Origin: Candidatus Thiodiazotropha endolucinida
GTDB lineage: Bacteria > Pseudomonadota > Gammaproteobacteria > Chromatiales > Chromatiaceae
Assembly: GCF_001715975.1 (NCBI RefSeq)
Contig: NZ_MARB01000013.1
Coordinates: forward strand, 62,001 to 126,000
Direction of reading: 5' to 3'
DNA length: 64,000 bases
Shown here: positions 1-64,000 of the stretch, one piece after another
Layout of the letters: every line of letters begins with the position of its first letter
Numbering within the stretch: the first letter of the stretch is position 1
Translations under genes and position numbers: made by a program
The notes under the pieces: generated by a model
Told to the model about the DNA's origin: nothing
Databases searched by the model: none
What the model saw: only the letters and a program-made list of their open reading frames with translations

Positions 1-504
1 CTGAATGATCGGAGTGCGTTCGCCCGTCTATATCAACTCACGTCGCCAAAACTGTACGGTGTTGTACTGCATATCCTGAACAGAGAGGCGACTGCGCAAG
101 AGTGCCTGCAGGATACTTATATCAAGATCTGGAACAACGCGGAAAGTTATCGGACCCACCTGGCGGCACCGATGACCTGGATGACGACAATTGCTCGTAA
201 CCAGGCGCTTGATCATCTACGGCGATGTCAGCGAGAGGTGATGGAGTCTGATGGCTATAGCTTCATAGAACAGATAGACACACAGCCTCTACCGTTGGAA
301 TTTTGTTCACATAGCAAAGAGAAAACCCAACTTATGGCCTGCTTGGATCAACTGAATGAAAACCAGCGACAGATGATCAGTCTGGCCTATTTCAGAGGCC
401 TCACACACAGTGAACTTGCCAGCCGGACCAATACACCGATAGGTACTGTCAAGACACAGATTCGCAGAGGCCTGGAACAACTGAGGGGGTGCCTGGAAAC
501 ATGA
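1..504 (+). CDS. ECF-type RNA polymerase sigma factor, 5' end outside the window
   Basis: The reading frame is open from base 1, so the gene starts upstream of the window. About 167 residues remain. An N-terminal sigma-70 region 2 is visible (YIKIWNNAESYR, then TWMTTIARNQALDHLRR), followed by a region 4 helix-turn-helix (LDQLNENQRQMISLAYFRGL, then ELASRTNTPIGTVKTQIRRG). The length and lack of region 3 fit extracytoplasmic-function sigma factors, which direct RNA polymerase to stress or envelope promoters. No anti-sigma gene follows: the next gene is convergent and ends 33 bp downstream. The target regulon cannot be told from the sequence. Family assignment is secure; subgroup is not. Confidence 0.85.
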   Translation: MNDRSAFARLYQLTSPKLYGVVLHILNREATAQECLQDTYIKIWNNAESYRTHLAAPMTWMTTIARNQALDHLRRCQREVMESDGYSFIEQIDTQPLPLEFCSHSKEKTQLMACLDQLNENQRQMISLAYFRGLTHSELASRTNTPIGTVKTQIRRGLEQLRGCLET

Positions 505-536
505 CTTCGGGTGTGAACACCACACTCTGGCTGCAA

Positions 537-1211
537 CTACTCATCCCCCCACATCCGCAACAGATTTGCATAGGACTTGTCCACCAAACCGGTGCTCTCT
601 GTGTCCGACGCCGTTGCCAACAGATGCTCCCTGGCTTGATCCAGTTCATACAACAGCTCGCGTTGCGCCGGATCCCGCACGTAACTTTGAATCCAAGCCA
701 GCGCCACCAAGCGTTCTCCCTTGGTCACCTCAGCGACATGGTGCAGACTCGATGAGGGATAGATCACCGCACTGCCCGCAGGTAACTTTACCCGTTTCTC
801 TCCAAATGTGGTGCGCACCACCAACTCCCCACCCTCATAGGTCTCGGGTTCGCGCAGGAAGATTGTCATTGAGACGTCGCTGCGAAAGCGTTGTCCGCTG
901 AGCCCCATCAACGGGTCATCCACATGGTCGCCATAGGTCATGCCCGGTTGGTAGCGGGCGAAAATCGGATCTGCCATGCGGTATGGCAGGACCGCAGAAC
1001 GAAAGGTCTCATTATTCGCCATGGCACTGGTGAGTATTCGGATCAGCAGCTCCATCTGCCTTGGCTCACCCTTCAACTCCTGGTTGTTTTTCACCCGCTG
1101 TGCCGCTTTACCTGCAGTCAACTTACCATCGACGAATTCCGCCTGCGCCAATATTTGATCGATCTTGTCCAACTGCGCCTGCTGTAAAAGATCATCGATT
1201 TCCACCAGCAT
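537..1211 (-). CDS. Fe(II)/2-oxoglutarate-dependent PKHD-type hydroxylase (PiuC/YbiX family)
   Basis: 225 residues, the usual length of PiuC/YbiX. The iron-binding triad of the 2-oxoglutarate dioxygenase fold is visible as H96-x-D98 in YGDHVDDPL and H157 in YPSSSLHHV, with the 2-oxoglutarate-binding Arg in GERLVALAW. The family motifs VKNNQEL and YEGGELVV are also present. I chose the ATG at 1211 because AAGGAG lies 6-7 bases before it; the frame is open further upstream, but that part overlaps the preceding gene and does not look like the family. In other bacteria the family is often iron-regulated and linked to siderophore uptake; nothing here shows its substrate. It follows the receiver-like gene by 10 bp on the same strand, so the two are probably co-transcribed. 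Confidence 0.9.
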   Translation of the reverse strand: MLVEIDDLLQQAQLDKIDQILAQAEFVDGKLTAGKAAQRVKNNQELKGEPRQMELLIRILTSAMANNETFRSAVLPYRMADPIFARYQPGMTYGDHVDDPLMGLSGQRFRSDVSMTIFLREPETYEGGELVVRTTFGEKRVKLPAGSAVIYPSSSLHHVAEVTKGERLVALAWIQSYVRDPAQRELLYELDQAREHLLATASDTESTGLVDKSYANLLRMWGDE

Positions 1212-1221
1212 CCGCTTCTCC

Positions 1222-1596
1222 TTACAGATTCTCCAACACGGCCTGCATGCCTGACTCATTGAGGGGGAAGGTTAAAACAGCATGCACAGGATAGCGTTGT
1301 TTCACTTTCTCTAAATTATCCAGGTGCTTTTTATCCAACAACACGATCACCTTCGCATTCGCCTGATAACGCTGAAGCGTGGCGAGCAGGGATTCTAGAT
1401 TACTGAGTCGATCGCGAAATTGAGGATCGGCATAAAACTCCGCCACAACAACGCTGGGTCTGTGCCGCTTCAGCCATGCCTGCGCCTTGCGAACCGAATT
1501 CACCATCTCCACTCGATAGCCATAGCGTTGATAGAGAGGCACCAAGTTTGGATATCCTCCAAGCTCGACCAATGCAAGTAATTCCCGATCATCCAT
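1222..1596 (-). CDS. Receiver-domain-like protein, degenerate
   Basis: 124 residues with a CheY-like alternation of hydrophobic strands and amphipathic helices: YGYRVEMVNSVRKAQAWLKR, then PSVVVAEFYADPQF, then AKVIVLLDKK and a final VHAVLTFPLNESGMQAVL. The position where a phospho-accepting Asp would sit (VVVAEF) carries Glu rather than a clear DxxM/DxxL, so phosphorylation is doubtful. Upstream in-frame codons to 1629 exist, but MDDRELL is the more natural start. It precedes the PiuC-like gene by 10 bp in the same direction. Function unknown; this could be a stand-alone pseudo-receiver. Confidence 0.6.
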   Translation of the reverse strand: MDDRELLALVELGGYPNLVPLYQRYGYRVEMVNSVRKAQAWLKRHRPSVVVAEFYADPQFRDRLSNLESLLATLQRYQANAKVIVLLDKKHLDNLEKVKQRYPVHAVLTFPLNESGMQAVLENL

Positions 1597-1703
1597 ATGC
1601 TTGATTTTACCTCTCTGGAGCCTGATCATAGCTACTGAAGCCCTGATCGAGGCAGAGGCTTCTCAACGGAATCACCAAGTAGTTTTTTTATTTTTACAGG
1701 GTC

Positions 1704-2033
1704 ATGCAACTTAATCTGATTATCGATGACTGGTCAATGGACCTGAAGATCCCCGATGGTTATCTTGAAGCCATGCGCACCTCCTTCGACAACATGGATA
1801 AAGACATGGACAGGGGTTGGCAAATTGGCCAAAGATGGGTAAAAAACCCTAATCCAATTCAACGCTGCCAACTGGTCGCCGGTAAGTTGCTGACCGCCCT
1901 GGAAAGCGATAATGAACAACTCGCATTGATGATGGGCGGCTATATCCTGTCCCGAATGCCAAATGTCAAACAGGTTGTCATCGACAATACCGGTGTTCCG
2001 GAAGAGACTAGCTTCAACACCCAGACGTCATAA
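1704..2033 (+). CDS. Conserved hypothetical protein, 109 residues
   Basis: A short soluble, acidic and mostly helical protein. Notable parts are an N-terminal MQLNLIIDDWSMDLKIPDGY and a central MDRGWQIGQRWVKNPNPIQR. There is no signal peptide, membrane segment or recognisable catalytic motif. An AGGG lies close upstream of the ATG. The gene is divergent from the receiver-like gene and convergent with the next one (17 bp gap). I do not recognise the family. The coherent composition and clean intergenic placement support a real gene. Confidence 0.65.
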   Translation: MQLNLIIDDWSMDLKIPDGYLEAMRTSFDNMDKDMDRGWQIGQRWVKNPNPIQRCQLVAGKLLTALESDNEQLALMMGGYILSRMPNVKQVVIDNTGVPEETSFNTQTS

Positions 2034-2049
2034 ACAGGCTGCCGCTCAA

Positions 2050-3126
2050 TTACAGCTTGTTGCCCTCCAGCAAAGACTTGATATCGACCCGGGCCTGATC
2101 CGGCTGCTCACGGTGAATCTTCAGCACTTCGCCAGCCAATGCCGACCAGTGTTCCCTGCCCTCCTGTATGGACACTTTCAGGGGCTGCCAATCACCCTCT
2201 GCATGCCATCTCTCGTAGGCGGTGATGAGACTGGGAAAGAGGGTTTTGCGCATACCGCTAAGCCCACCGACAAAGAAATGGACCGAGGCGCGATCTTCCC
2301 GCTCGATCAGGCGAGGCAGCGTAATCTGACAGTCTGCCCAATGATCACGTACCGCACGCGCCATCAATTCAGCCGGTGAACGCCCAAGCGCCGTCAGTAG
2401 CTGATTCCATTCCTCGCCCAGCAGTTTCCCCGCATGATACTCACCCTGCTCATGCAGTAGAACCACATCCAACTCCTGTTCCACCATCTGATCGAGGGCA
2501 TGCTCAAGATCATCCTCAAAATCGTAATAGGCAAATGCCCGGCCCATGGCATTGTCCGGGCGGTGCCAACGCCAGTTTTCCAGCTTCTCCCATAGCAGGC
2601 GCCGGAACGACTCTTGACGGATGAAGATTCGATTGCCTTGACACATTGCCGCAGGGGCCATCAGATCACGTGCCAGTTCACGCCCGGCGACCCATACAGA
2701 GGCACCACCGGGCTCTTCCCTGCGTTCCAGATGACCGAGGAAAAAGAGGGGCTTGTTCCTGGAACCATAGCCCGCGCTATAGACCAGACCAAAGGGATCG
2801 AGCAGTTCATTGATCCGATCCACATCAAAGGGATCGAATAACCGGCCTGCAAACGGCAGTGGTGTGAAATCGTCATCGCTGAGGGAATCCCAAAGCTGCT
2901 CCCGCCTTGTCAGCCACTCGCCTACCGATTCGTTGGTCAACGATGCTCCGTAGTCGAGTCCATTCTCCCAGCGGTAGTATTCGCGCATTTTCAACAGGTA
3001 GGTACAGAGACCATAGTCGGCGCCATGACGCGCATCCGAGATATGACAATTCCGTTGAACGGCACAACAGAATTGGCTTAACGAGCCCTTCACTGGTGTG
3101 CCTTGCGGTAAAGATATTGAGGACAA
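2050..3126 (-). CDS. Conserved hypothetical protein, 358 residues (possibly the Sfum_1244-type family)
   Basis: A full-length soluble protein. The N-terminal block CHISDARHGADYGLCTYLLK followed by MREYYRWE looks strongly conserved, with paired Cys/His residues that could bind metal. The C-terminal half has a Cys in DHWADCQITLP and a segment ASVHFFVGGLSGMRKTLFPS. No transmembrane segment or signal peptide is seen. I associate the N-terminal block with a family named after Sfum_1244 in public annotation, but that is memory and not a search. It is transcribed away from truD, with a 219-bp gap upstream that should hold its promoter. Function unknown. Confidence 0.75.
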   Translation of the reverse strand: MSSISLPQGTPVKGSLSQFCCAVQRNCHISDARHGADYGLCTYLLKMREYYRWENGLDYGASLTNESVGEWLTRREQLWDSLSDDDFTPLPFAGRLFDPFDVDRINELLDPFGLVYSAGYGSRNKPLFFLGHLERREEPGGASVWVAGRELARDLMAPAAMCQGNRIFIRQESFRRLLWEKLENWRWHRPDNAMGRAFAYYDFEDDLEHALDQMVEQELDVVLLHEQGEYHAGKLLGEEWNQLLTALGRSPAELMARAVRDHWADCQITLPRLIEREDRASVHFFVGGLSGMRKTLFPSLITAYERWHAEGDWQPLKVSIQEGREHWSALAGEVLKIHREQPDQARVDIKSLLEGNKL

Positions 3127-3345
3127 ACACTATTGGTGAATCTCATATTCCTGCATCCTCACCTATGTGCAATAGAGTCGGGTATATGGCTGTCATTGAT
3201 TCTGAAGATTCTGACTCTCAATAGCAATCCTATCCCGACAGAGGCCTTTTACCACCCCTATTCTTCAGGGTATTCAATGAGCGGGTAAAATGCGAAGAAA
3301 AACAGGTTGTTTCGATTCACCCAAAACGGCCGGCAACAGATCCGA

Positions 3346-4389
3346 TCAATAGTCGACCAGTTCACGCAACAATACCGTAGCGAAGCTCCCTGCAGGCAGA
3401 AAAAAACTCAATTCCAGGCACCCATCTCCGCCAAACTGCCATGCGAGATCATGCAAACGTATCCGCAGTGGTCTTCGTTCCTGTTCCAGGCCTACGAATT
3501 CGAGACCATGACGCCATGCCTCGAAGTCCAATAGTACCTTCGCCTCAAGTTCAGCGGCCTGACCGCTGACCAAAGGACGGCCACGCCCCCACATAGGCCC
3601 GCTTGGATGAATATCCTGCAACTGACAACGTCGTGAAAGATCGGCGCTCTGTTCCGGTTCATCGGCAAACCCTGCCCGACTACCATCAAGCTTGAAGTAA
3701 TCACCCTGCAGCGGCATGTTCCAGCACCCCTGCTCAATGCGTTCAGCCAGAACCTGATTGAAAAGTTGAGATCGCACCGCTGAGATCACCAATCCGCGCA
3801 TCTGCCTCTTCATTTGCGGCCTGGTTCGAGAAAAGAGCTGCTCAGCCAGAGTAAGATTCTGGTAATCATGGCCAAAACGCTGTTCACCGAAGTAGTTAGG
3901 CATGCCTAGCTCCCGCAACAGGGTCAGTCGACGTACCAGTTCCTTCTTGTCGACACTGAGATCCCGAATGCGGATTTGAAAACGATTTCCCCGCAGGGCC
4001 CCCCGGCGCAGCTTGCGGCGATGCCGATGCACCTGCAGAATCTCTACTAGATCACTCTCCAGCTGCCCCCATTCCGGCTCGGGGCGTCCCGCCATGCGTA
4101 GGGAGAACCACTGGGTCGTCACCGCATGCCGGTCTTTCATGCCCGCATAACTGACGTCATTACCGGGGATGCCTGCCAGCCTGGCCAATTGCCCGGCCAA
4201 CCAGTGAGTATTGGTCTGCCGCTTTTTGACATGCAACAGCAGGTGCTCACCCCCTCCGTCAGGTTCGAAGCCCAGTATCTCGTCTACCTGAAAATCGTCA
4301 GGGGTAGTGCGTATCACCCCACTTCCAAGCGTAGGACCGCTTGCGCACGGCATCTTTTCAAGGGGCTGCCAAGGAGGTTCAGTCGACAA
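3346..4389 (-). CDS. truD: tRNA pseudouridine(13) synthase TruD
   Basis: TruD converts U13 of tRNA-Glu to pseudouridine. Signature blocks are all present: DDFQVDEILGFEPDGGGEHL, the catalytic-Asp motif YAGMKDRHAVTTQWFS, RHRRKLRRGALRGNRFQIR, MPNYFGEQRFGHD and the C-terminal LPAGSFATVLLRELV. The start is uncertain. An ATG at 4353 gives 335 residues, but the TTG at 4389 gives 347, nearer the E. coli length (349), and adds the stretch that family members carry before LGSGVIR. With the TTG start the gene overlaps the end of ispF by 11 bp, suggesting translational coupling. The ispF-truD order is typical of gammaproteobacteria. Confidence 0.93.
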   Translation of the reverse strand: MSTEPPWQPLEKMPCASGPTLGSGVIRTTPDDFQVDEILGFEPDGGGEHLLLHVKKRQTNTHWLAGQLARLAGIPGNDVSYAGMKDRHAVTTQWFSLRMAGRPEPEWGQLESDLVEILQVHRHRRKLRRGALRGNRFQIRIRDLSVDKKELVRRLTLLRELGMPNYFGEQRFGHDYQNLTLAEQLFSRTRPQMKRQMRGLVISAVRSQLFNQVLAERIEQGCWNMPLQGDYFKLDGSRAGFADEPEQSADLSRRCQLQDIHPSGPMWGRGRPLVSGQAAELEAKVLLDFEAWRHGLEFVGLEQERRPLRIRLHDLAWQFGGDGCLELSFFLPAGSFATVLLRELVDY

Positions 4390-4873
4390 GCCTAGGCTCC
4401 TCCAACAACACAGTAGCCAGGGCGGCGATGCCTTCACCGCGACCGGTAAATCCCATGCCTTCGGTGGTGGTCGCCTTGATATTGATGCGTTGCTCCTCAA
4501 GCTGCAGATCCCCGGCCAAACAGTCGCGCATGGCATCCAAATAGGGAGCCAGTTTTGGCTGTTGGGCGATAATAGTCATATCCGCATTGGACACCTGTAA
4601 ACCCTTGCTGTGGAGTTGTTCCATCACCCGCCGCAACAGTATCCGGCTATCGATCCCGGCATAGGACGGATCGTCATCGGGAAAGTGTCTGCCGATATCG
4701 CCAAGTCCGGCCGCGCCCAGCAGGGCATCACACAGGGCATGAATCAGAACATCCCCGTCCGAATGGGCCTTCAAGCCCTGATCATGGGGCACTTCTATAC
4801 CCCCGAGCACAAGGTGCGAACCGGGTTCAAATCGATGGGCATCATAACCCTGTCCTATACGCATGCGTGTCAC
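4379..4873 (-). CDS. ispF: 2-C-methyl-D-erythritol 2,4-cyclodiphosphate synthase IspF
   Basis: IspF forms the cyclic diphosphate of the MEP isoprenoid pathway from the phosphorylated CDP-methylerythritol. 164 residues, normal length. Visible motifs are the N-terminal RIGQGYDAHRF with the metal ligands Asp and His, LKAHSDGDVLIHALCDALLG, IGRHFPDDDP and the C-terminal KATTTEGMGFTGRGEGIAA. It normally follows ispD directly. Here the two are separated by an oppositely oriented HDOD gene and an inverted-repeat element, so ispF must have its own promoter in the 114-bp gap to that divergent gene. Confidence 0.97.
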   Translation of the reverse strand: MTRMRIGQGYDAHRFEPGSHLVLGGIEVPHDQGLKAHSDGDVLIHALCDALLGAAGLGDIGRHFPDDDPSYAGIDSRILLRRVMEQLHSKGLQVSNADMTIIAQQPKLAPYLDAMRDCLAGDLQLEEQRINIKATTTEGMGFTGRGEGIAALATVLLEEPRLVD

Positions 4874-4987
4874 CCCACCTTAAAGTGTCATAGTGTAGTG
4901 TCGATAGTATTTTCTGACATTGTACGTAAAGCTCAGGTTAAATACCGCCCGTACAATCTAAGGAACCCTCTACAGAGCGACAAGTAC

Positions 4988-6241
4988 ATGATTCAAAGAG
5001 TTACCTCAGTCACAAGCAACCGTATCAAGAGAGTGCCTCTCCTCAGAAATCTGCCCAAGCGGGTGCTGGATTATGTTTTGAGCGAAACCCATGTAGAGCA
5101 CCAAAACGCCGGGGTCGGAATTGCAACCGTGGGAGAACGGACAGAGCAGATCTATTACCTGTTGGAGGGTCAGGTCGAGGTGGTTTCAGAGGATGGAAGA
5201 CGGCTGGCCTGCCAGGCCGATCAACCATGCAGCCTCTCACCGTTGGCGGAAAAGTCACCCAATAAGGATCACATCACCAGCCTTAGCGCAGTGGACCTGC
5301 TGTGTATACCCAGGGAGCTGCATGACGCAATCAAGCGTCTTCCGCCGGTGGCCAATACCCGTACCAACCAGACCATGGAACTGAAAGATGCGCAAGGCCC
5401 GGAAGATACCCTCTACTGGGAGTTCTACGAAACAATCAAGAACGGTACGCTTGAGCTGCCCAGCATGCCCGATATCACGATGCGCATCGCCAAAGTTATC
5501 AACGACGCCAATACCGATAGTGAAGAGATCGCCCGCGTGGTGCAGGCCGATCCCACGGTTGCCGCACGGATTATCAATGTGGTTAACAGCGCCGCATACC
5601 GAGGCAAGCAACCGATCGACAATCTCCCCGATGCCGTAACCCGCCTGGGACGCTCTGTCACCCACAATCTGGTGATCAGCTTCGCCCTGGGTAAGCTTTT
5701 CAGCAGCCGCTCAAAGCCCTTGAAAAAGCGCATGGTCGATCTCTGGAAGCACCTCAGCTACGTGGCGCCCATCTGCCACGAACTGGCTCAAGTCACTCCC
5801 GGTCTGGAAAATGATCAGGCCCTGTTATGCGGCCTGTTGCACGATATCGGCGCACTCGCCATCCTCGGTGCAGCCACACGAAGACCCGAATTAGAGGGGA
5901 ATCCCAAACAGCTCGATATGATCATCGATCACTTGAAGGCTGAAGTAGGAGCAATGGTGCTACGCAAATGGGAATTTCCAGACTACTTCGTACAGGCTGC
6001 CCTGCATGCGGAGGATTGGATGGAGGATATCAGCCATGAACCCGACTACGTTGATTTGGTCGTTGTTGCCCAGTTGCATGCCTATGTCGGCACTTCCAAG
6101 ATACACACCCTTCCCCGCCTCGACCTGGTACCCGCATTTCATAAGCTGGCACTGGGCAAGCTAACCCCGAGGCACTCTATCGGCATCATAGACAATGCGA
6201 AAGAGCAGATTAGGGAGCTACGGGAACTGCTGGCGATCTGA
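4988..6241 (+). CDS. HDOD-domain signalling protein with N-terminal cyclic-nucleotide-binding-like domain
   Basis: 417 residues. Residues about 18-120 resemble a cAMP-binding-type beta barrel (TEQIYYLLEGQVEVVSEDGR), possibly degenerate. Residues about 150-350 form an HDOD domain: LPSMPDITMRIAKVINDANT, VVQADPTVAARIINVVNSAA, LGRSVTHNLVISFALGKLF and the relic HD motif LLCGLLHDIGALAIL. HDOD proteins are usually non-enzymatic signalling or scaffold proteins linked to c-di-GMP, motility or stress control. I chose the ATG at 4988 because more upstream in-frame starts lie inside ispF on the other strand. It stands alone and breaks the usual ispD-ispF pair. Confidence 0.85.
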   Translation: MIQRVTSVTSNRIKRVPLLRNLPKRVLDYVLSETHVEHQNAGVGIATVGERTEQIYYLLEGQVEVVSEDGRRLACQADQPCSLSPLAEKSPNKDHITSLSAVDLLCIPRELHDAIKRLPPVANTRTNQTMELKDAQGPEDTLYWEFYETIKNGTLELPSMPDITMRIAKVINDANTDSEEIARVVQADPTVAARIINVVNSAAYRGKQPIDNLPDAVTRLGRSVTHNLVISFALGKLFSSRSKPLKKRMVDLWKHLSYVAPICHELAQVTPGLENDQALLCGLLHDIGALAILGAATRRPELEGNPKQLDMIIDHLKAEVGAMVLRKWEFPDYFVQAALHAEDWMEDISHEPDYVDLVVVAQLHAYVGTSKIHTLPRLDLVPAFHKLALGKLTPRHSIGIIDNAKEQIRELRELLAI

Positions 6242-6256
6242 TATAGAAGAAGCAGG

Positions 6257-6429
6257 CCGCGAATGAACGCCAATCACCGCAAATGATCGCGAAAGGGTGA
6301 TTAGGCTTGATTAGTGTTAACAGGCCCTAGGACGAATTATGCCGAATGAATAATCAGTGCCATGGTATTAGTGTCACTGCCTTACTTTTTTATTAGCGTT
6401 TATTTGCGGTGATTGGCGTTCATTCGCGG
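6257..6429. repeat. 28-bp perfect inverted repeat with nested element end
   Basis: The arms 6257-6284 and 6402-6429 are exact reverse complements over 28 bases (left arm begins CCGCGAATGAACGCCAATCA). They are separated by 117 bp. Inside, at 6309-6330, lies the end sequence of the other repeat family in this window (GATTAGTGTTAACAGGCCCT). The unit sits between the convergent 3' ends of the HDOD gene and ispD, and no coding potential was seen. It is most likely a dispersed intergenic or mobile palindrome; a bidirectional terminator role is possible, although there is no clear U tract. Confidence 0.85.
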
Positions 6430-6451
6430 CTAAATCATCTTTGTCATCAAA

Positions 6452-7153
6452 TCAGTCAGAACGGGAAAGATAATCGGCGGCCAGCTGCAGGTCTTCCGGG
6501 CGAGTGATCTTGATATTGCCCGCATCGCCCTCAATCATCTTAGGCTGAAAACCTGCCAGCTCGACAGCGCTGGCGTCATCGGTCACCAATGCGCCTTTAT
6601 GGATGGCGCTTTCCAGCGCTTGGTGGAGGATACCGATTCGAAACATCTGTGGGGTCAGGGCATGCCAAAGCCCTTCCCGGGACACTGTCCCCTCCACATT
6701 GCCCTCGGCATTGACCGATTTCAGGGTATCATGAACCGGCACCCCGAGCAGACCGCCAACAGGATGATTGATCAAGGTGTCGATTAAATGATCGAGATCT
6801 TTGCGAGAGAGGCAGGGACGAGCCGCATCATGCACCAACACCCAATCCTCCACGGCAGCCTGATGCTTCAACGCCCGTAAGGCATTCAGTACTGAGTGGC
6901 AGCGCTGCTCTCCACCTTCGACACGGGAAATTCTCGCATCATCGGCAAATTCGCATTCCCCCCACAGCCCGTCACGGGCAGAAAGCGCCAGGTATATCCC
7001 TGCTATTTGGGGGTGGCACAGGAACCTCTCCAGAGTATGGTCAATGACCCGCCGCCCAGCTATGCTCAGGTACTGTTTCGGTATTTGAGCACCCATGCGT
7101 TGCCCCACGCCCGCCGCCGGCACTACCACCCAACAGCAGGGCTTGCTACTCAT
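6452..7153 (-). CDS. ispD: 2-C-methyl-D-erythritol 4-phosphate cytidylyltransferase IspD
   Basis: IspD transfers CMP from CTP to methylerythritol 4-phosphate in the MEP pathway. 233 residues. The nucleotide-binding loop is WVVVPAAGVGQRMGAQIPKQ, followed by WVLVHDAARPCLSRKDLD and the C-terminal VTDDASAVELAGFQPKMIEG and GNIKITRPEDLQLA. The first 8 bp overlap the end of ftsB, so the two are translated as a pair. This is the normal gammaproteobacterial ftsB-ispD order; ispF is displaced. Confidence 0.96.
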   Translation of the reverse strand: MSSKPCCWVVVPAAGVGQRMGAQIPKQYLSIAGRRVIDHTLERFLCHPQIAGIYLALSARDGLWGECEFADDARISRVEGGEQRCHSVLNALRALKHQAAVEDWVLVHDAARPCLSRKDLDHLIDTLINHPVGGLLGVPVHDTLKSVNAEGNVEGTVSREGLWHALTPQMFRIGILHQALESAIHKGALVTDDASAVELAGFQPKMIEGDAGNIKITRPEDLQLAADYLSRSD

Positions 7154-7439
7154 CCCCTTTCTCTTCTTCGGGAGTTATCACCTGGTAGAAAGTCTCTCCC
7201 TCTTTGATCATGCCCAGTTCACTGCGGGCACGTTCTTCAATGGCGGTCTGACCACTGCGCAGATCCTCCACTTCCGCCTGCAGGGCACGGTTTCGTTCAC
7301 GTAACCCGACCAGCTCCTTCTGCAGCTGGCTGATCTCCTGTTTCAGGTTATTGACTTCAGCCAGGCTCCCCTCGCCCACCCACAGGCGGTATTGCAGAAA
7401 AAGCAGTAGTCCGACCAGTATGGCAACCACGACTCGCAT
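7146..7439 (-). CDS. ftsB: Cell division protein FtsB
   Basis: A 97-residue bitopic membrane protein. One N-terminal membrane span (VVVAILVGLLLFLQYRLWVG) is followed by a periplasmic leucine-zipper coiled coil (LKQEISQLQKELVGLRERNR, then LQAEVEDLRSGQTAIEERAR) and the conserved end ELGMIKEGETFYQVI. FtsB forms the FtsQLB complex that activates septal peptidoglycan synthesis. It lies 23 bp after eno and overlaps ispD by 8 bp, the usual arrangement. Confidence 0.96.
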   Translation of the reverse strand: MRVVVAILVGLLLFLQYRLWVGEGSLAEVNNLKQEISQLQKELVGLRERNRALQAEVEDLRSGQTAIEERARSELGMIKEGETFYQVITPEEEKGDE

Positions 7440-7462
7440 GGGCTGGGCCTTGTCAATACTGA

Positions 7463-8770
<1,308 letters not shown>

Positions 8771-8835
8771 TCAGTAATTATATAGGGTGATATCAGTTAA
8801 TCGGGATCGTGTTACGGAAGGTGTCTGTAACAGTG

Positions 8836-11637
<2,802 letters not shown>

Positions 11638-12003
11638 ATGATGAAATTTGCTAAGGTCATGAGCGTCGCTGCTCTCGTAGCTGTCTCCACAACCGCATCT
11701 GCATGGTGGGGTGGTGGTCCAGGCTGGGGTAACCGTGGCTGGAATAATGATGGCTGGGGCGACGGCTGGGGCGATGGCTCCGGCGATTTCAGCTTTGGCA
11801 TGAGTGGCAGCGGCCGTGGTTCCGGTTATGGTCGCGGCAACAACTACTACCGCGATTACTATGGCTATGGCCCATACGGCTACGGCGCACCTTACGGCTA
11901 CGGTGCACCTTACGGCGGCTATGGCGCACCTTACGGCGCACCCTACGGCTATCCGCCTGCAGCGCCTGCTGCGCCTGCGGCACCTGCTGCACCCGCCAAA
12001 TAA
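11638..12003 (+). CDS. Secreted Gly/Tyr/Pro-rich protein, sulfur globule protein type
   Basis: 121 residues. A signal peptide ([20 protein letters not shown], cut near ASA) is followed by [13 protein letters not shown] and Gly/Asn/Trp/Asp repeats. Then come repeats of the unit YGAPYG or GYGAPYGG and a terminal (PAA)n tract ending in PAK. This matches the known make-up of sulfur globule proteins of purple sulfur bacteria and other sulfur oxidisers, which coat periplasmic sulfur inclusions. Here that assignment rests on composition and organisation alone. The gene stands alone, with a strong RBS (GAGGAA) and a strong terminator, consistent with high expression. An alternative ATG lies one codon later. 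Confidence 0.85.
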
Positions 12004-12022
12004 GCGGTCAGCCAATAGCGCA

Positions 12023-12056
12023 TAAAAAAAGCCGGCCTAATGGCCGGCTTTTTTTA
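12023..12056 (+). terminator. Strong intrinsic terminator after the sulfur-globule gene
   Basis: A stem GCCGGCC/GGCCGGC with a TAAT loop at 12031-12048 is flanked by seven A bases and seven T bases that extend the pairing, followed by the T tract. This is a textbook rho-independent terminator that would also work in reverse. Confidence 0.92.
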
Positions 12057-12094
12057 TGCAATATGATCTAAGATAATTAAATGTTTAAAATTAC

Positions 12095-12108
12095 TTGATC
12101 CGGATCAA
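12095..12108. promoter_or_regulatory. Perfect FNR box upstream of fnr
   Basis: TTGATCCGGATCAA is an exact match to the FNR consensus TTGAT-N4-ATCAA. It lies about 70-80 bp before the fnr start codon, so FNR probably regulates its own gene. Autoregulation is an inference from the site. Confidence 0.85.
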
Positions 12109-12176
12109 GAACTTCTGGAAAAATAGAAGCGAGAAGAAGCATCTGACAAGAATGCACCCTTAGCTGGAGCGGTTCC

Positions 12177-12935
12177 TTGACTAGCAGAAAAGTTGTCTCA
12201 TTTGAAAATATCAAGGTCGCCTGCAAAAACTGCAGTCTTTCGACCCTATGCCTACCAATGGGACTGACCCCAGAAGACATTGAACGTCTCGACTCCATTA
12301 TCAAGCGTGGACGTCCCTATCACCGTGGCGATCATCTCTACCGTGGTGGCGACAAGTTCCACAGCCTCCGGGTCATCACCAGTGGTTCAGTCAAAACCTA
12401 TTCACCCAATGAGGACGGTGGTGAACAGGTCTTGGGATTCCACCTCCCCGGGGAACTGATTGGATTGGATGCCATCCAGGACAACAACCATAACTGCTCC
12501 GCAATCGCGCTCGAAACCACTGCGGTCTGTGAGATCCCCTTCTCTCAACTGGAATCTTTAAGTTCCATCATGCCCAGCCTGCAACACCAGATGTATCGCC
12601 TGCTCAGTCGCGAGATCGGCCAGGAGACAGAGATGCTCACTCTACTGGGCAAAAAGAGCGCCGAGGAGCGGCTCGCCACCTTTCTACTCAGCTTTTCAGA
12701 ACGTTTCAAACAGCGCGGATTCTCAGCCAGTGATTTCTTTCTCAGCATGTCGCGCCACGAAATCGGTAACTACCTGGGGCTCGCAGTAGAGACTGTCAGC
12801 CGCTTGTTCACACGCTTCCAGGACGAACAGTTGCTGCATGTCGAGAGAAAGCATGTTCAATTGCTGGATATTCCCCGGCTTTATGAAATCGTACAGGGTA
12901 CGGACAGGACAAAATCGAGTCAGTCGCGAGTCTAG
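12177..12935 (+). CDS. fnr: Oxygen-sensing transcription regulator FNR
   Basis: 252 residues. The [4Fe-4S] cluster ligands of E. coli FNR are conserved as C16-x2-C19-x5-C25 (CKNCSLSTLC) and C118 (TAVCEIPF). The middle is a cyclic-nucleotide-type barrel (GFHLPGELIGLDAI). The C-terminal winged helix has the FNR recognition helix LGLAVETVSRLFTRFQ with the E-x-x-S-R signature. Translation begins at a TTG (12177) with GGAG seven bases upstream; no in-frame ATG fits. FNR activates anaerobic respiration, matching the FNR boxes before itself, before a small gene at 17321 and before nap. Its TAG stop lies in the first bases of a repeat element. Confidence 0.96.
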   Translation: MTSRKVVSFENIKVACKNCSLSTLCLPMGLTPEDIERLDSIIKRGRPYHRGDHLYRGGDKFHSLRVITSGSVKTYSPNEDGGEQVLGFHLPGELIGLDAIQDNNHNCSAIALETTAVCEIPFSQLESLSSIMPSLQHQMYRLLSREIGQETEMLTLLGKKSAEERLATFLLSFSERFKQRGFSASDFFLSMSRHEIGNYLGLAVETVSRLFTRFQDEQLLHVERKHVQLLDIPRLYEIVQGTDRTKSSQSRV

Positions 12936-13094
12936 GGCCTATAAACTCTCATCCAATTGGCCCTGCCAGGACTTTTTTCGTCCAACTATGAAAATGGGCG
13001 TGGGTGAATGATAACGCCGCGGGACGGAATAACAGCTCGAGCCCTTCGGGTTGCGCCTGATAAAGCACCCATTGGAAGAGTGTTTGCAGGCCCT
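12934..13094. repeat. Short inverted-repeat element, copy 1 (161 bp)
   Basis: Ends are AGGGCCTATAAACTCTCATC on the left and the complement of AGGGCCTGCAAACACTCTTC on the right, bounded by CTAG on both sides. The interior contains the family core GAATGATAACGCCGC followed by GGGACGGAATAACAGC and a short GAGCCCTTCGGGTTGC hairpin. It carries no ORF and looks like a MITE or REP-like unit. It fills the whole gap between convergent fnr and dnaQ, and both stop codons (TAG) are formed by its CTAG ends. Confidence 0.88.
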
Positions 13095-13794
13095 AGTGCT
13101 TCTTTAACCAGATACAGGCCTCACCCATGGCTTTCAGTTGCTGCTCATGGGCCGCGAGTTCCTGCTGATCAGCGTGAACCACCTTCAGTTTTGGCCTGTT
13201 CGAAGGCAGACGCTGAATACTATCGACAGAATCATCACCAAACTCATCGCTGGCAACTCCGTCCAAAACCAGCGAAGCCTGCCCTCCGGTCATCATCAGG
13301 TAGACATCGGCCAGAATCTCGGCATCCAGGAGCGCTCCATGCAATTCCCTGTGTGAATTATCGATATCGTATCGCTTACAGAGCGCATCGAGGCTGTTTC
13401 TTTGACCCGGGTGCATCTTTTTCGCCATCACCAGGGTGTCAGTGACCGCGCACAAACTATCGATTCTCGCAGCACTCTCCATGAGGTGAAATTCATGGTC
13501 GAGAAAACCGACATCGAATGGAGCGTTATGAATGATCAGCTCCGCTCCACTCACATACTCGATGAAATCCTGAGCAACATCCCCGAATTTCGGTTTGTCT
13601 TCGAGAAATTCGTTGGTGATGCCATGCACCTCTACGGCAGCGGCATCGATCTCCCGTTCAGGTTGCAGATATTGATGGAAATTATTCCCGGTCAACCGAC
13701 GATCAACCATCTCCACACAGCCGATTTCGATGATTCGGTGTCCATGCTCCGGTTCCAATCCTGTGGTTTCCGTATCCAGTACGATCTGCCGCAT
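13093..13794 (-). CDS. dnaQ: DNA polymerase III epsilon subunit (3'-5' proofreading exonuclease)
   Basis: 233 residues. Exo I DTETTGLEP, Exo II NAPFDVGFLDHEF and Exo III HGALLDAEILADVYLMM give the DEDDh catalytic set. The C-terminal helical tail (QQELAAHEQQLKAMGEACIW) is the polymerase-binding segment. DnaQ proofreads replication errors as part of the Pol III core. I start at 13794 (MRQIVLDTETTG); the upstream in-frame codons come from the adjacent repeat element. The gene is sandwiched between two copies of that element. Its stop TAG lies in one, and the other begins 10 bp before its start codon, so its 5' leader is repeat DNA. Confidence 0.97.
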   Translation of the reverse strand: MRQIVLDTETTGLEPEHGHRIIEIGCVEMVDRRLTGNNFHQYLQPEREIDAAAVEVHGITNEFLEDKPKFGDVAQDFIEYVSGAELIIHNAPFDVGFLDHEFHLMESAARIDSLCAVTDTLVMAKKMHPGQRNSLDALCKRYDIDNSHRELHGALLDAEILADVYLMMTGGQASLVLDGVASDEFGDDSVDSIQRLPSNRPKLKVVHADQQELAAHEQQLKAMGEACIWLKKH

Positions 13795-13803
13795 CAGTTC
13801 ACT

Positions 13804-14070
13804 AGGGCCTGTTGACACTAATCCGATCGGCTCTGCTGGGACTATTTTTTTGCCCAGCAAGGCAGAATGAGTGATGTGTAGTTATTCTACATGAGCGAAT
13901 GATAACGCCGCTGGGCGGAAAAATAGCCCCAGCCCTGCGGGTTACGCCTGAAAAAGCGCCACTCGGCGTTGCTCGTTGTTCATTTGGAAACACCAAACTT
14001 CTCTCCTCGCGCCTTGATTGGCGCTTTTTCAGACGCAACAGAGCCGACCGGATTAGTGTTGACAGGCCCT
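13804..14070. repeat. Short inverted-repeat element, copy 2 (267 bp)
   Basis: The left end AGGGCCTGTTGACACTAATC continues to CGATCGGCTCTG; the right end is its reverse complement with 3 mismatches over 32 bases. CTAG borders both ends. The interior has the core GAATGATAACGCCGC followed by TGGGCGGAAAAATAGCC, and a hairpin with GCGCTTTTTCAGAC-type arms. It is non-coding and sits inside the rnhA-dnaQ operon. Bases 14071-14090 (AGGACCTGTCGACCGGCCCT) look like a second, collapsed pair of element ends directly next to it. Confidence 0.9.
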
Positions 14071-14521
14071 AGGACCTGTCGACCGGCCCTAACTCCTCGA
14101 TACCGCGGTTAGCCAATTCATCCGCCAGTTCATTCTCGGTATGGCCGGAGTGACCTTTGACCCAGGCCCACTCTACCTGATGATTGTTGACCTCTGTATC
14201 CAACATTTGCCACAGGTCGGCATTCTTGACCGGTCTTTTCGCTGCCGTTCGCCAGCCATTCCGTTTCCAATTGTAAATCCACTGGGTGATTCCGTTTTTC
14301 ACGTATTGGGAATCCGTGGTCACTTTCACCCGACTCCTTTTCGTCAGACTCTGCAGGCCACGGATGACCGCCATCAGTTCCATACGGTTGTTGGTGGTCT
14401 CATGTTCACCACCGAAAAGCTGTCTTTCATGTCGACCGTAGCGTAACACCACCCCCCAACCTCCGGGACCGGGATTCCCACGACAGGCGCCATCGCTATA
14501 TAGTTCTACAACTTGAGTCAT
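14069..14521 (-). CDS. rnhA: Ribonuclease HI
   Basis: Cleaves RNA in RNA:DNA hybrids. 150 residues. The DEDD catalytic residues are visible in [19 protein letters not shown] (Asp), [10 protein letters not shown] (Glu), [12 protein letters not shown] (Asp) and the late [10 protein letters not shown] (Asp), with the handle-region [20 protein letters not shown]. Its start overlaps the stop of the methyltransferase gene (ATGA). The last residues after EEL (GPVDRS) and the TAG stop are encoded by repeat-element sequence, so the original C-terminus has probably been replaced. Confidence 0.96.
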
Positions 14522-15279
14522 TCAACTTTTCTCATCGTCGGTTCTGCGGCAGTCGGCAGGACCCGCTTTTTCACCCGCCATTTCGACCGTAGCGGAGTCA
14601 TCGTGACCTCCCGCTTGACCGCGAGTATGACATAGACACCACCAAACAGGGGATAGACTCTCTCACCCAATCGTTCCATAAAGGCCAGTCTCTGCATGAT
14701 AGGTGAGTTGGTGACCGGGGGACGGAAGTGAAGATAAATCACCTCTTCCAACTCAAAGCCGAGCAACGAGAACCAATCCTGGATCCGCTTTCCGCTGAAG
14801 AAGTGCCCACACCAGGGAATCGTGGCAGACCTGAGACGCAGCAGACGCCACAATCCCCATTGACTCCAGGGATTGAAACCACAGAGCAATACCTTGCCCT
14901 CGGGGATCAATACCCGTTCAACCTCACGCAACACCTGATGGGGATCGGCCGTAAAATCGAGGGTGTGGGGCAATACCATCCCATCTACACTGTCACTGGC
15001 TAGAGGCAGGTGATGGCTGTCGGCTTGCAGATCGATGCCTGTACAATCATCTCCGCTGCCCACGACCACTCGGTTCCGCGCCGGGCTCATCCTCAGAAAA
15101 TCCTGGTTCCTGCAGGGGAGCCCGAGCTGAACCACATGATAACCGAACAGGGTGGCAATCCTGGGATCCAGGCATTCCGCCTCCTGCTCGGCCAATAGCT
15201 TGCCCAAGTCACTCTCGAACCATGTTTGTAGCTGTTTCTGCCTACAAGATCCCAAATTCAACAGCTTATTTTCTCTCAT
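14518..15279 (-). CDS. SAM-dependent methyltransferase-like protein (YafS-type)
   Basis: 253 residues. A class I methyltransferase core is suggested by [40 protein letters not shown] and [20 protein letters not shown]. The N-terminal part is atypical, without a clear GxGxG SAM loop. The gene is coupled to rnhA by a 4-bp overlap and points away from mltD. YafS-type genes sit between gloB and rnhA in many gammaproteobacteria, which supports the family assignment. Substrate unknown. Confidence 0.82.
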
Positions 15280-15359
15280 ATATCAAGGTATCGACTTTAC
15301 CACCGACATAACTGTCAGGTAATCTGTGCAGTTCAGTACGCCTCATACGAGGTCTCAGG

Positions 15360-15403
15360 TTATCAGGCGGTATGCCCGAGTTTATCAGGCGGTATGCCCG
15401 AGT
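15360..15403. repeat. Perfect 22-bp tandem duplication
   Basis: Two identical 22-base units, 15360-15381 and 15382-15403 (unit begins TTATCAGGCGGTATGCCCGA), lie in the divergent promoter region between the methyltransferase gene and mltD. Part of the unit also resembles nearby sequence (CAGGTAATCTGTGCAG), but only these two copies are exact. Confidence 0.9.
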
Positions 15404-15490
15404 GACAGAATAACGGGATACCACGCAATTTGGAGTACCGGCCATGGAAATGATACGCGGCTCTGATACTATTTTCCTCCGATATAGAGT

Positions 15491-17176
15491 ATGTCCACAA
15501 CAAGCCTTAAAAGATCGATGCCGTTTTTCAAGTCTCCTCTGCGTATCATGAATCTATTCGCCACCTGCCTACTTGCCGCCTGTCAAAGCCTGCCCAATGG
15601 GGAGGCGACGAGCGCATTGCAGCAGGTCCCCCTCTCCCCGGCTGCTACGCAAGTATTGCAAACCCACCCGAGTGCAGACGAGAGCACCATGACTGCCGAT
15701 GAGCTGCCGGAAATCGCCGAGGAGCTGCAGGCCGCCGTCACCGAAATGACAATTGCAGAAAAACCTGCCGATCTCTGGAGCCGGATGTTGGATGGTTATC
15801 GATTGACCTTTCCCCACAATCCCCGCATTGACCGCGAACTGAACTGGTACAAACAGCATCCTGGTTACATTCAACGCATTCAGGAGCGCTCACAACCCTA
15901 TCTCCATTTTATATTGCAGGAGATCGAGAAAAGGGACATCCCCAGTGAAATCGCCTTGCTTCCCGCCGTCGAGAGCGCCTATCGGCCGTTTGCCTATTCA
16001 CCGGGACGCGCTGCCGGCATGTGGCAGTTTATCCCATCCACCGGTCGTTATTACGGGTTGAAACAGAACTGGTGGTATGACGGTCGGCGGGATGTCGTAG
16101 CTTCAACCCATGCGGCATTGGACTATCTGCAGTCACTCAGCCGTCAGTTCAATAATGACTGGGAACTGGCGCTTGCCGCCTATAACTCGGGGGCCGGGAC
16201 GGTACGCAGTGCGATTCGACGCAATCAAAAACGTGGCAAGCCAACCGATTACTGGTCACTGAAATTACCTGATGAGACCAGCGCCTATGTACCCCGCCTG
16301 CTGGCATTGGCTGAGATATTCAGGAATCCACAGCGCTACGAAGCTACGCTGCTTCCCATTGCTGATGAACCCTATTTCACCACTGTCGACATCCAGTCTC
16401 AGCTCGATCTCGCCCTGGCGGCAGAGATGGCGGATCTCTCCATTCAGGATCTCTATCTCCTCAACCCAGGCCTGAACCGATGGGCCACCGACCCAGACGG
16501 CCCCCACAGACTCAGCCTGCCACTGGACAAGGTCGAGACTTTTCTGCAAAAACTCGAGACGCTCCCCGCCGAAGATCGATTGACATGGAAACGCTACAAG
16601 ATCAAGCAGGGGGATGCACTGAGTGTCATCGCCCGTAAACATGGTACGACCACTAAGGTGTTGAGGCAGATAAACAAACTCAAAGGCAACAAAATCCGTG
16701 CTGGGAAGCACCTGTTGATCCCTGTCTCCAGCAAGGGCCTCAACCAATACACCTTCAGCGCCGAGCAACGCAAGGCGGCTATCCAAAACAGATCCCGTAA
16801 TGGCCACAAACAACACTATACAGTCAAACCGGGCGATAGCCTCTGGAAGATAGCCAAGGTCCATTCCGTCAGTCATCGTAAACTCGCAGCCTGGAACGGA
16901 ATGGCCCCGGGTGATCCCCTCAAGCCGGGGCAAACACTCGTCATCTGGGTAAAAAAGGCCCCCGCTTCCGAACTCTCTCTTCTCAACCTACAGCCATCAG
17001 GCACACAGAGCAGGCTGCACTATAGAGTCAGACGCGGTGACTCACTCTCCCGTATCGCTCAGCGCTTCAAGGTTTCCGTTGCCGATCTCAAGCGTTGGAA
17101 CACGCTTGGCAGCAAATATCTTCAACCTGGTCAACGACTTAAACTCTATGTGGATGTCACTGAACAGACCCTCTGA
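15491..17176 (+). CDS. mltD: Membrane-bound lytic murein transglycosylase D with three LysM domains
   Basis: 561 residues. A lipoprotein signal ends in LLAAC, with Cys31 as the likely acylated residue. The SLT domain (about 140-260) carries catalytic Glu161 in LPAVESAYRPFAYS, then GRAAGMWQFIPSTGRYYGL and LALAAYNSGAGTVRSAI. Three LysM peptidoglycan-binding domains follow, each opening with a YKIKQGDALSVIA-type motif (about residues 367-410, 440-485 and 515-557). It cleaves peptidoglycan in the envelope to make 1,6-anhydro products. In-frame ATGs at 15518 and 15548 are alternative starts. Divergent position next to the rnhA cluster is typical for mltD. Confidence 0.95.
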   Translation: MSTTSLKRSMPFFKSPLRIMNLFATCLLAACQSLPNGEATSALQQVPLSPAATQVLQTHPSADESTMTADELPEIAEELQAAVTEMTIAEKPADLWSRMLDGYRLTFPHNPRIDRELNWYKQHPGYIQRIQERSQPYLHFILQEIEKRDIPSEIALLPAVESAYRPFAYSPGRAAGMWQFIPSTGRYYGLKQNWWYDGRRDVVASTHAALDYLQSLSRQFNNDWELALAAYNSGAGTVRSAIRRNQKRGKPTDYWSLKLPDETSAYVPRLLALAEIFRNPQRYEATLLPIADEPYFTTVDIQSQLDLALAAEMADLSIQDLYLLNPGLNRWATDPDGPHRLSLPLDKVETFLQKLETLPAEDRLTWKRYKIKQGDALSVIARKHGTTTKVLRQINKLKGNKIRAGKHLLIPVSSKGLNQYTFSAEQRKAAIQNRSRNGHKQHYTVKPGDSLWKIAKVHSVSHRKLAAWNGMAPGDPLKPGQTLVIWVKKAPASELSLLNLQPSGTQSRLHYRVRRGDSLSRIAQRFKVSVADLKRWNTLGSKYLQPGQRLKLYVDVTEQTL

Positions 17177-17225
17177 GGCAACACGGATGTGCGGCCGCAA
17201 CGGAAGCGCCAGATATCTTTCACAC

Positions 17226-17239
17226 TTGATCTGTATCAA
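17226..17239. promoter_or_regulatory. Perfect FNR box
   Basis: TTGATCTGTATCAA matches TTGAT-N4-ATCAA exactly. It lies 81 bp before the start of the small gene at 17321 and 50 bp after the mltD stop, pointing to anaerobic control of the small gene. Confidence 0.85.
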
Positions 17240-17320
17240 TAAAAGCCCCTAATTTTTTGACAGCAGGGCAGCGCCTGTCAGAGTATCGGTAAGCTAAGCA
17301 GTATTTACGAGATGTTTCCT

Positions 17321-17509
17321 ATGAGTGAAGAGTGCCATTTAAGAGATGGGGTCGAATTAAACCTTGTCGATGTGGAAAAGATCGCACTTGGGCTGAAATC
17401 ACTGGCAACCTATTCCATGCTTGCCTATGAACATGATGACGATCCGGAAGAGCTGGATGAGATCGTGCAGGAAGGGCTGGATGCTATTGATCGCCTGTTT
17501 AACTGCTGA
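17321..17509 (+). CDS. Small acidic hypothetical protein, probably FNR-regulated
   Basis: 62 residues from the ATG at 17321; an in-frame ATG at 17312 would add three. The protein is soluble and very acidic (EHDDDPEELDEIVQEGLDAI) with a C-terminal Cys (RLFNC) and a Cys near the start (SEECHLRDG). No known domain. Its best support is the exact FNR box upstream. The last 85 bp overlap the end of an ORF on the other strand. I do not recognise a family. Confidence 0.55.
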   Translation: MSEECHLRDGVELNLVDVEKIALGLKSLATYSMLAYEHDDDPEELDEIVQEGLDAIDRLFNC

Positions 17510-17652
17510 TTCGTTCTCAACCTTCTAACCGTTTTCATCCACCCCCTGGTTAAGGCCGTTGCACGCTGATAGCGGCCCAGCTGCAGGTAGTGTTCGATAT
17601 CGAGACTCCCATCTTCGCGTCGCTTTGGTTCTACCTTAAACTCCCGTTTCAT
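17425..17652 (-). CDS. Small basic hypothetical protein coupled to the tautomerase
   Basis: 75 residues. The N-terminal half (MKREFKVEPKRREDGSLDIE, then HYLQLGRYQRATALTRGWMK) looks like a real small soluble protein, and its ATG overlaps the tautomerase stop (ATGA). The C-terminal tail is a run of Ser (SSSSSGSSS) that is simply the antisense of the acidic stretch of the opposite gene. Either the genuine protein has a low-complexity tail or an earlier stop was lost. Function unknown. Confidence 0.5.
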   Translation of the reverse strand: MKREFKVEPKRREDGSLDIEHYLQLGRYQRATALTRGWMKTVRRLRTNQQLNRRSIASSPSCTISSSSSGSSSCS

Positions 17653-18050
17653 ATCAACTGCCTCATCTGTTGACGCGACTGCTGGGTACGTCCTGCATAC
17701 CCCCAAGCATCCGCGGCCACTTCATGAATGACCACATAGCTCGCCTCGGCGAGTGGACCCACTCGATCATTCAGCATTTGATGGATCGCATCGATCATGC
17801 CGGCCTTCTCTTCAGCCGTATTTGTACCGGCGGTAATGGTGATATCCACCTGGGCGGCGCGCAGATGGTCGTTGAGCGCTTCCCCTCCAATCGCCCAATT
17901 TGCGGATGGCAGCGACTGCACCATAACCGCGGTTACAGATGGGCGCTTACCCATGATCTCCTCAATCAGACGTGTCGTCGTTCGCTGTAATTCCTGCTGT
18001 TGCAACAGGGACAGCTGCCTACCTGAAAGTGCGATTGCGATAACTGGCAT
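17649..18050 (-). CDS. Tautomerase-superfamily protein (4-oxalocrotonate tautomerase-like)
   Basis: 133 residues from the ATG at 18050, preceded by GGAG with a 7-base gap. The start MPVIAIALSGRQLSLLQQQE places the catalytic Pro directly after Met, as in 4-oxalocrotonate tautomerases, followed by an amphipathic helix. A second unit-like segment (AQVDITITAGTNTAEEKAGM, then IDAIHQMLND) suggests a fused two-domain tautomerase as in MIF/CHMI-type members. Substrate unknown. It is divergent from the LysR gene 105 bp away, a typical regulator-target arrangement. Confidence 0.75.
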   Translation of the reverse strand: MPVIAIALSGRQLSLLQQQELQRTTTRLIEEIMGKRPSVTAVMVQSLPSANWAIGGEALNDHLRAAQVDITITAGTNTAEEKAGMIDAIHQMLNDRVGPLAEASYVVIHEVAADAWGYAGRTQQSRQQMRQLI

Positions 18051-18155
18051 TGGTTGCTCCGAAATCTGTAGTGGCGACATGATCAGACTAGCAACAGTAA
18101 ATTCATTAATAAAATGACTATTATTTAACTAATACATTTGTAATACTTATGAATT

Positions 18156-19001
18156 ATGCCGCAGAATCTTGATATCGACCTGTTGCGAAGCCTGGTTGCC
18201 ATTGCTGATCATGGCGGCTTTTCTCAAGCTGCGAAGCGCTTACATCGTACACAGTCAGCAATCAGTCTGCAGATGAAACGCCTTGAAGAATCGAGTGGCA
18301 CTACATTGTTTCTAAAGTCCGGCCGCCGACGTATTCTGACCGAGTCTGGAGAACTGCTGCTTAACTACGCACGACGTATCCTGGATTTAAATGACGAGGC
18401 TGCGTCCTTGCTGCGGCCAGACCCGTTGCAAGGGCACCTGCGCTTGGGAGTCGCACAGGATTTCGCCGACCGAGGCCTGGCGGCCATCCTGGCGCAATTC
18501 ACCCGCAGCCATCCGGCCGTACGCCTCGATGTTCAAATAGATACCAGTTCACTTCTGGTGGCGGCGATCCATGCTGAGCAACTCGATATGGCTGTTGCAT
18601 TTCAAAGTCCCGGCGATGAGGGCGAATGTCTGGGACTTATTCCAATACAGTGGATCTTACCTGAACCTTTCCTATGGCAGCCCTCTCAAGTCCTACCCCT
18701 GGTAGTGTTTGCACCCCCCTGTCTGTTCCGCTCCCGGGTGATCGGCGCATTGGATCAGGCCGGAATCCCCTGGCGGGTTGCCTATACCAGCCCCAGCCTG
18801 CCTGGCATTCTCGCCGCAGTCGAGGCAGGCCTGGGAGTCACGGCAAGACTTGCTGCAAAGGGTACTGAGAAATCACCACTGCCTGCACTCAAACCGGTGG
18901 AGCTGGCCCTCTATCGAAATTCGTTCCACAGCAGTGATGCACTCAACGCACTCGATATCATTATCCGTGAATATTTAAAGACTGAGGATATAGTGGTTTA
19001 G
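18156..19001 (+). CDS. LysR-family transcriptional regulator
   Basis: 281 residues. The N-terminal winged helix is clear: DLLRSLVAIADHGGFSQAAK, RLHRTQSAISLQMKRLEESS, then TLFLKSGRRRILTESGELLL. A periplasmic-binding-protein-like effector domain follows (QGHLRLGVAQDFADRGLAAI to the end). It probably controls the divergent tautomerase gene. The ligand is unknown. No good ribosome-binding site is visible before the ATG. Confidence 0.92.
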   Translation: MPQNLDIDLLRSLVAIADHGGFSQAAKRLHRTQSAISLQMKRLEESSGTTLFLKSGRRRILTESGELLLNYARRILDLNDEAASLLRPDPLQGHLRLGVAQDFADRGLAAILAQFTRSHPAVRLDVQIDTSSLLVAAIHAEQLDMAVAFQSPGDEGECLGLIPIQWILPEPFLWQPSQVLPLVVFAPPCLFRSRVIGALDQAGIPWRVAYTSPSLPGILAAVEAGLGVTARLAAKGTEKSPLPALKPVELALYRNSFHSSDALNALDIIIREYLKTEDIVV

Positions 19002-19479
19002 GCAATCCTTGTTACCTTTCATGCTCAGCCATGGAAAAGCGTAGGCCTGTTAACCATGAACACTTCAGAAAGGTTTTTAGTTTTCTGATTACTCACCATT
19101 CTCAGCTATGTGCTTTAACCTACCTCACCCTTACTGAGGTGTCTGTGTAAGCAAGCCGCAAATATTCGCAAAACAGTTCTAAGTCCGCAAATGAAAGCGA
19201 ATAAATAAATCTACTTTAAAACTCTCCACTGGGACGGATTGTATAGAACCTATCCTTCAGCTTGTGTGACACGGCACGAGTGAGGAGTGTCTCACCGTCA
19301 CTCTTGGTTTAAACTGCTGAAAAAGGTGCTTATTTGCGAAAATTTGCGGACTTTTCATAAGATGCGTCTATTTGCGGCTTGCTAGGGCCATCGGCATGAC
19401 CAGCTGCTCCCAAATACAATTCAGCCTGACGTGAAGGCTCCCTCAACCACCCTTGATCTAAAGACGAAACGATGGGTGG
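19002..19479. repeat. Gene-free stretch containing a 232-bp palindromic element
   Basis: The outer arms GCAAGCCGCAAATA at 19151-19164 and its exact complement at 19369-19382 enclose the region. Inner arms AAGTCCGCAAAT near 19190 and its complement near 19343-19353 continue the symmetry, and further GCGAATAA-type words pair imperfectly. The right end runs straight into CTAGGGCC, the border word of the other repeat family. No ORF is convincing. It resembles the inverted repeat at 6257-6429 in using TTTGCGG words. Confidence 0.75.
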
Positions 19480-19626
19480 TCACAAGATCACCCAAGCCGC
19501 CAAGCCAATCCAGAGCAAGCCTTTGGCGAGGAAGAACAGAAAGCTGGCAGCGGTCAAATGTTGCAGCCAATTCGGGAGTGTTGCAAATCGTTTACGAATC
19601 GCTCGCGTTATTTGATCGGTTATCAT
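19480..19626 (-). CDS. Tiny single-pass membrane protein, 48 residues
   Basis: On the minus strand, ATG at 19626 is preceded by GGAG with a 7-base spacing. It opens a 48-residue frame ending in TGA at 19480. The N-terminus is basic (MITDQITRAIRKRFATLPNW), followed by a single hydrophobic span (AASFLFFLAKGLLWIGLAAW, then VIL). The layout, cytoplasmic basic helix then membrane anchor, resembles small proteins seen next to other gammaproteobacterial genes. Function unknown. Confidence 0.5.
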   Translation of the reverse strand: MITDQITRAIRKRFATLPNWLQHLTAASFLFFLAKGLLWIGLAAWVIL

Positions 19627-20166
19627 CTCATCTCTCCGGGGCCACCTGATGTGTTACTCCCCATTCAATAGGCGAAACACATCGCCGGCATGGTTACACC
19701 CATCCTGCTAGATACCCATGGTCGTTTCGGCCGGAATTCCAGTCGATGGCTAATTGCGTCACGAGAGAATGCGGTTCCGCCACGAAAGACCGCTCAGCTA
19801 TCCTCGTTGCGGCGTGATTACTATTTTATGACTTCCTCAGCCTTGCCAAGTTTAATCAGTGGTTAGGATTCTTATAGGACATATTCGAGATAAATACAGG
19901 GTTCGTTATTTGCCTTATATATGTTGTATTTCAATTTACCTACTCGTTGTCCCCAACTTATTTCAGCAATCTCAGTTTCATGGATCCATTACCGAATGTT
20001 GGATTGACCTCCAACGATATGTCTATGGCATTTCACTCAATTACGCGTCTTCTGACACACTAAAAGAGTAATTAAAAAAACATATATCACTGTATTTATG
20101 GAATTTATTTTTACGGCACACTTCTTGACTGTGAGTATTGACCAAAAATACCATGAGGATGAAGAG
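19627..20166. other. Gene-poor A/T-rich stretch
   Basis: 540 bp between the tiny membrane-protein ORF and the ZnuA-like gene. The last 300 bp are distinctly A/T-rich compared with the neighbourhood, suggesting foreign or decaying DNA. Short frames exist but have no ribosome-binding sites or recognisable content. I see no terminator or clear promoter. Confidence 0.4.
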
Positions 20167-20979
20167 ATGCTAAAAATAGTGCGGCTGAAGCTTACAGTCC
20201 TGGTTGTTACTTTAATTCTAATCAATCCACTCAATGCAGCACCAAGAGTGGTTGTCTCACTGCCTGAATTGCATTCCCTCGTGGCTGCTTTAATGCAGGG
20301 AACAGCTGAACCAATATTGCTGTTTCAAAGCGAGTCAGATATGGCGGGAGATCTGGATCCCTTTCAAACGAGCGGGCTGCTGAGCGCCGACCTGGTAATT
20401 TGGGTGGGATCAGGCCTGGAAAAATCCGTCGGGTATGCCCTGGATAAATTTCCACCAATAGCCGATCACTTTCTGACGCTATCGAATACACTCCCCCTAC
20501 TGTTGAAAAGGGGCTATGAGGAGATCGGCGATCAGCGACAAATTTCCCGTGATCTCCATTTCTGGAGCGATCCACGCATCACCATTATGGCAGTCAAACA
20601 GATCACGCCACTACTGGTGCGGATCGATCCAGACAATACAGAGCGTTACCTGGATAATGAAATCGCACTGCTGAAAAGGATAAAAAAAGTAGAGCAAGAG
20701 ATTTCTAAACAGTTGGCGCCCATTGGAGCTGTATCCTCGAAGATCGCGAATACATTCGATCCCTATTTCATTCACCGCTTCATTCGTGAAATAAAGCCAG
20801 ATGGCAGCTCAAATGAAGGCCTTCAGAAAGTTTCCAACCACCCCCTCAAGACTTGCAGGCAGGGAGAGATTACGTCACCGTTCCCCCGGCCCGGATCTCT
20901 ATTTTCAGACCCTGCTCACCCATGCCAAACATCTAGACCAGTGTGTCAATTCACGTCACAGGATCAAAAACAGGGTTGA
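20167..20979 (+). pseudogene. ZnuA-like metal-binding lipoprotein/periplasmic protein, C-terminus apparently frameshifted
   Basis: The frame starts at ATG 20167 after GAAGAG, with a signal peptide (MLKIVRLKLTVLVVTLILIN). A ZnuA/TroA-like N-terminal lobe follows (RVVVSLPELHSLVAALMQGT, ADLVIWVGSGLEKS, DLHFWSDPRITIMAVKQITP). After about residue 225 the sequence stops resembling the family. The usual HDAYGYF-type motif and C-terminal lobe are missing. A C-terminus-like piece (PDLYFQTLLTHAKHLDQCVN) appears near 20900 in another frame, suggesting frameshift plus deletion. It lies upstream of an iron transporter on the other strand. A divergent but functional protein cannot be excluded. Confidence 0.6.
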
Positions 20980-21178
20980 AGTCCGTAACAATCGGTACCA
21001 AAGGAGTTGATGAGGGCGGGGCCACACCCGCCGAATACGCATCATGCACAGAGCCATGAGATGGCGGCAAGTAAATCATAAAAGCGGCTGAATTGTTTTG
21101 AGTGTTGAGGTTTTGGTGGAAGGGTTCGCTTTGCTTATGCCGGATTGATTTTTCATTTCCCAGGACCTGCGTGAACGG

Positions 21179-22222
21179 TCAGCCGGGAAATGCCACTACA
21201 TGATCCACGGCAAGACGCACGCCTATCCTTTCACCGACCGCATGATCGTGATGACTCTGCACCAGACAGAGCAACTCGGTGCCGTCATCCAGGGAGAGCG
21301 TATAGAGATACTCAGCGCCTTGAAAAACCTTTCCAACGATCTTCAGCTTAAAGTCACTCTCGTCATCATGAATGATATCGTCGGGACGCAGCAACAGCTC
21401 AACTGAATCCCCTGCCTGGTGTTGCTGCTTGAAATCGGCGGACATGGTGCCGAGTGCCGATTCGATACGACCACCCGCCAATACCCGACCCGGGATCATA
21501 GCGCCCTGTCCGACAAACTCCGCCACGAATCGATCCGCCGGCCTGTGGTAGATGTGGTAGCCGCTGTCCCATTGACGTAAACGCCCGCTACCCAATACAC
21601 CGATGATGTCAGCCAACGCGAATGCTTCCAATTGATCGTGTGTCACGAGGATCGCTGTCACGCCCTCTCTTTTCAATATTGCCCGAACCTCTCCCGCCAA
21701 CTGTTCCCTCAACTCCACATCGAGACCGGAAAAGGGTTCGTCGAGCAGCAGTATCTCCGGTCTTGGCGCCATGGCCCGGATCAATGCAATCCGTTGTTGT
21801 TGCCCACCGGAGAGCTGATGGGGATATTTATCCTCCAGGCCGCTGAGACCGACCAACACCAACAACTCCCCAACTCGTTGTCGTTGCGACTTACCACTGA
21901 TCCCACGCAGTCCAAAGACGACATTCTCCCCAACAGTAAGGTGGGGATAGAGGGCAAAATCCTGAAACACCATACCGACCCGGCGCTTCTCGGGGGCAAG
22001 TGTGTGCCCCGGACGTGAGACCTGGCGCCCGTGCAGCAGAATCTCTCCGTGGACCAAGGGTTCGAATCCCGCAATGGCGCGCAGCAGGCTGGTTTTGCCA
22101 CAGCCGCTCGGCCCCAGCAGACAACCTATAACGCCGCTCTCCAGTTCAAAGCTGACATCGTCCACCACGACCTGGCGGCCATATCGTACACTGGCGTGTC
22201 TGACTTCAAGCTGATTTGGCAT
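21179..22222 (-). CDS. fbpC: Fe(III) ABC transporter ATP-binding protein (FbpC type)
   Basis: 347 residues. Walker A LLGPSGCGKTSLLRAIAGFE, Q-loop GMVFQDFALYPHLTV, signature HQLSGGQQQRIALIRAMA, Walker B EILLLDEPFSGLDVELREQL and the H-loop VTHDQLEAFALAD are all present. A C-terminal TOBE-like regulatory domain follows. It energises import through the adjacent permease; the two genes overlap by 17 bp. The substrate, ferric iron, is inferred from the binding protein and the Fur box. Confidence 0.92.
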   Translation of the reverse strand: MPNQLEVRHASVRYGRQVVVDDVSFELESGVIGCLLGPSGCGKTSLLRAIAGFEPLVHGEILLHGRQVSRPGHTLAPEKRRVGMVFQDFALYPHLTVGENVVFGLRGISGKSQRQRVGELLVLVGLSGLEDKYPHQLSGGQQQRIALIRAMAPRPEILLLDEPFSGLDVELREQLAGEVRAILKREGVTAILVTHDQLEAFALADIIGVLGSGRLRQWDSGYHIYHRPADRFVAEFVGQGAMIPGRVLAGGRIESALGTMSADFKQQHQAGDSVELLLRPDDIIHDDESDFKLKIVGKVFQGAEYLYTLSLDDGTELLCLVQSHHDHAVGERIGVRLAVDHVVAFPG

Positions 22223-23882
22223 GGCGAGACCGGGTAATGGTACGACTCAACAGTATCACCGGGAGAATACCCACGGCAACAATCGTCAACGCCGCATATG
22301 AGGCATCGGCCAACCGTTCGTCAGAGGCCAGTTCATAGGCCCTGACAGCCAGGGTATTGTAATTGAAGGGGCGTAATATCAGGGTAGCGGGCAGCTCTTT
22401 CAAAACATCCACAAACACCAGCAACAGGGCTGTCAGCAGACTCCCTTTCAACATCGGTATATGCACCCTGCGCACAATCTCCCCGGAACCGGTACCCAGC
22501 GAACGAGCCACTTCGTCCATGGTCGGCCGGATCTTGCCCAATCCCGCTTCAACCGTTTGCAGGGATACCGCCAGAAAGCGTACCAGGTAAGCGAACACCA
22601 AGGCGATCAAGGTACCGCTCAGCAACAGTCCGGTTGACCAGCCGAACTGTTCTCTAGCCCAGCTATCGAGCGCATTGTCAAAGGCGGCAAATGGTATCAT
22701 GACACCGATGGCGATAACCGTACCCGGAATGGCATAACCCATCCCCGCCAGCCTCACCGCAAACAGGGTCGACCAGCTCTTCTGTTGCCGTTTTCCGTAA
22801 CCCAACAGCAGCGCCAACATCAGTGCCAGCAGTGAGGCGGTACCCGCCAACACGATTGTATGGGTGATCAGATTCAAAAAACGGCTATCGAGATTCTCCT
22901 CTGCGGTGGTCAATGCCCACCACAAAAGCTGCCCTGCAGGCAGGATGAACCCGAAAAACAGCGCCCCTGAACAGATCAGAAAGGCCATCACCGATTGCCT
23001 GGCATTCAATTCGAAGCGGGTCAATGCCTGATGGCGTTGACTGGTATGGTGATAGCGCGCCTGTTTGCGGGAAATTTTTTCCAGAATGATCAAGGCGAAC
23101 ACCACCAGCAACAACATAGCGGAGAGTTGTGCCGCTGCGGCTGCATTGTTCAGGCCATACCAGGTACGGAAAATACCCGTGGTAAAGGTCGAAACGCCAA
23201 AATACTGCACCGTACCGTAGTCGGCCAGGGTCTCCATCAGGGCCAGTGAGAGACCCGCCACGATTGCCGGTCTGGCCAAAGGTAGGGCGACCGAAAAGAA
23301 AGTCCGCCAGGGACCGTTACCCAGGGTACGGCTGACATCCAGCACACAGATCGATTGCCCCAGAAAGGCGGCTCTCGATAACAGATAGACATAAGGATAG
23401 AGCACCAGTGCGAGCATCAATGCCGCACCTTCGATGGAACGGATCTCTGGGAACCAGTAGTCGCCGTAACCCCAGCCGGTCCACTCCCGGATCATCGTCT
23501 GCACAGGGCCGGCAAAATCGAACAGACCGGTATAGGTATAGGCAATGATGTAGGCGGGTATCGCCATCGGCAGCAGCAATGCCCATTCGAACACCGATCT
23601 CCCTGGAAACTGGCACATACTGGTAAGCCAGGCCGTACTGACACCCAACAACAACACACCGATAGCCACACCAACCATCAACAACAGGGAGTTGATGACA
23701 TAGTCCCGTAAAACCGTATCAGCCAGATGGCGCCAGACCTCACCGGCAGGTTCAAAAAGATAGCTGAGCACAACGATCACAGGCACCGCCAGCAAAAGCG
23801 CTAACGAGAGTACCGTCACACTCCACCCATTCAGCCTGATGGAGAGGTGGGGCCATGGAAATCGGCTGGCCGTGGGTCGCAC
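22206..23882 (-). CDS. fbpB: Fe(III) ABC transporter permease (FbpB type, two fused permease domains)
   Basis: 558 residues with about 12 hydrophobic spans arranged as two BPD-type permease halves. Each half carries an EAA-like coupling loop: ...RTLGNGPWRTFFSVALPLAR in the first and DEVARSLGTGSGEIVRRVHI in the second. Fused two-domain permeases are typical of FbpB/SfuB iron systems. The gene starts 6 bp after the fbpA stop and overlaps fbpC, so the three form one operon. Confidence 0.92.
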   Translation of the reverse strand: MRPTASRFPWPHLSIRLNGWSVTVLSLALLLAVPVIVVLSYLFEPAGEVWRHLADTVLRDYVINSLLLMVGVAIGVLLLGVSTAWLTSMCQFPGRSVFEWALLLPMAIPAYIIAYTYTGLFDFAGPVQTMIREWTGWGYGDYWFPEIRSIEGAALMLALVLYPYVYLLSRAAFLGQSICVLDVSRTLGNGPWRTFFSVALPLARPAIVAGLSLALMETLADYGTVQYFGVSTFTTGIFRTWYGLNNAAAAAQLSAMLLLVVFALIILEKISRKQARYHHTSQRHQALTRFELNARQSVMAFLICSGALFFGFILPAGQLLWWALTTAEENLDSRFLNLITHTIVLAGTASLLALMLALLLGYGKRQQKSWSTLFAVRLAGMGYAIPGTVIAIGVMIPFAAFDNALDSWAREQFGWSTGLLLSGTLIALVFAYLVRFLAVSLQTVEAGLGKIRPTMDEVARSLGTGSGEIVRRVHIPMLKGSLLTALLLVFVDVLKELPATLILRPFNYNTLAVRAYELASDERLADASYAALTIVAVGILPVILLSRTITRSRHAKSA

Positions 23883-23888
23883 GTCAGA

Positions 23889-24914
23889 TCACTTCCATCC
23901 CGCCCGATCCATCATTCGCAGTGCATCCGGATTGAGCAGACCCAGCTGAGCCAGGTTGAGCCGGTCCATCTTGAAATCACCCCATTCTTTGAGAAGTTCG
24001 TTAGGTTCCACATCTGTTCGAACCGGATATTCCCCATTCGCCTCAGCATACCAGGCCTGAGAGTCGCGATTGACAAGGAATTCCAACAGCTTTACTGCAT
24101 TTTTCCTGTTTTTTGCCGCTTTGGTCAGGGCCGCCCCACTCACATTCACATGCGCACCCCGACCCTGCTGATTCGGCCAGAAGACTGCCATTTTCGCAGC
24201 CGCATCGCGCTGTGCCTGATCCTTCGAGGTTAGCATGCCGGCAAGGTAGTAGGTATTCGCAATGGCGATATCACACAGGCCGGCCGCAGCAGCCTTGATT
24301 TGATCCCGGTCCCCTCCCTTGGGTGGACGCGCGAACTGTTTGACGAAGGCTTTGGCCCAGGTCTCCGTCGCTTCCGCACCATTGGCGGCGATCATCGAAG
24401 CCACCAGGGATTGATTGTAGATATTGCCGGACGAGCGGATACAGATTCTGTTATCCCAGTCAGGATCTATCAGTGCTTCATAAGTCGATAATCTCGACGG
24501 ATCCACCTTTCCTTTGACATACAGAATAGGTCGAGCCCGCAATGAGAGGCCGTACCAGTGGCTATCCGGATCGCGAAAACTCTCCGGCACCACGTCCCGA
24601 AGGACCTTGGATTCCACCGCCTGGGTGACCCCTGCCGCTTTAGCCCGATGCAGTCGACCCGCATCGGTGGTGATCAACATGTCGGCGGGCGTGTTGCGCC
24701 CTTCGCTCTGCAACCGCTGCAGGAGAGCATCGGCCTTACCGGTAACAAGATTGACTTTAATCCCCGTCTGCTCGCTGAATCGGTCAAGTAGCGGTTTGAT
24801 CAGTTGCTCTTTTCTTGCCGAGTATAGATTGACGACCTCATCCGCCAGACTCAACGAAGGCGCTATGAAGGTCAGCATTAGACTCAGCAAAATTGATTTT
24901 GATACAGGTGACAC
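23889..24914 (-). CDS. fbpA: Periplasmic Fe(III)-binding protein (FbpA type)
   Basis: 341 residues. A signal peptide ends near LSLADEVVNLYSARKEQLIK. The extracellular-solute-binding class 1 fold is indicated by NTPADMLITTDAGRLHRAKA, DNRICIRSSGNIYNQSLVAS and the paired tyrosines in IAIANTYYLAGML that bind ferric iron in this family. It delivers iron to the permease encoded just downstream. First gene of fbpABC, with a Fur-like box about 50 bp upstream. Confidence 0.93.
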   Translation of the reverse strand: MSPVSKSILLSLMLTFIAPSLSLADEVVNLYSARKEQLIKPLLDRFSEQTGIKVNLVTGKADALLQRLQSEGRNTPADMLITTDAGRLHRAKAAGVTQAVESKVLRDVVPESFRDPDSHWYGLSLRARPILYVKGKVDPSRLSTYEALIDPDWDNRICIRSSGNIYNQSLVASMIAANGAEATETWAKAFVKQFARPPKGGDRDQIKAAAAGLCDIAIANTYYLAGMLTSKDQAQRDAAAKMAVFWPNQQGRGAHVNVSGAALTKAAKNRKNAVKLLEFLVNRDSQAWYAEANGEYPVRTDVEPNELLKEWGDFKMDRLNLAQLGLLNPDALRMMDRAGWK

Positions 24915-24961
24915 AATGACCTCCTTTCAAGATCTTCAATAATTGATATAGTATGGTATAT

Positions 24962-24980
24962 AAGAATGATAACGATTATT
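24962..24980. promoter_or_regulatory. Fur box upstream of fbpA
   Basis: The 19 bases here (core AATGATAACGATTATT) match the Fur consensus GATAATGATAATCATTATC at 14 of 19 positions. They lie 48-66 bp before the fbpA start codon in an A/T-rich promoter region, pointing to iron-repressed transcription of fbpABC. Confidence 0.82.
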
Positions 24981-25055
24981 ATTTAGATTAGCAAAATATA
25001 ATGGCTCAAAGCAACCGACACTCGGCCTTTCCGGCTGATGGCGCTAGATTTATTC

Positions 25056-25299
25056 AGGACTTGTCGATACTCACCCGATCGGCCCTGTTGTACACGAAAA
25101 GGTGACCATCCGGCAGCCGGGAGAGAAGTCTGATTCATTCAAATAGGTGATGGGCGGCATGGAGTGGCGCTTGCACATGCCCAATTCGCAGTGACAGGGG
25201 CTATTTATTCCGCCCAACGGCGTTATCATTTGCTCACCGACCATGCAGGACGAATACAATGTCCCAACAGTACCTATTAGATGCTCGATAGCAGGCCCT
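25056..25299. repeat. Short inverted-repeat element, copy 3 (about 244 bp), diverged
   Basis: The left end AGGACTTGTCGATACTCACC and a right end whose complement is AGGGCCTGCTATCGAGCATC are diverged relatives of the family ends. The core is present on the minus strand (complement reads AATGATAACGCCGTTGGGCG, then GAATAAATAGCC). No ORF. The right end touches the ATG of cobO, so the leader of that gene is repeat DNA. Confidence 0.78.
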
Positions 25300-25300
25300 A

Positions 25301-25837
25301 ATGAAACAGCGACAAAAGAGAACCGGCATAACCCTCGTCCTCACCGGCGAGGGCAAGGGCAAATCATCCAGCGCCTTCGGCACCGCATTCAGGGCGGCAG
25401 GCTGGAATATGCAGGTACTCGTGATTCAGTTCATCAAGGGAAAATGGAAGACAGGCGAACAACAGGCTGCCTCCCGATTTGAGAATATCGAGTGGCATGC
25501 CCTGGGTGACGGATTCACCTGGGATACCAAAAATCCCGAGCAGGACCGCCGCACCAGCCGGGAGATCTGGCAACTCTGCCAGCAGAAGATTCGCACCCGA
25601 CATTATGATTTAGTGGTACTGGATGAGATCAACTACGTCTGCCAATATGGCTGGATCAGCGGGCAGGAGATAGCAGCCTTCATCCAACAGGAGAAGCCGC
25701 CCTGGATGCACCTGATCCTAACCGGACGAGGCGCATCCAAAGAGGTCATCGACATCGCAGATACAGTGACCGAGATGAGATTGGTCAAACACGCCTTTGA
25801 GCAGGGTATTCATGCTGAACAGGGGATTGAGTTCTAG
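25301..25837 (+). CDS. cobO: Cob(I)yrinic acid a,c-diamide adenosyltransferase (CobO/BtuR)
   Basis: 178 residues. The P-loop LTGEGKGKSSSAFGTAFRAA, then VIQFIKGKWKTGEQQ, DGFTWDTKNPEQDRR, YDLVVLDEINYVCQYGW and ILTGRGASKEVIDIADTVTE are characteristic. It adds the adenosyl group to cobalt in corrinoid synthesis or salvage. The N-terminus is about 18 residues shorter than E. coli BtuR and begins at the first codon after a repeat element. The extra N-terminal helix may have been lost to that insertion, although short versions also exist in nature. Confidence 0.93.
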   Translation: MKQRQKRTGITLVLTGEGKGKSSSAFGTAFRAAGWNMQVLVIQFIKGKWKTGEQQAASRFENIEWHALGDGFTWDTKNPEQDRRTSREIWQLCQQKIRTRHYDLVVLDEINYVCQYGWISGQEIAAFIQQEKPPWMHLILTGRGASKEVIDIADTVTEMRLVKHAFEQGIHAEQGIEF

Positions 25838-25873
25838 CACCCGTCGTCACCAACCCTATAGGTTCCGTCGTGA

Positions 25874-26662
25874 CTATTTTCCGTCCAGCAACCTACCGAT
25901 ACCGCCGAGTACGGAACCCTCTCCCTGATCACCGCCGCCCGATGAAGGTGCGTTCGCCAGGATCCGATCGGCCATGCGCGAGAATGGGAGACTCTGCAAC
26001 CAGACGGTACCCTGCCCTTTCAGGGTCGCCAGGAACATACCCTCGCCACCGAACACCATGGACTTGAGGTTGCCCGCGCGCTGGATGTCATAATCGATGC
26101 CTCCGGTGAATCCGACCAGACAACCGGTATCCACCCGCAAAGTCTCCCCGGAAAGGCGTTTTTCAATGACCGTACCACCGGCCTGGATGAAGGCCATGCC
26201 GTCCCCCTCCAGGGCCTGCAGGATAAAACCCTCCCCACCGAACAGCCCCACGCCAAGGCGGCGATTGAATGCGATATCGACCTTGGTGCCGAGGGCCGCA
26301 CAGAGAAAGGCGTCTTTCTGGCAGGTCACCTTTTCACCCAGCTGCTGCATATTCAGGGGCACGATATTGCCTGGATAGGGGGCGGCAAATGAGACCCTTT
26401 TTTTACCGTTACCCCGATTCGTGAAATGAGTGGTAAAGATCGACTCGCCGGTGAAGACCCGCTTGCCCGCGGAAAAGAGCTTACCCATCAAACCCTCATC
26501 CGCGTTGGAACCGTCACCCATCTTGGTCTCGAAATCGATCCCCTCCTCCATATAGGTCATGGCGCCCGCTTCGGCGATCACCGTCTCGCCCGGATCCAGT
26601 TCCACTTCCACCAGCTGCATTTCGGATCCAAGGATCTCATAGTCCACTTCATGACAACGCAT
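25874..26662 (-). CDS. TIGR00266/AIM24-family protein
   Basis: 262 residues from the ATG at 26662, which has AAGGAG eight bases upstream; a GTG at 26671 is possible. Glycine-rich beta-strand repeats ([78 protein letters not shown]) define the AIM24 beta-roll fold. A Gly-rich tail ([15 protein letters not shown]) ends it. Bacterial members have no firmly known role. It converges with cobO. Confidence 0.88.
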
Positions 26663-26907
26663 CGATCTCACTCCTTTTCGGGCTCAAAATAGATTGATTG
26701 ACAGCGAAACATTTCACCAATGTGCAAAATAATATCAAGTAGTATTCTAATTTAAGCTTGGCGAGTTTTCCGCGCTAGATTGCCATCGTGCCGGTAACCA
26801 TTGTTACTATTGTAGTTTTGATTTGGAGCGTGCCAATTGCCAAGTTGACCTATGTAACAATGGGCATGTATGCTGCCCGCAGGCCCTCCAGCAAGGGAAA
26901 GCGTTTT

Positions 26908-28326
26908 ATGTCCTTGGTCAGTTGGTTAACTACACCTAGCTCCACCGACCACTCGTGTATTGTCTGCGGCAACAAACAAGGCAATAAGATCATCCTCAAC
27001 GCGCTGCATTGGCATCCTGAACATGGCCAGCTCGAAGTTGCACGGTGTGGTGGTTGTGGAAGCGCTTTCACACTAAACGCAAGGAAATTGATCACCCCAT
27101 ACCCATCGGCCGATATGGATCTTCAAGATCCATATTTTATCTATCTGATCTATCTCTACCTGGAGTTAAACGCAGGTTTGGGATGGAAAATCCCACTTCT
27201 TGAACGCCTTCCCTACCATCGCTACAAGTCCATGTTGGAGATCGGTTGCAATGTCGGTGTCGCGCTCGATTATTGCCGTACAGTATGGCAGATAGATGCC
27301 CTTGGACTCGAGCCTTCAGCCTACGGCATCAAAGGGGCAGAGTTGTTGGATATTCCTATCATCAATGCCTATACCCATGAAGCCGAGGAGTTGCGCAACA
27401 GAAGATTCAGTTTCATCTATGCCACCGAAGTCCTCGAGCACGTTAGCGATCCACTTGCATTCTTAAAGGAGATACGTTCATACCTTGAGCCTGACGGAGT
27501 CCTGCTCATTACAACCCCCTGCTCATCATCAATTCACAAACTAACTACCCCAGGTGAGTTGTATGCAATATTGTCGCCTGGCGCCCACTACTTCGTACTC
27601 TCACAGAAACAGCTTCGACAACTTTCCAAACAAGCTGGTTTTCTACATTCTGTCATCGAGTTGAACGGTAACACTATTATCGCATACCTATCCGACCGGC
27701 CCATTACACTCGAATCCACATCCTCAACTGAGATGCGGATGACTGCATATTACGATGCGAAAATCTCAACTGAAGCAAAACTTGACGACCGAGTCTATCT
27801 CGGCCAGCTGATTAACTACTACATATCTGCCGTCAAATCCAATACTCCATTTGATGAGCATGGCGTTTCTCGGAAGATCGACAAAATATTTTACCGCCTA
27901 TTCAAGCTCTCTTTTGAAGCCCCCCTGGAACTGGCAGAGCGGGTAAACCAACAAACATCCCTATTTGATTTTGGAATGACAGTCCCCTATTCACTGGCAA
28001 TCTATCTCTATCATCGAGCCGAGTATCTTCGAGGCATTGATGCATCAACGGGGCACTACTACGAACTGGCTGCGCTAGTTGCTGCCAAAAGCCTACAAGT
28101 CGACTTCAAAAGTCAGTTTCTCAACCACTACTTCCTTAAGCAGGCTCAACGGCAAATCCAATCCATGCCAGCCAGGTCACGCAATTCAAGCCAGACCTCC
28201 GTACAACTGCGCGAGATCACTGATACAATAACTGCCACTATACCTGAGCTTAAGAACCCGTCACTCAATACTCTCTCTAAAATCAGGCGTAGATTTAAAT
28301 CGCTTCTCAACCGATGGCAGCAATAG
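26908..28326 (+). CDS. Class I SAM-dependent methyltransferase with N-terminal zinc-ribbon
   Basis: 472 residues from the ATG at 26908, preceded by AAGGGA; the frame is open to a GTG at 26788. The N-terminus has CIVCG and CGGCG pairs, a likely zinc site. The methyltransferase core is MLEIGCNVGVALDYC, then FIYATEVLEHVSDPLAFLKE and YLEPDGVLLITTPCSSS. The roughly 200-residue C-terminal region is helical and unassigned. This layout occurs in methyltransferases of sugar or surface-polysaccharide metabolism, but the substrate cannot be told. It stands alone, with somewhat lower GC than its neighbours. Confidence 0.82.
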   Translation: MSLVSWLTTPSSTDHSCIVCGNKQGNKIILNALHWHPEHGQLEVARCGGCGSAFTLNARKLITPYPSADMDLQDPYFIYLIYLYLELNAGLGWKIPLLERLPYHRYKSMLEIGCNVGVALDYCRTVWQIDALGLEPSAYGIKGAELLDIPIINAYTHEAEELRNRRFSFIYATEVLEHVSDPLAFLKEIRSYLEPDGVLLITTPCSSSIHKLTTPGELYAILSPGAHYFVLSQKQLRQLSKQAGFLHSVIELNGNTIIAYLSDRPITLESTSSTEMRMTAYYDAKISTEAKLDDRVYLGQLINYYISAVKSNTPFDEHGVSRKIDKIFYRLFKLSFEAPLELAERVNQQTSLFDFGMTVPYSLAIYLYHRAEYLRGIDASTGHYYELAALVAAKSLQVDFKSQFLNHYFLKQAQRQIQSMPARSRNSSQTSVQLREITDTITATIPELKNPSLNTLSKIRRRFKSLLNRWQQ

Positions 28327-28554
28327 AGACTGAGTAAGAATTAATAGATCACCACTAACTTAGGCGGTATTCTCACAAGTCCATGAAAGCACAAAACAAT
28401 AAGAGGTTCCCAGATATTGATACCGTATTAATATGTAAAAACTGGTGACATTTTGTTCTTGTAAATCGGTTGACGGCTGAAATTCTAATCATTGGGGCAT
28501 AGAATCTAAGCCACCTCATCACCATCGCCAAATTCTGCCGGAGGGCCACAAACA

Positions 28555-29145
28555 ATGACAACACTGATCGTGCTACTGGTAATCATTCTGGGCCTCATCG
28601 GATTCGGTGTTGGCCTCTACAATAAGCTAATCACCGGACGTAACCGCTATCAAAACGCCTTCGCTCAGATCGATGTGCAGCTGACAAGACGCCATGACCT
28701 GATTCCAAACCTGGTGGAAACGGCGAAGGGTTATATGAAGCACGAGAAAGAGACCCTGGAGGCGGTGATCGAGGCGCGTAACCGGGCGGTGAGCGGTTTG
28801 CAGCAAGCGGCCAAGGACCCCTCCGATCCCGATGCAATGAAACAACTTGCAGAGGCGGAAAAGGGACTGAGCGGCGCCCTGGGACGGCTCTTCGCTTTGG
28901 CGGAGGCCTATCCCGATTTAAAGGCCAATGAAAACATGATGCAACTCTCTGAAGAACTGGTGAGCACAGAAAACAAGGTCGCATTTGCCCGCCAGGCTTA
29001 CAATGACGCTGTGATGCAATACAACATCGACCGGGAGTCCTTTCCCAGCAACCTGATCTCAGGTTGGTTCCGATTCCAGGCCGCAACCCTATTGGAAATA
29101 GAGGATGAAGCCAAACGTGAGGTACCGAAGGTCTCATTCAATTAA
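28555..29145 (+). CDS. LemA-family membrane protein
   Basis: 196 residues. One N-terminal membrane span (TLIVLLVIILGLIGFGVGLY) is followed by the LemA helical domain: NRYQNAFAQIDVQLTRRHDL, IPNLVETAKGYMKHEKETLE and VAFARQAYNDAVMQYNI. LemA proteins are often encoded next to M48 proteases or TPM-domain proteins; here an M48 gene follows by 56 bp. Molecular role unsettled. Confidence 0.93.
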   Translation: MTTLIVLLVIILGLIGFGVGLYNKLITGRNRYQNAFAQIDVQLTRRHDLIPNLVETAKGYMKHEKETLEAVIEARNRAVSGLQQAAKDPSDPDAMKQLAEAEKGLSGALGRLFALAEAYPDLKANENMMQLSEELVSTENKVAFARQAYNDAVMQYNIDRESFPSNLISGWFRFQAATLLEIEDEAKREVPKVSFN

Positions 29146-29201
29146 TATTTCGTCTTTCATTGAGGCGATCTGTTACTAGGCCCTAGATAGGATCACGGAA
29201 C

Positions 29202-31124
29202 GTGAATTTCTTCGAACATCAGGACCAAGCCAAGCGCAACACACGACGCCTGGTGTTGCTGTTTTTGCTTGCTGTCGTAATCATTGTCATCACCATCGAT
29301 GCGGTGTTGCTACTGCTGTTCGGCAACGTGCTCAGTGACACCGCGGGAACAAGCCAAACCCTGAGTGGCTTTCTTACTGACAACAGCGCCATTTTGCTGT
29401 TCGGTAGCGGAGGAACCGGCGCTGCAATCGGGCTGGCCAGTCTCTTCCGTAGCGCCAGCTTGAGGGATGGCGGCGGTGCTGTGGCACGCCAAATGGGAGG
29501 GGTGCCGGTAGAAGCCGACCCGAAGGACCCGCTACGTCAGCGTCTGCGCAACGTGGTGGAAGAGATCGCCATCGCCTCCGGCGTGCCGGTGCCCGAGATC
29601 TACATCATGGAGCAGGAATCCGGCATCAATGCCTTTGCCGCCGGTTATTCACCCAGTGACGCTGCGGTGGCGGTAACCCGGGGCACCCTCGAAAATTTGA
29701 ACCGCGAGGAGCTGCAGGGCGTCATCGCCCACGAGTTCAGTCATATCTTCAATGGCGACATGCGCCTCAACATTAGGCTTATCGGCGCCCTGTTCGGCAT
29801 CATGATCCTGGCGATTGCCGGGCGGCGCATCCTCTCCGGCGCTCGCTTCTCCTCAAGTTCAAAAAACAATAACGCTGGCGCGATAATCCTGTTTGCCGCA
29901 GCACTCACCGCCATCGGCTATATCGGTCTGTTCTTCGCCCGCTGGATCAAGGCTGCCGTCTCCCGTCAGCGGGAGTATCTGGCCGATGCCTCCGCAGTAC
30001 AGTTTACCCGCAACCCACAAGGTATCGCCGGCGCGCTGAAAAAGATTGCCGCGCACAGCCAGGGCGCCTCTTTGACCAGGGACAGTGAGGAGATTGCCCA
30101 TATGTTGTTCGGACAGGGAATGCGGGCCACGCTATTTGCCACCCATCCTCCCATCATCGGACGCATTCAACGTATCGAACCTGGGTTTCGGGAACAGGAG
30201 CTGGGTGAAATTGCCAAACGCATGCTGCGACGCTCACGAAGAGAAGCGGAACGGGAGGCTGCCGCAACCCAGGCCAGCGCGAAACGCGCCCCCTTCGATC
30301 CGCGTACGATCATCGAGGGGATAGGTCGACCCGGCTGGGAGCAGATTATGGCTGCGGCGGCCCTTGCTGCCACCCTGCCCGAGAGTCTGGTCTCGGCGGC
30401 CCGTTCAACCGAGTGGGCACCGGAGCTCTTACTCTGCATTCTGCTCGACAAGGAGGAGTCAATACGCGACCAACAGCTCTTTGCCATCGCCCGCAGACTG
30501 GGAGCGGAGAGTGAAACACAAGTGCGATACCTGATGACATCCGCCATGCCGATCCAACCTGAGCAGCGCCTTCCCCTGCTGGAGATCGCCTTCCCCGCCC
30601 TGAAACGTCGACCGGTCGAGTTCATTCATCGTCTGCTCGACACCGTTACCGAGATCGTACATCTCGATGGCAAAATAGAGGTATTTGAGTTTCTGCTAGC
30701 GAAGGTGATCAGTCTCCACCTGACGGATGCGCTCAACCCCGCCCAAAGCCACACCGGCGGTAACCGAACCCTGGCGGACCAGGCTCAGGCGGTTCGGGAT
30801 GTGATCGCTATCCTTGCCGATCATGGCCATAAAGAGAGTGAGCTGATTCATCGCAGCTATGAAAACGGCATCAACAGTATTGGGCTGGAACATCTACCCA
30901 TGCAGCGGCCGACCGATTGGGTAAAAACACTGGATATGGCGCTGGATCAACTCGACGACCTCAAGAACAAGGAGAAGGAGCGGCTCATTACCGCATTGAT
31001 GGAAACAATCCTTACCGACACCCAGGTCGCCACTGAAGAGCTGGAACTCCTGAGGGCGATCGGCTCAGCCCTGCATATACCGCTCCCCTTGATGAGCGAT
31101 CGCTCTGTATCGCGTCAGCTCTGA
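29202..31124 (+). CDS. M48-family membrane metallopeptidase (HtpX-like)
   Basis: 640 residues starting at GTG 29202. Two N-terminal spans (LVLLFLLAVVIIVITIDAVL and a second near 55-75) and further ones at about 195-250 anchor it. The zinc site is HEFSH at residues 177-181, with a third ligand in SRQREYLADASAV. The long C-terminal region (about 330-640), helical and rich in acidic and Leu residues, exceeds ordinary HtpX (about 290 residues). It probably degrades or processes membrane proteins. It pairs with lemA upstream; a fragment of repeat-element end (ACTAGGCCCTAG, 29175-29186) lies between them. Confidence 0.93.
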   Translation: MNFFEHQDQAKRNTRRLVLLFLLAVVIIVITIDAVLLLLFGNVLSDTAGTSQTLSGFLTDNSAILLFGSGGTGAAIGLASLFRSASLRDGGGAVARQMGGVPVEADPKDPLRQRLRNVVEEIAIASGVPVPEIYIMEQESGINAFAAGYSPSDAAVAVTRGTLENLNREELQGVIAHEFSHIFNGDMRLNIRLIGALFGIMILAIAGRRILSGARFSSSSKNNNAGAIILFAAALTAIGYIGLFFARWIKAAVSRQREYLADASAVQFTRNPQGIAGALKKIAAHSQGASLTRDSEEIAHMLFGQGMRATLFATHPPIIGRIQRIEPGFREQELGEIAKRMLRRSRREAEREAAATQASAKRAPFDPRTIIEGIGRPGWEQIMAAAALAATLPESLVSAARSTEWAPELLLCILLDKEESIRDQQLFAIARRLGAESETQVRYLMTSAMPIQPEQRLPLLEIAFPALKRRPVEFIHRLLDTVTEIVHLDGKIEVFEFLLAKVISLHLTDALNPAQSHTGGNRTLADQAQAVRDVIAILADHGHKESELIHRSYENGINSIGLEHLPMQRPTDWVKTLDMALDQLDDLKNKEKERLITALMETILTDTQVATEELELLRAIGSALHIPLPLMSDRSVSRQL

Positions 31125-31160
31125 TTAACCCCACTCGAAAACATTCCCAGACCGCGCTTA

Positions 31161-31185
31161 CTAGGGCCTGTTAACACTAATCCGG
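31161..31185. repeat. Solo end of the inverted-repeat family
   Basis: CTAGGGCCTGTTAACACTAA followed by TCCGG is the canonical element end standing alone, 36 bp after the M48 stop codon and just before the yajD 3' end. No partner end or core is seen nearby. Confidence 0.75.
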
Positions 31186-31197
31186 CGACTAAATAAA

Positions 31198-31569
31198 TTA
31201 CTTTTTCTGTTTCAGCAGATCGGCCAACTCACCGAAAGGCTGATAGGTACTGGCACGGTTCGCAGCTGTTTCGGCAGAGGAGTACCCGGCATCCGCATCG
31301 AGGTGGCGCGAATGTTCATTATCATGACAATAGATACACAGCAATTCCCAATTGCTACCGTCCGGAGGATTGTTATCATGATCATGATCGCGATGATGTA
31401 CCGTCAGCTCCCTGAGATTTTCCCGGGTAAACTCCCTCGCACAACGGCCGCAAACCCATGGATAGAGCTTCAATGCCTGTTCCCGATAACCCTTCTCCCG
31501 CTGTTCCCTGTCGCGACGGGCCTGGGCGACGATCCGGTCCAGTTTCTCTTTTGACTGCTCCGACGACAT
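31198..31569 (-). CDS. yajD: HNH-nuclease-family protein YajD
   Basis: 123 residues from the ATG at 31569. The conserved block GYREQALKLYPWVCGRCARE, then LRELTVHHRDHDHDNNP and ELLCIYCHDNEHSRH, matches E. coli YajD and carries the HNH-like His residues plus two CxxC zinc pairs. HNH proteins cleave nucleic acid, but the role of YajD is unknown. It converges with the M48 gene and is divergent from narX. Confidence 0.92.
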   Translation of the reverse strand: MSSEQSKEKLDRIVAQARRDREQREKGYREQALKLYPWVCGRCAREFTRENLRELTVHHRDHDHDNNPPDGSNWELLCIYCHDNEHSRHLDADAGYSSAETAANRASTYQPFGELADLLKQKK

Positions 31570-31790
31570 ATTCAACCTCTGATTGACGGAAACATTAGGG
31601 ATGCGGCGTACGAGTGACACCAATCAATGGTAAATATAGTCGTTTTCCCTGGCCCTTACCCACTCCCGGACCAGAGTTGACCGACATACCCTTGGCCAAG
31701 ATCGCTCCCATTGTGGCATCGTGGCTGACGGCTGCATCCCACACTGATAACATCGATCACCTTGAGACCTAATCAGTAGAGTATCCCACT

Positions 31791-33725
31791 GTGAAAAACT
31801 CTCTTCTACTTCGATTCGGAACGGTTATCACCATCCTCTTCATCCTGGCGGTATCGGGAATGGTGAGTTCAATGATCATTGCTGAAACCGCCGAAGGTTA
31901 CGCCGCAGCCATCAATCAGGCCGGTACATTGCGCATGCAATCCTATCGTATTGCCAGCAGCCTGGTGCATAGAACGAAGTTCCATGACGAATTGGCCACC
32001 ACCCGGACCAGGGAGCTGGTCACTGAATATAATCAACGCCTGTTCAGTCACCGTATCCACGATGTACTGACAAAGGGACCCCATAAAAAAGTCACCGAAA
32101 GCTATGAAAAAGTCGAATCCCAATGGCGGGAGCTGATGCTGCCCAATTTGGAAGATTACCTGAAATTGAGCGCATCCACTTCCCTATCGACCAATGAAAG
32201 GCGCCAACTCGACATCAGTCAGCGTAACTATCTGTCATTGGTGGACAACTTCGTCGACGATATCCACAGATTTGTCGAGGCCCTCGAAATCGATGCCGAA
32301 GAGATAAACCAACAGCTCAGAATCATCCAGATCATACTGTTGACCCTGACGTTTCTGGTTGCACTGATCAGCCTCTATCTGACCAAGACACGGGTACTCA
32401 ATCCGCTGCGTGATCTGCTGGCCTGCGCCAATGCGGCACGACACGGCGACTTTTCCATACGTAGCCGTTATCTCAGTGATGATGAACTGGGTCAACTGGG
32501 TCAGGCGTTTAATGTAATGGCCGAGGATCTTTCCGTGATCTATGCGGATCTTGAAAACCGGGTACGAAAAAAGACCCATGACCTGGAACAGAGCAATCGC
32601 ACACTGGAACTGCTCTATTCCGCGACCAAGCGGTTGAGCGACTCCACGTTGAGCGAAGATGTACTGATCGCGGTGATACACGATATCGAGGCGTTATTGG
32701 GCGTGAACAACGGCACCATCTGTCTCGGTCAGCCCGGTGATCAACATGCCTATCGATATGCCTCCACGCGAGACGCCGATATCCTCTCAAAGGAAAAACC
32801 GGACAATCAGTGTGCGATCTGTCTCGGTGAGGGGAGATCACATACCTTCAAAATTGCCAAGTCAGATACGCATGCGCCGGTTAATGTCTTTTCCACTCCA
32901 ATCAGGGACAAGACCCAGCAATACGGCGTATTGCTGGTGGAATTTCCCGTAACCACGCAGCTGGAGGAGTGGCAGGAGCGCCTGTTGGAGACCGTTGCCA
33001 GCCATATTGCCCTGGCAATCAACGTCGCACAGCAAGTGACCCAGAGTCGAAAGCTCTCATTAATGGAGGAACGCAGTGTCATTGCAAGAGAGCTGCATGA
33101 CTCCATTGCCCAATCCCTCTCCTACCTGAAGATCCAGGTAGCCAAGTTGGAAAAGTCGATAAACGATGAGCGCGATAAAAAAGATATTTTATTGGTTAGC
33201 GCGGCCTTGCGCTCTGCGCTCAACGGCGCCTATCGACAACTGCGGGAACTGTTGACCACCTTCAGACTCAGGGTGACCGACGCCGACCTGGGCAAACTGA
33301 TCAGGGAGACTGTTGAGGAGTTTGAAAACAGATCAGGATTTGTTATTGAATACACCAACCATATCGGAAATTGTCAATTCACGCCCAATGCAGAGATTCA
33401 CATCATACAGATCATCCGCGAGGCGCTCTCGAACGTCATTCGCCATGCCAATGCAAGACGGGCCAGGGTGGTGCTGGAGTGCAATCAGACGGGACGGGTC
33501 AATGTCAGCATCGAGGATGACGGCATCGGAATCAATGACGAAAGTGATATGATGCAACATTATGGACTGCCTATCATGAAAGAGCGTGCTGAGTGGCTGG
33601 GCGGAACATTGACCATCAACGAACCGGCAGGTGGCGGCACCCGAATAGATCTCAATTTCAATATTACGGACGCCTCCAACAGTGAATCCAAGAAGATGTT
33701 GATCGAGCAGTTAAAACATGGCTGA
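31791..33725 (+). CDS. narX: Nitrate/nitrite sensor histidine kinase, NarX/NarQ type
   Basis: 644 residues from GTG 31791. TM1 is at about 9-30. The periplasmic sensor contains a P-box-like segment INQAGTLRMQSYRIAS, close to the nitrate-binding P box of NarX, including the Arg. TM2 is at about 178-200. A HAMP domain follows (RVLNPLRDLLACANAARHGD), then a GAF-like region, then a HisKA_3 dimerisation domain with phospho-acceptor His436 in ARELHDSIAQSLSYL. The HATPase has NVIRHANA and VSIEDDGIGI. It phosphorylates the NarL-type regulator downstream (8-bp overlap). Location beside nap supports nitrate control. Confidence 0.9.
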   Translation: MKNSLLLRFGTVITILFILAVSGMVSSMIIAETAEGYAAAINQAGTLRMQSYRIASSLVHRTKFHDELATTRTRELVTEYNQRLFSHRIHDVLTKGPHKKVTESYEKVESQWRELMLPNLEDYLKLSASTSLSTNERRQLDISQRNYLSLVDNFVDDIHRFVEALEIDAEEINQQLRIIQIILLTLTFLVALISLYLTKTRVLNPLRDLLACANAARHGDFSIRSRYLSDDELGQLGQAFNVMAEDLSVIYADLENRVRKKTHDLEQSNRTLELLYSATKRLSDSTLSEDVLIAVIHDIEALLGVNNGTICLGQPGDQHAYRYASTRDADILSKEKPDNQCAICLGEGRSHTFKIAKSDTHAPVNVFSTPIRDKTQQYGVLLVEFPVTTQLEEWQERLLETVASHIALAINVAQQVTQSRKLSLMEERSVIARELHDSIAQSLSYLKIQVAKLEKSINDERDKKDILLVSAALRSALNGAYRQLRELLTTFRLRVTDADLGKLIRETVEEFENRSGFVIEYTNHIGNCQFTPNAEIHIIQIIREALSNVIRHANARRARVVLECNQTGRVNVSIEDDGIGINDESDMMQHYGLPIMKERAEWLGGTLTINEPAGGGTRIDLNFNITDASNSESKKMLIEQLKHG

Positions 33726-34380
33726 ACAGCAAACCTACACCGTACTCACTATCGACGACCATCCTCTGTTCAGGAAGGGTGTATCCGATCTGATCGATAT
33801 GGATGATACCCTGGAGTTGGTGGGTGAGGCCGCCAATGGACCGGACGGGCTGGTAGTGGCGAAACAGTTCAATCCCGACCTGATCCTGCTGGATATCAAT
33901 ATGAAGGGCATGAACGGACTCGAAACCCTGAAGGCGATCAGAGAACAGGAGATCGATTCCAGGGTGCTTATGCTCACCGTGTCCGATAATGAAGAGGATG
34001 TACTGACCGCCTTACGCCTGGGTGCGGACGGCTACCTGCTGAAGGATATGGAACCTGAGGATATCCTAAAATCGATCCGTAAGGCGGTGGAAGGCTCCCT
34101 GGTGATCAGCGACCACCTGACTCAATTACTGGCGAAAGCACTGAGGGAGGATGACAAACTCAAAGTGAAGGATCCCATCACCTCGCTGACTGCCAGGGAG
34201 AAGGAGATTTTGCAATGCATCGCCCAGGGCCAGAGCAACAAACAGATTGCGAATGTCCTGAATATCTCGGAAGGAACGGTCAAGGTACATGTCAAGCATC
34301 TGCTCAAGAAGCTCAACCGGCACTCCCGAACCGAAGCGGCTGTGTGGGCATTGAAAGAGGGAATCACCGCTGGCCGTTAA
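33718..34380 (+). CDS. narL: NarL/FixJ-type response regulator
   Basis: 220 residues. The receiver domain has the acidic pair TIDDHPLFRK, phospho-acceptor Asp59 in PDLILLDINMKGMNG, and Thr/Ser and Lys switch residues (LMLTVSD, GYLLKDME). The C-terminal LuxR-type helix-turn-helix (LTAREKEILQCIAQGQSNKQ, then SEGTVKVHVKHLLKKL) is at about 150-216. Partner of the NarX-type kinase and the likely activator of the nap operon that starts 280 bp downstream. Confidence 0.92.
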   Translation: MAEQQTYTVLTIDDHPLFRKGVSDLIDMDDTLELVGEAANGPDGLVVAKQFNPDLILLDINMKGMNGLETLKAIREQEIDSRVLMLTVSDNEEDVLTALRLGADGYLLKDMEPEDILKSIRKAVEGSLVISDHLTQLLAKALREDDKLKVKDPITSLTAREKEILQCIAQGQSNKQIANVLNISEGTVKVHVKHLLKKLNRHSRTEAAVWALKEGITAGR

Positions 34381-34550
34381 TCATTTCAAGCGCCTCTAAC
34401 CGATCCGTTCAGGTCATTATTTTCGACCATCAACCCGATTCTCTACCTCATACGACATACAGCCTACCCAAATAGTAGTAATAGGGACTACCAAAATATT
34501 GGTAACTTCTTGATTCTATTAATAAATTCTTAATCTTTTCCATTCAATCC

Positions 34551-34564
34551 TTGATCCGTGTCAA
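34551..34564. promoter_or_regulatory. FNR-like box upstream of napF
   Basis: TTGATCCGTGTCAA matches TTGAT-N4-ATCAA with one mismatch. It lies 97 bp before the napF ATG in the narL-napF gap, so the nap operon is probably induced by FNR under low oxygen together with NarL. Confidence 0.72.
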
Positions 34565-34660
34565 AGCAGTCGCACCCCTCTGGTGAAACACTTTAGGCTC
34601 ATTGAGAGATTGTCACCTAATCCGGTGAGCTATCGCCGATTCGACTACCTCGATTGAGGC

Positions 34661-35212
34661 ATGATTTTGGATATATCCATAGACAGAGTTCAGTTCCTCC
34701 GTGGCGACGTCAACAGTCGCCGCAGAGGCATACATCCACCCTGGTCGATTGGGGATTCCAGCTTCCTGGAACTCTGCAACCGTTGCGATGAGTGCATCAA
34801 GGCATGCCCGCCCGGAATTATCATCAACGGGTCAGGCGGCTTCCCTGTGATTGACTTCACTCGGGGTCATTGCACATTTTGCGGCGACTGCGTAAAGGCG
34901 TGCCAACCCAAGGCTTTGGAATTCCCTGAAGATTTATCCACTCCACCCTGGTCGCTTGAGATCGAAATCGAACAGTCGTGCCTCTCCCTCAATGGCGTTG
35001 TCTGCAGAAGCTGCGGCGACATCTGCGAGGAACGTGCAATTCGGTTTCAGCTTCAAACGGGTGGCCGCTCACAGCCGCAACCCGATCCTGCAACCTGTAC
35101 CGGTTGCGGGGCCTGCGTCGCAGTTTGTCCGAGTAAATCAATAACAATTACCCCCATTTCAAATGACCACGCGGTATCAACACAAGTCCGTGAGGAGATG
35201 CTCAATCCATGA
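34661..35212 (+). CDS. napF: Ferredoxin-type protein NapF
   Basis: 183 residues. Four Cys motifs for [4Fe-4S] clusters are present: CNRCDECIKACPPGI, CTFCGDCVKACQPKA, a third around CRSCGDICEERAI, and CTGCGACVAVCPSKS. NapF is a cytoplasmic protein needed for maturation of NapA. First gene of the nap operon; its stop codon overlaps the napD start (ATGA). Confidence 0.92.
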   Translation: MILDISIDRVQFLRGDVNSRRRGIHPPWSIGDSSFLELCNRCDECIKACPPGIIINGSGGFPVIDFTRGHCTFCGDCVKACQPKALEFPEDLSTPPWSLEIEIEQSCLSLNGVVCRSCGDICEERAIRFQLQTGGRSQPQPDPATCTGCGACVAVCPSKSITITPISNDHAVSTQVREEMLNP

Positions 35213-35478
35213 ATATATGCAGCTTGATCGTCCATACCAAACCGACCCAGGGAGCCGAGGTGTGCCAACGCCTGCTAGGGTTCCAGGGAGTCGAGGTCCA
35301 TGGAGGAACCGAGGAAGACAAATTGATTGTCACTATTGAGGACGAGGGTGAGTCGATGTCACCCGTGTCAGACACTATGAATGCCCTTCGTGACGTGAAA
35401 GGCGTCGTGAACACTGTTTTGATTTATCACTATGGCGGTGAAGAGTCGATGGAGGAAATGAACCGTGAAATTAACTAG
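35209..35478 (+). CDS. napD: NapA maturation chaperone NapD
   Basis: 89 residues with the ferredoxin-fold NapD pattern: [39 protein letters not shown] and [13 protein letters not shown]. NapD binds the Tat signal of NapA and holds it until cofactor insertion is complete. It overlaps napF by 4 bp and napA by 14 bp, consistent with co-translation. Confidence 0.94.
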
Positions 35479-38035
35479 AAGAGATTTTATTAAGAGTAAT
35501 GCAGTGGCCGCAGCAGCCTCCGTGGCTGGTGTTACCCTGCCGGTCAGCCAATCCGTTGCTGCCGAAGCAGACGACGGCATTCGTTGGGACAAGGCTGCCT
35601 GCCGTTACTGCGGTACCGGCTGCAGCGTACTGATGGGTGTAAAAGACGGTAAAGTCGTGGCCAGTCAGGGCGATCCTGACGCACCGGTCAACAAGGGCCT
35701 CAACTGTATCAAGGGCTACTTTCTGCCGAAGATCCTCTATGGTGAGGATCGGCTGACCAAACCGTTGTTGCGCAAAACCAACGGCAAATATGACAAGAAC
35801 GGCAAATTCGAAGCCGTTTCTTGGGAAGAGGCCTTCAAGACGATGGCCGAGAAATGGGTCGCAGCCCGTAAGGCCAAGGGCCCGAAAGGTGTCGGCATGT
35901 TTGGCTCCGGTCAGTGGACTGTGTGGGAAGGCTATGCCGCACAGAAACTGTTGAAGGCAGGTTTCCGTTCCAACAGCCTGGAACCCAACGCCCGTCACTG
36001 CATGGCCTCTGCGGTAGGCGCCTTCATGCGCGCTTTCGGTATCGATGAGCCGATGGGTTGTTACGACGATCTGGAGCACGCCGATGTCTTCGTGCTGTGG
36101 GGCGCCAACATGGCGGAGATGCACCCGATTCTCTGGTCCCGTCTCACCGACACCCGTCTGACCAAGCCCGGCTGCGAAGTCCATGTGCTCTCCACCTTCG
36201 AGCACCGCTGCTACGAGCTTGCAGATAACGATATGATCTTCGAGCCCCAGACCGATCTGGCGATCCTCAACTACATCGCCAACTACATCATCCAGAACAA
36301 GGCCTATAACAAGGAGTTCATCGACAAGCACGTCAACTTCACCAAGACCCCGACCGATATCGGTTACGGTCTGCGTGCCAATGATCCCCGCGAGAAGGCC
36401 GCCAAGAACCGGAACAAGGGCAAGCTCACCAAGATCAGTTTCGAAGAGTACGCCAAGTCGGTTGAACCCTACACCCTGGAGTACACCTCCAAGCTCTCCA
36501 AGGTACCGAAGGACAAACTGCTGAGACTGGCCAAAGCCTACGCCGATCCCAAGAAGAAGGTCTCCTCTTACTGGACCATGGGCTTCAACCAGCATACCCG
36601 CGGTGTCTGGGTCAACGGCCTCTGTTATAACGTCCACCTGTTGATGGGCAAGATCTCAGAACCCGGCAACAGCCCCTTCTCCCTTACTGGTCAGCCCTCC
36701 GCTTGCGGTACCGCACGCGAGGTCGGCACCTTCACCCACCGTCTGCCCGCAGACCTGGTCACCAAGAAGGATGCCCACTGTAAGTTCGCCGAGAAGACCT
36801 GGAAACTGCCGGCCGGCACGATTCCAAGAGCCAACGGCAAGACCGACGGCGCCGATCAGACCGATATCAGCGGCAAACCCATGGGCAAGACCCTGATCCA
36901 TGCGGTCGCCATGCATCGCGCCCTCAACGACGGCAAGATGAATACCTTCTGGGTCATGTGTAACAACAACATGCAGGCTGCGGCCAACATGAATGACGAG
37001 AGTTATCCCGGTTGGCGCAACCCGGACAACTTCATCACCGTCTCCGACCCCTATCCGACGGTATCGGCCCAGGCCGCAGACCTGATCCTGCCGACCGCCA
37101 TGTGGATCGAGAAGGAGGGTGCCTACGGTAACGCAGAACGTCGTACCCAGTTCTGGCGTCAGCAGGTTGCCGCACCGGGTGAGGCCAAATCTGACGTCTG
37201 GCAGGTCATGGAGTTCGCCAAATACGTCAAGGTCGAGGATGTCTGGCCTGCAGACCTTATCGCGAAAATGCCTGAGTATGCGGGCAAGACCCTGTTTGAC
37301 GTGCTCTACGCCAACGGGCAGGTCGACAAGTTCCCGGTGGAACAGGTCACCGACAGCCGTGGCAACAAGTACGACAACGACGAGTCGGCTGACTTCGGTT
37401 TCTATGTACAGAAGGGTCTGTTCGAAGAGTATCGCCTCTTCAACTCCGTTGAGGGTATCCCGAAAAAGGGTCACGAGATGGCCGACTTCGATACCTACCA
37501 CAAGGTCCGCGGTATGCGCTGGCCTGTGATCGACGGCAAGGAGACCCTGTGGCGTTTCCGCGAAGGCTACGATCCCCATGTGGCCAAGGGTGATGGGGTC
37601 AAGTTCTACGGCAAGCCTGACGGCAAGGCCAACATCATCACCGCGCCCTATGAGCCGGCCGCCGAGCCACCGGATAAAGAGTACGATCTGTGGCTCTGCA
37701 CCGGCCGTGTATTGGAGCACTGGCACTCCGGCTCGATGACCCGTCGCGTACCCGAGCTCTATCGCGCGGTGCCCGACGCGGTGGTCTACATGCATCCGAA
37801 AGACGCCAAGAAACGTCGGCTGCGTAACGGTGCGCTGGCCAAGCTCACCACCCGTCGTGGCGAGATCGTGTGCAAGGTCGACACCAAGGGTCGCAACAAG
37901 TGTCCCGAGGGCCTGATCTTCGTGCCCTGGTTCGATGCGGGACGCCTGGTCAACAAACTGACCCTCGACCAGACCGATCCGCTCTCGAAAGAGACGGACT
38001 ACAAGAAATGCGGTGTCAAGGTGACACGCGCATAG
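35465..38035 (+). CDS. napA: Periplasmic nitrate reductase catalytic subunit NapA
   Basis: 856 residues from GTG 35465. Tat signal RRDFIK at 5-10 with cleavage after VSQSVAA. The [4Fe-4S] ligands are C46, C49, C53 and C81 (CRYCGTGC and NKGLNCIKG). The Mo-bis-MGD ligand is C180 in [14 protein letters not shown]. NapA reduces nitrate to nitrite in the periplasm. It is slightly longer than E. coli NapA (828). The base composition is uniform and high-expression-like, with many GC-ending codons, which also produces long antisense frames. Confidence 0.97.
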
Positions 38036-38045
38036 CTTGTACGGT

Positions 38046-38069
38046 GCCGGTCCGGGCAACCGGACCGGC
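38046..38069 (+). promoter_or_regulatory. Intercistronic hairpin between napA and napG
   Basis: GCCGGTCCGG, a GCAA tetraloop, then CCGGACCGGC: a perfect 10-bp GC stem closed by a GNRA loop, starting 10 bases after the napA stop codon. With no U tract it is more likely an mRNA stabiliser or processing barrier than a full terminator, and could raise napA levels over the downstream genes. Confidence 0.75.
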
Positions 38070-38114
38070 GGTTAACTGAAAACGGAAGCACTGAATCGCA
38101 GTATCACATCAGTC

Positions 38115-38972
38115 ATGTCAGAAACAGAGAGAAAAAACGAGATCAACCGCCGGCAGTTTCTGGGCAATATGCTCAAAACCGCCTGTGGTGTAGGATTGGT
38201 CGGACTGGGACTGGGCGCCTATTCGAAACGGGCCTCTACCATGCCGGCCAACTACATTCGCCCCCCCGGCGCCTTGCCGGAGGAGGATTTTCTCGGCGCC
38301 TGCATTCGCTGCGGCCTCTGTGTGCGCGATTGTCCCTACGACATTCTGTTTCTGGGTGAGGTCGGTGACGAAGTTGCCACGGGAACGCCCTATTTCATCG
38401 CCCGTACCGGGCCGTGTGAGATGTGCGAGGACATTCCCTGTGTGGTGGCCTGTCCCACCAACGCCCTCGACCATGACCTGAAAGATATCGAAGATTCGCG
38501 TATGGGCCTGGCTGTGCTCATCGACCAGGAGAACTGCATTGCGTTCCACGGACTGCGTTGCGAAGTCTGTTTCAATGTCTGTCCGATCCGCAATCGCGCC
38601 ATCACCCTGGACATGCAGCACAACACCCGTTCCGGTAAGCATGCCCTGTTCATTCCCGTGGTCCACTCCGAGGCCTGTACCGGCTGTGGACTCTGTGAAC
38701 GTGCATGCATTCTGGAAGAGGCGGCCATCAAGGTCTTTCCCATGCACCTTGCGAAGGGTGAATTGGGCAAGCACTACCGTTTGGGCTGGGAGGAGAAAGA
38801 GAAAGCGGGCAAGTCACTGGTCACGCCCGACACCGAGCATCGTTACAACCTGCCCGAAGGGGTGCGTTACGACCTGCAGGGTGAAGGCTTGATCATCGAA
38901 GGCGAGGCCGAGGAGACACCCTTCTCCTCCAATCCTCTGGATACACTCAATAGCGGTTTCATGGACAAGTAG
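38115..38972 (+). CDS. napG: Ferredoxin-type protein NapG
   Basis: 285 residues. A Tat-like N-terminus (NRRQFLGNMLKTACGVGLVG) is followed by four [4Fe-4S] motifs: CIRCGLCVRDCPYD, CEMCEDIPCVVACPTN, CEVCFNVCPIRN and CTGCGLCERACILEE. NapG works with NapH as a quinol dehydrogenase that feeds electrons to NapAB in the periplasm. It lies 79 bp after napA and 1 bp before napH. Confidence 0.95.
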   Translation: MSETERKNEINRRQFLGNMLKTACGVGLVGLGLGAYSKRASTMPANYIRPPGALPEEDFLGACIRCGLCVRDCPYDILFLGEVGDEVATGTPYFIARTGPCEMCEDIPCVVACPTNALDHDLKDIEDSRMGLAVLIDQENCIAFHGLRCEVCFNVCPIRNRAITLDMQHNTRSGKHALFIPVVHSEACTGCGLCERACILEEAAIKVFPMHLAKGELGKHYRLGWEEKEKAGKSLVTPDTEHRYNLPEGVRYDLQGEGLIIEGEAEETPFSSNPLDTLNSGFMDK

Positions 38973-38973
38973 C

Positions 38974-39882
38974 ATGTTAGACATGAAGACATTGGGTGAC
39001 GACGCCATTGCCGAAAAAGGCTGGTTCAAGGCCCACAAGTTCCTGATCCTGAGGCGACTCAGTCAACTCGGGATTCTGGCGCTGTTCTTGACCGGTCCCT
39101 GGCTCGGCATCTGGATCGTGAAGGGCAACCTGGCCTCAAACCTGACCCTGGACGTGCTGCCGCTGACCGACCCCTATGTGTTGCTGCAAGCCAGTCTGTC
39201 GGGAGTGGTTCCGGAGACTGCCGCCATTATCGGCGTGGTCATCGTGCTGGTCTTCTACTTCCTGGTGGGAGGCCGGGTCTACTGCTCCTGGGTCTGCCCG
39301 GTCAACATGGTCACCGACCTGGCCGCCTGGTTGCGGCGCAAGCTGGGGATCAGAACCACCTCGCAGCTCTCGCGTTCCACCCGCTACTGGATGTTGGCGC
39401 TGACGTTGATCCTGCCGCTGGTGGTGACCGGGGGCATCATCTGGGAACTGGTCAATCCGGTCTCCATGATGTTCCGCGGCATTGTCTTCGGCATGGGTGC
39501 GGCCTGGATCATGGTCCTGGGGATCTTTCTGTTCGATCTGATTGTGGCTAAAGACGGCTGGTGCGGACACATCTGTCCAGTGGGCGCTTTCTACAACCTG
39601 GTCGGCAGTAAGAGCCTGTTGCGGGTCAACGCCCTTGAGCGTCACGCCTGCAACGACTGTATGGAGTGCTACGTGGTCTGTCCGGAACCGCAGGTGATCA
39701 AGCCGGCGCTGAAGGGAGAGAAGAAGGGGCTGAGCCCGGTGATTCTCTCTTCCGACTGCACCAATTGTGGGCACTGTATCGATATCTGTGCACCAGAGGT
39801 TTTCAGTTATGGCGGACGTCACGCCAAAAAAATCGACGAGTACAAGCGAGAGGTTGAAGTCAATCGGGGTGTCCGGACCTGA
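38974..39882 (+). CDS. napH: Membrane ferredoxin/quinol dehydrogenase NapH
   Basis: 302 residues with four membrane spans. Cytoplasmic CX3CP motifs (CSWVCPVNMV and CGHICPVGAF) typical of NapH/CcoG-like proteins are followed by two [4Fe-4S] motifs (CNDCMECYVVCPEP and CTNCGHCIDICAPE). It oxidises quinol and passes electrons through NapG. It is directly followed by napB. Confidence 0.95.
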   Translation: MLDMKTLGDDAIAEKGWFKAHKFLILRRLSQLGILALFLTGPWLGIWIVKGNLASNLTLDVLPLTDPYVLLQASLSGVVPETAAIIGVVIVLVFYFLVGGRVYCSWVCPVNMVTDLAAWLRRKLGIRTTSQLSRSTRYWMLALTLILPLVVTGGIIWELVNPVSMMFRGIVFGMGAAWIMVLGIFLFDLIVAKDGWCGHICPVGAFYNLVGSKSLLRVNALERHACNDCMECYVVCPEPQVIKPALKGEKKGLSPVILSSDCTNCGHCIDICAPEVFSYGGRHAKKIDEYKREVEVNRGVRT

Positions 39883-39931
39883 CCGGCACATCAAACCAAT
39901 TCTGTTTATGAGAGTGATGATGGAGAAAGGT

Positions 39932-40357
39932 ATGAAAAAAATCGCACTACTGACACTTGCGGCAATCGCAACCATGTTCCTGTCGACTGCCCTGTTGGCC
40001 GACGTTCAATCGCTGCGTGGCGATGCACTCGACACCATGGCGAAAAAACCGGCCGACCTGAAGCTCGTCAATGTGAAAGGCGGCATCGAAAGAAGCTTCA
40101 AGCTGCAACCGCCCATGGTGCCGCACGAAGTGGACAAATACGAAGTCAACCTGAAGAACAACGGTTGCATGAAATGTCACAGCGAAGCCACCTACGAGAA
40201 AGAGAAGGCGCCCAAGGTGGGTGATAGCCACTATGAGGATCGTGAGGGCAAGGTTCTGAAGACTATCTCCAGCCGCCGATACTTCTGTAACCAGTGCCAT
40301 GCACCCCAGGTGGGCGCGGATCCCCTGGTGCAAAACAACTTTCAAGGTGCCAAATAG
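39932..40357 (+). CDS. napB: Diheme cytochrome c subunit NapB
   Basis: 141 residues from the ATG at 39932, which has GGAGAAAGG right before it. A signal peptide (MKKIALLTLAAIATMFLSTA) and two heme c motifs CMKCH (79-83) and CNQCH (119-123) identify it. NapB hands electrons from NapC or NapGH to NapA. The frame is open upstream into napH but that part is not NapB. Confidence 0.95.
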   Translation: MKKIALLTLAAIATMFLSTALLADVQSLRGDALDTMAKKPADLKLVNVKGGIERSFKLQPPMVPHEVDKYEVNLKNNGCMKCHSEATYEKEKAPKVGDSHYEDREGKVLKTISSRRYFCNQCHAPQVGADPLVQNNFQGAK

Positions 40358-40410
40358 TATTCAGCCGAATCGGGTCGCCTCGAATGGAGGCGGCCACGAT
40401 TCACTGAATA
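40358..40410 (+). promoter_or_regulatory. Interrupted hairpin between napB and napC
   Basis: Nested complementary segments TATTCAG/CTGAATA, GAATCG/CGATTC and CGCCTC/GAGGCG fold into one long interrupted stem with a GAATG loop, right after the napB stop codon (which ends at 40357). There is no T tract, so it looks like an RNA-stability element rather than a strong terminator. Confidence 0.65.
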
Positions 40411-40442
40411 GCAGTAGACAAATCAACTAGTGAAAAGTAAGT

Positions 40443-41015
40443 ATGAACGAAAGTAAGAAAAAAGGCGGGCTGTTCCTGATAGCCGTCGGTATCGTTGCCG
40501 GTATCATACTCTGGGGCGGATTCAACACCGCAATGGAGATGACAAATACCGAAACCTTCTGTATTTCATGCCATGAAATGGAACAGACAGTCTACCAAGA
40601 GCTGCAGGAGACGATCCACTTCACCAACAGGACCGGTGTTCGCGCCACCTGCCCTGACTGCCATGTCCCCAAGGAGTGGATCCACAAAGTCGTGCGCAAG
40701 ATTCAGGCGACCAATGAGCTCTACCACAAGATGCTGGGAACCATCGACACGCCGGAGAAGTACGAAGCCAAGCGTCTCGAGCTGGCACAGAATGTCTGGC
40801 GCTCGATGAAGAAGACCGACTCCCGGGAGTGCCGTAACTGCCACAAGTTCGTCTCAATGGATCTGGACAGACAGGCACCACGCAGTTCCGAGCAGCACGA
40901 TCCTCACTACTGGGACGCTGTGGATGGAAAGGAACCGCAAAAAACCTGTATCGATTGCCACAAAGGGATTGCCCATTCACTCCCCGAAGGGTTCGATCCC
41001 AACGCCGAGTTTTAA
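40443..41015 (+). CDS. napC: Tetraheme cytochrome c NapC (NapC/NirT family)
   Basis: 190 residues. One N-terminal membrane anchor (GLFLIAVGIVAGIILWGGF) and four heme c motifs: CISCH at 40, CPDCH at 70, CRNCH at 130 and CIDCH at 169. NapC oxidises membrane quinol and reduces NapB. Having both NapC and NapGH gives two electron routes to NapAB. Last gene of the nap operon. Confidence 0.95.
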   Translation: MNESKKKGGLFLIAVGIVAGIILWGGFNTAMEMTNTETFCISCHEMEQTVYQELQETIHFTNRTGVRATCPDCHVPKEWIHKVVRKIQATNELYHKMLGTIDTPEKYEAKRLELAQNVWRSMKKTDSRECRNCHKFVSMDLDRQAPRSSEQHDPHYWDAVDGKEPQKTCIDCHKGIAHSLPEGFDPNAEF

Positions 41016-41078
41016 TATGGACAGACGGAAGTTTTTCCTGCACTCAATTAAAAGTAGTTTGTAATCAAACGGTTAAGA

Positions 41079-41159
41079 ATGGCTGCCGGTAAACCCCTTA
41101 ATAGCCAGGATGCACCGTCAGCCAACCAGGTTATGAATGCAGTCTTTGAGAAGCTGTAG
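41079..41159 (+). other. Possible 26-residue ORF in the napC-moaA gap
   Basis: ATG at 41079 opens a frame (MAAGKPLNSQDAPSANQVMN, then AVFEKL) ending at TAG 41157-41159. There is no good ribosome-binding site and nothing to compare it with, so it may be chance. The rest of the 255-bp gap holds a TATAAT at 41236-41241, a candidate -10 box for moaA. Confidence 0.2.
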
Positions 41160-41270
41160 TGGCATATTCAGCGACTGAGGGAAAACAGTTGACCTTTTCC
41201 CAATCCCGTTGAATGATTAGGTTTACTGATAGGTCTATAATGACAAAAAATGATAGTGTGAGAGGCGGCC

Positions 41271-42245
41271 ATGCTAAGTGACACATTCGGCAGACGGATC
41301 GAGTACCTGCGCCTATCCGTTACCGATCGCTGTGATTTTCGCTGTTTTTATTGCCTTCCCAGGAGCCATAGAGCGTTCGAGACACCCGATGATTGGCTCA
41401 CTACCGATGAAGTGGAACGGCTTATCGCTCAATTTGCCGCGCTTGGCGTCAAACACGTCAGACTCACCGGAGGTGAGCCTCTTGTCCGCAAGGAACTGGA
41501 GGACATTGCCCGCCGTATCGCCGCCCTTCAAGGTATCGAGGAGTTGTCCCTCAGCACCAATGCATCCCGCCTCAGCCAATTCGCCGGGCCATTGAGCGAT
41601 GCGGGCGTGACACGACTCAATATCAGTCTCGATTCACTCAACGAGAAAAAATTTAAAACGATCACCGGCAGCCGGTTGCAACCGGTTTTGGAAGGTATAG
41701 CCAGCGCACAGGCGGCTGGATTGACACCGATAAAACTGAACATGGTCATCATGCGGGGCATCAACGACGATGAAGTCGAGAGCATGATTGAGTACTGCAT
41801 GGAACGGGGCCTCACCCTGCGCTTTATCGAAACCATGCCGGTCGGTCAGGGCGGACTGTCCGCCTCTGAGCATTACATGCCGCTCTCCGAGATCGAGGCA
41901 CGGCTTAAAAAACGCTATAAATTACAACCCGCGGCGATGCGCGGAAGCGGTCCGGCTCGCTATTTCCAGATCGAGGACTCCGATCTCGTAATCGGTTTCA
42001 TCACCCCCCAATCACAACACTTCTGCGCAACCTGCAATCGTGTACGAGTCTCCGTGACCGGTGATCTCCACCTCTGCCTTGGACAGGAAGATAAGCTGGC
42101 ACTGCGCCCCCTGATACGCGAGGGTGCAACGGATGCAGACATACAGGCGGCGATTCACTCCGCCATTGCACGGAAGCCGGAACGACACCATTTCGGTGAA
42201 ACGCCGACCGCGATAATTCGCCCGATGTCGGCCCTTGGCGGCTGA
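41271..42245 (+). CDS. moaA: GTP 3',8-cyclase MoaA
   Basis: 324 residues. The radical-SAM motif C21-x3-C25-x2-C28 (TDRCDFRCFYC), then RLTGGEPLVRKELED, LSLSTNASRLSQFAG and LNISLDSL follow. The second cluster site (FCATCNRVRVSVTGDLHLCL) and the conserved C-terminal Gly-Gly (SALGG) are also present. MoaA does the first step of molybdopterin synthesis, the cofactor of NapA, which explains its place after nap. Confidence 0.96.
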   Translation: MLSDTFGRRIEYLRLSVTDRCDFRCFYCLPRSHRAFETPDDWLTTDEVERLIAQFAALGVKHVRLTGGEPLVRKELEDIARRIAALQGIEELSLSTNASRLSQFAGPLSDAGVTRLNISLDSLNEKKFKTITGSRLQPVLEGIASAQAAGLTPIKLNMVIMRGINDDEVESMIEYCMERGLTLRFIETMPVGQGGLSASEHYMPLSEIEARLKKRYKLQPAAMRGSGPARYFQIEDSDLVIGFITPQSQHFCATCNRVRVSVTGDLHLCLGQEDKLALRPLIREGATDADIQAAIHSAIARKPERHHFGETPTAIIRPMSALGG

Positions 42246-42252
42246 ATAACCA

Positions 42253-42450
42253 TCAACCCACGGGTTTATACAGGGCGCCTTTCTTTTTAACGGCAGGTAG
42301 CCTCAATACATCCACACCGATTTGGTGGGGTGTATAGAGTGTGGTACGTATCAACCACCCGCCTCCCGGTATACGGGCCTGTTCCGTCATGCTTCTGATG
42401 TGCGTGGTATCGTCGTATTGATCTTCGATGACTTCGTATTCCAGTTTCAT
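42253..42450 (-). CDS. Small hypothetical protein, 65 residues
   Basis: Starts at ATG 42450 (MKLEYEVIEDQYDDTTHIRS) and ends PAVKKKGALYKPVG. No domain, signal or membrane segment. It converges with moaA, ending 7 bp from its stop. AGGGGG lies a few bases before the ATG, supporting translation. Function unknown. Confidence 0.6.
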   Translation of the reverse strand: MKLEYEVIEDQYDDTTHIRSMTEQARIPGGGWLIRTTLYTPHQIGVDVLRLPAVKKKGALYKPVG

Positions 42451-42555
42451 ACTACCCCCTATTCTTGTATTAGAGTGAAGCAGGTGGTAACAACTGGGGG
42501 GCGTTCTTACGCGTCCCCGCACCGGTAAGCATAGGCCATTTTCAAGGGAGTTTGC

Positions 42556-42589
42556 CTAGGGCGGCTAATACTCATCCAGTTGGCCCTAG
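42556..42589. repeat. Collapsed inverted-repeat element at the 3' end of the MscS-type gene
   Basis: CTAGGGCGGCTAATACTCAT, then CCAGTTGGCCCTAG: both border words (CTAGGGC and GGCCCTAG) with only about 20 bases between them, as if two ends remained after loss of the interior. The last five codons and the TGA stop of the neighbouring MscS-type gene are read from this sequence. Confidence 0.7.
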
Positions 42590-44266
42590 ACTGCCACTCA
42601 GGGTCATTTGAGGAAATGGTATCTCCCATCCGTTTTCAGTACAGGCATCCACGCACCAACGTTGAATGGCACGGCGCAGGCGATTATAGAGATCCCCGAG
42701 TTCACCACTGAAATCCGCAATCACGGTGATATCGAGCGAAGAGCTGTTGGCCTGAGAAAATTCAACACTCAAATTGAGCAGATGTTCAGTATAACCCTCC
42801 TGCTCCAGTCGTAGCTGAATCGTGTTCCGCAGGATTTCCGGAATGGTTTCCGTACTCTTCTCCTGGAGTGCGTAACTGACGCCAATCACCTCCTTGATGC
42901 GGAAGTTCGTTGCAAGGTTGCGTGGCGAAGCGGCAAGGAAATCACTGGTTTGGTAGGTCAGTTGTGCACCACCCCGTTCCACCAGCCGCACCAGTTCCGG
43001 GGAAATTCCGGTCACTCGACCCCTGACTCCATCACTGAGAATCACCCAGTCGCCCTTTTGGCAAGGAAACCATGGCTCATCCGGATGACTGGGTCTCGAT
43101 TTATGATCAACCAGTTCATCGATTGGTACACGCAGGCCAAGCTCTGCATCCGGATTCTCCAGGATGGTAAAGACATTGATCTGCTCAACCCGCCAGGGCA
43201 ATCCATCCAAAAATATACGCTCCCCCTCACGCACTGAGCCGATATTCAGAAACAACTGTATCTGGTGCCAATATCTGGGCAAGGCCTGGCGAAGCCCCCA
43301 TGCCATTCCCAACAGCAGGAGAATACCCAAACTGAACAACACCCAATCTTCGACAACATAGAAAACCACCATGGGTCCAATGATGATCAGCAAGGTGGTC
43401 ACTATCCGATGCACAAGCTCCAATAGCCTGACACGAAAACTGCGGTGTCTCTTTTTGAAGCCAGGCATCAGGCGTCTCATCGCCTTGTCACTCATCCTGG
43501 AGAGGAAAATAACGATCACAATCACCAATATCGCCTCAATCAGATAGAGCCCGCGGCGCTGAAAGAACTGCTTCAAATAGTCCTGTGAAGCATCGGTGAT
43601 CGAGACCTCGGAAGCGAGTATTTCATCAAGCTGTAATTCTGCCGCTTGATATTCACTGCTCATGAAGGCGTGACTCTTGAGCCATTTTTCAGCAAGCGTA
43701 TCGAGGGACTCCTTCAACTTGTCCGAATCACTTTCCATACGCAAAGCTTCAATATTTTTAAGGGCGTCATCGAGTATCTTCAGCCTTTCACCGTAATAGG
43801 CGATCTTCTCCTTCAACTCCGATTTCTGACGCACCTTCGATGTCATATCCTTCATCTCGTCGATGGCGGGCTTGAGCAAGGAGAACAACTCCCGCTTGAG
43901 ATCGAACTGAGTCTCTTCCTCGCTACGCAGGCTTGTCAGATCGATCCCCGCGGAGATATTCTCGAAATTCTCGACAGTGCGTGATAGCTCGGCATCCAGT
44001 TTCAACAACTGTTGTTTCAATGATGCCTTTTGCGTCTCCGACTCCGCAGCGGCGACGGATCTGCTTAATGATGCAATATCCCCTTCTATATTCTCTCTGA
44101 TGGTTACCAGATTGAGCAGTGTAGAGAGGGTATTTCTCTCTTTGTCGGCGGACCTTCCAGCATCCTCCTCCGCAAGAGCCGGACAAGGCATGATCAGAAG
44201 GAGCGCAACAATATTAATTCCAATCAGGCGCCGGCAGAACAAGTAAATCGACATAGCCATAATCAT
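42572..44266 (-). CDS. MscS-family mechanosensitive channel with periplasmic coiled-coil domain
   Basis: 564 residues. A signal peptide (LIGINIVALLLIMPCPALAE) precedes a long helical periplasmic region (about 35-225). Membrane spans near 240-350 follow, then the MscS pore and beta domain: GIGSVREGERIFLDGLPW-like stretch, VPIDELVDHKSRP and WVILSDGVRGRVTGISPELV. The C-terminal alpha/beta part includes LRLEQEGYTEHLLNLSVEFS. Such channels vent solutes during osmotic downshift. The C-terminal residues LGPTG and the stop codon come from a repeat element. Confidence 0.87.
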   Translation of the reverse strand: MIMAMSIYLFCRRLIGINIVALLLIMPCPALAEEDAGRSADKERNTLSTLLNLVTIRENIEGDIASLSRSVAAAESETQKASLKQQLLKLDAELSRTVENFENISAGIDLTSLRSEEETQFDLKRELFSLLKPAIDEMKDMTSKVRQKSELKEKIAYYGERLKILDDALKNIEALRMESDSDKLKESLDTLAEKWLKSHAFMSSEYQAAELQLDEILASEVSITDASQDYLKQFFQRRGLYLIEAILVIVIVIFLSRMSDKAMRRLMPGFKKRHRSFRVRLLELVHRIVTTLLIIIGPMVVFYVVEDWVLFSLGILLLLGMAWGLRQALPRYWHQIQLFLNIGSVREGERIFLDGLPWRVEQINVFTILENPDAELGLRVPIDELVDHKSRPSHPDEPWFPCQKGDWVILSDGVRGRVTGISPELVRLVERGGAQLTYQTSDFLAASPRNLATNFRIKEVIGVSYALQEKSTETIPEILRNTIQLRLEQEGYTEHLLNLSVEFSQANSSSLDITVIADFSGELGDLYNRLRRAIQRWCVDACTENGWEIPFPQMTLSGSLGPTG

Positions 44267-44347
44267 GTCACCATAAATAGCTGTACTCTATATTTTCAGA
44301 CATCATTCTCCGATACGACCAGTGATTTGAGAAACATCCCTCGCCGA

Positions 44348-44806
44348 TTATTGAAGCAGGCCATACTTACCCACGACAGCAACTACAGTGACCAGCATTC
44401 CAAAGGTGAGATTAATCAGTATCAGTTGTCGTATCAGGCTGACGGCCTCCACTAACTTCGGCTTGTCATCCTCTTTTCGCGCCACCCGAATCTGTTTGTA
44501 GGGAATGGCATAGATAAAGACGAAAATAGCGGACATCAAGATACCCACTACCGTCATGAATCCCAACCACAATCCGATGTTATCTTCATAGAACATGAAC
44601 AACATCCAGAATCCGCTGGCCAATATGGCAATGACAGCCACCCAAACCCAGGGAAAGAAACCATCAAAGACTCGCAAAAGAAGCGATAAACGTTGCGGGG
44701 CCTCCAGAGAATCATTGAGCGCGGGACGCAGAACCATATGCGCAAAGAACATCCCTCCAACCCAAATAATGACGCCAATGATATGCAGGGTCATAGCAAT
44801 CGACAT
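44348..44806 (-). CDS. Four-span membrane protein, CopD-like
   Basis: 152 residues with four hydrophobic helices. Conserved features are TLHIIGVIIWVGGMFFAHMV with His/Trp/Gly, RVFDGFFPWVWVAVIAILAS, YEDNIGLWLGFMTVVGILM and LIRQLILINLTFGMLVTVVA. This is the pattern of CopD-domain or UPF0093-type small membrane proteins that may bind heme or copper. The exact family is not certain. It lies in the same direction as the MscS gene, 81 bp upstream. Confidence 0.75.
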   Translation of the reverse strand: MSIAMTLHIIGVIIWVGGMFFAHMVLRPALNDSLEAPQRLSLLLRVFDGFFPWVWVAVIAILASGFWMLFMFYEDNIGLWLGFMTVVGILMSAIFVFIYAIPYKQIRVARKEDDKPKLVEAVSLIRQLILINLTFGMLVTVVAVVGKYGLLQ

Positions 44807-45078
44807 AACTCTCCACCTCTACAAGGGGTTGATTCAAGAAGGACCGTCCATTGTGCCTAACCGCCGTCCAATCTCCAACTGCCGTATTGTCGAAGGCCGC
44901 CATTCATCTCATTGCATGGTTGTGAAATCAAGATCGGAATCCACAGACCCTGCCGGCACAGAAGTTTGAAAAACTGCATCTGGCTAGGTAGACTATTCGA
45001 TTCCCTGTCGATTTTGGCGGGACTAACGCATTGACTGGCGTCCTAAACGGATGCCTTTTTTGTTTTATGGGTACGCAC

Positions 45079-46248
45079 ATGGTCGACTCTCTGATGACGA
45101 CTTACAATCGGTTACCTATAACCTTCCTACGGGGTGAGGGCGCCCGGCTGTGGGATGATCAGGGCCGTTCCTATCTTGACGCCATCGCCGGCATTGCCGT
45201 CTGCGGATTGGGACATGCACACCCTGAAATTCGAGACGCCTTGTGTGACCAGGCCGGAACCCTGCTCCACACATCCAATATCTATGGCATTGCCTACCAG
45301 GAAAAGCTGGGCGATAAACTGTGCGAAATGGCCTCGATGGACCGGGTATTTTTCGCCAACTCCGGTGCCGAGGCCAACGAAGCGGCGATAAAGATCGCCC
45401 GTCTCCATGGCAATAAAAAAGGGGTCAGGAATCCCGCAATCATCGTCATGGACCAGAGTTTCCATGGTCGCACCCTTGCCACGCTGACCGCCACCGGCAG
45501 CCGCAAGGTTCAGGCCGGATTCGAACCCCTGGTTCAGGGTTTTATACGTGTTCCATACGATGATATCGAAGCGATCACTGAAATCGCCAATAACAGCAAC
45601 AACGTGGTAGCGGTGCTTGTCGAACCCATCCAGGGCGAAGGCGGCATCAACATCCCCGACGGGGATTACCTCAATCGGATACGCGAGATCTGTGATGAAA
45701 ACGATTGGTTGATGATGCTGGATGAAATTCAGACCGGAATCGGGCGCACCGGCCGTATGTTCAGTCACCAGCATAACGACATCCTGCCGGATGTCATGAC
45801 CCTGGCGAAAGGATTGGGCAACGGCGTTCCTATAGGCGCCTGCCTGGCAAGGGGTGCCGCGGCCGAGATGTTCTCACCCGGGAAACACGGTTCCACCTTC
45901 GGCGGCAATCCACTCGCCTGCCGGGTTGCACTGACGGTATTGGAGCAAATTGAGTCCCACCAGTTGGCAGCAAGGGCCGCACAGCTGGGTGAACGCATGC
46001 GAAACGGCTTTCAATCCAAGCTTGGCGAACAACAGGGAGTGGTCTCGATTCGCGTATCCGGCCTTATGATCGGTATCGAACTTGACCGGCCATGCTTTGA
46101 GCTGGTAACCCGCGCCCTTGATCAGGGCATACTGATCAATGTCACTGCCGATAAGATTGTACGACTGTTACCTCCACTGATCATCAGTGACGCCGAATGC
46201 GAAGAGATCATCGACAAGGTCAGTGCATTGGTCCTGGGATATCTTTGA
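45079..46248 (+). CDS. argD: Acetylornithine aminotransferase ArgD
   Basis: 389 residues from the ATG at 45079 ([13 protein letters not shown]); 45094 is an alternative. Class III aminotransferase with [97 protein letters not shown] and the PLP Lys in [16 protein letters not shown]. It makes N-acetylornithine in arginine synthesis. argF follows by 22 bp. Confidence 0.95.
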
Positions 46249-46270
46249 TTGTCTGTTTGAGACAGTAACT

Positions 46271-47176
46271 ATGACAAGGCATTTTCTATCACTTCTCGAT
46301 CTCAGCAGCGATGAACTGCATGCGCTGATCCGCAGGGCCAGTGAACTCAAGCGCATACAGCACCGAGGCGATATCCATACGCCACTGAAGGGCAAAAATC
46401 TCGGCATGATTTTCGAGAAATCATCCACCCGTACCCGCGTCTCCTTTGAGGTAGGGATGTCGCAGCTGGGTGGACACGCCCTCTTTCTCTCACCCAGGGA
46501 TACTCAACTGGGGCGTGGCGAACCGATTGAAGACAGTGCGCGCGTGTTGTCGCGTATGCTCGATATCATCATGATCCGCACCTACGATCAATCTGTCCTG
46601 GAGCGATTCGCCGCCCACTCCAAGGTGCCTGTCATCAATGCGCTCACCGATCTGTTCCATCCTTGCCAACTGCTGGCGGATATGCAGACATATTTCGAGC
46701 ATCGGGGTGATATCCGCGACAAACGTGTGGCCTGGATCGGCGACGGGAATAACATGTGCCACTCCTATATCAACGCAGCGAAACGGTTCGACTTCCACTT
46801 GAACATCGCATGTCCGGAGGGTTACGATCCCGATCCAACGGTCCTGCAGGCCGCTAAGGAACAGGTTTCCATTGTGAGAGATCCCCTGCTTGCGGCAGAA
46901 GATGCCGACCTGATCGTCACAGATGTCTGGGCCAGTATGGGACAGGAGGAGGAACAGGTGCAGCGGGAGAAGGCGTTCGCCCGTTACCAGGTGAATGACG
47001 GGCTGATGGCACGGGCGGCCGATGACGCGCTTTTCTTTCACTGTCTGCCTGCCCATCGCGGTGAAGAGGTGAGTGCATCCGTCATTGACAGAGAAGAGAG
47101 CGTGGTATGGGACGAAGCGGAAAATCGCCTCCACTCTCAAAAGGCGTTGATGGAGTTTCTACTGCTCGGCAGGTAA
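46271..47176 (+). CDS. argF: Ornithine carbamoyltransferase ArgF
   Basis: 301 residues. Carbamoyl-phosphate binding loop [20 protein letters not shown], then [66 protein letters not shown] and the Cys loop [16 protein letters not shown]. Converts ornithine to citrulline. It forms a short operon with argD, as in many proteobacteria. Confidence 0.96.
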
Positions 47177-47262
47177 ACAGCCTGTAAAAATGTGGTCTGT
47201 TTTGTAACAAGGAACGCTTAGAGTTGTAAAATGCCCGATAATCGTCGGACTGAGAGATTGCC

Positions 47263-47931
47263 ATGAAGAGATTCACTATTTCGATCTTCTGCCTGCTGCT
47301 ACTGCCCGCGGTGGTTCAGGCTAAAACCTACTATGTTACCGACGACTTCAAAATCGCCATGCGCACCGGCGAGAGTATCAAACACCGCATAACCCGTTAC
47401 ATCAACACCGGCACAGCAGTGGAGGTCATCTCCACCAACAAGGAGACCGGTTACAGCAAGGTTCGCATGGGCACCAAAGAGGGCTTCGTACTCACCAGGC
47501 AGCTGCTGAGTGAACCTGTCGCACGTAGCCAATTGGAGACCATGCGCAAAGAGATTGATGCGTTGAAGGCAGCTCCGGGAGAACTGCGGAGTAACCTTGC
47601 CGACCTGCAGAAGAATCACCGTGAACTGCAGGCCTCACACAAAAAGCTGCAACAGATCAAGGACAAGCAGGAACAGGAGCTGCAAAGCATCCAGAGAACC
47701 GCTTCCAATGCGATTCGCATCTCCAATGAACGCAATGAACTGCGCAAACAGGTTGCCGATCTGACCCGTGAAGCGGAGGAGCTGAAGCAGGAAAACCGCG
47801 ACCTCAGCAACGAAGCCACACGTGACTGGTTCCTTATCGGTGCGGGTGTCATCATTGCCGGCATTTTGATTGGCCTGATCCTGCCACATCTGCGATTCCA
47901 AAGACGCCGCAGCAGCTGGGGTTCTCTTTAA
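47263..47931 (+). CDS. TIGR04211-family SH3-domain/coiled-coil membrane protein (YgiM-like)
   Basis: 222 residues. A signal peptide ends at VVQAKTYYV. A bacterial SH3 domain follows (about 22-85, FKIAMRTGESIKHRITRYIN to RMGTKEGFVLTRQLL), then a long coiled coil (about 90-190), and a C-terminal membrane span (WFLIGAGVIIAGILIGLILP) with a basic tail. E. coli YgiM has the same plan; its function is unclear but an envelope role is likely. Confidence 0.9.
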   Translation: MKRFTISIFCLLLLPAVVQAKTYYVTDDFKIAMRTGESIKHRITRYINTGTAVEVISTNKETGYSKVRMGTKEGFVLTRQLLSEPVARSQLETMRKEIDALKAAPGELRSNLADLQKNHRELQASHKKLQQIKDKQEQELQSIQRTASNAIRISNERNELRKQVADLTREAEELKQENRDLSNEATRDWFLIGAGVIIAGILIGLILPHLRFQRRRSSWGSL

Positions 47932-48430
47932 ACAATTGAGTTGCTGCCTTATCTACGATTATTTATCCAAGACCTGAAAAGGCAGCACATAAACGCTCCA
48001 TTTCTTCTGCGCCATGAGCATGACAAGCGTGCGGCAAGTGCATGCTTTAGGGAACTAGCCGTCACAGCCCTCAATGGCCGCCTATAAATTAGACATCACG
48101 CATATTCAGCCGCGTGAAGCCACATCCAGAATTAACTTCTTCTTTCAACCATCACTTCGGAAAATGTGTGATCTAAGTCACAAAAGTACTAAAGATTTTG
48201 TCATCCATACCGTTAAAACCAGAAATTCTTAGGCTAATACATGTCCAGAACCTCTCTGGAACGACAGGCTATCAAACTCAATGCAGAAGGGATGCACTCA
48301 AGAGTGTAGGCTGATCCTTCTATCTGACATTAAAGCTTAATTTAATCAACTCTTTACCCTGGATTAATGAAGGGGTCTCTGCTTGGCCGGTTAGTGACAA
48401 TCAGAGGAACATGGATATTAGGTGACTTGA
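47932..48430. other. Long upstream region of the GTPase cluster
   Basis: 499 bp without a convincing gene, lower in GC than its surroundings. It holds the perfect CRP-type site at 48167-48182. No ribosome-binding site of note is seen before the ATG at 48431. The length suggests a complex promoter. Confidence 0.5.
48167..48182. promoter_or_regulatory. Perfect CRP/Vfr-type site
   Basis: TGTGATCTAAGTCACA matches the CRP consensus TGTGA-N6-TCACA exactly. It lies about 250 bp upstream of the first gene of the GTPase cluster and 236 bp after the SH3-protein gene. It differs from the FNR boxes in this window, so a CRP/Vfr-type regulator rather than FNR is expected to bind. Confidence 0.8.
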
Positions 48431-49162
48431 ATGTCAGACGCTCTAAAAAATTCTCATATTGATGAACACACTGCTGAGACGGCCGGATATCCGATGCAGA
48501 TGGCATTCATTGATCAGCCTCAATGGGATTTAACCATTCCGAAAGGTGTTGACCTGAGCTTGTGGGCCAAACATTTAGCACATTCTGTCGCACGCGAACC
48601 ATTCAACCTGATCAACCATGTTCGCAGAGTACGCTTACACTTGGCATGCAATGATGCTGATGCATCATTCGGCGCCATGCTGGACCTTCACTTGGTACTT
48701 GGCGACAAGGGCATCAGTCTACGGGGCAGCCTTTTACGACAGTTGAAAAAAATACTGCCTCAAGACCGTTATGACCTGTTTCTCAAGCACTATAAGCCTG
48801 GGCTGCGGCCTGATCAGTCGCTGCCCGCCAGTCGCCATTCCGTGCTCGGCAACTTTTTTGCAGGAAATACAATTCTCGTAAAAAAGGAAACCCCTCGAAC
48901 CACGCCCAGCTTGAAACAACAAAACCCATTGGACTTAGCGAGAGAAGAACTCAATTTTGGCGATGTATCCAAGGCACAGCAGATCCTGGAAGAGGCATTG
49001 ATAGAAGCACCGAAAACACCTGAACTGCATCACGAGTTACTGGAACTGTATAGCCATACACGTTCACTTGAAGACCTGATACGCATGCAGGAGAGGCTTG
49101 GCAACAACATTGTTATTGCGCTTGAAGAATGGAATCAGACACGCAGTAAGCTGGAAAATTGA
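48431..49162 (+). CDS. Hypothetical protein with C-terminal FimV/TPR-like helical hairpin (cluster gene 1)
   Basis: 243 residues, soluble. The N-terminal half (about 20-135) is a conserved-looking unknown domain (WAKHLAHSVAREPFNLINHV, then LRQLKKILPQDRYDLFLKHY). The C-terminal part (about 175-235) reads NPLDLAREELNFGDVSKAQQ, ILEEALIEAPKTPELHHELL, the pattern of tetratricopeptide or FimV C-terminal domains that dock polar and pilus proteins. The link to pili is only an inference. It lies 9 bp before gene 2. First gene of the cluster. Confidence 0.72.
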   Translation: MSDALKNSHIDEHTAETAGYPMQMAFIDQPQWDLTIPKGVDLSLWAKHLAHSVAREPFNLINHVRRVRLHLACNDADASFGAMLDLHLVLGDKGISLRGSLLRQLKKILPQDRYDLFLKHYKPGLRPDQSLPASRHSVLGNFFAGNTILVKKETPRTTPSLKQQNPLDLAREELNFGDVSKAQQILEEALIEAPKTPELHHELLELYSHTRSLEDLIRMQERLGNNIVIALEEWNQTRSKLEN

Positions 49163-49171
49163 GGAATCTTT

Positions 49172-50383
49172 ATGTCTGCTCGAAACGATCAAAAGCTATT
49201 CAAAATAGCGCTATTGGGAGTCAGCGATAGGGATATGGCCATGCTCGAACTGTTCCTCCAAGGGCAGAACAAAGATAAATATACCATAGTGCCGGAACAA
49301 CAGGCGCAGTTGTGTATCCTGGATTTAGACAGTTTAAACGGTAAAAAACTACTTCAGCATCAGCGCAATCGCTATCCTCACCGCCCTATACTCGCACTCT
49401 CGGTGCGTGATCAGGAAATTGATGGCGTGCAGTTCCTGCGTAAACCCATAAAGGTCGATTTACTCAAGACAATTATTGACTTTTATCGCAATGAACCAAT
49501 CCATAAAAACGTAGATAACGAAACCAAAACCCCGGTTAAAGTCCAAAAAGTTGAATCTCCTCCTAAGCCGTCAGTACAACCGATCACTACCGGACAGCCT
49601 GATACTGAAGAGAAGCGAATCCCGGTAGGGTTCGCAGCCAACGACACTCAAAATGCCGTACGCAACCTTGAAACGCTTACCCGTATCACCCATGAGTGTT
49701 GTGGCACTGAAAACAGTACAGACTTAGCCAATGGAGCAGACCGCGACAAGCTTTTTTACGATTCCCAAAACCTGTTTCAACACATCCTGGAGACCGCCAT
49801 AGCACGCTGCCGGAAAGATGCATATCCGATCGCCCTCCATCTGCCTGGCGGAAAAAGCATCACCCTTTTGCCAAAAGCCAGTGTTGCTTTGACTGACCTC
49901 AGTGATTCCAGGTTACGCCCACGCTGCCTCATGGCAGTCAAACCGGACGAGATTCGTTTTGAGAATCCTCGCGTTAGCGAAACCAACCTGTTGCGCCTCA
50001 GTAAGCAGACACCTCAAAATATGGACGCGTTGCTCTGGAAAGTGACCTTATGGAGTGCCCGCGGCCGCCTCCCGCTTAATACGGATATTCATGCTCCGGT
50101 GCATCTACGACAGTGGCCTAATTTAACCCGTCTATTGAGTATTTCACCATTTCTTCGTATCGCCGCATTGTGGTCCCGAACTCCGGTTTCCCTGGTCCAG
50201 ACTGCGGATACCCTGGGCATGGAAGCGCGCTATGTTTGTGCCTTTTACTCCGCTTGCCATAACTTGGGCTTGGTACGATTTCAATCAATACCCGGGGGTG
50301 AGGAAATGGTTCAGATGCAAAAAGCAGAGCCTTCACGTAAAGGACTGCTGGGGCGCATCCTGAATCATCTGCGTGCTGCATGA
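49172..50383 (+). CDS. Pseudo-receiver protein with C-terminal winged-helix-like domain (cluster gene 2)
   Basis: 403 residues. The N-terminal 110 residues have a receiver-like fold (FKIALLGVSDRDMAMLELFL, QLCILDLDSLNGKKLLQHQR, PILALSVRDQEIDGVQFLRK), with an Asp in the expected phospho-site region (CILDLDS). A disordered Pro/Lys linker follows (about 115-160). The C-terminal domain ends in a helix-turn-helix-like segment (VSLVQTADTLGMEARYVCAF, then YSACHNLGLVRF). It is probably a regulator or adaptor; DNA binding is not proven. It precedes the GTPase gene by 29 bp. Confidence 0.7.
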   Translation: MSARNDQKLFKIALLGVSDRDMAMLELFLQGQNKDKYTIVPEQQAQLCILDLDSLNGKKLLQHQRNRYPHRPILALSVRDQEIDGVQFLRKPIKVDLLKTIIDFYRNEPIHKNVDNETKTPVKVQKVESPPKPSVQPITTGQPDTEEKRIPVGFAANDTQNAVRNLETLTRITHECCGTENSTDLANGADRDKLFYDSQNLFQHILETAIARCRKDAYPIALHLPGGKSITLLPKASVALTDLSDSRLRPRCLMAVKPDEIRFENPRVSETNLLRLSKQTPQNMDALLWKVTLWSARGRLPLNTDIHAPVHLRQWPNLTRLLSISPFLRIAALWSRTPVSLVQTADTLGMEARYVCAFYSACHNLGLVRFQSIPGGEEMVQMQKAEPSRKGLLGRILNHLRAA

Positions 50384-50412
50384 TGAATGCTGAGACCGGA
50401 TCATGAAAACCT

Positions 50413-50952
50413 ATGGCAAATTATAAAATCATTTTCACCGGCCCTGTAGGCGCCGGCAAAACAACGGCTATCAGCGTTCTGTCAGATGTCCCCATGGTTA
50501 CCACTGATGAGTTGGCCAGTGACATGACGAAAGATCGCAAATCCCAAACCACAGTCGCGATGGATTACGGCATTATGCAGTTGGCTGGAGATGAACGCAT
50601 CCACTTATACGGCACCCCCGGTCAGGAGCGTTTTGACTTTATGTGGGACATTCTCACACAAGGCGGCCTCGGCTTGGTATTGCTGATCGACAATTCACGG
50701 ATCGAACCGTTTCGCGACCTCCACTTTTTTCTTGATGCCTTTAAAGATTTTATCGGCTGTACAGCGGTTTCCATCGGCATTACCCGTATGGATGAAAAGT
50801 CCACCCCGACAATCAGCGATTATCAACGTGAACTGTCCGCCCTCGGCTGGTCCACGCTGCCGCTATTGGAGGTGGATGCCCGCAAAAAGGGCGATGTCTC
50901 TCTATTGGTGCAGTCTCTGCTCTACTCCCTGGATCCCACGTTGGCGAACTAA
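50413..50952 (+). CDS. Ras/Arf-like small GTPase of the MglA/CvnD type (cluster gene 3)
   Basis: 179 residues. P-loop GPVGAGKTT at 10-18, a switch I region around VTTDELASDM, switch II LYGTPGQERFDFMW with Gln71 as in eukaryotic Ras/Arf/Rab, and TRMDE at 124-128 where the classical NKxD motif sits. The length and motifs match the bacterial GTP-binding proteins that pair with roadblock/LC7 partners (MglA-MglB in Myxococcus, CvnD in Streptomyces). Two roadblock-type genes follow, so it is probably a nucleotide-switched cytoplasmic protein with them as GAP or partner. Confidence 0.9.
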   Translation: MANYKIIFTGPVGAGKTTAISVLSDVPMVTTDELASDMTKDRKSQTTVAMDYGIMQLAGDERIHLYGTPGQERFDFMWDILTQGGLGLVLLIDNSRIEPFRDLHFFLDAFKDFIGCTAVSIGITRMDEKSTPTISDYQRELSALGWSTLPLLEVDARKKGDVSLLVQSLLYSLDPTLAN

Positions 50953-50956
50953 TGTT

Positions 50957-51619
50957 ATGACCATGAATCTGGATACCTCCGCCTATTTTGAACCCACCCC
51001 GGCAGGCGCCTTCTATGCGGCGAGTTCAAGCCATATGGAACCGGCAAGACGATTGTTATTTGGCATTCTGGCGCAAGACAGCTGTCCGGTTGCAGTTAGT
51101 GAGCGTCTTACCAACTGGAGCGGACTGGATCAGCAAGCGACCGTGGAGCTGATCTCCAGGCTACAGGACCTCGGCTGGTTGACTGGACTCGATTCCCCCC
51201 TGTCGGCACCGGTGGGCCCGCTGGAGGATGTACTGCCTGAACTGTTGAAGCAGCTTTCCTTCACCGGCAAGGCGCTGCTGGCGGACAACCAGGGATTTTA
51301 CCTTGCGACCAGCGGTATACCTCATGAGGCCGCTGAAGCGCTATCCGCCGTCAGTGCCGATCTGGGTTCCCTGTATGAACGCCACCAGCACTTGCTCGCC
51401 AATAACCTGGGCCTGAACCAACAAGCTTGGACGCTGGCTGACGCCTCAGGCAACAGCCAGCTTGGATTCTGGCCCCTGCATATCGGCCAACAACGCTTTG
51501 TGCTGGTTGTCGAAGACCGTCCCTGCCTCAATCAACCGGCATTTCGCGATCTGGTGTGGACACTAACCCTGCGTTACTCGACAGAAAAACTATGGGAGAA
51601 CCAAACCGACAATGAGTGA
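50957..51619 (+). CDS. Winged-helix plus roadblock-like fusion protein (cluster gene 4)
   Basis: 220 residues from ATG 50957, four bases after the GTPase stop. The N-terminal part (about 8-80: MEPARRLLFGILAQDSCPVA, LISRLQDLGWLTGL) looks like a small winged helix. The C-terminal part (about 85-205: LLKQLSFTGKALLADNQGFY, LATSGIPHEAAEALSAVSAD, LRYSTEKLWEN) has the strand-helix pattern and 'which-ligand-was-seen' position typical of roadblock/LC7 proteins. It is a candidate GTPase partner. Domain assignment is by eye only. Confidence 0.62.
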   Translation: MTMNLDTSAYFEPTPAGAFYAASSSHMEPARRLLFGILAQDSCPVAVSERLTNWSGLDQQATVELISRLQDLGWLTGLDSPLSAPVGPLEDVLPELLKQLSFTGKALLADNQGFYLATSGIPHEAAEALSAVSADLGSLYERHQHLLANNLGLNQQAWTLADASGNSQLGFWPLHIGQQRFVLVVEDRPCLNQPAFRDLVWTLTLRYSTEKLWENQTDNE

Positions 51620-51755
51620 CATCAACAGGGTGGAGCGAAAACTCTGTGAATCATTCTGCCAAATCGAAGAGCTTGACCAACTCTTCCGGATAACAGGCAT
51701 GAGCCGGACACTGCTCAACAATATGGTCGGTACTTACATAAAAACAGAACCCTAG
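51612..51755 (+). CDS. 47-residue peptide in the GTPase cluster (cluster gene 5)
   Basis: ATG at 51612 overlaps the preceding stop by 8 bp (ATGAGTGA) and gives MSDINRVERKLCESFCQIEE, then LDQLFRITGMSRTLLNNMVG, then TYIKTEP, ending at TAG 51753-51755. The tight overlap suggests translational coupling. The peptide is helical with two Cys residues and has no known family. It could be a small adaptor, or a chance frame. Confidence 0.55.
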   Translation: MSDINRVERKLCESFCQIEELDQLFRITGMSRTLLNNMVGTYIKTEP

Positions 51756-51794
51756 CTGTATTAATTTTTTATACCACTCCAGGAGTAAACGACA

Positions 51795-52157
51795 ATGCGT
51801 GAAGACATGTTGGCATCGATATTGAGTGAGCTCAACGGCACCTCTGCAGACATAGAGGCCTCTGCGGTCATATCTACTGACGGCCTGATCATGGCCTCCC
51901 TGTTACCCGCCAACCTGGATGAGGACCGGGTGGGTGCGATGAGTGCAGCCATGCTCTCCCTGGGTGACCGAACCGCCCAAGAACTGGCCCGTGGGGAACT
52001 TGAACAGGTATTGATTAAGGGTAATCAGGGCTATGTCATCATGACCCATGCCGGTGAAGAAGCGGTCATATCCGTTTTAGCCAAATCCAGCACTAAACTT
52101 GGTTTGATCTTCCTTGATGTGAAACGAGCGGCGGAAGGTATCTCAAAACTCATCTAA
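51795..52157 (+). CDS. Roadblock/LC7-domain protein, MglB-like (cluster gene 6)
   Basis: 120 residues covering one roadblock domain: MLASILSELNGTSADIEASA, VISTDGLIMASLLPANLDED, VGAMSAAMLSLGDRTAQELA, QVLIKGNQGYVIMTHAGEEA, VISVLAKSSTKLGLIFLDVK. MglB-type proteins of this length dimerise and act as GTPase-activating partners of MglA. A GGAG lies upstream of the ATG. With the GTPase in the same operon, a GAP-like role is the best guess. Confidence 0.9.
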   Translation: MREDMLASILSELNGTSADIEASAVISTDGLIMASLLPANLDEDRVGAMSAAMLSLGDRTAQELARGELEQVLIKGNQGYVIMTHAGEEAVISVLAKSSTKLGLIFLDVKRAAEGISKLI

Positions 52158-52191
52158 CCGTACTCAGTGAGACCACTTGGAGCTCATTACC

Positions 52192-52665
52192 ATGCATGAT
52201 ATGAACCCAGACGACATTGTTGGCGAATACCGTGAGCACACGCTCACCTTCCAGGATGGCACTAGTCGCCATGTTTTGGTGACGGATATCGAGTCACCCT
52301 ATCCGGATGGTCGCCTCATCGTTTCCCGTACCGATCCCGCCGGTATCATCACCCAGGTCAACCACTCCTTTGTGGAGATGGCCGTTTACAGTGAAGAAGA
52401 GCTGCTGGGTCAGCCTCACCACATCCTGCGTCATCCGGACATGCCTCCGGCTGCCTTCAAGGATTTATGGGATACGGTGCAAAAAGGAGAAAAGTGGCAT
52501 GGCTATGTTAAAAATCTGCGAAAGGATGGCGGCTTCTATTGGGTATTGGCGACGGTTATCCCCAATGTGCGTAACGGCAAGATTACCGGTTACACCTCTG
52601 TCCGCCGTAAACCTGCCCGGAGAAAGGTCGAGGAGTGCATCAAGACCTACCCAACCCTATTCTAA
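52192..52665 (+). CDS. Aer-type PAS-domain sensor protein (cluster gene 7)
   Basis: 157 residues from ATG 52192, which has GGAG nine bases upstream; an in-frame TTG at 52177 is possible. A single PAS domain: VSRTDPAGIITQVNHSFVEM, ELLGQPHHILRHPDMPPAAF, KGEKWHGYVKNLRKDGGFYW, VLATVIPNVRNGKITGYTSV. RHPDMP and W-x-G-x-VKN-x-RK-x-G match the FAD-binding PAS of the E. coli aerotaxis receptor Aer, but here there is no membrane or chemotaxis domain. A cytoplasmic redox or energy sensor is a good guess; FAD binding is inferred. Confidence 0.85.
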   Translation: MHDMNPDDIVGEYREHTLTFQDGTSRHVLVTDIESPYPDGRLIVSRTDPAGIITQVNHSFVEMAVYSEEELLGQPHHILRHPDMPPAAFKDLWDTVQKGEKWHGYVKNLRKDGGFYWVLATVIPNVRNGKITGYTSVRRKPARRKVEECIKTYPTLF

Positions 52666-52680
52666 GCTGGAGATCCCAAG

Positions 52681-53436
52681 ATGCCATTTCAACTCACTGT
52701 AAGCCCTGACTTTACACCCGATCATATCTCCGGCTGGTATATATTCAACACCTGGCTGCAGAAGGCCCTTGATGAAGGGGTCCATCTGGAGCTATACAAT
52801 AATTTCAACGATCAGCGGTCCGCGATCCAATCCGACCAGGTGGATCTGATCTATGCCAATCCCTACGATGCGGCCATGCTGGTGCGCGAAAAAGGATTCC
52901 TGCCTGTGGCCAGGCCCGGCGGTGTGGCGGATGAAGCGATTATTGCTGTACGGGATGACAGCTCAACACAGGTAGTGGAAGACCTAAGCAGCGGAATACG
53001 AATCGCCGCTACCGATGATCCCGACGTCAACCTCATGTGCGCCATCATGCTCGAACCGGCCGAACTCAATGCCGAGAACACACAACGCGAGGAGAAGGAA
53101 AGCTACCCGCTTGTTGCCAAGGCTGTGATCCAAGGTCAGGTTGATCTGGGTTTCTTTCTGGCTGAGGCATTTAACTCTCTGTCCGGCGTCACCCGCAAGC
53201 AGTTGCGTCCACTCGTCACCAGTCAGATCCATATCATCCACCATGCCTTACTGGTAGGTCCCAAGCTGGCGCACAGGCAACAGCAGCTGAGCGAATTGTT
53301 GGCGGGTATGTCTGAGGATCCCAAGGGGAGCGGTGTACTTCAATCTCTGGGTTTCGATAGCTGGGTAAAGGTCGAGGAGGAAGAGATGGAATTCATGATC
53401 GACTTAATGGATACGCTGACCTATCAACCCGCCTGA
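52681..53436 (+). CDS. PhnD-like solute-binding protein without signal peptide (cluster gene 8)
   Basis: 251 residues. The PhnD/PF12974-type fold is indicated by FQLTVSPDFTPDHISGWYIF, VDLIYANPYDAAMLVREKGF, IRIAATDDPDVNLMCAIMLE and VIQGQVDLGFFLAEAFNSLS. Normal PhnD proteins are periplasmic and have a signal peptide and neighbouring transporter genes. Here the protein starts directly at the domain and no permease or ATPase gene is near. It is therefore more likely a cytoplasmic ligand sensor in the cluster. Confidence 0.8.
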   Translation: MPFQLTVSPDFTPDHISGWYIFNTWLQKALDEGVHLELYNNFNDQRSAIQSDQVDLIYANPYDAAMLVREKGFLPVARPGGVADEAIIAVRDDSSTQVVEDLSSGIRIAATDDPDVNLMCAIMLEPAELNAENTQREEKESYPLVAKAVIQGQVDLGFFLAEAFNSLSGVTRKQLRPLVTSQIHIIHHALLVGPKLAHRQQQLSELLAGMSEDPKGSGVLQSLGFDSWVKVEEEEMEFMIDLMDTLTYQPA

Positions 53437-53556
53437 GCGATCATCCAAGGAAGTTGTGATCAGGCATCGGTGAATCGGATATGAGCCTGAACTGTCGCGA
53501 TAAGAGGTAAATCATTGGTAATGGCTGGACCTATTACCATGATTTACAATACCCCA

Positions 53557-55821
53557 TTACCTGCCCGCACGCATCAGGCCACCCAGTCCCATCTCCTCCA
53601 AGGCATTGCCAAGCAGCCGTTTGACTTCGGATGCCTTTTCGCATCGCAATGCCGCCTGCAGCAACTCCCTGGCCCTGGAGCGTGAGACCGATCGCAATAC
53701 CCACTTCACACGCAACAGACTGCCCCCATTCATACTCAGACTGTCCACCCCCATGCCGATCAGCAGCACAGCGGCGGCGGGGTTGCCCGCCATCTCGCCA
53801 CAGACGCTGACTTCGCGCTGATACGCTTTGGCTCCGGAGACGATCTGGATAACCGCCCGCAGTACCGACGGATGCATATCATCGTAGATATCCGCAACGT
53901 GGGCATTGTTCCGATCCACCGCAAGCAGATACTGGGTCAGGTCATTGGTGCCGACAGAGACGAAATCGATCCGGCGCGCCAGGGCATCGACCTGATAGAC
54001 GGCGGACGGCACTTCAATCATCACACCGATCTTCGGCATGGTTACGGCATACTCCTCTTCTATCAATTCATCATGGGCACGCTGAATCAGAAGGAGTGCG
54101 TCATCCACCTCCTGTACATGGCTGATCATCGGCAGAAGAATTCGGACATTATTCAGACCGATAGCGGCACGCAGGATAGCACGCACCTGGGTAAGGAATA
54201 TTTCGGGATGATCCAGAGAGATGCGTATTCCCCGCCAACCCAAAAATGGGTTCGACTCCTCCACTGGAAAGTAGGGAAGCGGTTTATCGCCACCGATATC
54301 GAGGGTGCGAATGGTTACCGAACGGGGATGAAAAGCACTCAGTACCCTCTGATAATTCGCCACCTGCACCGATTCGCCGGGAAAGCTGTCACGCACCATA
54401 AATGGCAGCTCTGTGCGATACAGACCGACGCCTTCCGACTCGCTGCTGCCTTGGGAGCCCAGCTCGGAGATCAGTCCGGTATTCATATACAGCGGTATCT
54501 TGGCGCCGTCTGTCGTCTCACAGGGCAGGTCCTTCTCCGCTTCGAGCTCTTTGAAGAGAGCCTGATCCTCGTTGGCAAGTCGCTGATACTCCTGGATTAC
54601 CGACGACGCGGGAGAGACATAGAGACGACCAAGATAGCCCTCGATAATCACGAACCGGCCGTCGACCCGATTCACAGGCAGATCGCTAAGCCCCATCACA
54701 GCCGGCACGTTCATCGCCCGTGCCAATATCGCCACGTGGGAAAAACTGGCCCCCTGGGCCGAGACAACCCCCACCAGACGCCCCTGCGGCACCTCAGCCA
54801 TCTGCATAGCACTGACCTCATCGCCAACCAGTACCGTATTTTCCGGATAGTCGATTGGACCCGCGACCTTCTGCTGCAGATGCATCAGAATACGCCTGCC
54901 CAGATCCCGAACATCGGACGCACGCTCTCTCAGATAGACATCTTCCATGGCATCAAACACCTTGGCATGTTCCTCTATGGTTTCACGCAACGCCCCCGAC
55001 GCCCAGTTGCCCTCATGAATTCTTTTGACCGTATTACCGATCAGCGAATCACTTCCCAACATCATCAACCAGGCGTCGAACAGCGCACGGTCCTCCGCCG
55101 GCAGCGTCTCCTCGAAACGATCCTCTATTGCCATCAGGTCCTGAACCACGGCGGCAACCGCTGTACGGAACTCCTCCTCCTCATAATCCGGATCCTTGGA
55201 CGATCTGTCCGGCACCGCATCCAGATCAGCCGGGGGATAGACGACAACGGCAGTACCCAGCGCCACACCCGGAGATCCCGGTCTACCCTGAAGAAATCGG
55301 TTTGGCGGTGCAAGGTCATCACTCTGAGTCACCAGATTGCCACTGGCCTGGGCGTAGGTGATGGCGCCGGCTAGTTGCGCTGCGAGGGTAAAAAGAAAGG
55401 TGACCTCCTGATCCTCGAAACTACGCTGAATATGCTGACGCACCACCAGCACGCCCAGCACTTTGCGATTCTGGATGATGGGCACGCCAAGAAAGCCCTT
55501 GTACTGGGTCTCACCCGTCTCATGGGTAAACAGATAACGGCTGTGACTGGGCGCATCCGCCAGGTTGACCGGTTCTGCCCGCTCACAGACCAGGCCGATG
55601 AGTCCACGGTGGTAAGGCAGTCTCACCTTGCCGGCAGCATCCCGATGCAAGCCCTTGGTCGCCATCAGTACATGTTCACGCCGTTCGAAATCGGTTAGAT
55701 AGACCGAACAGACATCCGTGTTGATCGCCCCCTTCACCTGCGTCACGATGATATCAAGGGCCTGTTCCAGATCGGGCGCTGCATTGACCTCTTTCACGAT
55801 ACGATGGAGGGTATCAAGCAT
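53557..55821 (-). CDS. ptsP: PTS-Ntr enzyme I, PtsP (GAF-containing phosphoenolpyruvate phosphotransferase)
   Basis: 754 residues. An N-terminal GAF domain (about 1-150, AINTDVCSVYLTDFERREH) is followed by the EI N-terminal part, the phosphohistidine loop in GASFSHVAILARAMNVPAVM and the C-terminal PEP barrel (TLDIGGDKPLPYFP, VSVGTNDLTQYLLAVDRNN, VSVCGEMAGNP). It starts the nitrogen-PTS relay by phosphorylating NPr. Location next to rppH is the classical gammaproteobacterial arrangement. It converges with the GTPase cluster. Confidence 0.96.
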   Translation of the reverse strand: MLDTLHRIVKEVNAAPDLEQALDIIVTQVKGAINTDVCSVYLTDFERREHVLMATKGLHRDAAGKVRLPYHRGLIGLVCERAEPVNLADAPSHSRYLFTHETGETQYKGFLGVPIIQNRKVLGVLVVRQHIQRSFEDQEVTFLFTLAAQLAGAITYAQASGNLVTQSDDLAPPNRFLQGRPGSPGVALGTAVVVYPPADLDAVPDRSSKDPDYEEEEFRTAVAAVVQDLMAIEDRFEETLPAEDRALFDAWLMMLGSDSLIGNTVKRIHEGNWASGALRETIEEHAKVFDAMEDVYLRERASDVRDLGRRILMHLQQKVAGPIDYPENTVLVGDEVSAMQMAEVPQGRLVGVVSAQGASFSHVAILARAMNVPAVMGLSDLPVNRVDGRFVIIEGYLGRLYVSPASSVIQEYQRLANEDQALFKELEAEKDLPCETTDGAKIPLYMNTGLISELGSQGSSESEGVGLYRTELPFMVRDSFPGESVQVANYQRVLSAFHPRSVTIRTLDIGGDKPLPYFPVEESNPFLGWRGIRISLDHPEIFLTQVRAILRAAIGLNNVRILLPMISHVQEVDDALLLIQRAHDELIEEEYAVTMPKIGVMIEVPSAVYQVDALARRIDFVSVGTNDLTQYLLAVDRNNAHVADIYDDMHPSVLRAVIQIVSGAKAYQREVSVCGEMAGNPAAAVLLIGMGVDSLSMNGGSLLRVKWVLRSVSRSRARELLQAALRCEKASEVKRLLGNALEEMGLGGLMRAGR

Positions 55822-55968
55822 GCCAGCGCTCCTCGCGCAAATGGTGGGTTATAGGTGAGCATGGCCGTTTCGGCCCATCCCGATCCTTTTTAAAGGTAGT
55901 CACGGGTATACGGGAAATATTGGGACCTCGACTAGCATTCTGATGGTCGGCTGTCGAAAAAAGGCGAT

Positions 55969-56505
55969 TCAACGTCGCTGCTGTCTCAAATAGTTTGTAT
56001 GAATTCGGTTTGGTGTCCCTTCCGGATAGAGCAGGGGTGCCAGCTCCTCAAGCGCCTTGGTGTAGACATTACGCTTGAAGTAGATCACCTCGCGGACGGG
56101 CTGCCAATAGTTGACCCAACGCCACTCCTCGAATTCCGGAGTTTCGCAGTTATCGAGACAGAAGGCTTCCTCACCACATTGTGCCCGCAGCAGAAACCAG
56201 ATCTGTTTCTGTCCAATGCACAATGGCTCACGGTTGCGGCGGATATAGCGTTCGGGAAGGCGATAGCGCAGCCAATCTCGGGTTGTGCCCATGACCTCAA
56301 CCTGTTCCGCCCCCAGTCCCACTTCCTCTCGCAACTCACGAAACATAGCCTCTTCGGGGGTTTCCTCCGACTTTATACCGCCCTGAGGGAACTGCCAGGC
56401 ATCCTGCCCGATCCGACGCCCCCAAAACAGTTGGCGATTGTCATTGCACAGGATGATACCTACATTGGGTCGATAACCGTCAGTGTCAATCAAGGTAGCA
56501 GCCAA
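55969..56505 (-). CDS. rppH: RNA pyrophosphohydrolase RppH
   Basis: 178 residues. The Nudix box [20 protein letters not shown] followed by VGL and the typical start [20 protein letters not shown] identify it, with WQFPQGGI and [11 protein letters not shown]. RppH removes pyrophosphate from mRNA 5' ends to start decay. The ATG at 56505 adds MAATL before IDTDGYRP; family members usually start MIDxDGYRP, so the TTG at 56493 may be the true start. It lies upstream of ptsP in the same direction. Confidence 0.94.
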
Positions 56506-56656
56506 TTCATTTTGGAATCTCTACAGTAGATTCTTCCATATTCACCCTTGAGCGGCAAGGTGGTAAAACATAAGCCTTTGCGAATTATGGATATTCCGTT
56601 ACTGTTCACGACTTAAACACTTGTCAGTCGCAAGTCAGGGAAAAGAAATGGGTATC

Positions 56657-56831
56657 AGGGCCTGTTATCGCTCATCCAGTCGGCCCTGTTACACCGGAAG
56701 GGCTGGAGCTGTTTGACCGCCCAGAGGTATTATCATTCACTCAAACAGATCGACTAAACTTCGCTCATACCACCTTAGCGGACAAAACAATTGTACCTGC
56801 AGGACGAAGTGGATGAGTGTTTACAGGCCCT
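56657..56831. repeat. Short inverted-repeat element, copy 4 (175 bp)
   Basis: The left end AGGGCCTGTTATCGCTCATC continues CA, and the right end is the complement of AGGGCCTGTAAACACTCATC, continuing CA. The core appears on the minus strand (complement AGTGAATGATAATACCTCTG, then GGCGG). Interior hairpin CACCGGAAGGGCTGG-like. Non-coding. It sits between the divergent rppH and HAD genes; the HAD start codon is 22 bp past its right end. Confidence 0.85.
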
Positions 56832-56852
56832 AGTATAGGACACTACACTAGT

Positions 56853-57509
56853 ATGACGTTGGCAATTTTTGACCTGGACAATACCCTCCTGGCCGGGGAC
56901 TCGGATTACCTTTGGGGTGAGTTCCTGGTGGAAAGGGGGATTGTGGACGGCAAGGCTTATAAGCTGGAGAACGATCGTTTCTACCAAGACTACAAGGCTG
57001 GTCACCTGGATATATTCGAATTTCAGCGTTTCTCTCTGAGACCGCTGCGTGACAATACGATGGAAAATCTGCTCGATTGGCGCAGAGAGTTCCTCGAATC
57101 AAAAATCCTGCCCATCATCAGTCCTCAATCTCGTCAATTGGTGGAACAACACCGTAACGCAGGGGATACACTGCTGATCATTACCGCCACGAATGCATTT
57201 GTCACATCCCCAATCGCCCAACAGTTCGGTATCGACCACCTGATTGCCACAGAGCCGGAGAGATTGGACGGCCACTATACCGGAGAGGTGGAGGGAGAAC
57301 CCAGCTTCAAGCAAGGCAAGGTGAATCGCCTCCGCGATTGGCTGCATGTCCATCATGAGGATCTGCGGGGAAGCTGGTTCTACAGCGATTCACACAACGA
57401 TCTTCCCCTTCTGGAGGCCGTTGAACACCCGGTTGCCGTGGACCCTGACGAAATCCTCTCAGGGATCGCCAGGGAGCGTAACTGGCGGATTCTGCAATTA
57501 CATGGCTGA
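56853..57509 (+). CDS. HAD-superfamily phosphatase, subfamily IB (SerB-like)
   Basis: 218 residues from ATG 56853. Catalytic motif I is AIFDLDNTLLAGDSDYLW (Asp nucleophile and acid/base), motif II LLIITATNAF, and the C-terminal metal loop FYSDSHNDLPLLEAVE. The class is that of histidinol-phosphate or phosphoserine phosphatases. It often occurs near rppH/ptsP in this group. Substrate not determined. Confidence 0.9.
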   Translation: MTLAIFDLDNTLLAGDSDYLWGEFLVERGIVDGKAYKLENDRFYQDYKAGHLDIFEFQRFSLRPLRDNTMENLLDWRREFLESKILPIISPQSRQLVEQHRNAGDTLLIITATNAFVTSPIAQQFGIDHLIATEPERLDGHYTGEVEGEPSFKQGKVNRLRDWLHVHHEDLRGSWFYSDSHNDLPLLEAVEHPVAVDPDEILSGIARERNWRILQLHG

Positions 57510-57514
57510 CTCAC

Positions 57515-57529
57515 GTAAACAGGTCCTAG
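57515..57529. repeat. Solo element end
   Basis: GTAAACAGGTCCTAG is a diverged copy of the family end ...ACAGGCCCTAG, placed between the HAD gene and the next small gene. It has no partner. Confidence 0.45.
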
Positions 57530-57547
57530 CTGGCCAGGAGATCCATT

Positions 57548-57769
57548 ATGGGAAACACCGCTTTTTTTGCCGTGTTGATCGTGCTCATTCTCGGCATTTT
57601 GTATGTCATGAAAAGCAGCGACAATCCCCCTGAAACCAATATCCACCAGACACCGAAAGAGTATATCGAGATGGTGGAAAAGAGAAAGGCGGAACGACTT
57701 TCGACTGAGAACCGTGAGAAACAGGGGCAACAGGGTCAGCCAGAGCAGGCGACAGGTACTCAACGTTGA
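57548..57769 (+). CDS. Small single-pass membrane protein, 73 residues
   Basis: One N-terminal span (GNTAFFAVLIVLILGILYVM) is followed by a hydrophilic, Lys/Glu/Gln-rich tail (KEYIEMVEKRKAERLSTENR, then EKQGQQGQPEQATGTQR). AGGAG precedes the ATG. Possibly expressed with the HAD gene upstream (38-bp gap). Function unknown. Its end overlaps the convergent gene by 10 bp. Confidence 0.65.
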   Translation: MGNTAFFAVLIVLILGILYVMKSSDNPPETNIHQTPKEYIEMVEKRKAERLSTENREKQGQQGQPEQATGTQR

Positions 57770-58161
57770 CACAAGGGACGTTCGTCCGGATTTTCCACGG
57801 CGGCGGCTATGGCATCCACAAACTCACCCAACTCCCGCGGTGAAACGGCCCCCAACAGGCGCTGCATCAGCTTGGGATCGATGACGGCCTGAACGATACG
57901 TCCATCTGCCAGGGTAACATTCACGCCGGCGGCATGCAGATGCGCTTCCCCTTCCCTCTTCGCCACCGCGGCCTCGTCACCCTCCAGCAACTGATCATAA
58001 TAGGCCTCGATCTTAACATCCAACGCCTCATCCAGGTCTTCCGGCAAGGCAATCAGCCACCCCTCTTCCGCAACAGAGGTTTCCGGATCCAGACCCAGCT
58101 GGCGCAGATAGTCGATGAACCTACGCCATGAGTGTTCATCGAACAAGATATATTCCAACAT
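57760..58161 (-). CDS. Conserved hypothetical protein, 133 residues
   Basis: From ATG 58161: MLEYILFDEHSWRRFIDYLR, EEGWLIALPEDLDEALDVKI, VKNVTLADGRIVQAVIDPKL-like region, and VSPRELGEFVDAIAAAVENP. A soluble alpha/beta protein, not recognised. The frame is open to 58221, but that part looks like leader. A ring of acidic helices suggests a small enzyme or regulator. Confidence 0.65.
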   Translation of the reverse strand: MLEYILFDEHSWRRFIDYLRQLGLDPETSVAEEGWLIALPEDLDEALDVKIEAYYDQLLEGDEAAVAKREGEAHLHAAGVNVTLADGRIVQAVIDPKLMQRLLGAVSPRELGEFVDAIAAAVENPDERPLCQR

Positions 58162-58231
58162 GACAGTCGCCACCTCACCCGCGGGCTCACGGTTTGAGCC
58201 TGTACCCGGGTTATTCTTCAACTCCTCGTAC

Positions 58232-58250
58232 AGGACCTGTTACTAATCCT
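58232..58250. repeat. Solo element end
   Basis: AGGACCTGTTACTAATCCT is a diverged copy of the family end, between the divergent hypothetical gene and the HIRAN gene. Partner end not seen. Confidence 0.5.
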
Positions 58251-58273
58251 AAAGGCTTCGGGGAGTGTACCCT

Positions 58274-58675
58274 ATGAAGAGAAAAAATATCCTATTCTCA
58301 ATATTGCGGATGGCGGGAATGGCTCTACGGCCGATATCTCACGGTCTGAGTTGCCCCGCTCGACGCCGGGTGGTGCTTCAGGAATCCCCCCTGGCGGGGT
58401 TTCAATACCATCGTGCTGCGTCGATCTGGCCCTTTCTAAGCGTCGGTGAGCATCTCCACCTCAAACGTGAACCCAGTAATCCCCATGACCGCTATGCTGT
58501 CGCCGTGTGGTTTAAAAATGAGCATCTGGGATACATCCCACGTCGTGAAAACCGTACCCTTGCCCGGCTGTTGGACCAGGGCGAACGGCTGGAAACCACC
58601 ATCGTACGCCTTCTTGAAGAGGAAAATCCATGGCGTAAAATCCGTTTTCGTGTCGAGTGGCTGCATTCGGGATAA
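58274..58675 (+). CDS. HIRAN-domain protein
   Basis: 133 residues from ATG 58274, preceded by GGGGAG. The HIRAN domain is clear: SPLAGFQYHRAASIWPFLSV, HLKREPSNPHDRYAVAVWFK, NEHLGYIPRRENRTLARLLD. Such domains bind DNA ends or single strands in repair proteins, and stand-alone copies in bacteria are not well studied. It may be a small DNA-binding protein. Confidence 0.88.
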   Translation: MKRKNILFSILRMAGMALRPISHGLSCPARRRVVLQESPLAGFQYHRAASIWPFLSVGEHLHLKREPSNPHDRYAVAVWFKNEHLGYIPRRENRTLARLLDQGERLETTIVRLLEEENPWRKIRFRVEWLHSG

Positions 58676-58715
58676 CGCTGAATGCGTTTCACCCATCCGA
58701 TCAGGGCCCGCTACC

Positions 58716-59342
58716 CTAACGTGTGCGTAATCCGCCCGGCCTTCTTGAGCGATTTTTCGATCTTTTACGTATGCCTTCGATACCGAGACTCAACTCCACC
58801 GCCTTGGCGGTGGCGCCAAGATATTTGGTTATGCCGAAATCCACCAGGACGATGCGGGTCCTGCCTGAAAACCCACGCCGATAGCCACCCCAGGGATCGG
58901 TCCCTGCACCGACATGATCCACTTCGATTCGCACTGGCCGGGTAACGCCCCTCAAGGTCAGATCACCCACGAGGGTTGCCTTACCCTCGCCATGCTCATT
59001 AAACGATCTGCTGATAAACCTGGCTTCCGGATAGGCCGCAACATTCAGGAAATCCTCATCCCTGAGATGTTTATCGCGTTCGGCATGATTGGAGTCGATA
59101 CTCCGGGTATCGATCACGACTTCGACCGTCGCTGCTGACGGGTTGTTTTCATCGTAACTGAAATCACCGGAGAAGCGATTGAACCGCCCGGTCAGCCAAC
59201 TGAAACCGAGATGGCTGATTTTGAACTGGATATAGGCGTGTCCACCTTCCGTATCGATACCATAATCGGATGCCGAAACCGACTGCGACAGACCAAAGAC
59301 CAGGAACAGAACCAGTGCCGGTCCGATAGGAATTTTAATCAT
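58716..59342 (-). CDS. YceI-family periplasmic lipocalin-like protein
   Basis: 208 residues. A signal peptide (PIGPALVLFLVFGLSQSVSA) is followed by the YceI beta-barrel: DTEGGHAYIQFKISHLGFSW, GDFSYDENNPSAATVEVVID, RSIDSNHAERDKHLRDEDFL, ATLVGDLTLRGVTRPVRIEV. Family members bind isoprenoid-like lipids such as polyprenols. The end is unusually basic (RKRSKNRSRRPGGLRTR) and may be a tail gained by read-through into new sequence. Confidence 0.92.
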   Translation of the reverse strand: MIKIPIGPALVLFLVFGLSQSVSASDYGIDTEGGHAYIQFKISHLGFSWLTGRFNRFSGDFSYDENNPSAATVEVVIDTRSIDSNHAERDKHLRDEDFLNVAAYPEARFISRSFNEHGEGKATLVGDLTLRGVTRPVRIEVDHVGAGTDPWGGYRRGFSGRTRIVLVDFGITKYLGATAKAVELSLGIEGIRKRSKNRSRRPGGLRTR

Positions 59343-59782
59343 ATCCTGCTCCTAAATTTTATATATTCCAGTGTTATAAAAATAGCCGATTGACCTGGCT
59401 TTTATTCAAACGTCATTCAGTTAATTTATTGCCGTTGACATCATAAGAAAACCGAATATGAATGCAGGTAATAATCAACATTAAATTCCCATAAATAGTG
59501 CCAAAAACGAAGGTTTTTTTGAATTGACTCTCATAGTCGATTCCGACCAGTTCTCACTTCTCTTTCGCAATTTATCGGTACGCATAAAAGGCAAGGGAAT
59601 CCGGTGTAATTCCGGTTTTTTTTACAAATGCATTCTCATATTTTCGAGCTCTTTCACACTGTGGAACCCCACAGCGTAATGTGTGAAGTTCGTCCCCTAA
59701 AACTGTGATCTCGTGAATGAATAAAAACGGGTGTTGACCGCCATAGTGAACAACTAAGATATATCGCAATCGAGGTTGTACA
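59343..59782. other. Divergent upstream region of the YceI and Ig-repeat genes
   Basis: 440 A/T-rich bases with no good ORF. A two-part hairpin lies at 59653-59687 (outer TTCACAC/GTGTGAA, inner CTGTGG/CCACAG). An AAGGGAATCCGGTGTAATTC word near 59592 recalls part of a cobalamin riboswitch, but the rest of the fold is not there. The stem ATCCGG/CCGGTT followed by eight T bases could be an attenuator. Confidence 0.45.
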
Positions 59783-61603
59783 ATGAAAGCCCTACACACC
59801 CTGCTACCACTTGTTGTTCTCCCCGCACTTTTCCTGACCGAGATGAGCCAACTGCAAGCCGGAACCGTCGCTGAAGAGAGTTATGCCGAACCGGCTGAAT
59901 CATTCAGTTTCGAGAAAGCCGTATGGCGGAAAAGAAAAGATCTGCTGGTTCTCAAAGGCAATGGAACACCAGGCGTTAAGGTAGACGTTTTCATCGCCGG
60001 TACGGATCTTTATCTGGGAAGCAAAACCGTCAACAAACGGGGCTACTGGAGATTAAAGTTCTATAATCCGGCCAACGTACCATGCGGCGTGCGTACCGAA
60101 TATGGAACGCTTGTTCAGGAAAGAACCGTTATTCGGGCACCGGCGGACTGCGTCAGCGGCTCGGAGCCGGAGCCACCCGCTGAGAATAGGCCTCCTGTCA
60201 TCAGCGGCACACCGCAGACCCAGGTTGCCGAGGGTCAGACATACCGCTTTACACCCAGTGCGAATGATGCCGATGGCGACACTTTGACCTTCTCCATCGC
60301 CAACAGACCGAGCTGGGCGAATTTCAACACATCCACAGGGCAACTGAGCGGCACGCCCGATCAAAACGCAGCCGGCACCACCAACAATATCGTGATCAGC
60401 TGTTCCGACGGTTCCGCAAGCGCATCCCTCGATGCCTTCAGTATCACTGTCGACGACAACAACCAGGCACCCACAATCAGTGGGACCCCGGACACCAGGG
60501 TTGCAGAGGGCGCAGGCTATCGGTTTGCACCTCAGGCACATGATGCCGATGGCGACAGCCTGACCTTCTCCATCGATAACAGACCGGACTGGGCCAGCTT
60601 CAATCCCTCGACCGGCGTTCTCAGCGGTACCCCCGGCTATGGCTCCGCCGGCACGACCGACCATATTGTCATCAGCGTCTCCGACGGCAATGCCGTCGCT
60701 TCCCTGAATGCCTTCAGCATCACTGTCAGCGACACCAATCGCGCCCCCAGCATCAGCGGCACACCCGATACCTCTATTGAAGAAGGTGACGGTTACAGCT
60801 TTACACCCGCCGCCAGCGACCCCGACGGCGATGCACTGACATTCTCGATCAGCAATCGGCCATACTGGGCAGCATTCAACCCCAACAGCGGACGCCTCAG
60901 CGGCACACCTGATTCCGAGTCTGCTGGAACATACCGGAATATCGTCATCACTGTGTCTGACGGCAGTGACAGTGTAAGCCTCGATGGATTCACCATCACC
61001 ATCAATGACGTGGCAGAACCGAACAACACCCCAGTCATCAGCGGCACAGCCGAACCCAGCGTCATCGCCGGAAATGAATACAGGTTTGCACCCGATGCCT
61101 CCGATGCGGACAACGATGAGCTGACCTTCAGTGCTTCCAACCTGCCGGCATGGGCCAGCCTCAACACCCAAACCGGTGTACTGAGCGGCACGCCCAACAG
61201 CGAGGATATCGGACGCTACGACGCTATCGTCATCACGGTAACGGATGGAACCGACAGCGCATCACTGAGCCCTCTGAGCATCGAGGTAGTGGAACCTGAA
61301 CCCACCGTAGGCAGCGTATCACTGGCATGGGTTCCGCCTTCAACACGCACAGACGGCTCATCACTCGATATGAGCGAGATCGCCGGCTACAAGATCTATA
61401 TGGGAACAACCGCAGACAACCTGCAACAGGTCATGGACCTGGCAGACTGCACCATCCACGACTATGTTATCGACAATCTCGATGTCGGCGACTACTACTT
61501 CGCAGTCACCACTTATGATACCGAAGGCAATGAGAGCGATTACTCCAACGTTGCCATGAAGAGCACCATGAGATTGACAACCGAAGCGGCCACGAGAATA
61601 TAG
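59783..61603 (+). CDS. Secreted protein with four cadherin-like (CADG/putative Ig) repeats and C-terminal fibronectin-type domain
   Basis: 606 residues. Signal peptide MKALHTLLPLVVLPALFLTE. An Ig-like region follows (about 35-125), then four roughly 93-residue repeats starting at about 134, 226, 319 and 413. Each opens with P-x-ISGTP-type motifs and contains FTPSANDADGDTLTFSI, then NRPSWANFN-STGQLSGTPD, then IVISVSDG and ASLDAFSITV. A fibronectin III-like domain closes it (506-600, SLAWVPPSTRTDGSSLDMSE). No membrane anchor or sorting motif is seen. Likely a surface or extracellular adhesion or calcium-binding protein. The repeats look recently amplified. Confidence 0.88.
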   Translation: MKALHTLLPLVVLPALFLTEMSQLQAGTVAEESYAEPAESFSFEKAVWRKRKDLLVLKGNGTPGVKVDVFIAGTDLYLGSKTVNKRGYWRLKFYNPANVPCGVRTEYGTLVQERTVIRAPADCVSGSEPEPPAENRPPVISGTPQTQVAEGQTYRFTPSANDADGDTLTFSIANRPSWANFNTSTGQLSGTPDQNAAGTTNNIVISCSDGSASASLDAFSITVDDNNQAPTISGTPDTRVAEGAGYRFAPQAHDADGDSLTFSIDNRPDWASFNPSTGVLSGTPGYGSAGTTDHIVISVSDGNAVASLNAFSITVSDTNRAPSISGTPDTSIEEGDGYSFTPAASDPDGDALTFSISNRPYWAAFNPNSGRLSGTPDSESAGTYRNIVITVSDGSDSVSLDGFTITINDVAEPNNTPVISGTAEPSVIAGNEYRFAPDASDADNDELTFSASNLPAWASLNTQTGVLSGTPNSEDIGRYDAIVITVTDGTDSASLSPLSIEVVEPEPTVGSVSLAWVPPSTRTDGSSLDMSEIAGYKIYMGTTADNLQQVMDLADCTIHDYVIDNLDVGDYYFAVTTYDTEGNESDYSNVAMKSTMRLTTEAATRI

Positions 61604-61638
61604 CTGCAATCGGATAGTCGTTTGGTTGGCTATACCAC

Positions 61639-61687
61639 GCACCGGATTCCAGGGATTACGATCCTTAAATCCGGTGCATTCTTTTTT
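61639..61687 (+). terminator. Intrinsic terminator after the Ig-repeat gene
   Basis: GCACCGGATT (61639-61648) pairs perfectly with AATCCGGTGC (61668-61677), followed by TTCTTTTTT. A strong 10-bp GC stem with a U-rich tail. Confidence 0.88.
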
Positions 61688-61800
61688 ACCTGCCGAATTT
61701 CAGCTTAATAAGGATCCATTTCATCCGGTGCATAGGCGTTCAGCCACCTGAAAAATCCATCGTTAGATCCTTGGTCAAGCTTGATGCATAGCCGTGGCAG

Positions 61801-63189
61801 CTACTTATCTATTTCGTAGCGTTTCATCTTCTCCCACAGGTTTTTGCGCGAGATACCCAAGGAATCCGCTGTCTGATTGATTTTGCCTTTATTTTCCGCT
61901 AGCGCTCTGGTTATTGACTTCCGTTCAGCCTCTTCGATAGTCTCTTTCAGTGTAGTTGTATCGTGAGTGTGGGCATTGCTGTCCGTGATCGAAAGATCGC
62001 TTTGGCTTATCCAAGGCCCATCGCAAAGGGCGACTGCTCTTTCAATGACATTCTTCAGTTCACGAACATTCCCAGGGAATGACATGGATTGAAGAGAGAG
62101 TTCAGCCTCCTTCGACAGACCTTTGATGCCCCCCTTTTTACATCGCCCCAGCTGGCTGACGAATTGTCTGGCGAGATAGACTATGTCCTCCCTACGTTGC
62201 CGCAGTGGTGGAATGTCGATATTGATTACATTGAGGCGCCAGTAAAGATCCGACCTGAATTCATTTTTTTCAATAACGACATCGAGATTGGCCTGAGTTG
62301 CGGCAATCACCCTCACATCAAGTGGAATTGATACAGATCCGCCGACACGTTCAAACTCCCTCTCCTGCAGCACTCTCAGTAATTTTACCTGTATATCGGA
62401 CGATACTTCCGCGATCTCATCAAGAAAGATGGTGCCGCCTTGAGCCTGCTCAAAACGTCCTTTTCGTTGTTGTGTCGCTCCGGTAAAAGCCCCCTTTTCA
62501 TGGCCAAAGAGCTCACTTTCGATCAGGGTGGCAGGTAGCGCGGCACAGTTCACACTGACCATGGGACCCTGTGACCTGAGACTGTTGTTGTGTATCAGGT
62601 TTGCAACGACCTCTTTGCCAACCCCGGACTCTCCGGTAAGCAATACTGAACTGTCACTCTCTCTGAGACGCGCCACAAGTCTCTCAATCTTTCGCATGGC
62701 GTTGCTTTTTCCCAAACAACCACTACCTGGTTTGAAGTAATCATTATCAGTGTCAGGGTTGTTGGCCGTTAACTGAATGTCGGAAATACATGAGAGCTGG
62801 TGCACCACCTTCTTGATGAACTCATTAATGTCAAAAGGTTTTGTTAGATAATCCAAAGCGCCGGCTTTAACCGTAGCGACTGCGTCCGATATATCGCCAT
62901 AAGCCGTCATGAGGATGACAGGTATGCCTGGATAATTGTTTGAGATATCTGTAAAGAGTTCGATCCCTGTACCATCCGGTAGGCGGATATCGGTTACGAC
63001 AAGATCTATATCTCCTTTTTCCAGCTCTTTTCTTGCACTCGCAGTATCACTCACCGCACGCACAGGTATTGATTCTATGCGTAACCTGTCAACAAGCGAT
63101 ATTTGCATGATCTCATCATCTTCAACCAGCAACAGGCACAAGTCTTTGTAGCTATCCGCCTCCATCGTCTGATCCATACTATTCTGCAT
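61801..63189 (-). CDS. NtrC-family sigma-54-dependent response regulator
   Basis: 462 residues. The receiver domain has an acidic patch (LLLVEDDEIMQ) and phospho-acceptor Asp67 (DLVVTDIRLPDGTGIELF). The AAA+ sigma-54 activator has Walker A LLTGESGVGKEVVANLIHNN, the sigma-54 loop ELFGHEKGAFTGATQQRKGR, Walker B GGTIFLDEIAEVSSDIQV and the Arg finger region. A Fis-type helix-turn-helix ends it (INQTADSLGISRKNLWEKMK). It activates sigma-54 promoters. Coupled to the kinase gene (TGATG overlap). Target unknown; it may be the adjacent secreted-protein gene. Confidence 0.95.
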   Translation of the reverse strand: MQNSMDQTMEADSYKDLCLLLVEDDEIMQISLVDRLRIESIPVRAVSDTASARKELEKGDIDLVVTDIRLPDGTGIELFTDISNNYPGIPVILMTAYGDISDAVATVKAGALDYLTKPFDINEFIKKVVHQLSCISDIQLTANNPDTDNDYFKPGSGCLGKSNAMRKIERLVARLRESDSSVLLTGESGVGKEVVANLIHNNSLRSQGPMVSVNCAALPATLIESELFGHEKGAFTGATQQRKGRFEQAQGGTIFLDEIAEVSSDIQVKLLRVLQEREFERVGGSVSIPLDVRVIAATQANLDVVIEKNEFRSDLYWRLNVINIDIPPLRQRREDIVYLARQFVSQLGRCKKGGIKGLSKEAELSLQSMSFPGNVRELKNVIERAVALCDGPWISQSDLSITDSNAHTHDTTTLKETIEEAERKSITRALAENKGKINQTADSLGISRKNLWEKMKRYEIDK

Positions 63190-64000
63190 CAGGCTGCCTG
63201 CCTGTTGATTACCGGCAGTTCGATGAGGAAAGTCGTACCTTTTCCCAGCTCGCTCTCAACCTCAATGATACCTTGCATATTCTGAACCAGACGGTAGACA
63301 ACCCACAGTCCCAATCCTGTGCCGTTGGGCTTTGTTGTAAAGAAAGGATCGAATAGTTGGTTTCTTATATTTGAGGCAACTCCGGGGCCATTATCACTGA
63401 CTTTGATGACGAGACGCCTTCCCTCTTGATACATGTTGAAATCAATGGTTCCGTTTTCGGGAATGATTTCAACAGCATTTTTCAGTAAATTACAGATTAT
63501 CTGTTCGGTCTTTCCTGGAATACAGGTATCTCTATCTGCTGTATTGTTCCAGTATATTTTGATATCTCTTTCACCTATTTCCGCCAGTATCAAATCATGA
63601 AGCTTGTCGACCTGTTGAATGTTTATCATTTCATCACTATCCTCGTTCTTGAGTCCAACGAGAAGGTTATGAACAATATCTTTAATCCGATGCAGTCCCT
63701 GATCAATAACCGGTAGGTAACGATCGATCAACTCCTTGTCGTTTGGATGCTGACGCAGCGTATCTATACAGTTCAAAAGCCCTGCAAGCGGGTTATTCAC
63801 CTCATGTGCCACACCTGCGGTAATTCTTCCCAAGGCGACCAGTTTCTCGCTCATTGCGATCTCCTCCTCGAGCATCTTTTTTTCCGCCAGTTCAGACATG
63901 ATCTGATTGAAAGTCACACTAAGCCTTCCTATTTCATCTCCCTCTTTCACCGGTATTGGTGAAAAGTCGGTCATCTCTCCACGCCCTACCGCCTCAAGCC
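63189..64000 (-). CDS. Sensor histidine kinase, C-terminal part, N-terminus outside the window
   Basis: The frame continues to the window edge (EAVGRGEMTDFSPIPVKEGD is HAMP-like), so only the C-terminal 270 residues are seen. A HisKA domain with phospho-His in AGVAHEVNNPLAGLLNCIDT, an N box (IICNLLKNAVEIIP) and G boxes (IKVSDNGPGVASNI, GTGLGLWVVYRLVQ) follow. It partners the sigma-54 regulator. The signal sensed lies in the missing N-terminus. Confidence 0.93.
   Translation of the reverse strand, partial: LEAVGRGEMTDFSPIPVKEGDEIGRLSVTFNQIMSELAEKKMLEEEIAMSEKLVALGRITAGVAHEVNNPLAGLLNCIDTLRQHPNDKELIDRYLPVIDQGLHRIKDIVHNLLVGLKNEDSDEMINIQQVDKLHDLILAEIGERDIKIYWNNTADRDTCIPGKTEQIICNLLKNAVEIIPENGTIDFNMYQEGRRLVIKVSDNGPGVASNIRNQLFDPFFTTKPNGTGLGLWVVYRLVQNMQGIIEVESELGKGTTFLIELPVINRQAA

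Follow-up and report, generated by a model that had tools for sequence, protein, structure and literature searches.

The closest described systems to the locus presented here are the Group 3 MglA GTPases (Wuichet and Sogaard-Andersen 2014; PMC4316618). According to the available sections of that study, these proteins carry a GTPGQ motif, a Thr at the G2 position held by Arg in Group 1, a G4 motif departing from [NT]KxD, and DAR in G5; they are found in beta- and gammaproteobacteria, coupled to one or two MglB homologues and accompanied by a partner with a REC-like N-terminus, a variable linker and a winged-helix C-terminus. The mgl group 3 locus of Snodgrassella comprises one mglA, two coupled mglB genes and an orphan mglB, and group 3 mglB mutation gives motile flares on soft agar; the accessible text reports no sensors (PMC11112851). 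Actinobacterial conservons (AGPS) likewise join a GTPase and a roadblock protein in one operon with the accessory presumed sensors or modulators CvnE and CvnF, but in the sections available they use the histidine-kinase-like CvnA (PMC13343842), which has no counterpart among the eight proteins described below. In the Myxococcus MglA/MglB/RomR/SgmX/SofG system, by contrast, MglA belongs to Group 1, having TVPGQ along with an arginine finger, and the partners are encoded apart from mglA; a flavin or heme sensor is not mentioned in the available parts of the sources (PMC7519303, PMC9481161, PMC4316618).

The locus lies at positions 48431-53436 of the window, the whole 64,000-nucleotide stretch of DNA that was analysed, in the genome of a Candidatus Thiodiazotropha-type symbiont. 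It consists of eight co-directional ORFs on the + strand, with gaps of 9, 29, 4, -8, 39, 34 and 15 bp. An earlier sequence-only reading had described co-directional genes with short gaps or overlaps, and the ORF coordinates agree, the largest gap being 39 bp. The genes, with the letters used below, are:

T, 48431-49162, + strand: 243 aa, soluble; first gene of the extended operon, with a weak TPR-like hairpin at residues ~166-206
R, 49172-50383, + strand: 403 aa; a REC-like domain at the N-terminus and a conserved one at the C-terminus, joined by a variable linker; ends in a basic tail
G, 50413-50952, + strand: 179 aa; MglA-type small GTPase with GPVGAGKT, GTPGQ, G4 TRMD and G5 DAR
W, 50957-51619, + strand: 220 aa; C-terminal half roadblock-like, N-terminal half putative winged-helix
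Stub, 51612-51755, + strand: 47 aa; protoglobin C-terminal remnant without the heme-binding part
B, 51795-52157, + strand: 120 aa; MglB-type roadblock protein with the DG pair D29 G30
P, 52192-52665, + strand: 157 aa; Aer-type PAS standing alone, with an RHPD motif and without an output domain
D, 52681-53436, + strand: 251 aa; PhnD/PtxB-like binding protein, apparently cytoplasmic

The start of P was placed at ATG 52192, the earliest in-frame start being TTG 52177. The cluster was found beyond its source genome, in Methylococcales, Chromatiales, Thiotrichales and some betaproteobacteria; its carriers include the methanotroph Methylotuvimicrobium buryatense 5G (locus L058). In set A, comprising 53 complete loci retrieved by similarity, all seven full-length genes were present in 46 loci, with P and D occurring in the same 46 as the remaining genes. 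Gene order in relatives had been named beforehand as one of two checks that could refute the proposal of a signalling module; it was identical in 41 of the 53 loci, a conservation that supports the proposal. Since the gene set and order recur, and since in comparison with the two nearest genomes dN/dS lies between 0 and 0.14 for seven of the eight genes, we consider the cluster to be beyond chance. A scan for promoter- and terminator-like sites revealed a frequency not above that of shuffled sequence. Domain searches including Pfam detected no kinase domain in the eight proteins, and a defence system was rejected, as PADLOC gave no match at E<=0.001 for seven proteins, the stub being left out.

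The REC-protein/GTPase/roadblock core matches the published Group 3 MglA class. G scored best against the Pfam model ATP_bind_1 (E=2.3e-11), with Ras below cut-off (E=8.5e-4). Its G3 motif, GTPGQ, is shared by 161 of 178 GTPases, whereas TVPGQ occurs in 0 of 178. In G2, TTVAMDYG is invariant in an alignment of 19, and a TT pattern is found in 164 of 178 GTPases. G4 reads TRMD, which together with TQMD is the commonest form among the GTPases caught by the pattern, and G5 reads DAR, [DE]AR being present beyond residue 100 in 139 of 178. B was assigned to Robl_LC7 (Pfam, E=2.6e-16) and matched the solved structures 7f8m (E=4.2e-24) and MglB (E=0.0018). Its D29 and G30 are kept in at least 95% of 138 proteins; a stricter pattern recovered the DG pair in 125 of 154, and any DG was present in 154 of 154. 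The cluster resembles Group 3 MglA in its G2-G5 motifs, MglB with DG pair and beta/gamma hosts, and perhaps in a REC-like partner, as far as these are described in the available text (PMC4316618). The same text makes no reference to T or to a PAS, PhnD-like, protoglobin or CZB partner, and 'PAS' appears 0 times in its main text. Nor was any mention found in the open-licence PMC literature, as far as its texts were available, of an Aer-type PAS, a cytoplasmic PhnD-like protein and a protoglobin/CZB slot on a Group 3 core. The claim of a new signalling module is therefore half right, since it appears to stand for the added sensors and fails for the core.

Among the gene labels of the sequence-only reading, those for B, P, D and G held (Pfam; GPVGAGKT and GTPGQERF in G), whereas those for T, R and W are weak, their Pfam scores falling below cut-off. 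R matched Response_reg at E=0.014, none of 45 R proteins (0/45) reached E<=0.01, and its receiver-like part gave a weak match to the EvgA receiver (E=0.14). Conserved ends around a variable linker are visible in the alignment, although the REC score is only that E=0.014, and on sequence R is consistent with being the 'protein of unknown function' reported for Group 3 MglA systems. D53, K91 and P92 are invariant among the 45 proteins, and D51 and S77 occur in at least 90%; the acidic pair usual after strand 1 is replaced, as read by eye, which makes phosphorylation doubtful. A basic tail motif, defined after inspection of the sequences, is present in 96 of 106 R proteins of the extended type and 10 of 34 of the simple type, as opposed to 8 of 1423 other genes. 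The tail could suit membrane or protein docking; a membrane helix is a weak reading, as amphipathicity exceeded that of shuffles in only 22 of 106.

These features bear on an alternative, control of transcription, in which R would be a DNA-binding response-regulator-like factor with its activity under GTPase control, through which the sensors would tune expression to oxygen or redox. It draws on the available text of PMC4316618, where the Group 3 partner is interpreted as having a winged helix in its C-terminal region and a role in transcription is proposed, and on the retention of D51, S77 and K91 in the REC-like part of R. Against this stand the replaced acidic pair and the tail, which could suit docking despite its limited amphipathicity, as well as neighbouring FimV, bactofilin and pilB genes that point to the envelope, and we regard transcription control as unlikely.

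W is a possible second MglB-like partner. It matched Robl_LC7 below cut-off (E=0.004), 8 of 53 family members (window included) reaching E<=0.01; alignment with B by hhalign gave E=0.0015 but a probability of 17%, and no convincing relative was found among solved structures (best E=0.12). Simple loci encode a second roadblock-type protein of 135 aa (hhalign 97%). The T family is present in 71 of 82 loci, and T of the window matched TPR_14 below cut-off (Pfam, E=1.8e-4). The earlier wording 'FimV-like' survives for T as a hint, given an hhalign probability of 27% against the FimV C-terminal region; membership of the FimV family was rejected, as FimV_Cterm was matched by 3 of 57 T proteins at E<=0.01 and other TPR models by more (PilW 11, LapB 6, PrsT 6).

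P matched only PAS families in Pfam (PAS_3, E=3.9e-15). Its best solved match was the aerotaxis receptor 8dik (E=1.9e-35), bearing out the Aer-type label it had been given, and 3ewk, which we take to be MmoS, was matched at E=7.9e-24. P is alike to both in PAS sequence and has the RHPD flavin motif in common with Aer, but it stands alone, without a kinase part; HAMP and chemoreceptor signalling domains were absent from its 157 aa in the Pfam search. The equivalent of D60, which Aer needs for FAD (PMC13059710), is kept in at least 90% of 73 proteins, and P fits a flavin-binding PAS by its similarity to Aer, RHPD motif included.

D belongs to the same sequence family as PhnD, PtxB and ArrX (Phosphonate-bd PF12974, E=4.3e-40; PtxB by profile, E=5.6e-6) but differs from them in two respects. 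The STS-H motif, given in the available text of PMC5700983 as the oxyanion/ligand motif of phosphonate/phosphite-binding proteins, is absent: its positions read DPDV and Tyr, and D113, P114, D115 and Y142 are conserved in at least 90% of 38 proteins. Phosphonate sensing by D is therefore unlikely and was rejected; with the known ligand motif lost, D may be no sensor at all. In addition, the absence of a signal peptide claimed earlier was supported by hydropathy near the N-terminus, from which export was judged: no hydrophobic stretch was present in the window protein and 50 relatives (top 12-residue hydropathy 1.19), and D is apparently cytoplasmic.

The 47-residue peptide previously counted as an operon member is instead, judging by its sequence, a protoglobin gene in decay. 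It matches only the protoglobin C-terminal tail, the globin core and proximal His being absent, and three congeneric loci (L218-L220) carry a 187-aa protoglobin at its position; full-length protoglobin was recognized in locus L027 (PF11563, E=1.2e-23). Over its 45 codons dN/dS was 0.60-0.74, versus 0-0.14 in the other genes, and with this nearly neutral evolution and the match confined to the protoglobin C-terminus, a conserved signalling peptide was rejected. In related operons the slot beside P and D holds a heme protoglobin or a zinc CZB protein. The proximal His of the globins is at least 95% conserved (n=23), as are the His/Cys residues of the CZB proteins (n=12, nearly all from one genus). 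The PAS, protoglobin and CZB sensor types point to an oxygen/redox input.

The attachment of these sensors to the core is variable. On the GTPase tree, 12 changes were counted for PAS-PhnD, 10 for globin and 3 for the extended core, and in the class sample 12 of 20 complete loci with T and W lacked P and D, while two T+W loci had a PAS match without D. This raises the alternative that P and D form an independent pair of passenger genes, driven from the common promoter without acting on the GTPase, as the absence of the pair from those 12 loci and its gain or loss about 12 times would allow. We consider it quite improbable in view of three observations. With duplicates counted, the gene after B was P in 60 of 89 cases in sets A and C, and the gene after P was D in 67 of 78. 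Cassette-type D (E<=1e-70, a threshold set after the scores were known) occurred in 8 of the 40 genomes with the GTPase and in none of the 40 without it, always within the operon, so that no copy was found outside it among the 80 genomes. Distance partial correlations across 53 loci paired P with D and T with W and linked G to W, P, R and B, the P-G value being 0.29 (0.17-0.37). This set superseded one of 54 loci, with one slot-type D and over-long starts, that had given 0.22 (0.15-0.53) for P-D and 0.42 for T-W. In locus L237 the neighbour of the D copy is a different, 128-aa protein and not the PAS; in L236 the D ORF was displaced by an overlapping ORF in gene calling, and the locus gives no neighbour reading. 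The idea that a D gene moves together with secretion ATPases (G060, G205) was also rejected, the three copies being divergent (E 1e-59 to 1e-39).

The polarity or pilus tie proposed in the sequence-only reading finds support in the neighbourhoods of related loci. In one locus (L138), the only case of pilB adjacency, the genes directly downstream include a pilB that scores above the cut-off and a PilC-like gene, and one clade has FimV/HubP downstream and bactofilin upstream. With only 2 changes for FimV and 1 for bactofilin on the GTPase tree, the adjacency of these two amounts to about one event. In the retrieved stretches of the window's genus, no relative was found of FimV or of the pilB-, pilC- and pilD-like genes seen in L138. 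PilB scored over cut-off in 37 of the 40 genomes that have the GTPase and in 22 of the 40 that lack it, a contrast that weakens without small genomes (35/38 vs 16/23, p=0.032) and is in both forms uncorrected for ancestry. The source genome has PilT, PilM and FimV; its PilB match is partial and below cut-off, making it one of 3 such among the 40 GTPase-bearing genomes. From the pilB, FimV and bactofilin neighbours elsewhere we infer control of polar type IV pili as the likeliest output.

The sensors could instead regulate another envelope or motility system, such as flagella, c-di-GMP turnover or exopolysaccharide. The largest neighbour cluster (41 loci) consists of mixed signalling proteins with a DUF3391/HD-domain representative, and Aer and CZB domains are known in chemoreceptors (PMC13059710); that cluster, however, lumps unlike multi-domain proteins, and apart from the Aer-type PAS none of the eight proteins matched a chemotaxis or flagellar family. 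We give such an output a low probability.

Our preferred reading, to which we assign even chances, is a Group 3 MglA-type G-protein system fitted with sensors, whose likeliest output is the control of polar type IV pili by oxygen/redox. G would be the GTP/GDP switch, and B, and probably W, would act as roadblock-type regulators setting its GTPase rate, a presumed GAP role. R may serve as an adaptor whose receiver domain departs from the usual form, its layout comparable to that of RomR, and T as a TPR-like partner comparable to SgmX, so that MglA, MglB, RomR and SgmX of Myxococcus would be possible counterparts of G, B, R and T, perhaps with a pilus output in common (PMC7519303, PMC9481161, PMC4316618, in the parts available). 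P, as a flavin PAS, would read the electron-transport or redox state and pair with D, which, without the phosphonate/phosphite site, may bind another ligand or serve as a protein partner. Through putative contacts with the core, these soluble sensors would bias the GTP/GDP state of G, in an operon that encodes neither a histidine kinase nor a membrane receptor. The output would be the place and timing of polar type IV pili via PilB, with surface movement or attachment tracking oxygen/redox; the available texts offer MglA-GTP/SgmX/PilB as a published analogue (PMC7519303) and describe SofG as positioning PilB/PilT (PMC4316618). More tentatively, the system could be a small-G-protein counterpart of chemotaxis, in which a single conserved Ras-like GTPase/roadblock core accepts exchangeable soluble oxygen/redox sensors, namely a flavin PAS with a repurposed binding protein, a heme globin or a zinc CZB protein, and directs polar type IV pili. 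Aerotaxis or energy taxis would then be pilus-based and need no chemoreceptor or kinase.

Together, the switch core has already been described, and the sensor part appears not to have been. Group 3 prokaryotic Ras-like GTPases have no known input signal in the open-licence PMC literature; the Aer-type PAS, and in relatives the protoglobin or CZB protein, make such an input concrete and testable, as oxygen, electron flow or oxidants. The operon is carried by methane- and sulfur-oxidisers living along oxygen gradients, including symbionts of animals, and in these bacteria the locus would represent a G-protein switch that accepts exchangeable sensors without a kinase.

The cluster at 48431-53436 comprises eight ORFs on the + strand, encoding T (TPR-like), R (REC-like), G (MglA-type GTPase), W (roadblock-like C-terminal half), a 47-aa ORF, B (MglB-type roadblock), P (Aer-type PAS) and D (PhnD/PtxB-like), in that order. 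Their shared strand and spacings of 9, 29, 4, -8, 39, 34 and 15 bp bear out the co-directional, closely packed arrangement described in the sequence-only reading. Upstream, a 499-bp gap separates the cluster from a TIGR04211 SH3 protein; the downstream gene on the opposite strand is presumably PtsP-like. Elsewhere in the window, a nap-type periplasmic nitrate reductase-like gene cluster was recognized by eye (34661-41015). The labels initially given to G, B, P and D were backed by family scans, while T, R and W scored under curated cut-offs. R retains D51, D53, S77 and K91 but, judged by eye, not the usual acidic pair, which puts its phosphorylation in doubt; "pseudo-receiver" is a fair, if unproven, description.

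Ratios of dN to dS, calculated against the two nearest genomes (L216 and L217), were low in seven genes: B 0, G 0.04, P 0.07, D 0.09, W 0.09-0.10, T 0.11-0.14 and R 0.13. The 47-aa ORF, with 45 codons only, yielded 0.60-0.74. It aligns with the C-terminal tail of full-length protoglobin (PF11563 E=1.2e-23 in locus L027), which lies between W and B in the congeneric loci L218-L220 and also in other loci. Rather than a cluster gene, as first listed, this ORF is most likely a decaying protoglobin remnant. The cluster itself is real and conserved.

The cluster had been put forward as a new module. In motifs and neighbors, its core (the REC-protein/GTPase/roadblock part) resembles the Group 3 MglA systems, as far as the available portion of PMC4316618 describes them, and is thus already known. 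Searches of open-licence PMC main texts revealed no tie of a Group 3-type system to Aer-type PAS, PhnD, protoglobin or CZB proteins; novelty would accordingly reside in the sensor extension, which is apparently undescribed.

The Aer-type assignment of P was upheld by matches to Aer (8dik, E=1.9e-35) and 3ewk (E=7.9e-24). The RHPD aspartate, kept in at least 90% of 73 P proteins, is by alignment and residue count the equivalent of Aer D60, and AerD60N is unable to bind FAD according to the accessible text of PMC13059710. In the globins, a histidine aligned with the VHV of a solved globin-coupled kinase is present in at least 95% of 23 proteins. Among 12 CZB proteins, nearly all from one genus, three histidines and a cysteine, the zinc ligands, are each conserved in at least 95%.

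Other genes were observed within or next to the operon at some loci. In L074 (11232-15058), the slot between W and B contains a SiaA-like SpoIIE-type phosphatase of 898 aa that includes a PAS domain, together with a STAS protein that carries a second PhnD-like domain as a fusion; this is a possible further input or output module. The W-B slot of two Halothiobacillus and two other loci is occupied by a family of ~133-155 aa (L041:11258-11722; relatives in L029, L047 and L068), whose L041 member had no Pfam match. In a Methylobacter genome, a hemerythrin-domain gene upstream of the operon (L031:7460-7855, PF01814 E=4.5e-13) possibly encodes another oxygen-binding partner.

D belongs to PF12974; in profile comparison it matched PtxB at E=5.6e-6 and ArrX at E=9.2e-4. 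The PtxB/PhnD ligand motif is STS-H, as given in the part of PMC5700983 available; D carries DPDV and Tyr in its place. No hydrophobic N-terminal stretch was found in the window D or 50 relatives, in line with the proposed absence of a signal peptide. Because of these two features, D may bind some other ligand or may have turned into a protein partner. D-like genes (E<=1e-30) occurred in 10/40 GTPase-bearing vs. 0/40 GTPase-lacking genomes; the strongest eight (E<=1e-70) lie inside the operon, and three weaker copies, in genomes G060 and G205, outside it. Two loci showed other arrangements: in Methylophaga-labelled L096:3563-10534 the genes are rearranged to T W D B P D R R G, R and D each being present twice, and in L237:5906-7143 a divergent PhnD-like gene adjoins a 128-aa protein, with a secretin-like gene (by eye) and no called GTPase gene near.

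Partial correlations between family distances across 53 loci were highest for P-D (0.46), T-W (0.38), G-W (0.34) and R-B (0.33), followed by R-W (0.31), G-P (0.29), R-G (0.28) and G-B (0.24); B-P (-0.05), T-G (-0.06) and G-D (-0.10) fell below zero. This pattern suggests, without showing, that P-D connects to the core via P and G.

Candidatus Thiodiazotropha are symbionts of lucinid clams. The genome studied carries a second, paralogous operon on C4, whose GTPase is 63% identical to G. Its gene order is T R G W B, and a CZB protein takes the place of P and D after B. In some Thiodiazotropha genomes (L102, the same record as L232; L230; L234), gene calling recovered just R, G and the CZB protein in the second operon, with T, W and B missing; this would fit either a direct link between the CZB protein and the GTPase or decay of the system.

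The suggested tie to polarity or pili gained support from gene neighbors. In L138, pilB lies 240 bp downstream of the operon (TIGR02538, 873 bits, over cut-off), followed by a PilC-like protein (430 bits vs. a cut-off of 700) and a 293-aa protein, PilD-like by eye and without an NCBIfam match; a CoaE-like protein (by eye) is also present in this stretch. The Thiothrix-, Leucothrix- and Sphaerotilus-type operon clade has a FimV/HubP gene downstream (8/8 scanned over the curated cut-off; L088 and L092 by similarity) and bactofilin upstream (PF04519 E=1.2e-24 in L105; nine other non-duplicate loci by phmmer). Since these adjacencies require two and one changes on the tree, respectively, they represent about one event, though spanning beta- and gammaproteobacteria. 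In a hand-picked, hand-tallied set of 80 genomes (40 of 65 with the GTPase, 40 of 304 without), PilB exceeded the cut-off in 37/40 GTPase-bearing vs. 22/40 GTPase-lacking genomes (p=0.00024), and in 35/38 vs. 16/23 of those >=2.5 Mb (p=0.032). In the genome studied, PilT, PilM and FimV exceeded their cut-offs; its PilB match covers 423/564 positions and stays under the cut-off.

In the portions of the sources available, Myxococcus MglA-GTP acts on PilB through the TPR protein SgmX (PMC7519303), RomR/RomX serve as GEF and MglB/RomY as GAP (PMC9481161), and SofG positions PilB and PilT (PMC4316618, where a cited title names the bactofilin cytoskeleton). From these parallels, the pilus-type neighbors, the PilB counts and the pilus genes of the genome itself, we infer that the output of the system would most likely be type IV pili, reached via PilB; the proposed mechanism is moderately supported.
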